Source of the DNA: Gammaproteobacteria bacterium
GTDB taxonomy: Bacteria; Pseudomonadota; Gammaproteobacteria; Enterobacterales; Kangiellaceae
Direction: 5' to 3'
Assembly: GCA_030432465.1 (NCBI GenBank)
Contig: JAUIHB010000003.1
Location: 1 to 41,896 of the forward strand
DNA length: 41,896 nucleotides
Part shown: one piece after another, positions 1 to 41,896 of the stretch
Layout: each line of letters opens with the position of its first letter
Position numbering within the stretch: position 1 is the first letter of the stretch
Made by a program: the position numbers and the translations under genes
The notes under the pieces: generated by a model
Database searches by the model: none
What the model was told of the DNA's origin: nothing
Seen by the model: only the letters and a program-made list of their open reading frames with translations

Positions 1-479
1 GAATGGCTAATTTGGAGCATCGAATCGGTGGTTTAGAAAAAGATTTTTCAACAGGAACAATTTCGTATGAGCCAGATAACCATGCCAAGATGAGCAATAT
101 GCGTCTTGAAAAAGTTAAATCTATCAAACATTATTTACCAAGGCTGGATATTAGTGAATTTCCAGGAGGAGATCTTTTAGTTGTTGGTTGGGGAAGTACT
201 TACGGAGCACTTAAAGCTGCAGTGGTAAAATTAAAAGCTTCAGGCATATCGGTTGATCTGCTTCACATTAAATATATTAGTCCGTTGCAAGCTGAAGTTG
301 AGGATATTTGTCGCAGTTATCGTAAAGTACTTGTTTGCGAACTTAATCAAGGACAACTGAAATTAATACTGCAAAGTGAACTTAATTTAGAGGTTGATTC
401 ACTGAATAAAGTTGAAGGATTACCTTTTAAAGTAGAAGAAGTTTGTCAAGCTTGCCACGCGGCAATTAATGAAATTTAA
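1..479 (+). CDS. korA: 2-oxoacid:ferredoxin oxidoreductase, alpha subunit (C-terminal part)
   Basis: This is the 3' end of a gene that begins before the window. About 158 residues are visible. They match the C-terminal part of the alpha subunit of KorAB-type 2-oxoglutarate:ferredoxin oxidoreductases: the GGLEKD segment, a GWGSTYGA stretch typical of the domain that packs against the beta subunit, and a VLVCELNQGQL segment near the end. The complex oxidatively decarboxylates a 2-oxoacid to an acyl-CoA and passes electrons to ferredoxin in the cytoplasm. The beta subunit gene follows 38 bases downstream on the same strand, so the two are an operon. 2-Oxoglutarate is the likely substrate by family, but the sequence alone does not exclude other 2-oxoacids. 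The ATG at position 3 is internal, not the start. Confidence 0.88.
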   Translation, partial: MANLEHRIGGLEKDFSTGTISYEPDNHAKMSNMRLEKVKSIKHYLPRLDISEFPGGDLLVVGWGSTYGALKAAVVKLKASGISVDLLHIKYISPLQAEVEDICRSYRKVLVCELNQGQLKLILQSELNLEVDSLNKVEGLPFKVEEVCQACHAAINEI

Positions 480-517
480 ACCATCACTCTATCGTTTGAT
501 TTGTCGGGAATATCATC

Positions 518-1549
518 ATGAATTATGCAGTGGAAATACAAGAAAGCAGTCTTAAAAAATCGGATTTTGTTTCAGATCAAGAGATACGCTGGTGTCCGGG
601 GTGTGGTGATTATTCGATATTAGCTGGCATTCAAAAAGTACTACCCCAGCTTAATACGCCAAAAGAAAACTTTGTTTTTGTGTCTGGAATCGGTTGTTCA
701 AGTCGTTTGCCTTATTACATGGATACTTATGGGTTTCATACGTTACACGGCAGAGCACCTGCTGTAGCTAGTGGTATAAAATTAGCTAATCCAGATTTAT
801 CCGTGTGGATTATTACTGGAGATGGTGATGCGCTAAGTATTGGTGGAAATCACTTATTACATATTTTAAGACGCAATTTAGACGTTAATATTCTTTTAAT
901 TAATAATCGAATTTATGGTTTAACCAAAGGCCAGTACTCTCCCACTTCTAATAAAGGAAAAGTAACAAAAAGTAGTCCCAAAGGCAGCATTGCTTCACCT
1001 GTGGATCCAATTTCTTTTGCAATTTCAGCTGGAGCTACTTTTGTTGCGAGAACGATTGATACCGACGCAAAAAACTTACAACAAGTATTACTACAAGCTG
1101 CTCGCCATAAAGGAGCTTCATTTGTTGAAATTTATCAAAATTGTCATATTTTTAATGACAAGGAATTTAGCCAATACACAGATAGAAAGACCAAAGAAGA
1201 TTTGGTTTTAAACTTGAATGATAATCAACCGCTTGTGTTCGGTGGTGAAATTAAGAAAGGCATTGTATTAGAAGGCATACAGCCTAAAGTTGTTGAACTA
1301 GATGATATAGACTCTAATCGTGTTATTAAGCATGATGTTAAGCATTCTAATGATTTTTATCCTTTTATGCTTAGTCAGTTTAAAAGTCCAGAGTTTCCAT
1401 TACCTTTAGGAATTTTCAAACAACAGGATAAAACGACTTATGAAGATGAGCTTGCAAGTCGTCGTACAAAACAAATTACTACATTAACAGAACTAGATAT
1501 TCAAGCCATCATTGATGGGAAAAATAATTGGCGTTATAGCGGTGAATGA
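518..1549 (+). CDS. korB: 2-oxoacid:ferredoxin oxidoreductase, beta subunit
   Basis: A 343-residue protein that carries the thiamine diphosphate site. The N-terminal CPGCGDYSI motif (about residues 27-35) supplies cysteines that in this family help hold an iron-sulfur cluster. The GDGDALSIGGNH segment followed by LLINN is the thiamine diphosphate and magnesium motif. With KorA it converts a 2-oxoacid and CoA to acyl-CoA, CO2 and reduced ferredoxin. The length is usual for KorB of the two-subunit type. The C-terminal region holds the LPLGIF segment conserved in these subunits. It follows korA in the same operon and ends 4 bases before the converging TetR gene. No separate ferredoxin gene is visible in the window. 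Confidence 0.92.
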   Translation: MNYAVEIQESSLKKSDFVSDQEIRWCPGCGDYSILAGIQKVLPQLNTPKENFVFVSGIGCSSRLPYYMDTYGFHTLHGRAPAVASGIKLANPDLSVWIITGDGDALSIGGNHLLHILRRNLDVNILLINNRIYGLTKGQYSPTSNKGKVTKSSPKGSIASPVDPISFAISAGATFVARTIDTDAKNLQQVLLQAARHKGASFVEIYQNCHIFNDKEFSQYTDRKTKEDLVLNLNDNQPLVFGGEIKKGIVLEGIQPKVVELDDIDSNRVIKHDVKHSNDFYPFMLSQFKSPEFPLPLGIFKQQDKTTYEDELASRRTKQITTLTELDIQAIIDGKNNWRYSGE

Positions 1550-1553
1550 TTTT

Positions 1554-2102
1554 TTATTCTAATGTTTCAGCAAGTAGATGATGTAATCCGGTTTTTAATT
1601 TTTTAAGCTGAGCAGGGGAAAGCTCGGGTTGTATACTTTGTGTGCCAATAAAGGTGCAGTAAGCAATCTGAGCAGCGATTCTTATTTTGGCTTTATCACT
1701 ATTTTTACCGTAAGTACTGATATAAATTTGAGTTAAATATTTTAATCGATCAGAGTCAACTTTTTCTTGGTATTTTTTGGCAAGTGGATCATGTAAAGAC
1801 CAGGCTCTTATAGCCACATCAAGATCATTGCGCAAAGACCATGCAAAATCACGCAGGTTGACTAACTGCTCTGAGCTTGCCAGATCTTTATTCTTGTGTA
1901 ATATTTCAACAGTATAACGTTGATACCAAGCTTGGAGGAGTGATTCCTGAAAGTGATTGATATTATCAAAGTGATGATAAAAAGAACCACGGCTTACACT
2001 GAGTAGGTTGCCCATTTTTTCAACAGACATTTGATTAATATCATAATCAATCAGAAATTTAAAACCTTGCTCTATCCAGTCTGTTTTACTTTTTCTTGCC
2101 AT
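1554..2102 (-). CDS. TetR/AcrR family transcriptional regulator
   Basis: A 182-residue one-domain regulator. The N-terminal helix-turn-helix is plain: MSVEKMGNLLSVSRGSFYHHF (about residues 24-44) is the TetR recognition-helix region, with the usual G-S-F-Y-H-H-F ending. The rest is the variable all-helical ligand and dimer domain, and its ligand cannot be read. It converges on korB with a 4-base gap and is divergent from the small membrane protein gene at 2365, separated by about 260 bases. Since TetR proteins commonly control the divergent neighbour, the membrane protein and its own gene are the first candidate targets. This is inference. No clear palindromic operator stood out. Confidence 0.85.
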   Translation of the reverse strand: MARKSKTDWIEQGFKFLIDYDINQMSVEKMGNLLSVSRGSFYHHFDNINHFQESLLQAWYQRYTVEILHKNKDLASSEQLVNLRDFAWSLRNDLDVAIRAWSLHDPLAKKYQEKVDSDRLKYLTQIYISTYGKNSDKAKIRIAAQIAYCTFIGTQSIQPELSPAQLKKLKTGLHHLLAETLE

Positions 2103-2364
2103 TCAGTTTAACCTTGAATAATTAGGGAAAATTGTTTTGAAGCTAGAAAAAAATTAGCCTAAAAATTTAATTTATTCAAATTGTTTGGTCTAATTACTAT
2201 TCCCATAAAATAAAAGTAGATAATAGAAGTCTTAAAAAAATATAGCAAGCTGCTACGGACACAAAAATTAATAGAGTTTTATCGCTCATTTACAGATTAC
2301 ACATTATTGCTAGATACAAATAACAATGTATTAAACGATATAAATAACTGACAGGAAAATAACT

Positions 2365-2799
2365 ATGAATAAGTTTTTAATTGTTGCTGGTGTACTGAGT
2401 TGTATCGCAAGCTTTATGCATATACTCATTATTTTTGGTGGTGCTGCTTGGTATGATTTTTTTGGTGCAGGTCAAAAAATGGTTGTTTTGTCACAACAAG
2501 GCTCTTGGTATCCGGCAGTGGTTACTTCGATCATTGCGGGAGTTTTGCTCGTGTGGGGAATGTATGCTTTTGCGGGAGCGGGTTTACTACGTCCCTTACC
2601 TTTTATCATGCCTATATTGGTTATTATCACATCAATCTATTTATTAAGAGGCTTGGCTGTTATCCCCATCTATTTTTTTAAGCAAGAGATATTTTCTGCA
2701 TTCTGGGTTTGGAGTTCTCTGATATGTTTTCTTTTTGGGCTTGTACATTTGTTGGGTACTTATAAGCTTTTTAATGAAAAGGCTTTGTCGGTTGTGTAA
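2365..2799 (+). CDS. small four-helix integral membrane protein, function unknown
   Basis: A 144-residue hydrophobic protein with about four membrane segments, near residues 4-28, 50-72, 76-100 and 110-133. There are no catalytic motifs or charged pairs that I recognise. An AGGA ribosome binding site stands about 10 bases before the ATG. It faces away from the TetR gene at 1554-2102 and converges on the lipid kinase gene at 2859. The divergent TetR neighbour suggests regulated expression. It could be a small DoxX-like or unassigned membrane protein. I do not assign a function. Confidence 0.7.
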   Translation: MNKFLIVAGVLSCIASFMHILIIFGGAAWYDFFGAGQKMVVLSQQGSWYPAVVTSIIAGVLLVWGMYAFAGAGLLRPLPFIMPILVIITSIYLLRGLAVIPIYFFKQEIFSAFWVWSSLICFLFGLVHLLGTYKLFNEKALSVV

Positions 2800-2858
2800 T
2801 TCATTAAAAATTTAGAACAGTTTATGAAGCCGAAAATATACTGTTGAAATTATATTAA

Positions 2859-3773
2859 TCAGGTTGCTTCAGGATTTACATCAAAATTTTCTGGTGAAAT
2901 AACTTCTAAAGCTTCTGGGAGTACCTTAAAGGTTGCTGGGGTATGTGTAATTGCTTCTCCGTCAGCATGTACCTCCATTGTGCGGTGTGTTTTTACAATC
3001 ACTTCAGTACCTCTTGCTCTGAAAATACGTTTATCAACATTTTTAGTTTTACCATGACGCAGTATTGGAGCGAGAGTTATTAACTCCCAGAATGTTTGGG
3101 GTCGTAAACTGTATAAAGATAATGTTCCATCATCTATAAATGATTGTTCATCAATAATATTCCCACCGCCATAATAACGGCCATTACCTACGGCTAATTG
3201 AATAGAGCGTAACTTATGAGACTTACCATCGACCTTTAAGCGCACTTTAAATCTTTTAGTTCTGGCAATACAACTTAAAAAAGCTCGTAAATAGCTAATA
3301 ACTCCCCATTTTTTTTTGAGTTCAGCTGTTAGTTCATGCGTGATTGAAACTCCTAGGCCAATGTTAGCAACATTGAAAAAGAACTTTCCATTAACTTCTC
3401 CCAAATTGACTTTGCGGGTATTTCCTTGAATGATAAGGTTAAAAGCATTATCTATTTCTAAGGGAACATCTAAGGATTTTGCTAAATCATTGGCTGTTCC
3501 CAGAGGTAAAATAGCGAAAGGTTTTTTTATTTCATACAAGACTTCGGCCGCGGAACTGATAGTTCCGTCTCCCCCGCCAATTACAATTAAATCACAGCGC
3601 TTAGCCATTGAACGGATTTCTTGATTCATATGTTCAGCACTGCGAGAGCGTGTTTGTACTACCGTTGCACCTGCATTTTCCAATGCATCAACCCCGCTAT
3701 TAAGTGCTACTTCACGGCCACTTCGGCTATTAGGGTTAGTGATCAGTAGTATGCGCTTACCGTCGAGTTTCAT
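2859..3773 (-). CDS. diacylglycerol/lipid kinase, YegS/BmrU/DgkB family
   Basis: A 304-residue cytoplasmic lipid kinase. The N-terminal catalytic domain begins ILLITNPNSRSG and contains the nucleotide-binding GGGDGT motif near residue 66, followed by LPLGTANDLAKSL, which is diagnostic for the diacylglycerol kinase catalytic family. The C-terminal beta-sandwich half includes VGNGRYYGGG and a late HADGEA segment typical of YegS-like enzymes. It transfers phosphate from ATP to a lipid alcohol such as diacylglycerol. The exact lipid is not decided by sequence. Its start overlaps the stop of the DUF1206 gene (3770-4588) by 4 bases, so the two are translationally coupled. The PAP2 phosphatase gene upstream on the same strand encodes the opposite chemistry. 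Confidence 0.88.
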   Translation of the reverse strand: MKLDGKRILLITNPNSRSGREVALNSGVDALENAGATVVQTRSRSAEHMNQEIRSMAKRCDLIVIGGGDGTISSAAEVLYEIKKPFAILPLGTANDLAKSLDVPLEIDNAFNLIIQGNTRKVNLGEVNGKFFFNVANIGLGVSITHELTAELKKKWGVISYLRAFLSCIARTKRFKVRLKVDGKSHKLRSIQLAVGNGRYYGGGNIIDEQSFIDDGTLSLYSLRPQTFWELITLAPILRHGKTKNVDKRIFRARGTEVIVKTHRTMEVHADGEAITHTPATFKVLPEALEVISPENFDVNPEAT

Positions 3774-4588
3774 AAATTACCTTGAGAGTTTGGGTTGTTT
3801 GAAATGTCTATGCGTCGATAGATGGCTTCTAGTAGGCTATAAATACCAAATGCTATAAGTCCTGCTGCCACAACACCTAGTAGATAAGAGCCATAGGGTG
3901 CATCGTGTAAACTTTCCAAAGCCCCCTCCATTCCTTTAATTTCACCTGATTGCGCAAGTGAAATTGAGTGAATAATAAATCCACCAACAATACACCACAC
4001 AAACCCACGCGCAATTAGACCAAATTGACAAAGCGGTTTTGCCCACCACCGAGCTTCGTCAGGAATTTTCATATATTTTTCGAATCTTGCGGTGCCCCCT
4101 TTATAAAAGTGGGCAAATCCTGTGCCTATAATGGTGATGCCAATAATACCGAACAACCATTGACCTCCAAACGACTCCAGAATCCCAGAAGAATCTGACG
4201 AGCTGGATGAAGAGTTTTCTTCAATTTTCATCAATATTTTAATTGCCCATATTGCTAAAGAGGTATGAGTAATTGCACTGATCAACAAGCCGCCTCGAAC
4301 GGTCAATCCCTTAAACCCCGTTCCATGCTCATCTGTATCGCGTATTACTTGCAGCATTCGCCAAAATGCATAACCCAATAATCCAAGGATCATAATACCT
4401 AACATAATTTGTCCTGCTGGCTGTTCCAAAATCGTTAAAAGAGCACCTTTGCTGTTAGTTTTTTTCCCGCCGCTTCCCAGTGCAGAAGCTAAAGCAAAGC
4501 TGCCAACGATAAGATACACTATACCGCGTGCGCTATAACCACTTTTAGCAACCCACTTGAACTTATCTTCAATTGCTTGTTCTTTCAT
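3770..4588 (-). CDS. DUF1206 integral membrane protein
   Basis: A 272-residue membrane protein with about six hydrophobic segments arranged as three similar pairs. Each pair is introduced by a motif of the form GYSARGIVYLIVG: residues about 17-29, a weaker middle copy and GLIARGFVWCIVG near residue 191. This internal threefold repeat is the hallmark of DUF1206. The function of the family is not established to my knowledge. A short serine run (about residues 126-134) lies between two repeats. It overlaps the lipid kinase gene by 4 bases and lies 79 bases downstream of the PAP2 gene, which suggests a membrane-lipid role for the cluster. That role is inference. Confidence 0.85.
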   Translation of the reverse strand: MKEQAIEDKFKWVAKSGYSARGIVYLIVGSFALASALGSGGKKTNSKGALLTILEQPAGQIMLGIMILGLLGYAFWRMLQVIRDTDEHGTGFKGLTVRGGLLISAITHTSLAIWAIKILMKIEENSSSSSSDSSGILESFGGQWLFGIIGITIIGTGFAHFYKGGTARFEKYMKIPDEARWWAKPLCQFGLIARGFVWCIVGGFIIHSISLAQSGEIKGMEGALESLHDAPYGSYLLGVVAAGLIAFGIYSLLEAIYRRIDISNNPNSQGNL

Positions 4589-4667
4589 TATATGACCCTC
4601 AATACTTGAATAGATTGACGAAAAATTCGTACAACCTATGCTGAGTATTCTCCGTATGTTTTTGTTG

Positions 4668-5375
4668 TCATTTTTTCTTTTCGAACCAATGGATTACTGC
4701 GATAACCGCGGAGGCCCATAAAGCTCCAATAAACCAGCCTACGATTACATCCGTAGGCCAGTGAACACCTAAATAAACACGACTCAAACTAACCAATATT
4801 GTCAGGATAATCGCAATACTTAAAAGAAAAAACTGAGTACGCTTGCGTGGTTGAATGCGAGCTATAAGTATAATTAGTGTTAAATAAATACTAGTTGCCA
4901 TCATGGCATGGGCACTAGGAAAACTGGCGGTATAAGTTGCTACTTCATGGGGTACAAGATCTGGCCTGCTACGATCAAAATAAAGTTTCAAGAATAAATT
5001 CAGAAAATATGAACCAACGAAACTTCCTAACACGGCATAAGCCTGTAATGGTTTATGGCGAAAATGTAAGTATATAAATACTGTAAAGGCTACCAAAGTT
5101 AAAATCGGAATTCCGCCGAGTGCAGTAAAATCCCTCGCGGTTTCTTCTAACCATTGTGGACCTATTGGATCTGAAGGAACACTATCTACACGGAACATGA
5201 GCAGCACGTCTTTGTCAAATGTACGGATTAAGTCTGGATTCAAAGAGAAAATTAAAAAGATGCTCAATAAAGTTGTGGAAGAGCCAAATACAATGATTTT
5301 CCACCACTTAATGTATTGGTGTTCTAGGTTATCGTTGGTTTTTTGATTTATCATTGTATTAGCTAGAATTTTCAC
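4668..5375 (-). CDS. PAP2 superfamily membrane phosphatase
   Basis: A 235-residue membrane protein with five to six hydrophobic segments and the three-part acid phosphatase signature: KLYFDRSRP (motif 1, K-x6-RP), PSAHAM (motif 2, usually PSGH, here with alanine) and SRVYLGVHWPTD (motif 3, SR-x5-H-x3-D). Both catalytic histidines are present. It should remove phosphate from a lipid such as phosphatidate or undecaprenyl diphosphate on the outer side of the inner membrane. The substrate is not decided by sequence. The first start is a GTG at 5375 and an in-frame ATG lies at 5354. Neither has a good ribosome binding site. A TTGATA repeat tract begins 200 bases upstream. Confidence 0.88.
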   Translation of the reverse strand: MKILANTMINQKTNDNLEHQYIKWWKIIVFGSSTTLLSIFLIFSLNPDLIRTFDKDVLLMFRVDSVPSDPIGPQWLEETARDFTALGGIPILTLVAFTVFIYLHFRHKPLQAYAVLGSFVGSYFLNLFLKLYFDRSRPDLVPHEVATYTASFPSAHAMMATSIYLTLIILIARIQPRKRTQFFLLSIAIILTILVSLSRVYLGVHWPTDVIVGWFIGALWASAVIAVIHWFEKKK

Positions 5376-5575
5376 TATTCGTTAGTTTAATGGTTTTCAA
5401 ATTTCAATTTTTACGCAGAGTCATTGCTGTTAACCAATTAGGTTTTCGTACTTTTTAAGCGTAGAAATTTTATGCTCGATTGCAATAGTTACACTTTTAT
5501 TCGGGTGCTTTTGCCAGAAACAGTAGAATTTATATCACTGGCATATAGCCATGAAAGTTTTATGCCAAAGTTAAA

Positions 5576-5655
5576 ATTGATATTGATATTGATATTGATA
5601 TTGATATTGATATTGATATTGATATTGATATTGATATTGATATTGATATTGATAT
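5576..5655. repeat. hexanucleotide tandem repeat, (TTGATA)n, about 13 copies
   Basis: Eighty bases of uninterrupted ATTGAT units (13.3 copies) lie between the convergent-side end of the chemoreceptor gene and the start of the PAP2 gene. No unit differs from the others, so the tract is either young or kept uniform by slippage. The unit length is a multiple of three, so gain or loss of copies would not shift a frame. A 61-codon open frame runs through it on the plus strand and reads as alternating Leu and Ile, which I take to be chance. The tract lies about 200 bases upstream of the PAP2 start, where copy number could change promoter spacing or DNA bending. Confidence 0.97.
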
Positions 5656-5731
5656 GAAGAGTAAGTTGCTTGATTAGCTAGTCAAATGGCATTGACTCGG
5701 GGCAACCTTTATCTTTTGATGGTTTAGCATC

Positions 5732-7756
5732 CTAAAAGCGAAATTTACTTAAGCTTTCCAACAAGGTAGATGATTCTTCTTCGGTGGTTTTAATCATAAC
5801 TGATAAACTGTTTGATTTATCTACGGTTTCCGAAGCTAAGATGTCTACATTAATTAATATGCGGTTAATTTCTGCAGCACTGGTTGATTGCTCGGTAATG
5901 GTAAAGGCAATACTTTCAGTTAAATGATCAAACTGGGTGAGTGCTTCGGCCATTTTATCAAAAGCAAATCGAATATTTTCAGTATATTTTTTGCCTTCGA
6001 GGGCTTCTGACTGGCTTTGAAGCATTACTTCGGTTGCATTTTGGGCAACTTTTTGTAACTGTTCGACAATTTCATGTATACGCCCTGTTGATTCTTGGGT
6101 TCTTGATGCGAGAGTTCTTACCTCATCAGCAACGACTGCAAACCCTCGCCCCTGCTCACCGGCTCTTGCTGCTTCGATTGCTGCATTAAGTGCTAACAAA
6201 TTAGTTTGCTCAGCAATACTACGTATAACATCAACCACTTCACCAATATTATGAGTTTCTTTCTCTAAAGTAGTTACAACTGCCGTTGCTTTTTCTATAT
6301 CTGTAGCTAAATTAACAATTCTTTGGGTGGCTAACGTAACAGTTTCCAGTCCCTCTGAAACTTCTGTTCGGGTTGTTGAAGCTATTTTAGATAAATCTTT
6401 AGCGCGCTCGGCAACATGACTGGCACTTTTTTCCATTTCAACAGAAGCTGCAGCAACGTTGTCGAGCTCGCTTTTTTGGCGTTGAATATTGGCTTGGGTA
6501 TCTTGAGTTGATTGCGAAGCCGCATGTGCGTCGTTTTGGAACTTTTGGGCTAATGTGTTTGATTCAATAACCAATTGTTGAACCTTTTTGACAAAAGAAT
6601 TAAATCCGTCAACAAGCCCCCCAATCTCATCTTCTCTTTTAATATCAATACGCTGAGTTAAATCAGCAGAGCCTTGAGCAATATCCTGCATCGCATTTTT
6701 AACTTCAACTAGTGGTTTTAGCTGTAATCTGGTTAAAAACCAAATCACTAGACCAAGAATGGAAGAAAATATAAAGACGTAACCAACATTTTCAGTGATA
6801 GCCTCGTTAAGAGGAGCATCAATAGATGCTTGCGGGATCATAATTCCGATAACCCAATCTGCTTGCGGCTTGTCTATTGAAAAAGGCTTTAAATAGGCTC
6901 GATAGTCAGTATTTTTCCATTGAACAACATGTTCTAATTGACTACTTTGATCAAAGGATTTCCATAATTGACTAAATCCATCTGCTCCGCCAGAGGCTTG
7001 TTGTGGAGCCATTTCTTTGTATACTTCATCGATATTTTCCGTGTGGATGGTATCTTTAACCATCGTACTCATATTAGGAAAATTGACTACTAGCCCAGAG
7101 CGACTTAAAACAAAAACCTCAAAACCTTCATATTGGCTGTTCAGTGCTGCTAAGGCTTTGTTCACCTGATCCAGGTTTAGATCAAAGCCAGAAGAGCCTA
7201 GTAGTTCTCTCTCTGAATTATAAATAGGCGCTCTAAATGTTAACAAAACATCGCCTTCATTATCTAAATAGGGTTCATCGACATACCAAGTTAATTTAGA
7301 CATAAATACAGGCCAGAAAGGTCTTTTATTGATGTAGTAATCAGGATCATCGTGTTTACCTTCTTTATCCCAATACTCCCATGTACTTGTGGTGGTAAAA
7401 AATATTTCAACTATGGACGGATCCATTTTGACTAATTGATTGAAGTAGTCTTTCAGTTTAAGGTATTGGGGAAAGTCTTCAGTGGGCTTTCCTCGAACAT
7501 TAATAGATTCAATTGCCGCAATCGTTCCTGGGTTAAAGAAGATGGCATCAACAAAATTCACCCTAGCAACTAACATATCCTTTAGTTTACTATCCAGTTG
7601 AGCCAACATACGCTCGACTTCAAAATTTAAAGTTTCGGTTGTTGTGGTATCTACTTTTTTAATTTGGAAATAAGAGGAGGTTAAGGATAATAAAATCAAT
7701 ACGCCGAGGATTGCGGAAATAAACTGGCGTGTGAGGCTTTTCTTGATGAATTTCAT
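5732..7756 (-). CDS. methyl-accepting chemotaxis protein with dCache-type sensor
   Basis: A 674-residue transmembrane chemoreceptor. Order of parts: membrane helix (about 11-30), periplasmic double-Cache-like sensor (about 40-315), second membrane helix (about 323-340), HAMP (about 341-395), then the cytoplasmic coiled coil with the signalling tip [20 protein letters not shown] and [15 protein letters not shown]. The sensor has a RPFW segment and a SSGFDL segment that correspond to ligand-pocket positions of dCache domains. The spacing differs from the amino-acid-binding subclass, so the ligand is open. It binds CheW/CheA through the tip. The gene stands alone without other che genes. AGGA lies about 8 bases before the ATG. 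Confidence 0.93.
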
Positions 7757-7899
7757 GTAAAATCCTAAATAATACCACTCCTGATATGCCGCTCTAATAT
7801 CGAGTATATCCTTAAGCCATTTAAATATAGAAGGTTATATAGGCTATTTCAAATAATAGAATTGTTACTTTTTAGTTTTATTTCATCAGTTTTAAACTT

Positions 7900-8481
7900 C
7901 TATAGTTCTTTGAACCTTTCAAGATCGATTAATTCTATTTCTGACATTTTATTAAATATATCTTTGTATTTAGGCCATTGCTCTGACGGTGTTCCGGCAA
8001 TTGTCACTCCAGTCATATCCATTTCATTGTTCCAAAAAAAAGAATAAAGGACGTGATAGGTAGTAATTATCCCATCTTTGTTCTTTTTTTCTTCTTCTAT
8101 TTCAAGACATTGTCTATTGAAAAAGCCAACATTTTCACTCTTGCATAAAGAGGCTTGTTTGGCGGATTTTGCTATAACATCTATATTCTTCTTGGTAAAT
8201 TCTTCTGGTGTTAGGCCTGTATGATCTTTAATTCCTATCATGAATTGAATAGCTAATCCCGTTTCGTAGCCTTGAGAAGGATCTTCTTTAGAAATGACCC
8301 AATATAGAGAGCTTGCAGAGCGGTGACGTTCTTTATAAAACCAACCATTAGGCTTTTGAATTTTTCCTCCTGTTGGCTCTAAAATTTGTAAAGTGAAACC
8401 TTCTTCTGAGTTTGCATAAGAGATGCTTGACAGTGTTATCAATAGCCAAGTTACAAATATATATTTTAGTGAGTTAACCAT
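7900..8481 (-). CDS. secreted protein of unknown function
   Basis: A 193-residue protein with a clear N-terminal signal peptide (about residues 1-23, ending SSISYA) and a probable cleavage before NSEEG. The mature part has a GWFYKERHRSASSLYW stretch, one pair of cysteines (SLCKSENVGFFNRQCLEI) that could form a disulfide in the periplasm, and a DMTGVTIAGTP segment. I recognise no enzyme motif. The layout resembles small periplasmic proteins annotated only as hypothetical. It lies 143 bases upstream of the chemoreceptor on the same strand. No functional link is shown. Confidence 0.75.
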   Translation of the reverse strand: MVNSLKYIFVTWLLITLSSISYANSEEGFTLQILEPTGGKIQKPNGWFYKERHRSASSLYWVISKEDPSQGYETGLAIQFMIGIKDHTGLTPEEFTKKNIDVIAKSAKQASLCKSENVGFFNRQCLEIEEEKKNKDGIITTYHVLYSFFWNNEMDMTGVTIAGTPSEQWPKYKDIFNKMSEIELIDLERFKEL

Positions 8482-8694
8482 TGTTAAGATCTCTTATCTG
8501 ATTTGTTTGTAATTTTAAGATTGGTTTACTTTTTTATTTAATGCAATACAAATTAATATTACTTTCTGATAGTACTAGCATTTATTGAAGTTATCCATGT
8601 TTGAAGGTGTCAAATTTTATCAATATGAAAACTTTATTCCCCAACTTAAAACATTATAAATTGAGGAGGTATTTCTATGAGTTGAATATATAAA

Positions 8695-9018
8695 TTAAAA
8701 GCGATAACTTAAAGTAACTCGATAGGTTCTTGGTTCAAAAGGATGAAAATGAAAGTCTTCGACTGGCTGAGATTCCGAGGCTAATTGTGATTCATAAAAA
8801 TAATCGATGTCACTATCACGACTATCTAGTAAATTGACTAAATCTGCTTTAAGATTCCAATTATCCCAGCGATGTCCTGATCGCAAGTTAATTACGTGGC
8901 TACTATCTGACGTAACCGAGCCTTCTTCATTTAGTGGTCTTTCACCAAAGTAGCGTAAACGTAAACTTCCAAAATAACCTTATTCATCATCTGCGTTGAA
9001 AAGTGTTGTGCTGAATAT
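8695..9018 (-). pseudogene. decayed C-terminal end of a TonB-dependent receptor
   Basis: Reading the minus strand from about 9018 gives a continuous beta-barrel-like peptide, IFSTTLFNADDE, then one in-frame stop (8980-8982), then GYFGSLRLRYFGERPLNEEG and on to WNLKADLVNLLDSRDSDIDYFYESQL and a terminal TYRVTLSYRF. The ending in an aromatic F and the LVNLLDSRDSDIDYFY pattern are those of TonB-dependent receptor C-termini. An upstream stop at 9019-9021 and the absence of plug or barrel sequence before it show that only about 107 codons remain. It is a remnant of a receptor gene lost by deletion. It is probably not expressed as a working protein. Confidence 0.82.
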
Positions 9019-9059
9019 TTATAGTAATAAAAAGAGTGTCACATAATTTTTTAGTTATC

Positions 9060-9470
9060 TTATGCTCCAAAATATTTTTCCATAAATTCAGGAGAAGGTT
9101 CGCATTCTGAGCTTATGTCTACCAATACACCATCTGGATCTGTGGTAAGAAATCGACGTTGACCATAGATTTCGTTCATTGGTTTTTGAACAATATTTAA
9201 GTTAAGCGAAAGAGCTTTAGCATAGATCTCATCACAATTGTTAACTACAAAAGCAACACTAAACCCTTGCGGCTGTTTTTGAAAATCTAAAGGTATGAGT
9301 TGATCATTGACGGGTTGTAAGGTTAGGTTAATATCCTTATTTATTGGTGATGTCAATTGCACGATCCAATCCGCCTCAAATGTTTTCTCAAGTCCAAGTA
9401 GATCACAGTAAAATTTTTTTGAGAGGTTTAAATCATTGACGTAAATGGCTGTAACTATTCGACTTACCAT
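9060..9470 (-). CDS. VOC family (glyoxalase/bleomycin-resistance fold) protein
   Basis: A 136-residue protein with two beta-alpha-beta-beta-beta modules of the vicinal oxygen chelate fold. It begins IVTAIYVNDLNLSKKFYCDLLGL, the usual first strand and helix, and ends FLTTDPDGVLVDISSE, the usual final strands carrying a metal-ligand glutamate or aspartate position. Such proteins include dioxygenases, lyases and antibiotic-binding proteins, and the substrate cannot be told. It lies just upstream, on the same strand, of the TonB-receptor remnant. No operon partner is evident. Confidence 0.82.
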   Translation of the reverse strand: MVSRIVTAIYVNDLNLSKKFYCDLLGLEKTFEADWIVQLTSPINKDINLTLQPVNDQLIPLDFQKQPQGFSVAFVVNNCDEIYAKALSLNLNIVQKPMNEIYGQRRFLTTDPDGVLVDISSECEPSPEFMEKYFGA

Positions 9471-9544
9471 GCTGTTTCTCTCTTATCCTATCGTTATTTG
9501 TTGAGTGAATTTTAACTTTTTAGGCTTTATACATTCGTGTTATT

Positions 9545-9628
9545 TTAACCAATACATTGCCCACTTGTACAATCTGCCAACACTCCATTTGAAACTGAAA
9601 GCAATAGTAAATAAATTAACTTTCTCAT
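9545..9628 (-). CDS. 27-residue secreted peptide or truncated gene start
   Basis: A short minus-strand frame reads a charged start (MRK), a run of leucine-rich hydrophobic residues, a likely signal peptidase site after VLA, and only nine mature residues, DCTSGQCIG, before a stop. The pattern of signal peptide plus an early Cys-x4-Cys is unlikely to be random in this AT-rich spacer. It may be the beginning of a small secreted protein gene broken by a stop or deletion, or a real tiny peptide. No strong ribosome binding site is seen. Confidence 0.3.
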   Translation of the reverse strand: MRKLIYLLLLSVSNGVLADCTSGQCIG

Positions 9629-9964
9629 ATTAACTTCGATTAATAAATGTATATTTTGTCTCTGAATACCACTATAACGATTACTTAATTTCTACGTCTA
9701 TACTTCTTTTTTGTTCATGATTATTTTTTACCCGTCTAACAGATAAATCACCCTTAAGTTTTACCTGACTAAATGAGCGATTTATGAATAATACAATGTT
9801 GGTGTTAACTTGACAAAAAAATGTTTTTAAATCTGCTTTGTCCAAAATAATAAAGCGATTTTAAGTGTTGAAGTATTGTTGTAAGTGAGGAAGATGCTGC
9901 TTAAGTTTAGGTCACCTGACTTTTCATAAAGCTATAATAAAAGTCAGATGACTATTTGTTAATG
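9629..9964. other. intergenic region without a recognisable gene
   Basis: About 340 AT-rich bases between the short secreted frame and the PKD/PPC protein gene. No frame of convincing composition and no RNA gene was recognised. The only structured element is the inverted repeat at 9911-9952, listed separately. Confidence 0.6.
9911..9952 (-). terminator. inverted repeat downstream of the PKD/PPC gene, possible terminator
   Basis: GTCACCTGACTTTT at 9911-9924 pairs with AAAAGTCAGATGAC at 9939-9952, a 14-base stem with one mismatch and a 14-base loop. It lies 12 bases past the stop of the minus-strand gene at 9965. The stem ends in A/T tracts but no separate U-run follows, so termination is only likely. 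Confidence 0.45.
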
Positions 9965-11248
9965 TTAATATCGCGCGACAAGGCTTACATTTTTAAAATC
10001 ACTATAGGCTTTGAGCATAACATAGTATGTGCCTTGATTTGGCCGATAAAAATAACAGGACTCATAACTCCCCCAACGGTAAGGGCGACAGTCATAATTA
10101 TTTTCTGTTGGTATTTCTCCTTGTAAAACATACAGATCAGCATCACCTTGGTTACCAAAAATTCTCACTTTTAACTGACTTGTGTTATATGGTATTTCTA
10201 CTTTGAAATACTGTGTGCTTCCCTTATTGCCTGATAAGTTATCTATAGGTTCGTTATTTTTCAATAATGGATAATCAGGTGTGTCGATTGTAAGTGAGTC
10301 ATGATAAATAAAAGAATAAAATTCGATATGATATAAGTTGACTGTAATTGGTTCATTGTGTCTAAAAAAATGGGTCGTAATTTGTTCATCTGATACAGTA
10401 TAGTCACCAAAATTCCAATATGATTTTGCTTCAGAGTTCGGACTAGGTATGTATGTATTAGTAAACTGAATGAGTTTGCCTTCTGGTGTTTCTTCAATCA
10501 CATCGAATGAGATAAAGTCAGTATTATTTATTGGAGTAAAAGGCGGCGGAGGTGGCATAGTTGATTGATCTACTATTTTCAATCGCGCATTGCCAAAATC
10601 AGAAACACCAATCACTTTTATTGTGAGTTTTGAGTATTGTTTTGGATTTTCGATAATGCAGTATTCATCGTACTTTGAGTGAGCATTGCATAGTGATTCA
10701 GTTTGTTCGTCAGCAAATACTTTTAAATCGGCATTTCCCCAACCGCCTTCTAGTTGTACCTGGACATGATAATAACTGTCTTTTATCAAAAGTTGCTCAG
10801 TGATTACGGTATCTGAATTTCCTGAGACTGTACGGGTAAGATATTCCTTGTCGGGGACTGGTATCGGTGGCCCATCATTAATAAATTTTGAGACGTAGGC
10901 AGTTCTCTTTTTTCCTAGCTCATCCGTAACTCTAAGTTCAATAACATGATACCCATCTTCAAATGTAATATTAAACACTTCACCTGAAGATACTTTAATA
11001 AAATTATGATACCAGTCTCTTCGTACTATTAAGCCATTTGCCGAAGAACTGTTATCGGTAAACTCAAAACTATTAGAAGACAATTGGGTGGTATTTATTT
11101 TTGCAAAAGGAAAGTCAACTCCATTAACAGGATCAACCTGATTTTGGGAGAATACAGTGGGTGTATTAATTGTCAGTAATATAAGAACTAATGGTATTAA
11201 TCTATGAGAGAAAAGAATACAACATCGAATGAGGCGCTTTGTAGTCAT
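9965..11248 (-). CDS. secreted protein with PKD-like and two pre-peptidase C-terminal domains
   Basis: A 427-residue exported protein. A signal peptide covers about residues 1-34. A PKD-like segment follows (about 45-125, with FEDGYHVIELRVTDELG). Next is a first pre-peptidase C-terminal (PPC) domain (about 140-230, with VQLEGGWGNADLKVFADEQ and paired cysteines). A second PKD-like domain (about 240-325, with SYWNFGDYTVSDEQ) precedes a second PPC domain (about 335-427, with VRIFGNQGDADLYVLQGE and a terminal YYVMLKAYSDF). These domains usually ride on secreted proteases or surface hydrolases, but no catalytic domain is present here. It may be a binding or adhesion protein, or a partner of a protease encoded elsewhere. 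Confidence 0.82.
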   Translation of the reverse strand: MTTKRLIRCCILFSHRLIPLVLILLTINTPTVFSQNQVDPVNGVDFPFAKINTTQLSSNSFEFTDNSSSANGLIVRRDWYHNFIKVSSGEVFNITFEDGYHVIELRVTDELGKKRTAYVSKFINDGPPIPVPDKEYLTRTVSGNSDTVITEQLLIKDSYYHVQVQLEGGWGNADLKVFADEQTESLCNAHSKYDEYCIIENPKQYSKLTIKVIGVSDFGNARLKIVDQSTMPPPPPFTPINNTDFISFDVIEETPEGKLIQFTNTYIPSPNSEAKSYWNFGDYTVSDEQITTHFFRHNEPITVNLYHIEFYSFIYHDSLTIDTPDYPLLKNNEPIDNLSGNKGSTQYFKVEIPYNTSQLKVRIFGNQGDADLYVLQGEIPTENNYDCRPYRWGSYESCYFYRPNQGTYYVMLKAYSDFKNVSLVARY

Positions 11249-11497
11249 TTTTATTTTTCCTATTATTATTAATTAAATTTTTCATTGACGTTGTATGCTT
11301 ACTGAGCTTTTCTCGACAGTGTTTTTTTGTAAAATCGTCTAAGCATGCTCAGAATAAAAGTGTGGTTGATTTCGAAATGCGATACTTGCTTGAAGAGAAA
11401 AACAGTAATTTTACAGATAGTTATATGACTGATTAATCAAGTAAAAAAAGCTCAGCTTTACATTCACTGCAATTATATATTGGATTTTATATAGGCC

Positions 11498-11523
11498 GTC
11501 AGGAGTAGAGTGTTACTCCTGAC
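11498..11523 (-). terminator. perfect 10-base stem downstream of the thioesterase gene
   Basis: GTCAGGAGTA at 11498-11507 and TACTCCTGAC at 11514-11523 form a perfect stem with a 6-base loop, 12 bases after the minus-strand thioesterase stop. No U-run follows in that direction, so it may terminate transcription weakly or protect the mRNA end. Confidence 0.5.
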
Positions 11524-11535
11524 TATTTGATTAAA

Positions 11536-12024
11536 TTAACCTGCTTCTATTTGTTTTAATAATTCTGCTCTTTCTTCCGCCGATTTTTTTATGACTAATG
11601 CCATTTTGTGAGCTTTTTCGTCTTCTGGAGTTAGTTCTAAAAGTGGGACTTGAGTGGGTTGTCTTTGATAATCAAAAGCTACAAAATTCAAAAAAGCACT
11701 TACACAACGCATTAATTTGTTACCGCCAATATCGCGATAAACATCGGCTTTTACCATCATTGAACTGTTACCAACGGCAACAACTCGTGCGGTGGTTTTT
11801 ATGTTGTCGCCAACCATGATGGGTTTGGCAAAATGAACCGCTTCTACTGTGACGGTTGAAACCTCTCTTTCACTAAAGCGTTTGGCTGCCATGGCTGCGG
11901 TAGTATCCATTATTGCCATAACATCACCACCAAACATGTTGCCACTGGGGTTAGCCTGATTGGGGAAAACTAAATTCCAGTTAACCATAACTTCTGCTTG
12001 CTTGGTGGGTCTTGTTTCACTCAT
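11536..12024 (-). CDS. acyl-CoA thioesterase, hotdog fold (YciA/ACOT type)
   Basis: A 162-residue single-hotdog thioesterase. The conserved NPSGNMFGGDVMAIMD segment (about residues 26-41) holds the helix with the catalytic Asp. The VTVEAVHFAKPIMVGD strand follows, as in YciA and acyl-CoA hydrolase families. It should hydrolyse acyl-CoA to free acid and CoA in the cytoplasm. Chain-length preference is not readable. An in-frame ATG lies at 12039, but the 12024 start is preferred because an AAGG ribosome binding site stands about 8 bases before it. The 12039 ATG directly abuts the U-run of a terminator. It is downstream of the copper receptor gene on the same strand. Confidence 0.88.
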   Translation of the reverse strand: MSETRPTKQAEVMVNWNLVFPNQANPSGNMFGGDVMAIMDTTAAMAAKRFSEREVSTVTVEAVHFAKPIMVGDNIKTTARVVAVGNSSMMVKADVYRDIGGNKLMRCVSAFLNFVAFDYQRQPTQVPLLELTPEDEKAHKMALVIKKSAEERAELLKQIEAG

Positions 12025-12040
12025 TACTTTTGCCTTCATA

Positions 12041-12074
12041 AAAAAATACCAGTATTAGACAAGTCTAAACTGGT
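12041..12074 (-). terminator. intrinsic terminator after the copper receptor gene
   Basis: On the minus strand ACCAGTTTAGAC, a TT loop and GTCTAATACTGGT form a 12-base stem with one bulged base, followed by A and seven T (12047-12041). It lies about 70 bases past the receptor stop and ends exactly at the first possible ATG of the thioesterase gene. Upstream sequence (12131-12140) could pair with its 5' arm; see findings. Confidence 0.8.
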
Positions 12075-12144
12075 ACAAATCGATAGGAAAGCTGTTTTCA
12101 GTTATGCAGGTACAACTAATCGCTTAAGTCGTACCAATTAACGG

Positions 12145-14220
12145 TTAAAATCGATAAAGTATTGACCCCCAGATTTGTCTGCCCGGCTCGTTAACTCTGA
12201 CAGCCTGTGGGTTAAAGGGATCGCTATTTGCGCGACTGACATGGTAGGCGTACGTGGTGTCTAATAAATTATTGATCCCTGCAGAAAGTTGCCAGTCATT
12301 CGCAAGGTCGTAGCGGAGTTTAAAGTCTAATGCTGTCCAGCTATCTGACTCCCCTGCGTCCAAGGCACTGCCTTGCATCATGTTATCGTCAACATCGTTT
12401 TGCTCTCGTGCAAATCTAACGTCTAACCAGTAAGTTATGTTTGGTTGTTCGTAGTTAATTTGTAGTAATCCTTCGATAGGTGGTATTTGATACAAAGGTT
12501 GATCATCGTTGGAGTGGGTGCCTTTTACATAGGCTAGATTGCCGTGTAGATGCCAGTTTTCGGTTAGTGAATAACGTGTACTTAACTCTAATCCATTGAG
12601 TGTTGCGTCAACATTGCGATAAATGGTGGCCATATCCATCACGATAATGCTTGGCTGCATTCTAGCTCTATCGCGTAGGATAAAGTCATTTACATTGTTG
12701 TGATAAATACTCAATTCTACCCAGCCTTTTGAGAGTGGCCATTTCGCACCAGCTTCTAGTTGGTTATGTCGTTCAGGAGAAATATCGGGGTTGCCTACCC
12801 AACGCATCATGGGGATCATGTTGGCGGCACCTACATAGCGTTCGGTAGCATCAGCAGTTCTTACCACAGAACTTAGCCCTAACCAGTATAAGCCTTGCTC
12901 TGTTTGATGATAAAAGCGTGAAAATCCACTCCAATTGCTTTCTTTCCTGCTTGCGGGAGTCTGTGGATAGTAAACCTGATATAAAGCCTGTCCTATTGTT
13001 GTGTTGAGGGCATTAGCGCTGGCTTCAATTCGATCAAAACGAACCCCAGATTTTAGCCGGGTTTTCTGACTGAACTGATATTCGGCATCTAAAGCTACCC
13101 CTTTGATATCTAATTCATTGTCTGGCCAAATTGTGGCTTGTAAATTGACCGGAGTGCCCACCATACCCATAAAGCGATCGGCCTGACGCTGGACGTTTTG
13201 CCAGTCAGCACTGGTTTGCCAGATCCATTGACCTGTTTCCCAGTGGGTAAGCCATTTTGCGCCTGTTGTGGTTGCTTTGGCGTCAGTGAGCATTCGCATT
13301 GGTGCTGTTTGTTGACGCAGACTATAGTTATCCATTACATGGTGTGCATCATTCCAATACACTTGATATTCACTAAAGCGGTTACCTAATTGATCTCCTT
13401 GTAGATATAACAGTTGAATGGCATCCATATCGGTTGTTGGTCCATCCATCATGGTGCCTGCAAATAATGCATCACTGCCGCGATTCGCCATGATTGATAG
13501 ACGTAGCTCATCTTCATTATTAGGTGTGTAGCCTGTAATTAAAGTGTTAGTCAAAGTTTTAAAAGCGGTACGGGTGGTTTGTCCATCACCATCTTGATAG
13601 CTATCCTGATCAATGATTTGGCTGATGAGCCTGAAGTAGCCTTGTTGGCTACCTGCGCTCATATCGATACCTGCTTTATAAAAATCTGGCGAATAGGCTA
13701 ACATGGCTTTGCCTTGTGGACTTTCGCTCAGTTGTGGCTTCAGACGCTTAAAGTTGATGCTACCTGCGGTTCCGCCGGAGCCTAAAGTTAAAGTTTCGAC
13801 ACCTTTGATAATTTGTACTTCATCCCAACCAAAAGGTTCAGTATAAGCGCCTGGAGAATCCATACGATTAGGACCTGCGCCATGTAAAAAAGCACCTTGT
13901 TGCAAAAGGTTTATGCGAGTTTGTGACTGGCCGCGTAGTACAGGATCGGTTCCGTGCGCGCCCGCTCTGCTCGCTGAAAATCCGGCAATTCGGGTTAATA
14001 AATCACCTGCATCAATAATTACTTGGTTATCGTAATCATCAAGTTGGGTTTGGTGTCCTTCAATTTTTTGTTGCATTGGTGAGCCGGTAATAACGAGCTT
14101 ATTGGTCGAATGTTGCTTTTTTGTGTCATTTGAGGTCGTGTCTTGTGGTAACACCAATGCAGAATGGGTGCTTAACAGGCAACAAACTAAAACATTGGTT
14201 TTTTTAATTGGGTAATTCAT
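12145..14220 (-). CDS. TonB-dependent copper receptor (OprC/NosA type)
   Basis: A 691-residue outer-membrane receptor with a signal peptide (about residues 1-26), plug (about 35-165) and beta barrel ending LYRF. The plug reads AHGTDPVLRGQSQTRINLL and MDSPGAYTEPFGWDEVQIIKG, which is the pattern of the TonB-dependent copper receptor family. The barrel includes MANRGSDALFAGTMMDGP and HHVMDNYSLRQQ, close to my recollection of OprC, and Met- and His-rich stretches suited to copper. It imports copper or a copper complex using TonB energy. It is divergent from the RegB/RegA-like genes at 14441, with a palindrome between them, and has a terminator behind it. Confidence 0.87.
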   Translation of the reverse strand: MNYPIKKTNVLVCCLLSTHSALVLPQDTTSNDTKKQHSTNKLVITGSPMQQKIEGHQTQLDDYDNQVIIDAGDLLTRIAGFSASRAGAHGTDPVLRGQSQTRINLLQQGAFLHGAGPNRMDSPGAYTEPFGWDEVQIIKGVETLTLGSGGTAGSINFKRLKPQLSESPQGKAMLAYSPDFYKAGIDMSAGSQQGYFRLISQIIDQDSYQDGDGQTTRTAFKTLTNTLITGYTPNNEDELRLSIMANRGSDALFAGTMMDGPTTDMDAIQLLYLQGDQLGNRFSEYQVYWNDAHHVMDNYSLRQQTAPMRMLTDAKATTTGAKWLTHWETGQWIWQTSADWQNVQRQADRFMGMVGTPVNLQATIWPDNELDIKGVALDAEYQFSQKTRLKSGVRFDRIEASANALNTTIGQALYQVYYPQTPASRKESNWSGFSRFYHQTEQGLYWLGLSSVVRTADATERYVGAANMIPMMRWVGNPDISPERHNQLEAGAKWPLSKGWVELSIYHNNVNDFILRDRARMQPSIIVMDMATIYRNVDATLNGLELSTRYSLTENWHLHGNLAYVKGTHSNDDQPLYQIPPIEGLLQINYEQPNITYWLDVRFAREQNDVDDNMMQGSALDAGESDSWTALDFKLRYDLANDWQLSAGINNLLDTTYAYHVSRANSDPFNPQAVRVNEPGRQIWGSILYRF

Positions 14221-14282
14221 TGTTTATAACTAATTGAAAAATAAAGCAGTAAGTATCTTAACTATTAAGTGACTTGTTGCCT

Positions 14283-14301
14283 ATGCGACCAATTGTCGCA
14301 T
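14283..14301. promoter_or_regulatory. RegA/PrrA/RegR-box-like palindrome
   Basis: ATGCGAC, five bases CAATT, GTCGCAT: a perfect 7-base inverted repeat between the copper receptor and the regB-like gene. It fits the half sites GNGRC-N5-GNCGC described for RegA/RegR-type regulators. It lies 63 bases upstream of the receptor start and about 140 upstream of regB. Confidence 0.6.
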
Positions 14302-14440
14302 CAGTCTTTGATATGGAGCTGATAGAATAAAGCGATTCGCAATTGATAAGTTGTTAAGATGACAAAATAGCGGTTAAATCTGGTTAGCTGCTAAATTTGA
14401 AGAGTTGTTAAACCTGAATGTTTGCTAAGTTTGAACAGAA

Positions 14441-15784
14441 ATGATGCTGAATTTTTTCGATACCTCTAAGGCCAATTTTAATCTGGATCATGCTGTGATT
14501 CTTAATCGAGTGCGTTTGGTCGCTATTGTGAGCCATGTTTTGCTTATCGCATTAGCGCATTGGTATCTCGCGATTAAACTGCCTCTGCTTTGGTTGGTTG
14601 GACTATTGTGGATTGAAGTTATTTTTCAACTGTATAGTTGGTTGCAAGCTAAAAAAAATCATCAGGCTAGTTCGAAGCAGTTATTTGCTCAGCTGGTATT
14701 TGATTCCTGTATTTTGGCTGCGTTGGTGTATTTTACCGGGGGATCAAGTAATCCTTTTATCTACCTGCTTTTACTTTATATTGCGCTCGGTACTCTAATG
14801 CTAGCCCCGCAAGAGCTAATTTTTATTGGTATTTTGCAGCTAATCTTGTACTCCATATTGAATAATTACCAGCAGCCATTAGAGCTAACCGATGCCAGTC
14901 CGTTAAACTCTTTTCATATGCATATGGCTGGTATGTGGGTCAACTTTGTATTGACGGTTGTGTTGATTGCAATTTTTGGCTTGTTGGCTCGGTATGCCAT
15001 GCTGAAACAGGAGAAGAAAATTCAGCAACTTCATGAAAAACAACTGAAAGATGAGCAGTTATTAAGTTTAGGAATTATGTCGGCCAGTGCAGCTCATGAA
15101 CTAGGGACTCCTCTGGCAACCATGGCGGTTGTTATTGATGACTTAAAGTATCAGGTGGTGGAAAGTGGCGAAAGTCATTTAACTGAGGATTTGGTATTGT
15201 TATCTGAACAAATTCAGGTGTGTCGAGGAATTATTCAAAGCCTTAGCGAAAAGAGCCGTATTACTCAGTTGAAGTTGAGTGGTAAACAAGTTGATGACTC
15301 TCCAAGAAACTCTTTAACAACCGAACACTCAACATTATTTAAATTACAGATTAATCAATTGCTAGAAAATTGGCTGGTGTATCGGCCTCAAATTCAATTG
15401 ATACAGCATTGGGAAGCCGCTTTTGATAAATTTTATTTTTCATTGCCAATTAGTGTTGAACAAGGAATTGTGAATCTGTTAGACAATGCGGCTGATGCGA
15501 GTGTCGCCAATGGCGGTGATAAAATAGAAATAGCGTTTGTGCTGGCCGAGAGTCAATTGCTGATTAAAATCCTTGATTTTGGGCAAGGGATCACCGAAGA
15601 AACGCGCCGTTCGATAGGCGTAAGTTTAGCTGAAACGGATAAAGAAAACGGGCTAGGTTGGGGGTTGTTTTTATCGAATGCCAGTATTGAGCGGGTTGGT
15701 GGTCAGGTTAAGCTGTCGGATATCGCTAGTGGTGGAACTGAAACGCAGATAGCTTTGCCATTAAAGGCAACAGTTGTTAGTTAG
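14441..15784 (+). CDS. regB: redox-sensing membrane histidine kinase, RegB/PrrB/ActS family
   Basis: A 447-residue kinase with about six membrane helices in residues 25-190, then a dimerisation and phosphoacceptor helix and an ATPase domain. Three RegB hallmarks are visible: the quinone-site heptapeptide GGSSNPF at residues 100-106, the H-box AAHELGTPLAT with phospho-acceptor His219, and a cysteine (Cys261, in QVCRGII) at the place of the redox-active cysteine of RegB. The ATP site has NLLDNAADAS, DFGQGI and GLGWGLFLSNA. It should autophosphorylate in response to the quinone-pool or redox state and signal to the response regulator encoded 41 bases downstream. Its start is one of two adjacent ATG codons. 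Confidence 0.92.
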   Translation: MMLNFFDTSKANFNLDHAVILNRVRLVAIVSHVLLIALAHWYLAIKLPLLWLVGLLWIEVIFQLYSWLQAKKNHQASSKQLFAQLVFDSCILAALVYFTGGSSNPFIYLLLLYIALGTLMLAPQELIFIGILQLILYSILNNYQQPLELTDASPLNSFHMHMAGMWVNFVLTVVLIAIFGLLARYAMLKQEKKIQQLHEKQLKDEQLLSLGIMSASAAHELGTPLATMAVVIDDLKYQVVESGESHLTEDLVLLSEQIQVCRGIIQSLSEKSRITQLKLSGKQVDDSPRNSLTTEHSTLFKLQINQLLENWLVYRPQIQLIQHWEAAFDKFYFSLPISVEQGIVNLLDNAADASVANGGDKIEIAFVLAESQLLIKILDFGQGITEETRRSIGVSLAETDKENGLGWGLFLSNASIERVGGQVKLSDIASGGTETQIALPLKATVVS

Positions 15785-15834
15785 TACTTACAGCCCTAAA
15801 CATGGCTGGGAAAACAAAATGGTGAGTGAGGCAA

Positions 15835-16365
15835 ATGTCAGTTGATTTTATCTTAATTGATGATAACGAGACTTTTCGCAGTGTACTGGCGAGAAGCTTA
15901 GCAAGACTTAATCATGAAGTTAGTCATTACTCTCATCCTAAAGAAGCATTGGTAAGGATTAGTGAAATTAACTCTCCTGTCGTGTTACTCGATTTAAAAC
16001 TTCAGGAAGATTCGGGATTACGATGGATAAAAGATTTGAAACAAGCGAATTCTCAAGCGCAGATTATTTTACTGACGGGCTATGCGAGTATTTCTACTGC
16101 TGTTGAAGCCATTAAATTAGGTGCGGATGATTATCTAGCCAAGCCTGTAACGGCACGTGACATACTGGCTCACCTTAACAAAGCGGAGCAAGGCACTGAA
16201 ACGCCTATTACCGATAAACCGATGTCGGTCGATCGTCTGGAGTGGGAACATATTCAAAAAGTACTTCAGGATCAGGAAGGTAATATTTCTGCTGCTGCTC
16301 GGGCATTGGGAATGCACAGAAGAACTTTACAGCGAAAATTAGCCAAACGCCCAGTTAAATCCTGA
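15835..16365 (+). CDS. regA: response regulator, RegA/PrrA/ActR family
   Basis: A 176-residue regulator. The receiver domain (about 1-120) has the acidic pair in LIDDNE, phospho-acceptor Asp53 in VVLLDLKL, Thr in LLTGYAS and Lys in YLAKPV. A short linker leads to a Fis-type helix-turn-helix, GNISAAARALGMHRRTLQRK, which is nearly invariant in RegA/PrrA/ActR. This is why the partner kinase at 14441 and the palindrome at 14283 are read as one system. An in-frame GTG lies 9 bases earlier (15826), but the ATG at 15835 gives the usual N-terminus. The neighbour rpiA converges 45 bases downstream. Confidence 0.92.
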   Translation: MSVDFILIDDNETFRSVLARSLARLNHEVSHYSHPKEALVRISEINSPVVLLDLKLQEDSGLRWIKDLKQANSQAQIILLTGYASISTAVEAIKLGADDYLAKPVTARDILAHLNKAEQGTETPITDKPMSVDRLEWEHIQKVLQDQEGNISAAARALGMHRRTLQRKLAKRPVKS

Positions 16366-16410
16366 GCGTTAGTATTTAAAAGATTACCTGAGAGTACATA
16401 GCCGTTTGAT

Positions 16411-17073
16411 TTAATATTCTTTAATTCCTTCGCTGGTCGCTAAAATTAAATGATCAGCAGAACGACGAGCAAATAGGCCGTTAGTGACGACACCAGTAAT
16501 TTGATTGATTTCAGCTTCTAAAATTTTGGGTTGCATAATTTCCATGTGATGAATATCGAGTATCACATTGCCGTTATCGGTCACAAATCCCTGACGATAA
16601 ACAGGATCTCCACCAAGTTTAACAATTTCTCTAGCTACATAACTACGTGCCATAGGTAACACTTCTATAGGAAGCGGAAATTCTCCGAGAATTTTAACGT
16701 ACTTTGATTCGTCTGCAATACACACAAATTTTTGTGCAACTGCAGCAATAATTTTTTCGCGAGTGAGTGCACCGCCGCCGCCTTTAATTAAATCTAATTG
16801 ATGATTTGCTTCATCGGCACCGTCTATATAAACCGGAATATCGGGGGCATTGTTTAAATCCACTACGTCGATTCCAATCGCTTTTAATCGTTTGGTTGAG
16901 GCTTCTGAGCTAGACACCGCGGCTTTAACTCGATGGCTATGTTCGGCGAGTAAATCAATAAAACAATTGACTGTTGAACCTGTGCCAATGCCAATAATTT
17001 CGCCGTCTACAATGTATTTTAGTGCTGCTTTTGCTGCTGCTATTTTTAACGCTTGTTGATTACTCATAACCAT
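16411..17073 (-). CDS. rpiA: ribose-5-phosphate isomerase A
   Basis: A 220-residue cytoplasmic isomerase that interconverts ribose 5-phosphate and ribulose 5-phosphate in the pentose phosphate pathway. Diagnostic segments are [15 protein letters not shown] (phosphate loop), [20 protein letters not shown] (active-site Asp, Glu and Lys) and [13 protein letters not shown]. The length equals that of the enteric enzyme. Two ATG codons, six bases apart (17073 and 17067), are possible starts and neither has a strong ribosome binding site. It opens the conserved block that continues with fau, 6S RNA and zapA, but is separated from them by a spacer with a small membrane peptide gene. Confidence 0.96.
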
Positions 17074-17547
17074 AAAACCATAAAGTTGCGGTGTGTCTGT
17101 GTAGTGTAAGCTTTATTTGAAATTAAAGCTGTTGCTAATACCTAAACAATAAATTAAACGCGATTATAACTGTTTTCACTTTTCCGCCGAAATGCAACTT
17201 TGAGATAACTTATGTGAACTGTTTATTAATTCAACAATTTTTTTTAAAAACAAGCTTGATCAGAAAAAAAAACAGGAGTATGTTGTTCGTCCGCTTGGAT
17301 TATCTCAAGTTTCTATAGCCCGCGAATTTAGCAAGCTACAGAAAAGGCTGGCGCTGCCGATAATAACTAAAAGCATATAACAATAATGATAAGTTTATAG
17401 CGTTTGAGAGAGTTTGAGTCAGTAATGGATCACAGCAATCAGATCGATGTTTGATATTAATAATAAAAAATAAAGCATAACTTACGATCAGTTAGTTTTG
17501 CTTGCTTTGTAGTTTGGCAAGGGACTCCTTAGATATTCATAATAATA
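17074..17547. other. long spacer upstream of rpiA and of a small membrane peptide
   Basis: About 470 AT-rich bases. I see a 7-base inverted repeat (17109-17130, arms AGCTTTA/TAAAGCT) near the rpiA start, and no convincing frame. Position 17460-17547 could be a transcribed leader for the 44-residue peptide gene that follows. No known RNA family is recognised. Confidence 0.5.
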
Positions 17548-17575
17548 AAAAACGCCTGTTAAAAAGGCAGTTTTT
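17548..17575 (+). terminator. hairpin with terminal U-run in the leader of the 44-residue peptide gene
   Basis: AAAAACGCCT pairs with AGGC, a bulged A and GTTTTT, closed by a GTTAAAA loop. The U-run is part of the stem and is followed at once by CGGAG, the ribosome binding site of the next gene. It could terminate an upstream short RNA or attenuate the peptide gene. Confidence 0.5.
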
Positions 17576-17586
17576 CGGAGAACCAC

Positions 17587-17721
17587 ATGAAACGTAAACC
17601 AGATATATTAGTAGTACTGGCTGCGTTACTTGGTATTGGCATGATTTTGTCGAGTTTTAGCGGTGTAAGTATTGCACAAAACTCAAACGATACAGCAGTT
17701 CAAGTTTCAGCAGTTAAATAG
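17587..17721 (+). CDS. 44-residue single-span membrane or secreted peptide
   Basis: A short frame with a good GGAG ribosome binding site 6 bases before ATG. The peptide starts MKRKPD, continues with a hydrophobic stretch of about 20 residues (ILVVLAALLGIGMIL and on), and ends in a short polar tail rich in Ser, Gln and Val. The positive-inside start and single hydrophobic span make an inner-membrane peptide likely. A signal-peptide reading with cleavage after SIA is also possible. I do not recognise a family. It stands alone between rpiA and fau. Confidence 0.6.
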   Translation: MKRKPDILVVLAALLGIGMILSSFSGVSIAQNSNDTAVQVSAVK

Positions 17722-17837
17722 TAGAAAATTGTTAATTAAATCAATGCAGTAAATGATCTGATTAGTGCAAAGTTGTCGATTTAATTAACCCTAAAAGATC
17801 TTTAAATAGTGATAACCTTTAAATGAAGTTCACGTAA

Positions 17838-18485
17838 TTATTTAAAGATCTCTTTTTGCTTTTCCTTTCCTTTTAAGCCTTTCGATTTATTAAACGATAT
17901 AAACTGTTTTTGAGTAAAAATGCCGTCTAATGGGTAATCCCATGGTTGGGCAGGCACATGTTCAACTTGCTGTTGTGCATAAGCTAAACCATAAAATAGT
18001 GGTTTAACAGGCTGATTTCTCAGGTAGGCTAAAGTGGCATCGTAATACCCTCCCCCCATACCTAATCGATTTCCTGAAATATCAAAAGCAACTAAAGGTG
18101 AAAAAATAATGTCGAGTTGGGATATTCGAACTGCGTGGTTAACATTGAGATCAACTTCATCGATGCCTAATTTATTTTTAACTAAAACTTGTTTGGCTCT
18201 GTAGGGCATAAACCAAAGTCGATTGGGTTTTAGTGGCTTAATTTTAGGTAAATAGCAGCATTTTTTATCTATTAGTATTTGCTCTACCAAAGGCTGGGTT
18301 GATATTTCGCCATCAAAGGATAAAAAACAAGCCACATTTTTTGCTTGCTGGTAAGCTGTATTTTGGCAAACTTGATCACGTAGTAACTTCCCCGCATCGA
18401 GTGATGCTTGTAAAGAAATTCCTCGTCTTATTTCTCGGATCTGAGATCGAATAAGGGTTTTTAATTGTTGCTGGGTATCAGGCAT
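17838..18485 (-). CDS. fau: 5-formyltetrahydrofolate cyclo-ligase
   Basis: A 215-residue enzyme (YgfA/MTHFS family) that converts 5-formyl-tetrahydrofolate to 5,10-methenyl-tetrahydrofolate with ATP. The N-terminal helix has the basic RSQIREIRR segment. The substrate region reads ACFLSFDGEISTQPLV, and the family signature GNRLGMGGGYYDATLAYL is near residue 140. A lysine-rich tail of about 20 residues (SKGLKGKEKQKEIFK) extends beyond the usual end. The gene lies directly downstream of 6S RNA, an arrangement typical of Gammaproteobacteria, and may be co-transcribed with it. Its product feeds the same folate pool as the glycine cleavage system encoded further along. Confidence 0.95.
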   Translation of the reverse strand: MPDTQQQLKTLIRSQIREIRRGISLQASLDAGKLLRDQVCQNTAYQQAKNVACFLSFDGEISTQPLVEQILIDKKCCYLPKIKPLKPNRLWFMPYRAKQVLVKNKLGIDEVDLNVNHAVRISQLDIIFSPLVAFDISGNRLGMGGGYYDATLAYLRNQPVKPLFYGLAYAQQQVEHVPAQPWDYPLDGIFTQKQFISFNKSKGLKGKEKQKEIFK

Positions 18486-18621
18486 ATGGCAAAATTTGTA
18501 TGTGCAGACATTATGACTTCAATACACTAACGGTTAATATTAGGCTTGTAAATATTCAGTTATTTGTAATAAAGGGAAAAATAATAAGTGTGGGAATTGA
18601 GAGTCGATTTTTTTTAATTAA

Positions 18622-18811
18622 ATAGTCATCATCCATCTTGCCGTTTGCTGGTCTCGCCCATGAACCCGAGGGTTCAAGGGGGAATTCCGTAACGCAATCA
18701 GGCTTTCCGATACGAGCCGGACTTGCACACCATGAATTAACAAGAACTCCCTGAGATGTGATTATCGGCTCAAGGACTACAACAGCTTGGCGAACAAGAC
18801 AGACGATGCCT
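18622..18811 (-). ncRNA. ssrS: 6S RNA
   Basis: About 190 bases on the minus strand, between zapA and fau as in other Gammaproteobacteria. The ends pair without a gap: CATCGTCTGTCTTG (5' arm, 18808-18795) with CAAGATGGATGATG (3' arm, 18640-18627), three of the pairs being G-U. Internal hallmarks on the minus strand are the AGTCCTTGAGCCGATA segment near the 5' end and the CCTTGAACCCTCGGGTTCA stem near the 3' end, both close to the E. coli RNA. The RNA mimics an open promoter and holds sigma-70 RNA polymerase in stationary phase. Exact ends are estimated from the pairing, give or take 5 bases. Confidence 0.93.
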
Positions 18812-19008
18812 GTGAGTATGTTAACGCTAATTCCTATCTGGATGCTAGTAGATGTTGCGAGTAAACTAGTAACTCATTGATTTATAGTTAATTATTCTTT
18901 TATTTAAGGTCGGTTAAGCTGAACGAGTATCGAGAGTTGAGTATAAAAAATAGACTTTAAATAGAAAAAAAGAATAAATAATCGCAACTTATAAGATGAT
19001 GGTGGCTT

Positions 19009-19320
19009 TTAAAGTTCTAGCTGAGCGTTGGATGCCATGATGGTTTCGATTTCTTGATTAAGCTTTTGAATACGCTTTTCCATGTTTTCAATTTCAATAT
19101 TATCTATACTGCCGCCCTGACCAACTTCATAAGCTAAATTCAGTGCTGCCATAACGGCAATCCTTTCTGTACCAACAATACGCCCGCTCGCTTTTATTTC
19201 GCGCATGCGCTTGTCCAAGTTTCTTGCCGCTCGCTCAAGAGACTCAACTTCATCGGCTGGGCTGGAAACGTGATATTCGTTGCCCATTATGTGGACGGTT
19301 ACTGGCTTTATTTCTGACAT
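19009..19320 (-). CDS. zapA: cell division protein ZapA
   Basis: A 103-residue cytoplasmic protein that bundles FtsZ filaments at the division site. The N-terminal globular part, VTVHIMGNEYHVSSPADEVESLERAA (split here by position, residues about 7-32), and the AVMAALNLAYEV helix are typical of ZapA, followed by a C-terminal coiled coil with the heptad-like KRIQKLNQEIE. It lies 3 bases after the TIGR02449-type gene on the same strand and upstream of 6S RNA. This order supports the assignment. Confidence 0.95.
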   Translation of the reverse strand: MSEIKPVTVHIMGNEYHVSSPADEVESLERAARNLDKRMREIKASGRIVGTERIAVMAALNLAYEVGQGGSIDNIEIENMEKRIQKLNQEIETIMASNAQLEL

Positions 19321-19323
19321 CTC

Positions 19324-19503
19324 TTAGCCCATATCTTTTAGTCGAGTTATCATTGACTCTATTTTGGTGCTAGCCATTTTATTTTTTTCTACCAAATTAT
19401 CTCTGTCACGACGCAACTGAGTATTTTCCTTTTGCAAAGTCTGATACATTTCCAAAAGTCTGGCAACGCGACTCTCTAGTTGTGAAAGATTTGAAGTATT
19501 CAT
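19324..19503 (-). CDS. small coiled-coil protein, TIGR02449 type
   Basis: A 59-residue protein that starts MNTSNLSQLESRVARLLEMY and is helical throughout, with heptad spacing of Leu, Val and Met and an arginine/asparagine-rich middle (NTQLRRDRDNLVEKN). Its length, composition and place immediately upstream of zapA match the TIGR02449 family of Gammaproteobacteria. By analogy with ZapB-like coiled coils it may help division, but that is inference. The stop is 3 bases before the zapA start, so the two are translated from one message. Confidence 0.85.
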   Translation of the reverse strand: MNTSNLSQLESRVARLLEMYQTLQKENTQLRRDRDNLVEKNKMASTKIESMITRLKDMG

Positions 19504-19623
19504 GGCAAACTGTTGTTTTTTAGAATGATTTCAATATAGAGCGCAAGACCTTTGCGGTCAATGGTATAATTATAAAAATGAGTAAGATTTTGCCATTTAA
19601 TAAAGATTTTTGAGGATATCCAA

Positions 19624-20217
19624 GTGGGATCGACAACAAAACCCAGTATAGAACTAGATTTTGATTATGAATTTGTAGAAGGTGTTTTGGCCGATGCTGA
19701 CTGTGAAGTCAGTGCAGCAGAAATTCAGGCGATCCTTTGTGGGCTACTATCTGCTGGATTCAATGAGAGTGATAAATCCTGGATTGGTATATTGGAAGAT
19801 ATGGTCAATAACGGACAATCGTTAGGTGAACAAGCGGTACAGGTTATTGGTCAGTTGCTGGTTTGGACAAATCAGCAGCTCGGGGAACAAGAATCCTTAT
19901 GTCCCTTATTTTTGCCCGATGATAGTTTTGCAGCGATCGATCAATTAGAAGCGCTTATTGTATGGAGTGAGGGATTTTTATTAGGTTTTGGCTTACAAGT
20001 GCGTAATCAACCAGTAAAAAACCGCGAGGTTAACGAATCTTTGATGGATCTGGCTGAAATTTCCAATTTAGAATTAGAAGCTGAAGATAACGAAGAAACT
20101 CAAGAAGCATTGTTTACTTTAATTGAACATATTAAAGTGGCTGTTCAGTTGGTTTATTGGGAAATGGTGATCAAACATAATGCTGATTCAATACCTGAAA
20201 ATACAACTGTCCACTAA
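19624..20217 (+). CDS. ygfB: UPF0149 family protein YgfB
   Basis: A 197-residue acidic helical protein. The segment AAEIQAILCGLLSAGF, the later WSEGFLLGFGLQ and the DLAEISNLE stretch are typical of the UPF0149/YgfB family. In Pseudomonas a YgfB protein dampens expression of an amidase through an antiterminator, and whether this holds here is unknown. The start is a GTG with GAGG 9 bases before it. It is the first plus-strand gene of the ygfB-pepP-ubiH-ubiI group and is divergent from the zapA operon. Confidence 0.9.
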   Translation: MGSTTKPSIELDFDYEFVEGVLADADCEVSAAEIQAILCGLLSAGFNESDKSWIGILEDMVNNGQSLGEQAVQVIGQLLVWTNQQLGEQESLCPLFLPDDSFAAIDQLEALIVWSEGFLLGFGLQVRNQPVKNREVNESLMDLAEISNLELEAEDNEETQEALFTLIEHIKVAVQLVYWEMVIKHNADSIPENTTVH

Positions 20218-20319
20218 AAATTGTTCATAACAATGAGTTGGCTGCTGGTACAGTCATAATCAAGGAATGAAATAACAATAAATCACAAGGTTGTGTTAAT
20301 TTAAGTACGTATTAGTCAG

Positions 20320-20351
20320 ATATGTATTAATTCAAATATGTGTTAATTCAA
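20320..20351. repeat. two tandem 16-base units upstream of pepP
   Basis: ATATGTATTAATTCAA and ATATGTGTTAATTCAA stand head to tail with one difference. More diverged copies (TGTGTTAATTTAA and ACGTATTAGTCAG) lie just before them, from about 20292. They occupy the ygfB-pepP spacer and end 23 bases before the pepP ATG. Confidence 0.85.
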
Positions 20352-20374
20352 AGAATTGATTGGTAATAATATCT

Positions 20375-21703
20375 ATGATTTCAAGAGCGGAGTTTGCCCG
20401 TCGCCGTCGTGCGTTAATGGATTTGATGGGCAATAATTCAATTGCGATTTTACCTTCTGCCGATGAGTGTGTGCGTAGTCGCGACACGCATTTTGCCTTT
20501 CGTCAAGACAGTGACTTTTATTATTTGACTGGGTTTCTGGAACCTGATGCAGTGTTGGTATTACTGCCGGGTAGAGAACACGGTGAATATGTGATTTTTT
20601 GCCGCGAGAAAGATCCTAAAATGGAAACTTGGCACGGTCGCCGTGAAGGGCAAGCCGGAGTTAAGAAAAATTTTGGGTGCAATGATGCCTTTCCCATTGA
20701 TGATATTGATGAAATCCTCCCAGGGCTGATGGAAGGCCGGGAACGTATTTATTATGAGTTTGGCAATCATGCCGACTTTGATACTCAAATTATGAGCTGG
20801 ATTAATACTTTTAGAGCGATGGTCAAAAAAGGAGCTTATCCGCCCGGCGAGTTAATCGATTTGAGCCATATTTTGCATGATATGCGATTAATCAAAAGTC
20901 CTGCTGAAATAGCATTAATGAAACAAGCGGCTGAAATTAGTGCTCAGGCGCATATTGCTGCAATGAAAATATGTAAACCGGGGATGAATGAACTGCGGAT
21001 AGAGTCGGAGCTAAAATATCAATTTGCCAATCGTGGTGCCCGTCATGAGGCTTATTCTTCGATTGTTGCAGGAGGCGAAAATGCCTGTATTTTGCATTAT
21101 GTAGAAAACAATGCCGAACTAAATAAAGGTGAATTGCTGCTGATTGATGCTGGTGCTGAATATCAAGGATATGCTGCAGATATCAGTCGGACTTTCCCGA
21201 TCAGTGGTAAATATTCTGCCACCCAAAGAGCGGCTTATGAGGTCGTATTAAAAGCGAATATTGAAGCTATAAAAGTGGCTAAACCGGGCAATCCTTGGAC
21301 TGCACCACACGATAAAGCTGTTGCGGTATTAACTCAGGGTCTGGTTGATTTAGGGATTTTAAAAGGCGACGTTGCAGCGTTAGTTGAAAGTGAAGCCTAC
21401 AAGACATTTTATATGCACAAAACTGGCCATTGGATTGGGTTGGATGTGCATGACGTTGGTGATTACTTACAAGATCGAGAACCCAGAATTTTAGCCGAAG
21501 GAATGGTGTTAACTGTTGAACCAGGGTTATATTTTGCGCCTAAAACTAAAGGATTAGATAAAAAGTGGTGGGGAATTGGGATCAGGATTGAAGATGATGT
21601 TGTGATTACTGCTAAAGGCAATAAAGTTTTAACCCATTCGGTGCCTAAACATCCCGATAAAATTGAACTACTTATGGCTTCTGGTAAGCCTGCAAAGCAT
21701 TAA
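20375..21703 (+). CDS. pepP: Xaa-Pro aminopeptidase P
   Basis: A 442-residue metallopeptidase that removes an N-terminal residue before proline. The N-terminal domain (about 1-175) begins ISRAEFARRRRALMDLM. The C-terminal pita-bread domain has the five metal ligands: Asp and Asp in LIDAGAEYQGYAADISRTF, His in HKTGHWIGLDVHD, Glu in VEPGLYF and Glu in IRIEDDVV. The length equals the enteric enzyme when the ATG at 20375 is used. A TTG 15 bases earlier is possible but less likely. It follows ygfB and precedes ubiH, as in E. coli. Confidence 0.95.
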   Translation: MISRAEFARRRRALMDLMGNNSIAILPSADECVRSRDTHFAFRQDSDFYYLTGFLEPDAVLVLLPGREHGEYVIFCREKDPKMETWHGRREGQAGVKKNFGCNDAFPIDDIDEILPGLMEGRERIYYEFGNHADFDTQIMSWINTFRAMVKKGAYPPGELIDLSHILHDMRLIKSPAEIALMKQAAEISAQAHIAAMKICKPGMNELRIESELKYQFANRGARHEAYSSIVAGGENACILHYVENNAELNKGELLLIDAGAEYQGYAADISRTFPISGKYSATQRAAYEVVLKANIEAIKVAKPGNPWTAPHDKAVAVLTQGLVDLGILKGDVAALVESEAYKTFYMHKTGHWIGLDVHDVGDYLQDREPRILAEGMVLTVEPGLYFAPKTKGLDKKWWGIGIRIEDDVVITAKGNKVLTHSVPKHPDKIELLMASGKPAKH

Positions 21704-21766
21704 AGCTTCGCAAGAGCGCTTGTGAAATGTGAAGACTATGATATCAAGGTTAATAATCGAGACGTT

Positions 21767-23098
21767 ATGCAATCGATAAAACAGAATTTCGATATAATCA
21801 TTGTTGGTGGCGGTATGATTGGCGCCACAGCCGCTCTATGTTATGCCCAGCTTGGTTATTCCATTGGATTGATAGAAGCCATTCCTGTTGAACAAACAAA
21901 TAGCCCTAGCTTTGATCAGCGAGCTGTAGCTCTTTCTGCATCGTCGGTTGCCATTTTAAAATCACTTAATTTATGGTCGCAACTGGAAAAGTTAGCCTGT
22001 CCTATTGAAAAAATTCACGTATCTGATCAGGGGCAAATGGGATTCACTCGTTTAACAGCTAAAGACTGTGCGGTTGATGCTTTGGGTCAAGTGGTTACTT
22101 TGGAGTCTGTTGGACCTTGTTTATGGGAAGCGATAAGACAGCAACCGCTGATTACAACCTTCTGTCCAGCCAATGTCGTGGATGTTGTTAACACCACTGT
22201 TGAATGTCAGGTAACCATCGCATTGTCTGCCACCAACGAGATGGAAGCTATAGAAGTATGTTTGAGTGCCGAGTTATTGCTTGCTACGGATGGGACATTT
22301 TCCAAAATGGCTGACTTATCTGGTATTTCAGCCTCTCGTGAAGTCTATTCCCAGCATGCAGTCGTTGCTAATATTGTGACGCAAAAGCCCCATGAATTTA
22401 AAGCTTTCGAAAGATTTACGCCAAATGGGCCATTAGCTTTATTGCCTTTAGCACAAAATCAAATGAGCCTTGTATGGTGCCAGTCGCCAGAAAAAGCAGC
22501 CAAAATTTTAGCAATGGATCAAGCTAGCTTAATTCATCTGTTGCAACAAGAGTTTGGCTATCGGCTTGGCAGAATCAAACAGATAGGCGCATTAGCAAGT
22601 TATCCTTTAGGCTTACATATTATTGATAAGCCGGTAAAAAATAACATGATATTACTGGGCAATGCTGCACATACTCTCCATCCTATAGCTGGTCAAGGAG
22701 TTAATCTTGGGCTGCGTGATGTGGCAGGTTTGAATGATTTGTTGATCCAGTCGGCAAAAGAGTATGGAACGGTTAAGTTGGTATCACAAATGAAAAGCGT
22801 TTTGAGCAAATATGAAACTTACAGGCAGCAGGATTGGCAGCAAACGGTTTCTGCAACCGATGGATTAGCCAGATTATTTAGTCAGGAGTTTTACCCGTTA
22901 GTGCTCGTGCGAAATAAGATGATGAGTACGCTGAATTTATTGCCTTGGGCTAAGCGCCAGTTAGCTAATTCGGCAATGGGTTATGGGGGACGTTCTTCAA
23001 GACTCACTAGAGGCTTTGTCAATCCAGTAATCGTTGGAAAAAATATGCCAACGGTATTTGCAGAGAGCAAGGTGACAAAAAAAGAGAGTGTGTCATGA
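21767..23098 (+). CDS. ubiH: 2-octaprenyl-6-methoxyphenol hydroxylase (UbiH)
   Basis: A 443-residue FAD monooxygenase of ubiquinone synthesis. It has the dinucleotide fold IIVGGGMIGATAAL, the middle DG motif and the second FAD motif LLGNAAHTLHPIAGQGVNLGLRD. Segments such as FDQRAVALSASSVAILKSL, IHVSDQGQMGF and ALGQVVTLESVG correspond to E. coli UbiH rather than UbiI or UbiF. A GTG start 45 bases upstream (21722) would add 15 residues not found in relatives, so the ATG is preferred. The C-terminal part is about 50 residues longer than in E. coli. Its stop overlaps the start of the next gene by 4 bases. Confidence 0.92.
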   Translation: MQSIKQNFDIIIVGGGMIGATAALCYAQLGYSIGLIEAIPVEQTNSPSFDQRAVALSASSVAILKSLNLWSQLEKLACPIEKIHVSDQGQMGFTRLTAKDCAVDALGQVVTLESVGPCLWEAIRQQPLITTFCPANVVDVVNTTVECQVTIALSATNEMEAIEVCLSAELLLATDGTFSKMADLSGISASREVYSQHAVVANIVTQKPHEFKAFERFTPNGPLALLPLAQNQMSLVWCQSPEKAAKILAMDQASLIHLLQQEFGYRLGRIKQIGALASYPLGLHIIDKPVKNNMILLGNAAHTLHPIAGQGVNLGLRDVAGLNDLLIQSAKEYGTVKLVSQMKSVLSKYETYRQQDWQQTVSATDGLARLFSQEFYPLVLVRNKMMSTLNLLPWAKRQLANSAMGYGGRSSRLTRGFVNPVIVGKNMPTVFAESKVTKKESVS

Positions 23099-24336
23099 GT
23101 TTAAGTTCGCAAAATTCACGCATAGATAGTTCGCGCACCGATATAATCATTGTGGGTGGTGGTATGGTCGGCTTAGCCGCAGCCGCAGCTCTGGTTGACT
23201 CTGATTTACAGGTAACGTTGATTGAACAATCAGATTTAACTAGTCTGACATCACAGGATTGGTTAAGTGAAAATATACGTGAAAAAGAAGCATTTGATAT
23301 CAGAGTGAGTGCCATCAATCCTGAAAATCAACGTTGGTTGTCAACATTGAAGGCGTGGCAAAATATCCCTTTTGTTCAACAAGCGGGCTTTGAAAAAATG
23401 GCGGTTTGGGATGGCGATGGTAGTGGCCATATTGAATTTGATGCAGCAGATATAGCACAGCCTATTTTGGGAACGATTGTTGAAAATCAAGTGCTCAGAG
23501 CTGCTCTATATCAACAATTAGTGAAAGCCTCAAATATTCGATTAGTCAGTCATAATGAAGTGACTACGCTTGAAAATATGTCTGATGTAGTTTTTGTCAC
23601 ACTTACCAATGGTGAACATTTACGTGCTAAGTTGTTGATTGGTGCCGATGGGGCTAACTCTTCTATTCGCCGTCAGCTAGGTATTGGGAATACCGAACAG
23701 TCTTATCAGCAGCAAGCTTTTGTGGCGAACGTTATTACAGAAAAGCCGCATGATGATACTGCATGGCAAAGGTTCACCGCGAGCGGTCCGGTTGCATTTT
23801 TACCGCTTCCGCACCCCAATTTGTGTTCTGTTGTCTGGTCTCTTGATGAATCTAAAGCTTCACTATTAAAGTCTTGCACTACTGATGAGTTTGGTGAGCA
23901 ATTAGCTAAAGCATTTGAATTTAAATTGGGAAGTGTTAACGTTGTTTCTCAAGTGAGGGCTTTCCCTTTGAGTAAGCGTCATAGTGAAAACTATCTGACT
24001 CAGCGCTGTGCATTAGTCGGAGATGCTGCACATACTATTCACCCCCTTGCAGGACAGGGGGTAAACTTAGGTTTTCAAGATGTTGTTTGCTTAGTAAAAC
24101 AAATTTTAAAGCAACATCATCTACAGAGAGACTTTGGTTTAAGTGCCAATTTACGTCCTTTTGAGCGTGAAAGAAAATTGCAAAACTATTTAATGCAAAA
24201 TGCGATGACAGGTTTTAAAGAGCTATTTTCTCAGCAGAACTTGCCTGTTACATTATTAAGAAATTATGCAATGAGTCGTTTAAATCAGATTGGTTTTGCA
24301 AAACAATTGTTTATGCGTTATGCCATGGGGCAATAA
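23095..24336 (+). CDS. ubiI: FAD-dependent ubiquinone hydroxylase, UbiI (VisC) type
   Basis: A 413-residue FAD monooxygenase related to UbiH. It has IIIVGGGMVGLAAAAAL, the DG motif in IGADGANSSIRRQLG and the second FAD motif ALVGDAAHTIHPLAGQGVN. The segments RVSAINPENQRWLS and MAVWDGDGSGHIEFDA match UbiI most closely. UbiF shares parts of this pattern and remains a second choice. UbiI carries out C5-hydroxylation in ubiquinone synthesis. It overlaps ubiH by ATGA, giving translational coupling. In E. coli the next gene would be gcvT, but here about 8 kb of other genes intervene. Confidence 0.88.
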   Translation: MSLSSQNSRIDSSRTDIIIVGGGMVGLAAAAALVDSDLQVTLIEQSDLTSLTSQDWLSENIREKEAFDIRVSAINPENQRWLSTLKAWQNIPFVQQAGFEKMAVWDGDGSGHIEFDAADIAQPILGTIVENQVLRAALYQQLVKASNIRLVSHNEVTTLENMSDVVFVTLTNGEHLRAKLLIGADGANSSIRRQLGIGNTEQSYQQQAFVANVITEKPHDDTAWQRFTASGPVAFLPLPHPNLCSVVWSLDESKASLLKSCTTDEFGEQLAKAFEFKLGSVNVVSQVRAFPLSKRHSENYLTQRCALVGDAAHTIHPLAGQGVNLGFQDVVCLVKQILKQHHLQRDFGLSANLRPFERERKLQNYLMQNAMTGFKELFSQQNLPVTLLRNYAMSRLNQIGFAKQLFMRYAMGQ

Positions 24337-24418
24337 ATTTTTAATTGATACAGACATCCATAAGAATAATAAGTTAATGGGTATAATAAATAACTATCTC
24401 AAAATAAAAATATCTTCT

Positions 24419-24456
24419 GTGCTATGGTTAAATCGTCATGTTTTTAACCATAGCAC
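24419..24456. repeat. perfect 14-base inverted repeat after ubiI
   Basis: GTGCTATGGTTAAA (24419-24432) and TTTAACCATAGCAC (24443-24456) form a perfect stem with a 10-base loop. It lies between ubiI and the cyclase gene. No U-run follows on the plus strand, so it is either a weak terminator, an mRNA-protecting stem or a protein-binding palindrome. Confidence 0.75.
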
Positions 24457-24522
24457 AATGGTGAATGGAATCTTTCTTGACGAGCATAGCTCGCATACGC
24501 AGTGAAAGAGGTGTTTTAACTC

Positions 24523-26523
24523 ATGCAAGTAAAATCCGGCCGCCAATTTCGCAGTTATGTGATCAGCTGGTTTTTAATGATATTGGGACTAATATTTTTT
24601 ATTGGTGGTTACTTTTTGCATGAAAATACCTATCAGTTTCATGTAAGACAAATTATTGACTCAAAACTACAACAAGCACTCACGCTGAGTGCACTGATTG
24701 ATAATCAGAAGCATGCTTCTCTCAACTCTCCTTATGTTGTAAAAAAAGATTATTATAAAGAGTTACAACATACCTTTTTAAAACTATCTGCAACCCAGAT
24801 TCTTCCCGATACTTTCTCAACATTTAACTATGTGGAAAGTGAAAGAGCGATAAATTATGGCGTTGATTTAAAACAAGCTCCCAGAGATATTATTCAAATT
24901 AACAGTCCGGTAATTAACATCGAAATAGCCTTTGATGAAAACCAACATTTAAAAATTTGGCACAAAGGCATGCTAGTGGAACAATTTGAGCAAAAAATTA
25001 ATAAAGAAATTTATCATGTTACTTTAAAAAAAGAAGAGTCGACTCGTTTAATAGTTAATGAAACTGAAATATTTTCTACACTTAACTCGATAGAAAATTC
25101 CGCTCCCAAGAACCAGAGAATTTTAGTTTCAGGTGAGTCTTTAAACTTAAATGATAGCAGTAGCCATTTTAAAAAATATAAATTTAATATTGGGACTATA
25201 ACGGAATTTCAATTCCGTTATGTTTTGAAAGGCGAGAAATATCATTTGCCGGGAAGCTACTTAAGTCAAAACCATCATTTATTTGAAACAATGAAAAAAG
25301 TTATCGTGAGTGATGCTGTAGAAGTTGTTCAGCATCTAGAAGAAGATGCCAAAATTGGATTGGAAATTTTTATGCCAATTACCGATAAACAAAAAAATCT
25401 AACCAGCATATTATTGTTAGAAGTTTCAGCGTTAGAGGTATCAGCAGTATGGACTAAATTTCTACAGTCTGTCATTTTTCAACTGAGTTTTATTATTATT
25501 GTTTTGTTATTGGCGGCGATTTTTTTCGCAAGAAAAATCACTCGTCCTTTGGAGCAGTTACACTTTGCAATTGCACGCCTGATCTCAAATGATTTCAACT
25601 TTAAACTATCAACTAAAGGTTTCGGTAACTTCGCTTTTCTTGCTGAGCAGTTTAACTTAATGTTAACGCGCATTCATAAAAGTCGAAGTGAGTTAATTAA
25701 TTTAAATAAAGCATACAGCCGCTTTGTACCACATCAGCTGCTCAAGCAATTAAGTGATACTGGAGTTAGTAATATTGCCTTAGGAGACTGTTGCGAACGA
25801 GAAATGACGGTATTGTTTTGTGATATCAGAGGATTCACAACACTGTCAGAAACTATGTCACCAGAGGCAAATTTTCGTTTTATTAATCGTTATTTAAATC
25901 AGATTGCACCGGTTATTAATAAACAAGGTGGAATTATAGATAAGTATCTGGGCGATGGTATTATGGCAATCTTTCCTAAAGGTGCTGACAGTGCACTGAA
26001 AGCGGCTATTGAAATGTTAAATGCACTTGAAAAATATAATAAAAAATTACAAGAAAAAAGGTTACCTCCTATTAAAGTTGGTCTTGGTTTACATTCAGGA
26101 AAAATGATGCTGGGTACTGTGGGAACTCAATCAAGAATGGATGCTACGGTTGTTTCTGATACTGTTAATGCGGCAGCGAGAGTTGAGTCAATGACCAAAG
26201 TTTTCCGTACAAAAATATTGATTACAGAGGAAACAAAAAGACAATTAGAAAATTTAAATGAGTATGATATTCGTTTTATCGCGACATGCAGAATTAAAGG
26301 GAAATCAAATCAGGTAACATTATATGAAGTTTTTGATAATGATCCCATTAGTTTAAGGAAAGAAAAATCAGGCAATCAAAAGGGAATGATTCTGGCATGG
26401 AAAAAATATCGTCAAGGTGATCCTCATATGGCGGTACATATGTATCAACAACTGATTGAAAAAAGTCCTAACGACAAATCCTTATTTGCATTAATTGAAT
26501 GTTGTCAAAAAGGACGTTTGTAA
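24523..26523 (+). CDS. membrane-bound class III adenylate/guanylate cyclase with HAMP domain
   Basis: A 666-residue protein: one membrane helix (about 13-32), an extracytoplasmic sensor of about 280 residues with no domain I recognise, a second helix (about 318-338), HAMP (about 339-395) and a class III cyclase domain (about 425-615). Metal-binding Asp434 is in FCDIRGFT and Asp478 in KYLGDGIMA. Lys474 and Thr542 sit at the base-recognition positions, as in cyanobacterial CyaC-type adenylate cyclases. Asn549 and Arg553 (N-x3-R) stabilise the transition state. It probably makes cAMP. The extra C-terminal 50 residues (YRQGDPHMAVHMYQQ) look helical. Its stop codon lies within an inverted repeat. 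Confidence 0.92.
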   Translation: MQVKSGRQFRSYVISWFLMILGLIFFIGGYFLHENTYQFHVRQIIDSKLQQALTLSALIDNQKHASLNSPYVVKKDYYKELQHTFLKLSATQILPDTFSTFNYVESERAINYGVDLKQAPRDIIQINSPVINIEIAFDENQHLKIWHKGMLVEQFEQKINKEIYHVTLKKEESTRLIVNETEIFSTLNSIENSAPKNQRILVSGESLNLNDSSSHFKKYKFNIGTITEFQFRYVLKGEKYHLPGSYLSQNHHLFETMKKVIVSDAVEVVQHLEEDAKIGLEIFMPITDKQKNLTSILLLEVSALEVSAVWTKFLQSVIFQLSFIIIVLLLAAIFFARKITRPLEQLHFAIARLISNDFNFKLSTKGFGNFAFLAEQFNLMLTRIHKSRSELINLNKAYSRFVPHQLLKQLSDTGVSNIALGDCCEREMTVLFCDIRGFTTLSETMSPEANFRFINRYLNQIAPVINKQGGIIDKYLGDGIMAIFPKGADSALKAAIEMLNALEKYNKKLQEKRLPPIKVGLGLHSGKMMLGTVGTQSRMDATVVSDTVNAAARVESMTKVFRTKILITEETKRQLENLNEYDIRFIATCRIKGKSNQVTLYEVFDNDPISLRKEKSGNQKGMILAWKKYRQGDPHMAVHMYQQLIEKSPNDKSLFALIECCQKGRL

Positions 26524-26550
26524 GTCGATACCTGATAGGTAATCGACTTA
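26521..26550. terminator. hairpin between the convergent cyclase and MauG genes
   Basis: TAAGTCGATACCT and AGGTAATCGACTTA form a 13-base stem with one bulged A and a 3-4 base loop. It includes the cyclase stop codon and lies 36 bases past the minus-strand MauG stop. It could act in both directions, but no U-run is present. Confidence 0.55.
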
Positions 26551-26585
26551 CTTTGTGGTTCAAATTTTCAAATGTTTTTCTAAAG

Positions 26586-27977
26586 CTAATCTATATCTTT
26601 TTCCAATCCCCACCAAGGGTCATCTTTAGGGAGCGGTGAAGTTAAAGTATGTAAAAAGCTTTCGAGTTCGACCACTTCTTGAGTGGTCAGTTTTAACGGT
26701 AAAATATCAAAATGTGGACGGTTAGGATGCTGCTCTCGATTGTAAACTGGAGGTGCAGGAAAATTATAATGAGTAATAACTTGTTGTAAATTTTCAAACT
26801 GTCCCATTTGCATGTAGGGAGCTGTTTCTGCAATGTTACGCAATGTTGGGGTCTTTAATGCACCAACTAGTTCAGGGCCACTGGTTTTTAAAAATCGCAT
26901 TTCGGCACAATCTTGTTCACTTGCATCACTCCACTTAGATAAACAGGTAAACTCATCTTCAACTAAATCTTTTACGCCTTGATAACGGCCTAACTCTACA
27001 GGCTTATCGATAGGATCTGGTGCACCAATATTATGAAACTCATAATTGGTAAATAGTGGGCCATTGTGGCAGCTTGCGCAGTTTGCTTTACCAACAAAAA
27101 GTCGTAAACCTTTGACTTCTTGTGGAGAAAGTAATTTAGGGAGTTCTGCTTCCCTTTTTTCGACTAAGGCTTCAAGAAAGTGATCAAATCTAGATGGTGG
27201 TATCGTCAGTTGTCGCTGATAAGCCATAATTGCTTTGCCAATATGACTAAAAACCTGATTGATTAAATCTTGTTGTGTTTTACTCATGTTTTCCCAGTTT
27301 TTAATTTCCTGGCTATTACCTTTGGGTGAAGCGCTTTTTGGAAGCTGTGCGATTTGGTCTAATTTTATATCGCCAAAAACGTTTTGATATTCGTTAGGAT
27401 ATTTTTCCAGAAAATTGCGTACATAGGTCAAGCGACTGGTATTATATTCATTGTGATCTTCAATTGGCCCAAGTGCTTGTGACCATAAACTATCCTTGCG
27501 TCCATCCCAAAATTGCCAGGGACTGTAAGCTGCGCCTAAAACACTTGGTGAACTACGTTTGGTAACACCTGTCGCTTTTGAAAATGCAAGACCATCAGTA
27601 AAATAGCGTTTGGGTTGATGACAAGTCGCACAGGAGACTTGTTTATTATTACTAAGTGAAGCATCAAAAAATAATTTTTTGCCTAATTTTGCAGCATCAA
27701 TATTTTCCGAATACTGATTGCTAACAGACTTGGGCGGTTCGCCTAAATTACTAATTAAAAAAGGTTCTAAAAATTGAATATCAATATCGGTAAACTGATA
27801 TAGTTCTTTTGTGTCAGAAGTAATTTTTTTTTCAGTTTTCGTTTTTTTGGCTAGTTCTTGGTTATCTGATGGAGTTTCTGTATTCTGCTCCGTACAAGCT
27901 GCTAATAAAACAAATAATAAACCAATGGTGATAGATCTTGGATTGCAACCCTTATTGACTTTTGATGTTTTCTCCAT
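26586..27977 (-). CDS. di-haem cytochrome c peroxidase / MauG family lipoprotein
   Basis: A 463-residue exported protein with a lipoprotein signal (LLFVLLAAC, lipid on Cys28) and two c-type haem motifs, CATCH at residues 116-120 and CASCH at 300-304. It has the FFDASLSNN and LGRYQGVKD segments and an ending ELESFLHTL typical of the CcpA/MauG superfamily. Such proteins reduce peroxide or oxidise side chains of a partner protein through high-valent haem. Here it is the last gene of a three-gene operon (29074-31197, 27980-29002, this gene) with only 2 bases between it and its neighbour. That suggests action on the two secreted neighbours, but this is inference. Confidence 0.9.
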   Translation of the reverse strand: MEKTSKVNKGCNPRSITIGLLFVLLAACTEQNTETPSDNQELAKKTKTEKKITSDTKELYQFTDIDIQFLEPFLISNLGEPPKSVSNQYSENIDAAKLGKKLFFDASLSNNKQVSCATCHQPKRYFTDGLAFSKATGVTKRSSPSVLGAAYSPWQFWDGRKDSLWSQALGPIEDHNEYNTSRLTYVRNFLEKYPNEYQNVFGDIKLDQIAQLPKSASPKGNSQEIKNWENMSKTQQDLINQVFSHIGKAIMAYQRQLTIPPSRFDHFLEALVEKREAELPKLLSPQEVKGLRLFVGKANCASCHNGPLFTNYEFHNIGAPDPIDKPVELGRYQGVKDLVEDEFTCLSKWSDASEQDCAEMRFLKTSGPELVGALKTPTLRNIAETAPYMQMGQFENLQQVITHYNFPAPPVYNREQHPNRPHFDILPLKLTTQEVVELESFLHTLTSPLPKDDPWWGLEKDID

Positions 27978-27979
27978 AA

Positions 27980-29002
27980 CTAAAGTACCAGATTAAAAGT
28001 AAAAAAATCGGGATTGAGATCGACACTATTAGCTTTATTTTTTAAATCGCTCGGTAAGATAAACTTCATAACCCACCAGCCTTTCATTTGAAATTTCACA
28101 CCATCAACAAGGTAAACGCCAGGGGCAATTTCTTGAGTAACTTCAGGCGCTGTAGGTAAGCCATGAACATGGCCTGGCATATGCCCTTCTACTTGAATTT
28201 TTACATTCTCTAGTGGTTCGCCATTGATATCACTTATCATTAATCGCCACTGATGAATTTTGTTTAGTGGAACAGCTGCAACATTTTTTGATTGAGAAGA
28301 TTGAGTTGTTTCATCAGTATGAACTTCAATGTGGGCAAAGTACTGTTCTTGTCTGGAAAATTTAAATGCATTGATATTTAAATCTGGCGGAGCATTTTGT
28401 TCAACTAATGCTGGGACTTGTAATGACATATCATCACGTTTCTGGCTGATGGTTTCTTCCGGAGTATTGGCTTTTTCCAGCATGTTTTTATGAACACTAC
28501 GCAACTGAGCATTATGCGCAAAAATATTTTTAACTGTATCGTCCATGGTTAATGGTTCGGTATTGGAAACCCATTGTTTCCATTTTTGAACAAACCCTTT
28601 TTCAAAATGTTCGGCTGCTTGTTGTTTTAAAAGTTTGCTTTGTTGTCTTAAATTTGCACCTTGGGTCTGATTGCTTTCTAATTTTTCAACTAATTGAGCT
28701 ATTTTTTCCTGACTTTCTTTTGAATTTATCTGGGGATTATTTTTCGCTCGAATGAGTGCTGTTCTTTGTTCTTTTAGTTGTTTGCGAACGGTATTTGCAT
28801 CGAGTATGAGCTGACGAGAGTCTTCATTGGCCTGATTGGCTTGATGCATAAGTTGAACAGCATGTTCAATTGGATTTTTTATAATACTTTCTGTGGATTC
28901 TACTGCCAAATTGTTCGCTTGTGTTCCCAACATGCAACAAGTAATGATTATAGCGGCTAAGTTTTTTATTTTATTATTCATTTTATGTTCTTCTTTTATC
29001 AA
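27980..29002 (-). CDS. secreted coiled-coil protein with a FixH/YtkA-like C-terminal domain
   Basis: A 340-residue exported protein. A signal peptide (about 6-29, ending TQA) is followed by a long helical, Gln- and Lys-rich region (about 35-145) likely to be coiled coil. The C-terminal 110 residues contain WRLMISDINGEPLENVKI, GHMPGHVHGLP, APGVYLVDGVKF and KGWWVMKFILP, the pattern of FixH/YtkA-like beta-sandwich domains. The histidines in HMPGHVHG could bind a metal. The gene is the middle member of an operon with a choice-of-anchor B protein upstream and a MauG-like di-haem protein 2 bases downstream. Function unknown. The start is taken as 29002; a second ATG at 28981 (7 codons on) is equally possible. 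Confidence 0.8.
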   Translation of the reverse strand: MIKEEHKMNNKIKNLAAIIITCCMLGTQANNLAVESTESIIKNPIEHAVQLMHQANQANEDSRQLILDANTVRKQLKEQRTALIRAKNNPQINSKESQEKIAQLVEKLESNQTQGANLRQQSKLLKQQAAEHFEKGFVQKWKQWVSNTEPLTMDDTVKNIFAHNAQLRSVHKNMLEKANTPEETISQKRDDMSLQVPALVEQNAPPDLNINAFKFSRQEQYFAHIEVHTDETTQSSQSKNVAAVPLNKIHQWRLMISDINGEPLENVKIQVEGHMPGHVHGLPTAPEVTQEIAPGVYLVDGVKFQMKGWWVMKFILPSDLKNKANSVDLNPDFFTFNLVL

Positions 29003-29073
29003 TAGGCAAAGCCGTCATTGCGACGACTTTGCCACGTTGTTTCAATTATTGACTAATTTTAATGCGATTAGTT

Positions 29074-31197
29074 TTAATTGAATGTAATACTCCAACTGTC
29101 GATAGTACCCAAGTCATAACGAGCTAAATCACGTACTCGTAATTCCCATTGACCAGCAGCAGATTTAGCACCAACATTGACGGTATAGTTTTTGTTAATG
29201 TTGTCACTTGAACCACCATAACGGTTGTGTAAATTGTACACCGTACCATCTGGGTGAATCAGGTCAACGACTAAATCACCAATATAAGTGTGAGTAATAT
29301 TAACCGCAATTTCAACACTGTCAGCATCACCAGCATGGGTTGAATCAACCGGACTATTAACGCCTCGACTATCGTTGTCAGGAATGTCATAAACATTCGT
29401 GTTTTCAAAAGTCTCAGTTTTTGGTGGGGTATCATCTTTACCAAATGAAACAGTATAGTCTTCTACTTCACCATAGTTGAACGTACCACAAGCATCAGGT
29501 GCATCTTTGTAGCGCATAGCAATACGCATACGAGTTTCACCACTGGCAGTAGTGGGGACATCAATGGTTCCACTAGCTGGATCTTGTGAGGCGCTGGCAG
29601 AATCGTAAACCAATTCACTACGATCAAACTCGGAGTTACCATCGTAGTCAATCCAAGCTTTCCAGTGTTCATTATACCCTCTTCCAGCAAAACCTGGAGT
29701 GAAAGTAAAGTCATTAGAACCGGTTGTCATGGAAATTGTTTGGTCTGTGAAGTCAGTGTAAGTTGAACCTGTTGAGTCATTACTGAAATCACCCACTGTT
29801 ACATTAGCAATCCACTCCTCAGAGCCATTCTCACTGGCTGCAGCACAGTATTTACCTGGATCAGGATCCGGATCCGGATCTGGGTCAGGATCAGGGTTAC
29901 CACCAATGGCATCCCAATCAGGCTTAACAATGAATAAACCATTACCAATATCGCTCATGACAATATTACCGCTGGCAAAATAAGGGTAATTACTCCAAGT
30001 ACCTGAAAACTGTGCACTATCTGAACTTGGAATGGTGTCAAAAAATGCAACTTCTTCCAATTGTCCATTAGCAATATTTTCACTACTTAGAATTCTTAAA
30101 CCGGCACGATAGTTACTTTCGATAACAAAGCCATTCAAGGTATATAAGTTGTGGTCAATTGCAGCTGTTGGACCAACATAACGTCCAATTTCGCTGGGGT
30201 TTTGTAAGTCACTGACATCCCAGATATAAGAAGTTGTGTTAGTTCCATTGTTACTCTCATCCAATTCATCATTCATAATTAATTGTGAATGATCATCGTT
30301 TAAGAACCAGCCTTGGTGAGTGTAACGAGCGCCACTATAACCGCTACGTGATACTTGAACAGGGTTACTCTTGTTAGTTACATCAACAATAGTAATTGTA
30401 TCTTCGTTATAACCGACACAAATTTCTTTGCCTTGATAACGAGTATCTGGCCCTGCGTAATTAACACATTGGGTATCATGTGTATAACCATCAGATGAAA
30501 AACAACCCGCATACTGAGGAGATGTTGGTGTTGTTACATCGACCATATACAAACCACCACTACATTGATTGCTTCCAACAATATAAGCAAAACCACTGTC
30601 TTCGTTGATTGCGATGTTATGCGCGTTACCAAAGTCACTCATGCTAGATGTTTCTGAAAGCGTTGAGTTAGGTGGTGTATCGCGTAATATTCTTAGGTCA
30701 AATATTTGTAAACCAGCGGAATAGTTAGCATCTGCAACAATAAAAGCATGATCGTTATAGACTTTAATATCTCGCCAAGTTGAAGAAGTATTCCCGCGCG
30801 TGGGTAAAAAACCAATGTGAACAGGGTTCTCTGGATCAGAAACATCGACAAATGCAGTACCGTGAGTACGTCCTACAATCGCGATTTCTGCACCGGTGAC
30901 TGGATCAGTCCATCCCCAGATATCATTCAGGTTTTGTGAACCTCCACCCATGCTGGCTTTTGGTAAAAAAGCTTGGAAATCAACTTTATTACAGGGGTAA
31001 CCATTGGCTGAACCATTAGTACAGACATCAGTGAGTGAGGCTGGGCTACTGAGCATGCGAAGTTGTGCTGCGGTTAACCCTTCATTGGAGTTATCGTACT
31101 TAAAGTAGTCTTTATACATAGCGCTGTGACCCCAGCTTAGTGACGAAAATACGGCACCAAACGAAAGCACAAACGCCAGTAGCGTTTTTATTTTCAT
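29074..31197 (-). CDS. secreted choice-of-anchor B family protein with GEVED and P domains
   Basis: A 707-residue exported protein with a signal peptide (about 1-26). Residues about 60-430 contain repeated LVIVD-like units (VDVSDPENPVHIGFLP, MVDVTTPTSPQYAG, IVDVTNKSNPVQVS, IWDVSDLQNPSEIG), which make the beta-propeller of the choice-of-anchor B family. A DP-repeat linker (about 435-447) joins a GEVED domain (about 455-585, ending NYGEVEDYTVSFG). A P/proprotein-convertase domain (about 595-707) ends the protein, with LVVDLIHPDGT and WSITFN. Several cysteine pairs suggest disulfides. No protease active site is seen. It heads an operon with the FixH-like and MauG-like genes. It is likely on the surface or in the periplasm, with unknown role. 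Confidence 0.87.
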   Translation of the reverse strand: MKIKTLLAFVLSFGAVFSSLSWGHSAMYKDYFKYDNSNEGLTAAQLRMLSSPASLTDVCTNGSANGYPCNKVDFQAFLPKASMGGGSQNLNDIWGWTDPVTGAEIAIVGRTHGTAFVDVSDPENPVHIGFLPTRGNTSSTWRDIKVYNDHAFIVADANYSAGLQIFDLRILRDTPPNSTLSETSSMSDFGNAHNIAINEDSGFAYIVGSNQCSGGLYMVDVTTPTSPQYAGCFSSDGYTHDTQCVNYAGPDTRYQGKEICVGYNEDTITIVDVTNKSNPVQVSRSGYSGARYTHQGWFLNDDHSQLIMNDELDESNNGTNTTSYIWDVSDLQNPSEIGRYVGPTAAIDHNLYTLNGFVIESNYRAGLRILSSENIANGQLEEVAFFDTIPSSDSAQFSGTWSNYPYFASGNIVMSDIGNGLFIVKPDWDAIGGNPDPDPDPDPDPDPGKYCAAASENGSEEWIANVTVGDFSNDSTGSTYTDFTDQTISMTTGSNDFTFTPGFAGRGYNEHWKAWIDYDGNSEFDRSELVYDSASASQDPASGTIDVPTTASGETRMRIAMRYKDAPDACGTFNYGEVEDYTVSFGKDDTPPKTETFENTNVYDIPDNDSRGVNSPVDSTHAGDADSVEIAVNITHTYIGDLVVDLIHPDGTVYNLHNRYGGSSDNINKNYTVNVGAKSAAGQWELRVRDLARYDLGTIDSWSITFN
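29861..29896 (-). repeat. six-base repeat encoding an Asp-Pro linker
   Basis: Six imperfect TCNGGN units encode alternating Asp and Pro between the propeller and GEVED domains. Units differ at the variable positions. Copy-number change would alter linker length in frame. Confidence 0.85.
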
Positions 31198-31752
31198 AGT
31201 TTATATCCTATCGAAATGTTATTTTTATTGCTTTAATTGACGTGACACGACAGGAAACAATTAATCTTACAAGAGACTTAGGCATGACAAACAACGTATG
31301 ATGTCAAACTTAAGTGTGGCTGTTCTCTTATTTTAATTATTTCCTAGACAACGACGGATAATGTGGACGGAAAATCAACCAGTTTTCCGCTTGCGGCTGG
31401 TTACAATTTTGTGCTGCATAAATTATAACCAGTTGGGAACTATAGAGAATATAAAAGTTATAAGCAAGTAACCGCTAGTTATACATGATATTAATCTCAG
31501 ATGTGAGTGTTGAGTACAGTTTTAGGGTGTTGCAGGTCACATTTTTAATGGTAATTATCACAAAATTTGGGCAAATAAAATGCGTTTTTATCGCAAAAAA
31601 TTATGCGCATCTCAGATGATATATTTTATAACACTTTAATTTATCTGAGAGAAATTTAATTGTTCGTGTTCTGACAATTGTATTCATATTTTGCTGGCTT
31701 ATCGTTAAATACCAGCTACTATTTATCACTGAATAAAAGGGCTCAAAATACC
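31198..31752. other. long divergent spacer with repeated ATCTCAGATG elements
   Basis: About 550 bases between the choice-of-anchor B gene and gloA. No gene is evident, although a TTG-started frame into gloA exists from 31678. ATCTCAGATG occurs at 31494-31503 and 31609-31618, and the related ATCTGAG at 31643-31649 is its partial inverse. These may be operator sites. Confidence 0.45.
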
Positions 31753-32169
31753 ATGAAATTTCTACATTCGATGATAAGAACTAATTGTATTGAAAAATCT
31801 ATTCAATTTTATACGAAAGGTTTAGGTCTCCAGCTTATTCAGAAAAAGGATGTTCCTCAAGCTGAGTTTAGCTTGTATTTTATTGGGGAATCTGAAGACG
31901 CACCAATGATTGAGTTAACGCATAATTGGGATAATCGTGATTATCAGGGGGGCAATCAATTTGGTCATTTAGCTTTTTCAGTCGAAAACATTTACTCAAC
32001 TTGTGAACACTTAATGGCAATGGGAGTTACCATTAATCGCCCACCGCGTGATGGTCGGATGGCATTTGTGAAAGATCCTAACGGTATTTCAATTGAGCTT
32101 TTGCAAGCTGGCGAAAGTCTTGAGCTAGCCAAGCCATGGACTGAAATGGAAAATCAGGGTAACTGGTAA
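31753..32169 (+). CDS. gloA: lactoylglutathione lyase (glyoxalase I)
   Basis: A 138-residue VOC-fold enzyme that isomerises the methylglyoxal-glutathione hemithioacetal to lactoylglutathione. The four metal ligands are visible: His5 (LHSMIRT), Glu in MIELTHNW, His in FGHLAFSVEN and Glu in ISIELLQAG. The MKFLHSMIRTN start is that of GloA. A longer frame from a TTG at 31678 adds 25 unrelated residues and is rejected. It lies 143 bases before gcvT on the same strand. Confidence 0.93.
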   Translation: MKFLHSMIRTNCIEKSIQFYTKGLGLQLIQKKDVPQAEFSLYFIGESEDAPMIELTHNWDNRDYQGGNQFGHLAFSVENIYSTCEHLMAMGVTINRPPRDGRMAFVKDPNGISIELLQAGESLELAKPWTEMENQGNW

Positions 32170-32246
32170 GATCTCTCTCATTTTCTATTGGTTTTTCAAC
32201 TAGTTGTATTTGTCTAACACATATAACAAAAAGGTTGTAGTTCATG

Positions 32247-32275
32247 TTCTCATGACTCATATAGACCTGTATAAT
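32247..32275 (+). promoter_or_regulatory. sigma-70-like promoter before gcvT
   Basis: A perfect TATAAT (32270-32275) stands 37 bases before the gcvT ATG. The -35 position (TTCTCA, 17-base spacing) is poor, so activation by a regulator is plausible. I do not see a glycine riboswitch in the gloA-gcvT spacer. Confidence 0.5.
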
Positions 32276-32312
32276 CCGCCGTCATTAAGCCACCTTGTAG
32301 GAAATAATTAAG

Positions 32313-33398
32313 ATGGGAAAACAAACACCTTTTTTCGATTGTCACAATCAAGCAGGCGCTAAAATTGTCGATTTTGGTGGCTGGGATATGCCTTTGCACT
32401 ATGGCTCTCAAGTTGATGAACACCATCAGGTACGCCAAGACGCTGGTATGTTCGATGTTTCACACATGACCACGGTAGAAGTTAAGGGTGATGATGCCAA
32501 AGCCTACTTACAAAAACTGCTGGCAAATGATGTTGCTAAACTGACGGTTAGCGGCAAGGCGCTTTATAGTGGCATGCTCAACGAAAAAGGTGGCGTGATT
32601 GATGATTTAATCGTCTACTATATTAACGATACCCATTATCGTGTTGTAGTAAATGCCTCTACCCGAGAAAAAGATTTAGCCTGGATGGAAAAACAAGCGA
32701 GTGCTTACTCTGTCACGGTGACTGAAAATAATGATTTTGCAATGTTAGCGGTGCAAGGCCCAAAAGCAATTGAGAAAACCAATCAGGTTTTATCATCAGC
32801 TCAACAGCAAGCTGTTGAGGGTCTGGGTGTGTTTGTTGCGGCAGATAGTGAAGGCTATTTTATTGCACGTACAGGTTACACTGGTGAAGACGGCTACGAA
32901 ATTATGGTGCCAGCAGATCAAGCTGCTACTTTTTGGAACAAGCTTATTGAAGCTGGCGTTAAGCCATGTGGATTAGGCGCACGCGATACTTTGCGTTTAG
33001 AAGCGGGTATGAATCTATATGGCAACGATATGGATGAAACCATTTCACCATTAGAGGCAAACATGGGATGGACTATCGCTTGGGAACCACAAGATAGAGA
33101 CTTTATTGGCCGCTCTGCTTTAGTTGCAGAAAAAGAAGCGGGTGTTGCTAATAAATTAGTCGGTTTAGTTTTGGAAGGCAAAGGGGTTATTCGTGCACAT
33201 ATGAAAGTCATCATTGATGGTGTTGGTGAAGGCGAAACTACAAGTGGTACGATGTCTCCAACATTAAAAAAGAGTATCGGTATGGCGCGCGTCCCTAAAG
33301 CAACAGGCGAGCAAGTCATGTTAGAAATTCGGGGCAAGCAAGTTCCTGCTAAAGTAGTTAAGCCTTGCTTTGTTCGCAAAGGTGAAGCTTTGGTGTAA
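32313..33398 (+). CDS. gcvT: aminomethyltransferase, T-protein of the glycine cleavage system
   Basis: A 361-residue folate enzyme that moves the methylene group from the lipoyl arm of GcvH to tetrahydrofolate and releases ammonia. It begins [20 protein letters not shown], has [14 protein letters not shown] and the folate-site segments [12 protein letters not shown] and [14 protein letters not shown]. The length matches the enteric protein. AGGA lies 10 bases before the ATG. It is followed by gcvH after 106 bases and gcvP after a terminator. The fourth protein, lipoamide dehydrogenase, is not encoded here. Confidence 0.97.
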
Positions 33399-33504
33399 AA
33401 TTGCTGTAGCCAAGGATTCATGAATTTTTTAAACACTTTAGTTTTAACAAGCAAGTTTTAAAGATCAAATTTTTAAAGATTGAATATATTTTGAGGAATT
33501 TAAT

Positions 33505-33891
33505 ATGAGCAATGTCCCAAACGATTTGAAGTATGTCAGTTCACACGAGTGGATTAGACTAGAAGACGATGGTTCTGTAACTGTTGGTATTACCGATCAT
33601 GCGCAAGAGTTATTGGGCGATGTGGTTTATGTTGAGTTGCCAGATGTAGATACAGAAGTTGCGTTAGAAGATGAAATCGCGGTAGTTGAATCAGTTAAAG
33701 CGGCATCTGATATCTATGCACCGTTATCTGGCACCATTATCGAAATTAATGAATCTTTAGAAGATGCACCAGAAACGATTAACTCTTCTCCTTATGATGA
33801 TGGTTGGATGTTCAAAATGAAGCCATCAGAAGAGTCAGAAATCAACAATCTATTAGATGCAGAAGCTTATTCTGCTGAAATTGAAGATTAA
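33505..33891 (+). CDS. gcvH: glycine cleavage system H protein
   Basis: A 128-residue lipoyl carrier protein. The lipoylated Lys65 is in [14 protein letters not shown], within the usual beta-barrel. The start [16 protein letters not shown] is typical. It shuttles the aminomethyl group from GcvP to GcvT and is reoxidised by lipoamide dehydrogenase. A GAGG ribosome binding site stands before the ATG. An intrinsic terminator lies 50 bases after its stop and before gcvP. Confidence 0.97.
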
Positions 33892-33940
33892 TTAACGAGT
33901 TAGCTGCAAATACGGCTATTTGGTTAAAGATTATCGAATA

Positions 33941-33965
33941 AGCCTCGGGTTAGCCGGGGCTTTTT
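33941..33965 (+). terminator. intrinsic terminator between gcvH and gcvP
   Basis: AGCCTCGG, loop GTTAG, CCGGGGCT with one G-U pair, then TTTTT. It lies inside what is normally one gcvTHP transcript. It resembles the terminator after gcvP. Confidence 0.82.
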
Positions 33966-34021
33966 CAGTTTTTCTAGGTTCGATTTAGGCGACAAATCGG
34001 CTTAACAGTAGAGTTATTAAT

Positions 34022-36895
34022 ATGAAACAAACATTGCATCAACTATCTAATCATCAGGAATTTATCCAGCGCCACGTTGGACCAGATGCGCAAGAAACTC
34101 AGCAAATGCTTGAGTATTTAGGTCTGTCATCCTTAGACGAATTACTCGAAAAGACAGTCCCAAATAAAATTCGTTTACCCGAAGAGCTCGCAATTCCATC
34201 TGCGCGTAGTGAACAGGAAGCGTTAGACGATATTGGACAGTATGCTGCGATGAATAAAGTTTACCGTTCTTATATTGGTATGGGTTACTACCACACAAAA
34301 ACGCCGACGGTTATTCTGCGTAACGTTTTGGAAAATCCTGGTTGGTACACTGCTTACACACCTTATCAGCCTGAAATTGCACAAGGTCGATTAGAAGCGA
34401 TAATTACTTACCAACAAATGACGATTGATTTGACAGGTATGGAGTTAGCTAGTGCATCCTTGTTGGATGAAGCAACTGCGGCGGCTGAAGCTATGGCAAT
34501 GTCAAAGCGAGTTTCCAAAAATAAAAAGTCGAACCAGTATTTTGTGGATGAAAATGCTTTCCCTCAAACCATTGATGTCATTAAAACGCGCGCAGAACAT
34601 TATGGTTTTGAGTTAATTTTTGGTAACGCAAAAAATGCATCTGAGCACGATGTTTTTGGTGCTTACGTTCAATATACCGATCGCACGGGGGAAGTGATTG
34701 ATCTACAAACGGTGATTGAAGGTTTGCATGAAAAAAATGCAATCGTTGCAGTTGGTGCCGACATTATGAGCTTGGTCATGCTTAAAGCGCCAGGTGAAAT
34801 GGGGGCGGATATTGTTTTAGGATCGTCGCAACGTTTTGGTGTTCCTGTTGCATTTGGTGGACCACATGCCGCATTTTTTGCAACCCGTGAGCAATACAAG
34901 CGAGCTATTCCTGGGCGTATTATTGGAGTGTCAATTGATACAAATAAGCGACAAGCTTATCGCATGGCTATGCAAACTCGTGAACAGCATATCCGTCGCG
35001 AAAAAGCGACTTCAAACATTTGTACTGCACAAGTACTCTTGGCAAACATTGCTGCTTTTTATGCGGTATATCATGGGCCTGCTGGACTTAAACAAATCGC
35101 CGGAAAAATTCACCGCTTAACGGGAATTTTAGCGCATGCGTTAAAAGCACAAAATATTGAAGTAGTGAATCAAACTTATTTTGATACATTAACTTTAGAT
35201 GTAGCAGATCAACGTGACGATATAATTGCTCGCGCCACAGAAGCAGAAATTAATCTACGCATTGATGTGAATGGTCGTATTGGTTTAAGTCTTGATGAAG
35301 CGACTAACGAAAAAGAAATTCAAACCATTTATAGTGTTATTACTGGCGATAAAACAGAACTTGATATTAACAGTCTAGATGCCACCGCACGTGATCACGA
35401 ATCGTTTGAAAAAAGCTTATTAAGAGAAACGCCAATTTTACAACACCCGGTATTTAACACGCATCATTCTGAAACAGAGATGCTACGTTTCTTAAAGCAT
35501 TTGGAAAACAAAGACTTATCATTAACCCACGCAATGATTGCGCTTGGCAGCTGTACCATGAAGCTCAATGCAACCTCGGAAATGGTACCCATTACTTGGA
35601 AAGAGTTTGCTAGTATTCATCCATTTGCACCAACTGATCAGACTCAAGGTTATCAAACCATGATTGAGCAGTTAGAAGCATGGTTGGCGGAAATAACCGG
35701 CTACGATGCAGTCACAGTGCAACCTAATTCAGGTGCACAAGGTGAGTACGCAGGACTATTAGCTATTGCCAAATATCACGAAAGTCGTGGTGAAGGTCAT
35801 CGTAACATTTGTTTGATCCCAAGTTCAGCTCATGGAACTAATCCTGCCAGCGCGCAAATGGCAAACATGAAAGTCATGATTGTTAATTGTGATGATGAAG
35901 GTAACGTTGATTTTGAAGACCTAAAAGCTAAAGCTGAGCAGGTATCAGAAAACTTATCTTGTTTAATGATTACCTACCCTTCAACACATGGCGTTTATGA
36001 AGAGCAAATTAAAGATATTTGTGATTTAGTCCATGAGCATGGTGGTCAGGTTTATATGGATGGCGCCAACATGAACGCACAAGTCGGCATTACTTCACCT
36101 GGCTTGATGGGATCAGATGTTTCGCATTTAAATCTGCATAAAACTTTCGCCATTCCACATGGTGGCGGCGGTCCAGGTGTTGGCCCTATTGGTGTGAAAG
36201 AGCATCTTAAGCCTTTCTTACCTAATCACTCAGTACGCAAACTGACTTTTACCGGTGAGAATAATGGCGCAGTTTCTGCGGCACCTTATGGTAGTGGTGG
36301 TATATTACCGATTTCATGGATGTACGTTGCCATGCTAGGTAAAGAAGGTCTAGCGCACTCAACCAAAATGGCATTATTAAATGCTAACTATTTATCAGCA
36401 CGTTTAAGCCAGCACTACCCTATTCTTTACAAAGGTAGAAATGATAAAGTTGCGCACGAATGTATTGTTGATTTACGCCCAATAAAAGCCGAAACAGGAA
36501 TTACCGAAGTCGATATTGCGAAACGCTTAATCGACTATGGATTCCACGCACCTACCATGTCATTCCCAGTTGCAGGCACCTTAATGATCGAGCCAACTGA
36601 GAGTGAACCATTTGTTGAAGTTGAGCGCTTTATTGAAGCCATGATTTCGATCAAACAGGAAATTGATAAAGTTAAATCGGGTGAGTACGACGCTAAAAAC
36701 AATCCGCTGACTAATGCACCACACACACAAGTGGATCTGTTAGAGTGGAATAAACCTTACTCCATTAAAGAAGCTATTTATCCGGTTGATGGACAAGAAA
36801 ACAGAAAATTCTGGCCAACCGTTAATCGTATTGACGATGTTTACGGTGACAGAAATCTAATGTGTTCATGCCCTTCTCCGGATGATTATCGTTAG
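34022..36895 (+). CDS. gcvP: glycine dehydrogenase (decarboxylating), P-protein
   Basis: A 957-residue pyridoxal-phosphate enzyme, the same length as in E. coli. It decarboxylates glycine and loads the aminomethyl group on GcvH. It is the single-chain type: an N-terminal half (about 1-450) and a C-terminal catalytic half. Lys707 in [17 protein letters not shown] binds the cofactor. The segments [12 protein letters not shown] and [14 protein letters not shown] are family hallmarks. No strong ribosome binding site precedes the ATG, and a terminator lies 57 bases upstream, so its expression may be set separately from gcvTH. Confidence 0.97.
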
Positions 36896-37034
36896 GTTTT
36901 GGTTGTGATCAAAGTATTTAAATTTTAGACAATTCAACTGATTTGAATGAATTATTAAGGATTTCGAGGACGTTTTGTCTAAAATTCTAAATTGCTACTT
37001 TTTACTGTTTTTCTAGATTAGTGATCAGTATGAA

Positions 37035-37061
37035 AGCCTCGCTAAACAGCGGGGCTTTTTT
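37035..37061 (+). terminator. intrinsic terminator after gcvP
   Basis: AGCCTCGC, loop TAAACA, GCGGGGCT with one G-U pair, then TTTTTT. It closes the gcv region about 140 bases past the gcvP stop and marks the left side of the restriction-modification locus. Confidence 0.88.
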
Positions 37062-37294
37062 GTATCTGCTAGAAATTGATGCTTTGCCAATGCTTACATC
37101 ATTAATTGTTAATTGCGCTGTTCCAAAATTGATTTATTGTGTTGTTTGCTAACTGTCGTATCGCAATCAGCCGACCGGACTTGTTTAGTGAACAAATACC
37201 CGATCCGTTCAATCGTAAGTCTGTTCATTCGCGGTATTTGGGACTTTTCACCTCTATTTCATTTTCCGCACCATATAAATGATGCAGTTTATGG
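37062..37294. other. spacer between gcvP terminator and hsd promoter
   Basis: No gene is recognised. I looked for an integration target such as a tRNA end or flanking direct repeats and found none. The right part carries candidate operator elements, listed separately. Confidence 0.5.
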
Positions 37295-37347
37295 TTGACA
37301 CTCGACCCTTTGTTTATCAGAATAGCTGCATGTTTTAAATGGTGCAG
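37277..37347 (+). repeat. paired AAATGRTGCAG elements around the hsd promoter
   Basis: AAATGATGCAG (37277-37287) and AAATGGTGCAG (37337-37347) stand 60 bases apart, one just before the -35 and one after the -10. GCACCAT at 37268-37274 is the inverse of ATGGTGC in the second copy. They could be operators of the restriction-modification locus. Confidence 0.5.
37295..37323 (+). promoter_or_regulatory. sigma-70-like promoter of the hsd locus
   Basis: A perfect TTGACA (37295-37300), 17 bases of spacing and CAGAAT (37318-37323, four of six consensus bases). The first gene begins 33 bases after the -10. Confidence 0.65.
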
Positions 37348-37355
37348 ATATTTAG

Positions 37356-37979
37356 TTGAAACGATTACTGTCAGATATTGCAGAAATAAAGGCCGGCCAC
37401 CCTTTCAGGGGGAAGATCCCAGAAGTTGGGGATGGTGAAGCTTATGTTATTCAAATTAGAAATATTAATGAAGATGGTGATATTGAATGGAATCAGCTAG
37501 TTCGTACCAATATCACAGGCCGTAAGTCTCCAGACTGGTTGGTAAACGGCGATGTGCTTTTTGCCGCTCGGGGTCAACGCAATATCGCAGCTTGTATTAC
37601 AGACATTAATCGTCCTACAGTGTGTGCCCCACATTATTTTGTCATTAAAGTGCACTCCGACAAAGCAATATTACCTGAATTTTTGGCTTGGCAGCTTAAT
37701 CAGCTTCCGGCACAAAAATACTTTGCTCAAGCTGCTGAAGGTAGCTTGCAGCTGAGCATTCGCCGCCCTGTGTTGGAGTCGTTGCAAGTCACCATTCCTA
37801 GCATGCCTGAACAAGCCGCAATTATCGGTTTGTACAATCAAGTTAAGAAAGAGAAGCAAACCTATAACGCTTTAATAGAAAACCGAAGTAAGCAAATGCA
37901 ATATGTTGCCAGCAACTTACTCGGTGAAAAAATTAATCTCAAATCCAAAGTCAAAGTGAATACTAAAAAGGATATTTAA
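37356..37979 (+). CDS. half-length type I specificity subunit (single target-recognition domain)
   Basis: A 207-residue protein with one HsdS-type target recognition domain (about 1-150, with LSDIAEIKAGHPFRGKI, NGDVLFAARGQRN and the FLAWQLNQLP segment) and one helical spacer (about 150-200, with MPEQAAIIGLYNQVKKEKQT). Full HsdS proteins have two of each and about 400 residues. The start is a TTG right after an in-frame TAG, with no good ribosome binding site. The stop TAA touches the hsdM ATG with no gap, so translation is coupled. Half-size specificity proteins can work as dimers. It may give the methylase a symmetrical specificity or act as a regulator. This is inference. Confidence 0.82.
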   Translation: MKRLLSDIAEIKAGHPFRGKIPEVGDGEAYVIQIRNINEDGDIEWNQLVRTNITGRKSPDWLVNGDVLFAARGQRNIAACITDINRPTVCAPHYFVIKVHSDKAILPEFLAWQLNQLPAQKYFAQAAEGSLQLSIRRPVLESLQVTIPSMPEQAAIIGLYNQVKKEKQTYNALIENRSKQMQYVASNLLGEKINLKSKVKVNTKKDI

Positions 37980-39512
37980 ATGCCAAACCTTCAAATCAAT
38001 CAAGATGACATTAACAAAGCGGTGTGGAATGCTTGTGATACTTTCCGCGGGGTCATCAGCTCAGATACCTATAAAGACTTTGTTTTGACTATGTTGTTTT
38101 TAAAGTACATCTCTGATGTGTACCAAGATGAGTATGAGCAGTTAGTTAAAACCCATGGTGACAATCCTGAGCTTATCCACGCCATGATGGCAAAGCAGCG
38201 ATTTGTACTGCCACAAGGGGCTAGTTTTTGGGATTTGTATGAGCAACGTCACCAGCCGGGCAATGGCCAACGCATAGACCAAGCGCTACACGCGATTGAA
38301 GAAACCAATGGGGCTAAGCTTAAAAATGTGTTCCAAGATATTAGCTTTAATACCGATAAATTAGGCCCAGAAAAACAGAAAAACGATCTATTACGTCATT
38401 TACTTGAAGACTTTGGTAAAGACCTGCTTAATTTGCGTCCAAGCCGTGTGGGTAGCCTTGATATTATTGGTAATGCTTATGAGTATTTAATTAAACATTT
38501 TGCCGCTGGCTCGGGTAAAACCGCAGGTGAATTTTATACCCCTCCAGAAGTATCTGACTTATTAGCGGCTATTTTAGAGCCCGCTGAAGGGGATGAAATT
38601 TGTGATCCGGCATGTGGTTCGGGCTCTTTGTTAATGAAGTGTGGCCGCATGGTGCGTAATTCATTTAACGGCTCTAAAAAGTATGCCTTATTTGGCCAAG
38701 AAGCCATCGGCTCTACTTGGGCGCTGGCTAAAATGAATATGTTCCTGCATGGCGAAGATAATCACCGCATTGAATGGGGAGACACTATTCGTAACCCACT
38801 GTTAAAAACTAAAGAAGGTGATGCACTGCTGCATTTTGATGTGGTGACCGCTAACCCGCCCTTTAGTCTTGATAAATGGGGGCATGAAGATGCCGCCAGC
38901 GACATTTATGGTCGATTCCGTCGTGGCGTACCGCCAAAAACCAAAGGTGATTATGCGTTTATTAGTCACATGATTGAAACGCTTAAACCTGCTAGTCATG
39001 GAAAGATGGGGGGAAGAATGGGCGTGGTTGTGCCTCATGGTGTGCTATTCCGCGCGTCTAGCGAGGGCAAAATTCGTCAACAACTGATTGAAGAAAACCT
39101 GTTAGACACAGTCATTGGCCTTCCTGAAAAACTGTTTTTTGGCACCGGTATTCCAGCCGCTATTTTGTTGTTTAAGAAGAATAAAACTGATGACAAAGTC
39201 TTGTTTATTGATGCCAGCCGCGAATTTAAATCGGGCAAAAATCAGAATCAGTTAACTCCAGAAAATATTCAAAAGGTCATCAACACCTACAAAAGCCGTG
39301 AAACCACAGATAAGTATTCTTATTTAGCCAGTTTTGACGAAATTAGAGAAAATGACTTTAACCTTAATATTCCGCGTTATGTGGATACTTTTGAGGAAGA
39401 AGCTGAAATTGATTTAGTGGCCGTTCGTAAGGAACGACTGCAATTGCAAGACGAGTTAAAAACGCTTGAAGTGGAAATGGAAGGTTATTTGAAGGAGTTG
39501 GGGTATGAGTAA
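37980..39512 (+). CDS. hsdM: type I DNA methyltransferase subunit HsdM
   Basis: A 510-residue N6-adenine methyltransferase subunit. The HsdM N-terminal helical domain reads NKAVWNACDTFRGVI and LKYISDVYQDEY. The AdoMet motif I is DPACGSGSLL (209-218), preceded by AGEFYTPPEVS, and the catalytic motif IV is NPPF (292-295). It methylates adenine in the target set by HsdS, protecting DNA. Its last codons overlap the start of the rhuM-like gene by 8 bases. The 42 bases at its 3' end recur before hsdS at 41501-41542. Confidence 0.96.
   Translation: MPNLQINQDDINKAVWNACDTFRGVISSDTYKDFVLTMLFLKYISDVYQDEYEQLVKTHGDNPELIHAMMAKQRFVLPQGASFWDLYEQRHQPGNGQRIDQALHAIEETNGAKLKNVFQDISFNTDKLGPEKQKNDLLRHLLEDFGKDLLNLRPSRVGSLDIIGNAYEYLIKHFAAGSGKTAGEFYTPPEVSDLLAAILEPAEGDEICDPACGSGSLLMKCGRMVRNSFNGSKKYALFGQEAIGSTWALAKMNMFLHGEDNHRIEWGDTIRNPLLKTKEGDALLHFDVVTANPPFSLDKWGHEDAASDIYGRFRRGVPPKTKGDYAFISHMIETLKPASHGKMGGRMGVVVPHGVLFRASSEGKIRQQLIEENLLDTVIGLPEKLFFGTGIPAAILLFKKNKTDDKVLFIDASREFKSGKNQNQLTPENIQKVINTYKSRETTDKYSYLASFDEIRENDFNLNIPRYVDTFEEEAEIDLVAVRKERLQLQDELKTLEVEMEGYLKELGYE
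39465..39506 (+). repeat. hsdM 3'-end repeat, copy A
   Basis: Forty-two bases coding LEVEMEGYLKELGY and the coupling ATG. Copy B at 41501-41542 is identical at 38 of 42 positions and leads into hsdS in the same way. Confidence 0.92.
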
Positions 39513-40578
39513 ATCGGACTCCGATCTTTCCATCCAACGCTCATCGGTGGCTGAGTATTTAACTTTTGTCGCTGCGAGCGAACAAACAGGCGTTGAAGCA
39601 TTATTTGCCCATGAGAATGTCTGGCTTTCGCAGAAAATGATGGGGCAGCTCTATGATGTTAATGTTCGTACCATCAATTATCATCTTAAAAAAATATTTG
39701 AAGACAATGAGTTAGAAGAGGGCTCAGTTATCCAAGATTTTCGGATAACTGCTAAAGATGGTAAAAACTACAACACTAAACATTATAATTTAAGTGCCAT
39801 TATTGCCGTAGGTTATAAAGTCAATTCAGAACGCGCCGTACAGTTTCGCAAATGGGCGACAAGTATCATCCAAGAATTTACCATAAAAGGCTTTAGCATG
39901 GATGATGAGCGGCTCAAGAATGATGGCTCTATACTTGGCAGGCAATACTTTGAAGAGCAATTACAACGCATTCGAGAGATCCGTCTTTCGGAACGCAAGT
40001 TCTACCAAAAAATTACCGATATTTATGCCACAGCCATTGATTATGATGTGACGGCCAAAGCAACCCAAAGATTTTTTGCCACAGTTCAAAATAAATTGCA
40101 TTGGGCAATTCATGGGCAAACCGCTGCAGAAGTCATTGTCAATCGAGCCGATGCTAATCAAGCTAATATGGGACTCACTGACTGGAAAGATGCCCCTAGT
40201 GGTAAAGTTCAAGCATTTGATGTGGTGGTTGCTAAAAATTATCTAGCAGAAAATGAAATCAGCCAACTGCAACGCTTAGTGTCAGCCTATCTTGATATTG
40301 CGGAAGACATGGCACAGCGCCAGCTCCCCATGACCATGCAAGATTGGGAAGTTCGCTTAAATCGTTTTATTGATGCGACCGATCGCGATGTACTAAACGA
40401 TGCAGGCAAGGTCACTGCAGAAATTGCCAAAGCGCATGCACTGAGTGAGTTTGAAAAATATCGAATTATTCAAGATAGATTGTTTGAAAGTGATTTTGAT
40501 CGTTTGGTTTCTGTCGAGAAAAAGAGTTTAAAGAAGCCTGAAAAATTAGCCAACGGGGAAGAAGAGAATGAAAGATAA
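39505..40578 (+). CDS. rhuM: RhuM family protein of the type I locus
   Basis: A 357-residue protein of the virulence RhuM family, often found within type I restriction-modification loci. Residues about 45-110 look like a DNA-binding domain (WLSQKMMGQLYDVNVRTINYH is split by the family motif into a helix-turn-helix-like unit). The core QFRKWATSIIQEFTIKGF and TAIDYDVTAKATQRFF segments are RhuM hallmarks. Its biochemical role is not established. The start ATG overlaps the hsdM stop, so translation is coupled. Its last 24 codons form a tail shared with the dinD-like gene downstream, which seems not to be native to the family. Confidence 0.88.
   Translation: MSKSDSDLSIQRSSVAEYLTFVAASEQTGVEALFAHENVWLSQKMMGQLYDVNVRTINYHLKKIFEDNELEEGSVIQDFRITAKDGKNYNTKHYNLSAIIAVGYKVNSERAVQFRKWATSIIQEFTIKGFSMDDERLKNDGSILGRQYFEEQLQRIREIRLSERKFYQKITDIYATAIDYDVTAKATQRFFATVQNKLHWAIHGQTAAEVIVNRADANQANMGLTDWKDAPSGKVQAFDVVVAKNYLAENEISQLQRLVSAYLDIAEDMAQRQLPMTMQDWEVRLNRFIDATDRDVLNDAGKVTAEIAKAHALSEFEKYRIIQDRLFESDFDRLVSVEKKSLKKPEKLANGEEENER
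40501..40572 (+). repeat. accessory-gene tail repeat, copy in rhuM
   Basis: Seventy-two bases, 66 identical to 41386-41457 at the end of the dinD-like gene. They encode RLVSVEKKSLKKPEKLANG and an acidic ending. Confidence 0.93.
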
Positions 40579-40599
40579 ACACGCCCTAAGGAGCAAGTT

Positions 40600-41460
40600 A
40601 TGGAACAGTCACAAATACAATCACTAACCACCACTTTTGAAGGTCATGCTCAACAGACTGAAAATCAAGTCGAATTTTGGTTGGCTCGTGACCTGCAACA
40701 TCTGCTAGGTTATGGTAAATGGGATAATTTTCAAAGCGTAATTTCCAAGGCAAAAACAGCCAGCGAAGTCACTGGTCATGTTATTGCAGACCATTTTGCT
40801 GACGTCGGGAAAATGGTCGAACTGGGTTCGGGAAGCCAGCGTCAGATTGACGATATTATGCTTACCCGTTATGCCTGTTATCTGATTGCACAGAATGGTG
40901 ATCCAAGAAAGCAGGAAGTTGCCTTTGCGCAAACCTACTTTGCCATGCAGACCCGAAAAGCAGAGTTGATTGAGCAGCGGTTGTTGGAATCTGAACGTGT
41001 GCAGGCGAGGCAAAAGTTATCGGATACCGAGAAAGAATTATCCAGTGTTATATTTGAGCAGACGGGCGGTAATAAGAACTTTGCCCTAATTCGCAGCAAA
41101 GGTGATCACGCGCTTTATGGTAAAAATACCAAAGCCATGAAAGCACAATGGCAAGTACCCAATAACCGCCCATTGGCTGATTTTGCACCCACTATCATTC
41201 TTAAAGCCAAAGACTTTGCTACCGAAATTACCATTCATAATGCACGCACACAGCAGATGACTCGTGAGCAGCAAATTTCCAGCGAGCACATCACCAATAA
41301 CGAGGCTGTTCGGCAAACCCTGTTAAGTCGAGGCATACGCCCAGAAAGCTTACCACCAGAAGAAGATGTCAAAAAAGTCGAGCGGCGTTTGGTTTCTGCT
41401 GAGAAAAAGTCTTTAAAGAACCCTGAAAAATTAGCCAATGGGGAAGAAGAGAATGAATAA
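40600..41460 (+). CDS. dinD: DinD-like (BRO-N domain) protein of the type I locus
   Basis: A 286-residue protein related to DNA damage-inducible protein D. The N-terminal BRO/KilA-N-like part has FWLARDLQHLLGYGKWDNFQ, then YACYLIAQNGDPRKQEVAFAQTYFA, both DinD hallmarks. E. coli DinD inhibits RecA activities; whether this copy does so is unknown. AAGGAG lies 6 bases before the ATG. The gene lies between the rhuM-like gene and hsdS. Its ending ERRLVSAEKKSLKNPEKLAN is the same tail as in rhuM. Its stop overlaps a 32-codon frame that carries the HsdM C-terminus. No LexA box was recognised before it. Confidence 0.9.
   Translation: MEQSQIQSLTTTFEGHAQQTENQVEFWLARDLQHLLGYGKWDNFQSVISKAKTASEVTGHVIADHFADVGKMVELGSGSQRQIDDIMLTRYACYLIAQNGDPRKQEVAFAQTYFAMQTRKAELIEQRLLESERVQARQKLSDTEKELSSVIFEQTGGNKNFALIRSKGDHALYGKNTKAMKAQWQVPNNRPLADFAPTIILKAKDFATEITIHNARTQQMTREQQISSEHITNNEAVRQTLLSRGIRPESLPPEEDVKKVERRLVSAEKKSLKNPEKLANGEEENE
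41386..41457 (+). repeat. accessory-gene tail repeat, copy in dinD
   Basis: Second copy of the 72-base repeat at 40501-40572, differing at six positions. The PEEDVKKVERR sequence just before it is normal for DinD, so this is the likelier original. Confidence 0.93.
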
Positions 41461-41551
41461 CTTTAGCTTGCGTGTTAGGAATAAAAATAAATTAAACGCA
41501 CTTGAAATGGAAATGAAAGGTTATTTTAAGGAGTTGGGTTATGGTGCCTAG
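41453..41551 (+). pseudogene. 32-residue frame carrying a duplicated HsdM C-terminus
   Basis: The frame starts at an ATG inside the dinD stop region and ends 11 bases inside hsdS. Its last 18 residues, LNALEMEMKGYFKELGYG, match the HsdM C-terminus at 12 of 18 positions, while the first 14 (MNNFSLRVRNKNKL) do not clearly match. It joins dinD and hsdS by overlaps at both ends. I read it as a leftover of the original hsdM-hsdS junction, kept as a translation-coupling leader. Whether the peptide matters is unknown. Confidence 0.75.
41501..41542 (+). repeat. hsdM 3'-end repeat, copy B
   Basis: Second copy of the 42-base hsdM end at 39465-39506. It includes AAGGAG, the ribosome binding site for hsdS, and the first two bases of its ATG. 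Confidence 0.92.
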
Positions 41552-41896
41552 TGGTTGGAAGTTAACTTCACTTGGTGAAGTCTGCTCAAATAAATTACAA
41601 ACAGGCCCTTTCGGTAGCCAACTTCATGCTCATGAGTATACAGAAACAGGGGTATCTGTATTGATGCCTAAAGATCTCATTGGTTTTAGAGCTAATACGA
41701 ACAATGCTGCAAAGATCCCTACTTCAAGAGCCAACGATTTAGCTAAACATATTTTGAAAGAAGGTGACATACTATTCAGTAGACGTGGTGATGTATCTAG
41801 GTTTGCATTAATAGACGAAAAATCTGAGGGTGCGTTATGTGGTACTGGTTGCCTTAAAGCAACAGTAAATGCTGAACATTCGCCAATTTTCTTATC
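41541..41896 (+). CDS. hsdS: type I specificity subunit HsdS (N-terminal part)
   Basis: At least 118 codons, cut by the window end. The N-terminus VPSGWKLTSLGEVC, then LQTGPFGSQLHAHEY, the GVSVLMPKDL segment and GDILFSRRGDVSRFALI are plain HsdS first-recognition-domain features. It selects the DNA target for HsdM and HsdR. AAGGAG stands 7 bases before the ATG and lies within the repeated hsdM end. Its recognition domain is unlike that of the half-size protein at 37356 in its first residues, so the two probably read different half-sites. The hsdR gene should follow outside the window, unless it is absent. Confidence 0.92.
   Translation, partial: MVPSGWKLTSLGEVCSNKLQTGPFGSQLHAHEYTETGVSVLMPKDLIGFRANTNNAAKIPTSRANDLAKHILKEGDILFSRRGDVSRFALIDEKSEGALCGTGCLKATVNAEHSPIFL

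Follow-up and report, generated by a model that had tools for sequence, protein, structure and literature searches.

RegB-type sensor kinases respond to the quinone pool and, via a cysteine, to oxygen, and the copper chaperone gene senC shares a transcript with regB, regA or both in group 1 species, Rhodobacter among them, according to the parts of the literature source compared (PMC9147068). The pairs RegB/RegA, PrrB/PrrA, ActS/ActR, RegS/RegR and RoxS/RoxR share with the pair described here the quinone heptapeptide, the H-box, a redox cysteine and the same helix-turn-helix (HTH), and the PrrA and RegR consensus sequences, as excerpted from PMC5506826, consist, like the site here, of two half sites 5 nt apart. 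They differ in that an outer-membrane (OM) copper receptor is not named among the targets of these systems in the portions of the literature compared.

OM copper import in Gram-negative bacteria, and how it is switched on, is poorly known. In the excerpts compared, the published controls are copper repression (of NosA, and of CrtA through CruR) and the anaerobic expression or induction of OprC and NosA, for which no regulator is named (PMC8610252); the accessible text of this OprC paper contains no occurrence of RegA. The CrtA/PepSY_TM system is similar to our locus in that it provides heme-copper oxidases with copper taken up across the OM (PMC12914433, in part), and at one locus described below regA and a RegA-box-like site are followed by the gene of a CrtA ortholog. 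However, the receptor studied here is OprC-like rather than CrtA-like, and the published control of CrtA is copper-responsive. In Methylomonas sp. DH-1, RegA activates the metal import operon feo, and a TonB receptor gene is expressed at a lower level in the regA mutant, but the metal is iron and no RegA binding occurred at the promoter of that receptor gene (PMC13274454, parts compared). RegR of Bradyrhizobium japonicum binds at the nosR promoter and acts as a positive regulator of the copper homeostasis genes copCAB, whereas an OM receptor is absent from its targets as described in the sections compared (PMC4064962). In a search of the open-access (PMC) literature, as far as its text was accessible, we found no report of a RegA site at an OM copper receptor, in line with the original prediction, which knew of no description of such an arrangement. 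Because none of the compared papers contains such a site, the arrangement looks new within known regulation: the site at the receptor appears to be the new element, and the type of regulation itself is already known.

The receptor and the RegB/RegA-like pair

We analyzed a stretch of 41,896 nucleotides from a gammaproteobacterium of the Kangiellaceae (hereafter, the window), in which a TonB-dependent receptor gene is divergent from a kinase–regulator gene pair (Table 1).

Table 1. Features of the receptor/regBA locus in the window. The two hexamers are putative promoter elements.
Feature	Position	Strand	Basis
OprC/NosA-like TonB-dependent receptor, 691 aa	12145..14220	-	TIGR01778, 433.5 bits; OprC best solved relative
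-10-like hexamer TAAGAT, candidate receptor promoter	14255..14260	-	23 nt from palindrome edge; box centre near -44
Palindrome, RegA-box-like: ATGCGAC-CAATT-GTCGCAT	14283..14301	.	Exact match; 16/24 invariant columns
-10-like hexamer TAGAAT, candidate regB promoter	14323..14328	+	22 nt from palindrome edge; box centre near -43
RegB/PrrB/ActS-like sensor kinase, 447 aa	14441..15784	+	NF033792, 174 bits; GGSSNPF, HELGTP, Cys
RegA/PrrA/ActR-like response regulator, 179 aa	15826..16365	+	NF033791, 161 bits; HTH match PDB 3rqi, 1umq

The best NCBIfam family of the receptor, by far, was TonB-copper TIGR01778, with a score under the curated cut-off of 472.45 bits, and its best relative with a solved structure was OprC (E 3.7e-66). 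Like OprC and NosA, the receptor is of the TIGR01778 type and has the PNRM and HxM ligand motifs. Three of the four copper ligands of OprC (Met, His, Met) were kept in all ten receptors compared (see below), whereas the position of the fourth, Cys, was occupied by Gly in all ten; the full CxxxM-HxM copper site is therefore absent. The label of copper receptor given in the original prediction was thus supported by the family and structural matches and weakened by the curated cut-off and the missing Cys. The C143A mutant of OprC is described, in the part of the paper compared, as losing Cu(II) binding and still binding Ag(I), a stand-in for Cu(I) (PMC8610252). Because the Cys that OprC requires for Cu(II) is Gly here, we predict that the receptor would take up Cu(I), which is the state to be expected in a reducing environment. 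Copper itself is the presumed substrate, and its transport is predicted from this kinship.

The kinase and the regulator had as their best families ActS/PrrB/RegB and ActR/PrrA/RegA, respectively, each with a score below the family cut-off (350 and 250 bits). No genome among the 44 of the class with an OprC match reached the RegA cut-off, which therefore seems adjusted to a different clade, and hence we call the proteins RegB/RegA-like. The kinase has the quinone heptapeptide GGSSNPF, the H-box HELGTP and a downstream Cys in QVCRGII, and the Cys, GG and NPF residues were all invariant among 13 aligned kinases; kinase identity outside the close group was about 25–41%. The predicted presence of the heptapeptide and the Cys was thereby confirmed, and a redox role would be expected of the Cys; by the same token, the window kinase would probably sense quinones. 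Since these residues are those of the known kinases, RegA phosphorylation would be expected with a reduced pool. The regulator HTH was aligned without gaps with that of PrrA (PDB 1umq) through ...ARxLxMHRRTLQRxLAKR, which bears out the nearly invariant RegA HTH claimed for it, and it also matched PDB 3rqi.

The translated window RegA contains no Cys, and the pre-HTH Cys156 that is invariant in group 1 is absent. Copper sensing via Cys156 was therefore rejected, and the Cu/O2 disulfide route of R. capsulatus RegA, as described in the parts of PMC9147068 compared, cannot apply. The direct neighbours scanned around the pair were the receptor, a thioesterase and rpiA, with no senC linkage of the group 1 kind among them. 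In several relatives a small cytochrome c gene lies directly 3' of regA (L047:7856-8302, L057:9204-9647, L059:8342-8779); the window has no such gene at this position. An open frame of 44 residues (MKRKPDILVVLAALLGIG...) at 17587-17721 of the window, 5' of rpiA, recurs in one other genome (G001; frame end, L058:13410-13691).

The palindrome and its distance to both predicted promoters

The 220-bp gap between the start of the receptor gene (14220, minus strand) and that of the kinase gene (14441, plus strand) contains the palindrome ATGCGAC-N5-GTCGCAT exactly as it had been reported. Its core, TGCGAC-N5-GTCGCA, corresponds to TGCGACCAATTGTCGCA at 14284-14300. The window holds this single exact copy and one further match with three mismatches at 38953-38971. 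Compared with the consensus sequences as quoted in the part of PMC5506826 available, the palindrome agreed with PrrA at 11/12 informative positions and with RegR at 10/11 in the better orientation and 8/11 in the other, so the claimed fit to RegA/RegR-type half sites stands. From this fit, the palindrome is a putative RegA binding site. In its own genome, loose matches were not enriched over a reversed control (28 vs 34 at ≤1 mismatch; 555 vs 717 at ≤3 mismatches). Judged by its conservation in relatives, the palindrome is more than a chance occurrence, even though the genome as a whole shows no excess of the motif taken by itself, and the box alone is too loose for target prediction within a single genome.

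Conservation was scored as TGYGAC-N5-GTCRCA with ≤1 mismatch (hereafter, the box). A kinase search of 61 genomes returned 30 RegB-like loci, all of which were read. The box was directly 5' of regB in 18 of them and, in two (G021, G024), 5' of a gene that stands before regB in the same orientation; in the other ten no box was found near regB. The search for the receptor covered 20 genomes, the own genome among them, and detected it at E <1e-40 in ten, every time adjoining regB. Loss of the palindrome in relatives that keep both genes had been named as evidence against the prediction, and the box was present in all ten genomes with receptor and regB. An additional named genome, L133, has both receptor and box, and among the 14 closest genomes four (G003, G008, G021, G024) keep the box without the receptor.

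In the alignment of the ten receptor/regB gaps, 24/402 columns were invariant: 16 in the palindrome, three in the receptor-side hexamer (14255, 14259 and 14260), three in the regB-side hexamer and two elsewhere. The genomes are related and not independent, and outside the palindrome and the -10-like hexamers the gaps barely align. On the OM-gene side, TAnnnT was located exactly 23 nt from the palindrome edge in 14/14 loci (ten receptors and four barrels, the latter described below). On the regB side, it was found at an offset of 22–24 in 12/18 loci, that is, in all 12 close genomes and in none of the six more distant ones. The background rate per other offset was 0.017. In L133 the hexamers are TATCAT (offset 23, receptor side) and TAATGT (offset 24, regB side). 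A generic promoter scan of the receptor/regB gap returned no -35/-10 pair. If the hexamers are -10 elements, they place the predicted start sites such that the palindrome is centred around -43/-44 in both promoters, a position from which an activator can replace the -35 element. The palindrome thus looks like an activator site common to the receptor and regBA promoters, and from its position we infer activation rather than repression.

Recurrence of the box at regBA and import genes

We examined wider sets with permuted half sites as controls, using random picks of distinct permutations (150 for the regB and OprC sets, 200 for the barrel set); a few upstream regions in these sets were shortened by contig ends. 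The named set comprised 79 regB loci found by kinase alignment, 13 of them on contigs of the first set. A box within 400 bp 5' of regB was present in 40/79 loci (permuted-motif mean, 0.73), and in 29/66 outside the first set, as 11 of the 40 boxed loci already belonged to it. The boxed loci were from Pandoraea (19), Kangiellaceae-like (12) and Amphritea-like (7) genomes, Psychrobium and Limnobacter. The half-site gap was 5 in 40/40 of them, and other gaps from 0 to 13 gave 0–1 loci each. On the regB side, TAnnnT at 22/23 was found in 18 of the 40; the 22 without it included all 19 Pandoraea loci. The highest single permutations at ≤1 mismatch reached 34/79 (regB), 4/42 (OprC) and 14/30 (barrel), which we attribute to their resemblance to the true motif.

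A search of 369 genomes of the class gave an OprC match in 44, and 42 of the 43 non-own genomes were tested; this set had not been used to define the motif. The box was upstream of OprC in 6/42, each time with TAnnnT at 22/23 (6/6; permuted means, 0.21 and 0.03), and was absent from the other 36 upstream regions. At ≤2 mismatches the box alone was weak, its 6/42 being equalled by 22/150 permutations. The flanks read around the six boxed receptors contained no regBA. RegA was found in 5/6 boxed genomes vs 9/36 unboxed genomes (one-sided Fisher p 0.011), and was not found in the remaining boxed genome. A single cluster of one genome (G142) holds an OprC-type receptor, regBA and a box.

In four genomes of the related genus g5, the receptor is replaced by another OM protein of 327–353 aa (hereafter, the barrel), with the palindrome and a -10-like hexamer at 23 nt on the barrel side. 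In G021 and G024 the gene preceding regB in the same orientation belongs to this family and again has the box and the spacing; the barrel of Aliikangiella coralliicola (G003) is located elsewhere, with a palindrome of its own. Receptor and barrel occurred together in none of the 20 genomes searched with both queries. At class level, the barrel matched in 56/369 genomes, of which 30 were tested. The box was found in 15/30 (permuted mean, 0.25) and, together with TAnnnT at 22/23, in 12 of these (permuted mean, 0.08), and the other 15 regions had no box; because L297 (G198) encodes a protein also present in the query alignment, the count excluding it is 14/29. Eight of the 30 barrel genes were divergent from a RegB-like kinase gene, with the box in 8/8 and the spacing in 7/8. 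OprC and barrel co-occurred in two class genomes vs 6.7 expected from their frequencies (by arithmetic, with thresholds that differ between the two). The barrel on a Ruegeria plasmid had no upstream box at ≤2 mismatches.

Across the 14 closest genomes, the motif TGYGACNWWTTGTCRCA (≤1 mismatch) gave 34 forward and 30 reverse matches vs 12 forward and 5 reverse with the reversed control, counts that include the regBA-adjacent sites from which the motif was built. Twenty regions around motif places were read, and ten gave the genes reported here; the other ten (L091, L092, L094, L097-L103) had no consistent target and were counted as chance. Families were checked for NosR and NosZ of G001, two TonB receptors (G003, G001), one DUF2202 protein and the cytochrome c'. 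The own genome has a box 5' of a gene for a 784-aa TonB receptor, together with a PepSY_TM protein gene; this receptor was found in 3/24 genomes and had a box in all three. In G003 the box precedes a TonB receptor gene whose downstream neighbour encodes a protein matching PepSY below the threshold, and in G001 it precedes another TonB receptor gene. A further match in the own genome, GCGACATGACGTCGC (C87), falls within the coding frame of a TonB receptor; we discarded it as a chance occurrence. A box is also found 5' of a cytochrome c' gene in G005 and of a DUF2202 protein gene in G021 and G024. The DUF2202 proteins (L088:4884-5579, L089:5661-6356, L133:6450-7139, L295:5507-6223; PF09968 confirmed for L089, L133 and L295) have the box upstream in three genomes, and in the fourth the gene is beside a boxed OprC-type receptor.

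A scan for the palindrome near respiratory genes had been proposed; box-like sites recurred at nosR, and coxB did not hold as a target. Box-like sites accompanied nosR-nosZ in G001, G002, G006 and also G024, that is, in all four nosR genomes among 24 searched, at the frame start or just 5' of it; two were exact palindromes, and NosR and NosZ of G001 had equivalog scores. Because TAnnnT at 22/23 was found in 0/4 of these sites, we consider nosR a likely target of the box and no more. The own genome (83% complete) gave no nosR match. As a conserved target, coxB was rejected, since a like site about 200 bp upstream was present in only 2/18 loci (G000, G005), with unrelated two-mismatch matches in two more. 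The half-conserved form TGCGAC-N5-GTCTCT about 200 bp 5' of coxB was seen at G000:C239:6676 (L053:4677) and in L212 among the 18 coxB loci.

Copper-handling genes adjoin regBA in other lineages. In Herbaspirillum sp. 3R11 (L167), regA is followed by a box, a gene for a TonB receptor matching CrtA and a PepSY_TM gene, in that order; the receptor aligned over its length with the CrtA crystal structure PDB 9rvq at 822 bits, and TAGCAT lies at 23 nt. (9RVQ and 9RVX are CrtA structures according to the data statement of the CrtA paper, the part of it used here.) The box after regA was also seen in L178 and in Glaciimonas L199; across Herbaspirillum it was there in only 2/20 loci. In Pandoraea (L147 was read in detail), it lies between regB and a divergent gene for a PCuAC copper chaperone, with the -10 spacing on neither side. 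In Limnobacter (L205), it is 5' of regB with TACAAT at 22, and PCuAC comes after regA. The Psychrobium box (L171) separates regB from a divergently oriented TonB receptor gene and has TACACT at 22. In most of the 79 named loci, none of the genes searched for was beside regBA. A copper-handling neighbour of regBA thus recurs, and the gene differs by lineage. A protein of 406–438 aa (best match, sub-threshold BNR) was repeatedly encoded after TonB receptor genes near regBA or a box (L095:1187-2407, L171:342-1649, L201:1895-3136, L087:7426-8742), with a thioredoxin-like gene behind it in two cases.

A predicted redox control of copper import and its alternatives

The comparison establishes, at the level of genome sequence, that the site is conserved, that its -10 spacing is fixed on the OM-gene side, and that it recurs with RegA, OM import and some copper genes. 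From this we consider it quite probable that RegA binds the palindrome and activates the divergent receptor and regBA promoters, with quinone sensing by RegB raising the receptor level for copper-dependent respiratory enzymes. In this mechanism, the neighbouring RegA-like regulator would bind the palindrome, about 43–44 bp 5' of each predicted start, and the bound protein would stand in for the -35 element. It would thereby activate the OprC/NosA-type receptor promoter and, within this group, the regB-regA promoter as well. RegB would sense the redox state of the quinones and, with a reduced pool or scarce oxygen, would phosphorylate RegA; receptor synthesis would then rise under respiratory stress or low oxygen, supplying copper to copper-dependent respiratory enzymes. 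The original prediction that copper uptake is tied to the redox state of the quinone pool is supported by the comparison, with copper as substrate, the quinone signal and the binding by RegA as its predicted elements. It required one qualification: the link to the receptor held (spacing in all ten), but in this group the box also appears to serve regBA itself.

That the palindrome might serve only the autoregulation of regBA, with the receptor as a bystander, is suggested by the boxes at regB without a receptor in G003, G008 and distant genomes and by the frequency of the box 5' of regB in the named loci (40/79). However, the -10 spacing is fixed on the OM-gene side (14/14) and missing in 6/18 loci on the regB side, and OprC and barrel genes without adjacent regBA show the same box and spacing; we regard this alternative as highly improbable. 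Binding of the site by another regulator, either of the CRP/FNR type or another Fis-type response regulator, seems very unlikely as well. CRP/FNR-type half sites are TGTGA/TCACA-like, and the arms of the variant TGTGAC-N5-GTCACA do resemble a CRP site. In this notation, however, CRP spacing corresponds to N4, which was found in 0/79 regB-upstream and 0/42 OprC regions, and a CRP-like site was rejected on this half-site spacing. The GCGAC/GTCGC form fits the PrrA and RegR consensuses, and boxes cluster at regBA loci and in genomes that carry RegA.

A different kind of alternative accepts the control by RegA and assigns the receptor another substrate, either a non-copper compound or a copper chelate instead of copper ions. 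The receptor scores under the TIGR01778 cut-off and has Gly in place of the Cys ligand in 10/10, and CrtA takes up chelated copper (PMC12914433, as described in the part compared). We nevertheless think this rather unlikely, given that OprC is the best structural relative, that the Met and HxM ligands are kept in 10/10, and that a CrtA ortholog and PCuAC chaperones are found at other boxed regBA loci. Finally, a palindrome of this kind could arise by chance, as about 2.6 perfect 7+7 repeats with a 5-nt gap are expected by arithmetic in 41.9 kb (4^-7 per position), or about 0.013 per 220-bp gap. Its sequence and position are conserved in 10/10 receptor/regB gaps that are otherwise barely alignable; chance origin was rejected on this conservation, and its probability is practically negligible.

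RegA control of the receptor, if true, places a redox regulator at an importer promoter and would let copper supply follow respiratory demand; it could also explain the anaerobic induction of OprC/NosA. The box with its -10 spacing offers a usable site model for RegA-like regulators outside the alphaproteobacteria; one study could not derive a motif for Acidithiobacillus RegA, according to the portion of PMC5506826 compared. As a tentative extension, somewhat short of probable, RegB/RegA may act as a redox-gated switch of OM copper acquisition across gamma- and betaproteobacteria. A single promoter design (TGCGAC-N5-GTCRCA, -10 at 22–23 nt) would then drive interchangeable importers: OprC-type receptors, CrtA-type receptors and the Met-rich barrel (the RPDSHAPIGVMGDH family, possibly a new copper importer), with the receptor of the window being Cu(I)-selective.

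The Met-rich barrel family is accordingly flagged as a candidate new copper importer, a function predicted from its position, Met content and exchange with OprC. Eight aligned members, one of them on a Ruegeria plasmid, have 13 invariant Met residues, and Met makes up 5.8–7.1% of the residues. Profile search returned no PDB relative, and the four members scanned had no NCBIfam match; two members matched Pfam Phenol_MetA_deg above the cut-off of 22 (22.7 and 31.2 bits). The family has an SHAPIGVMGDH motif and alternating Met residues in MDMDMHM and LMLM segments (members at L093:3496-4509, L033:2885-3868, L288:1878-2909, L046:2305-3504 and relatives). It is also found on Ruegeria, Methylocystis and Methylosinus plasmids, annotated as a transporter, alpha-amylase or outer membrane beta-barrel protein.
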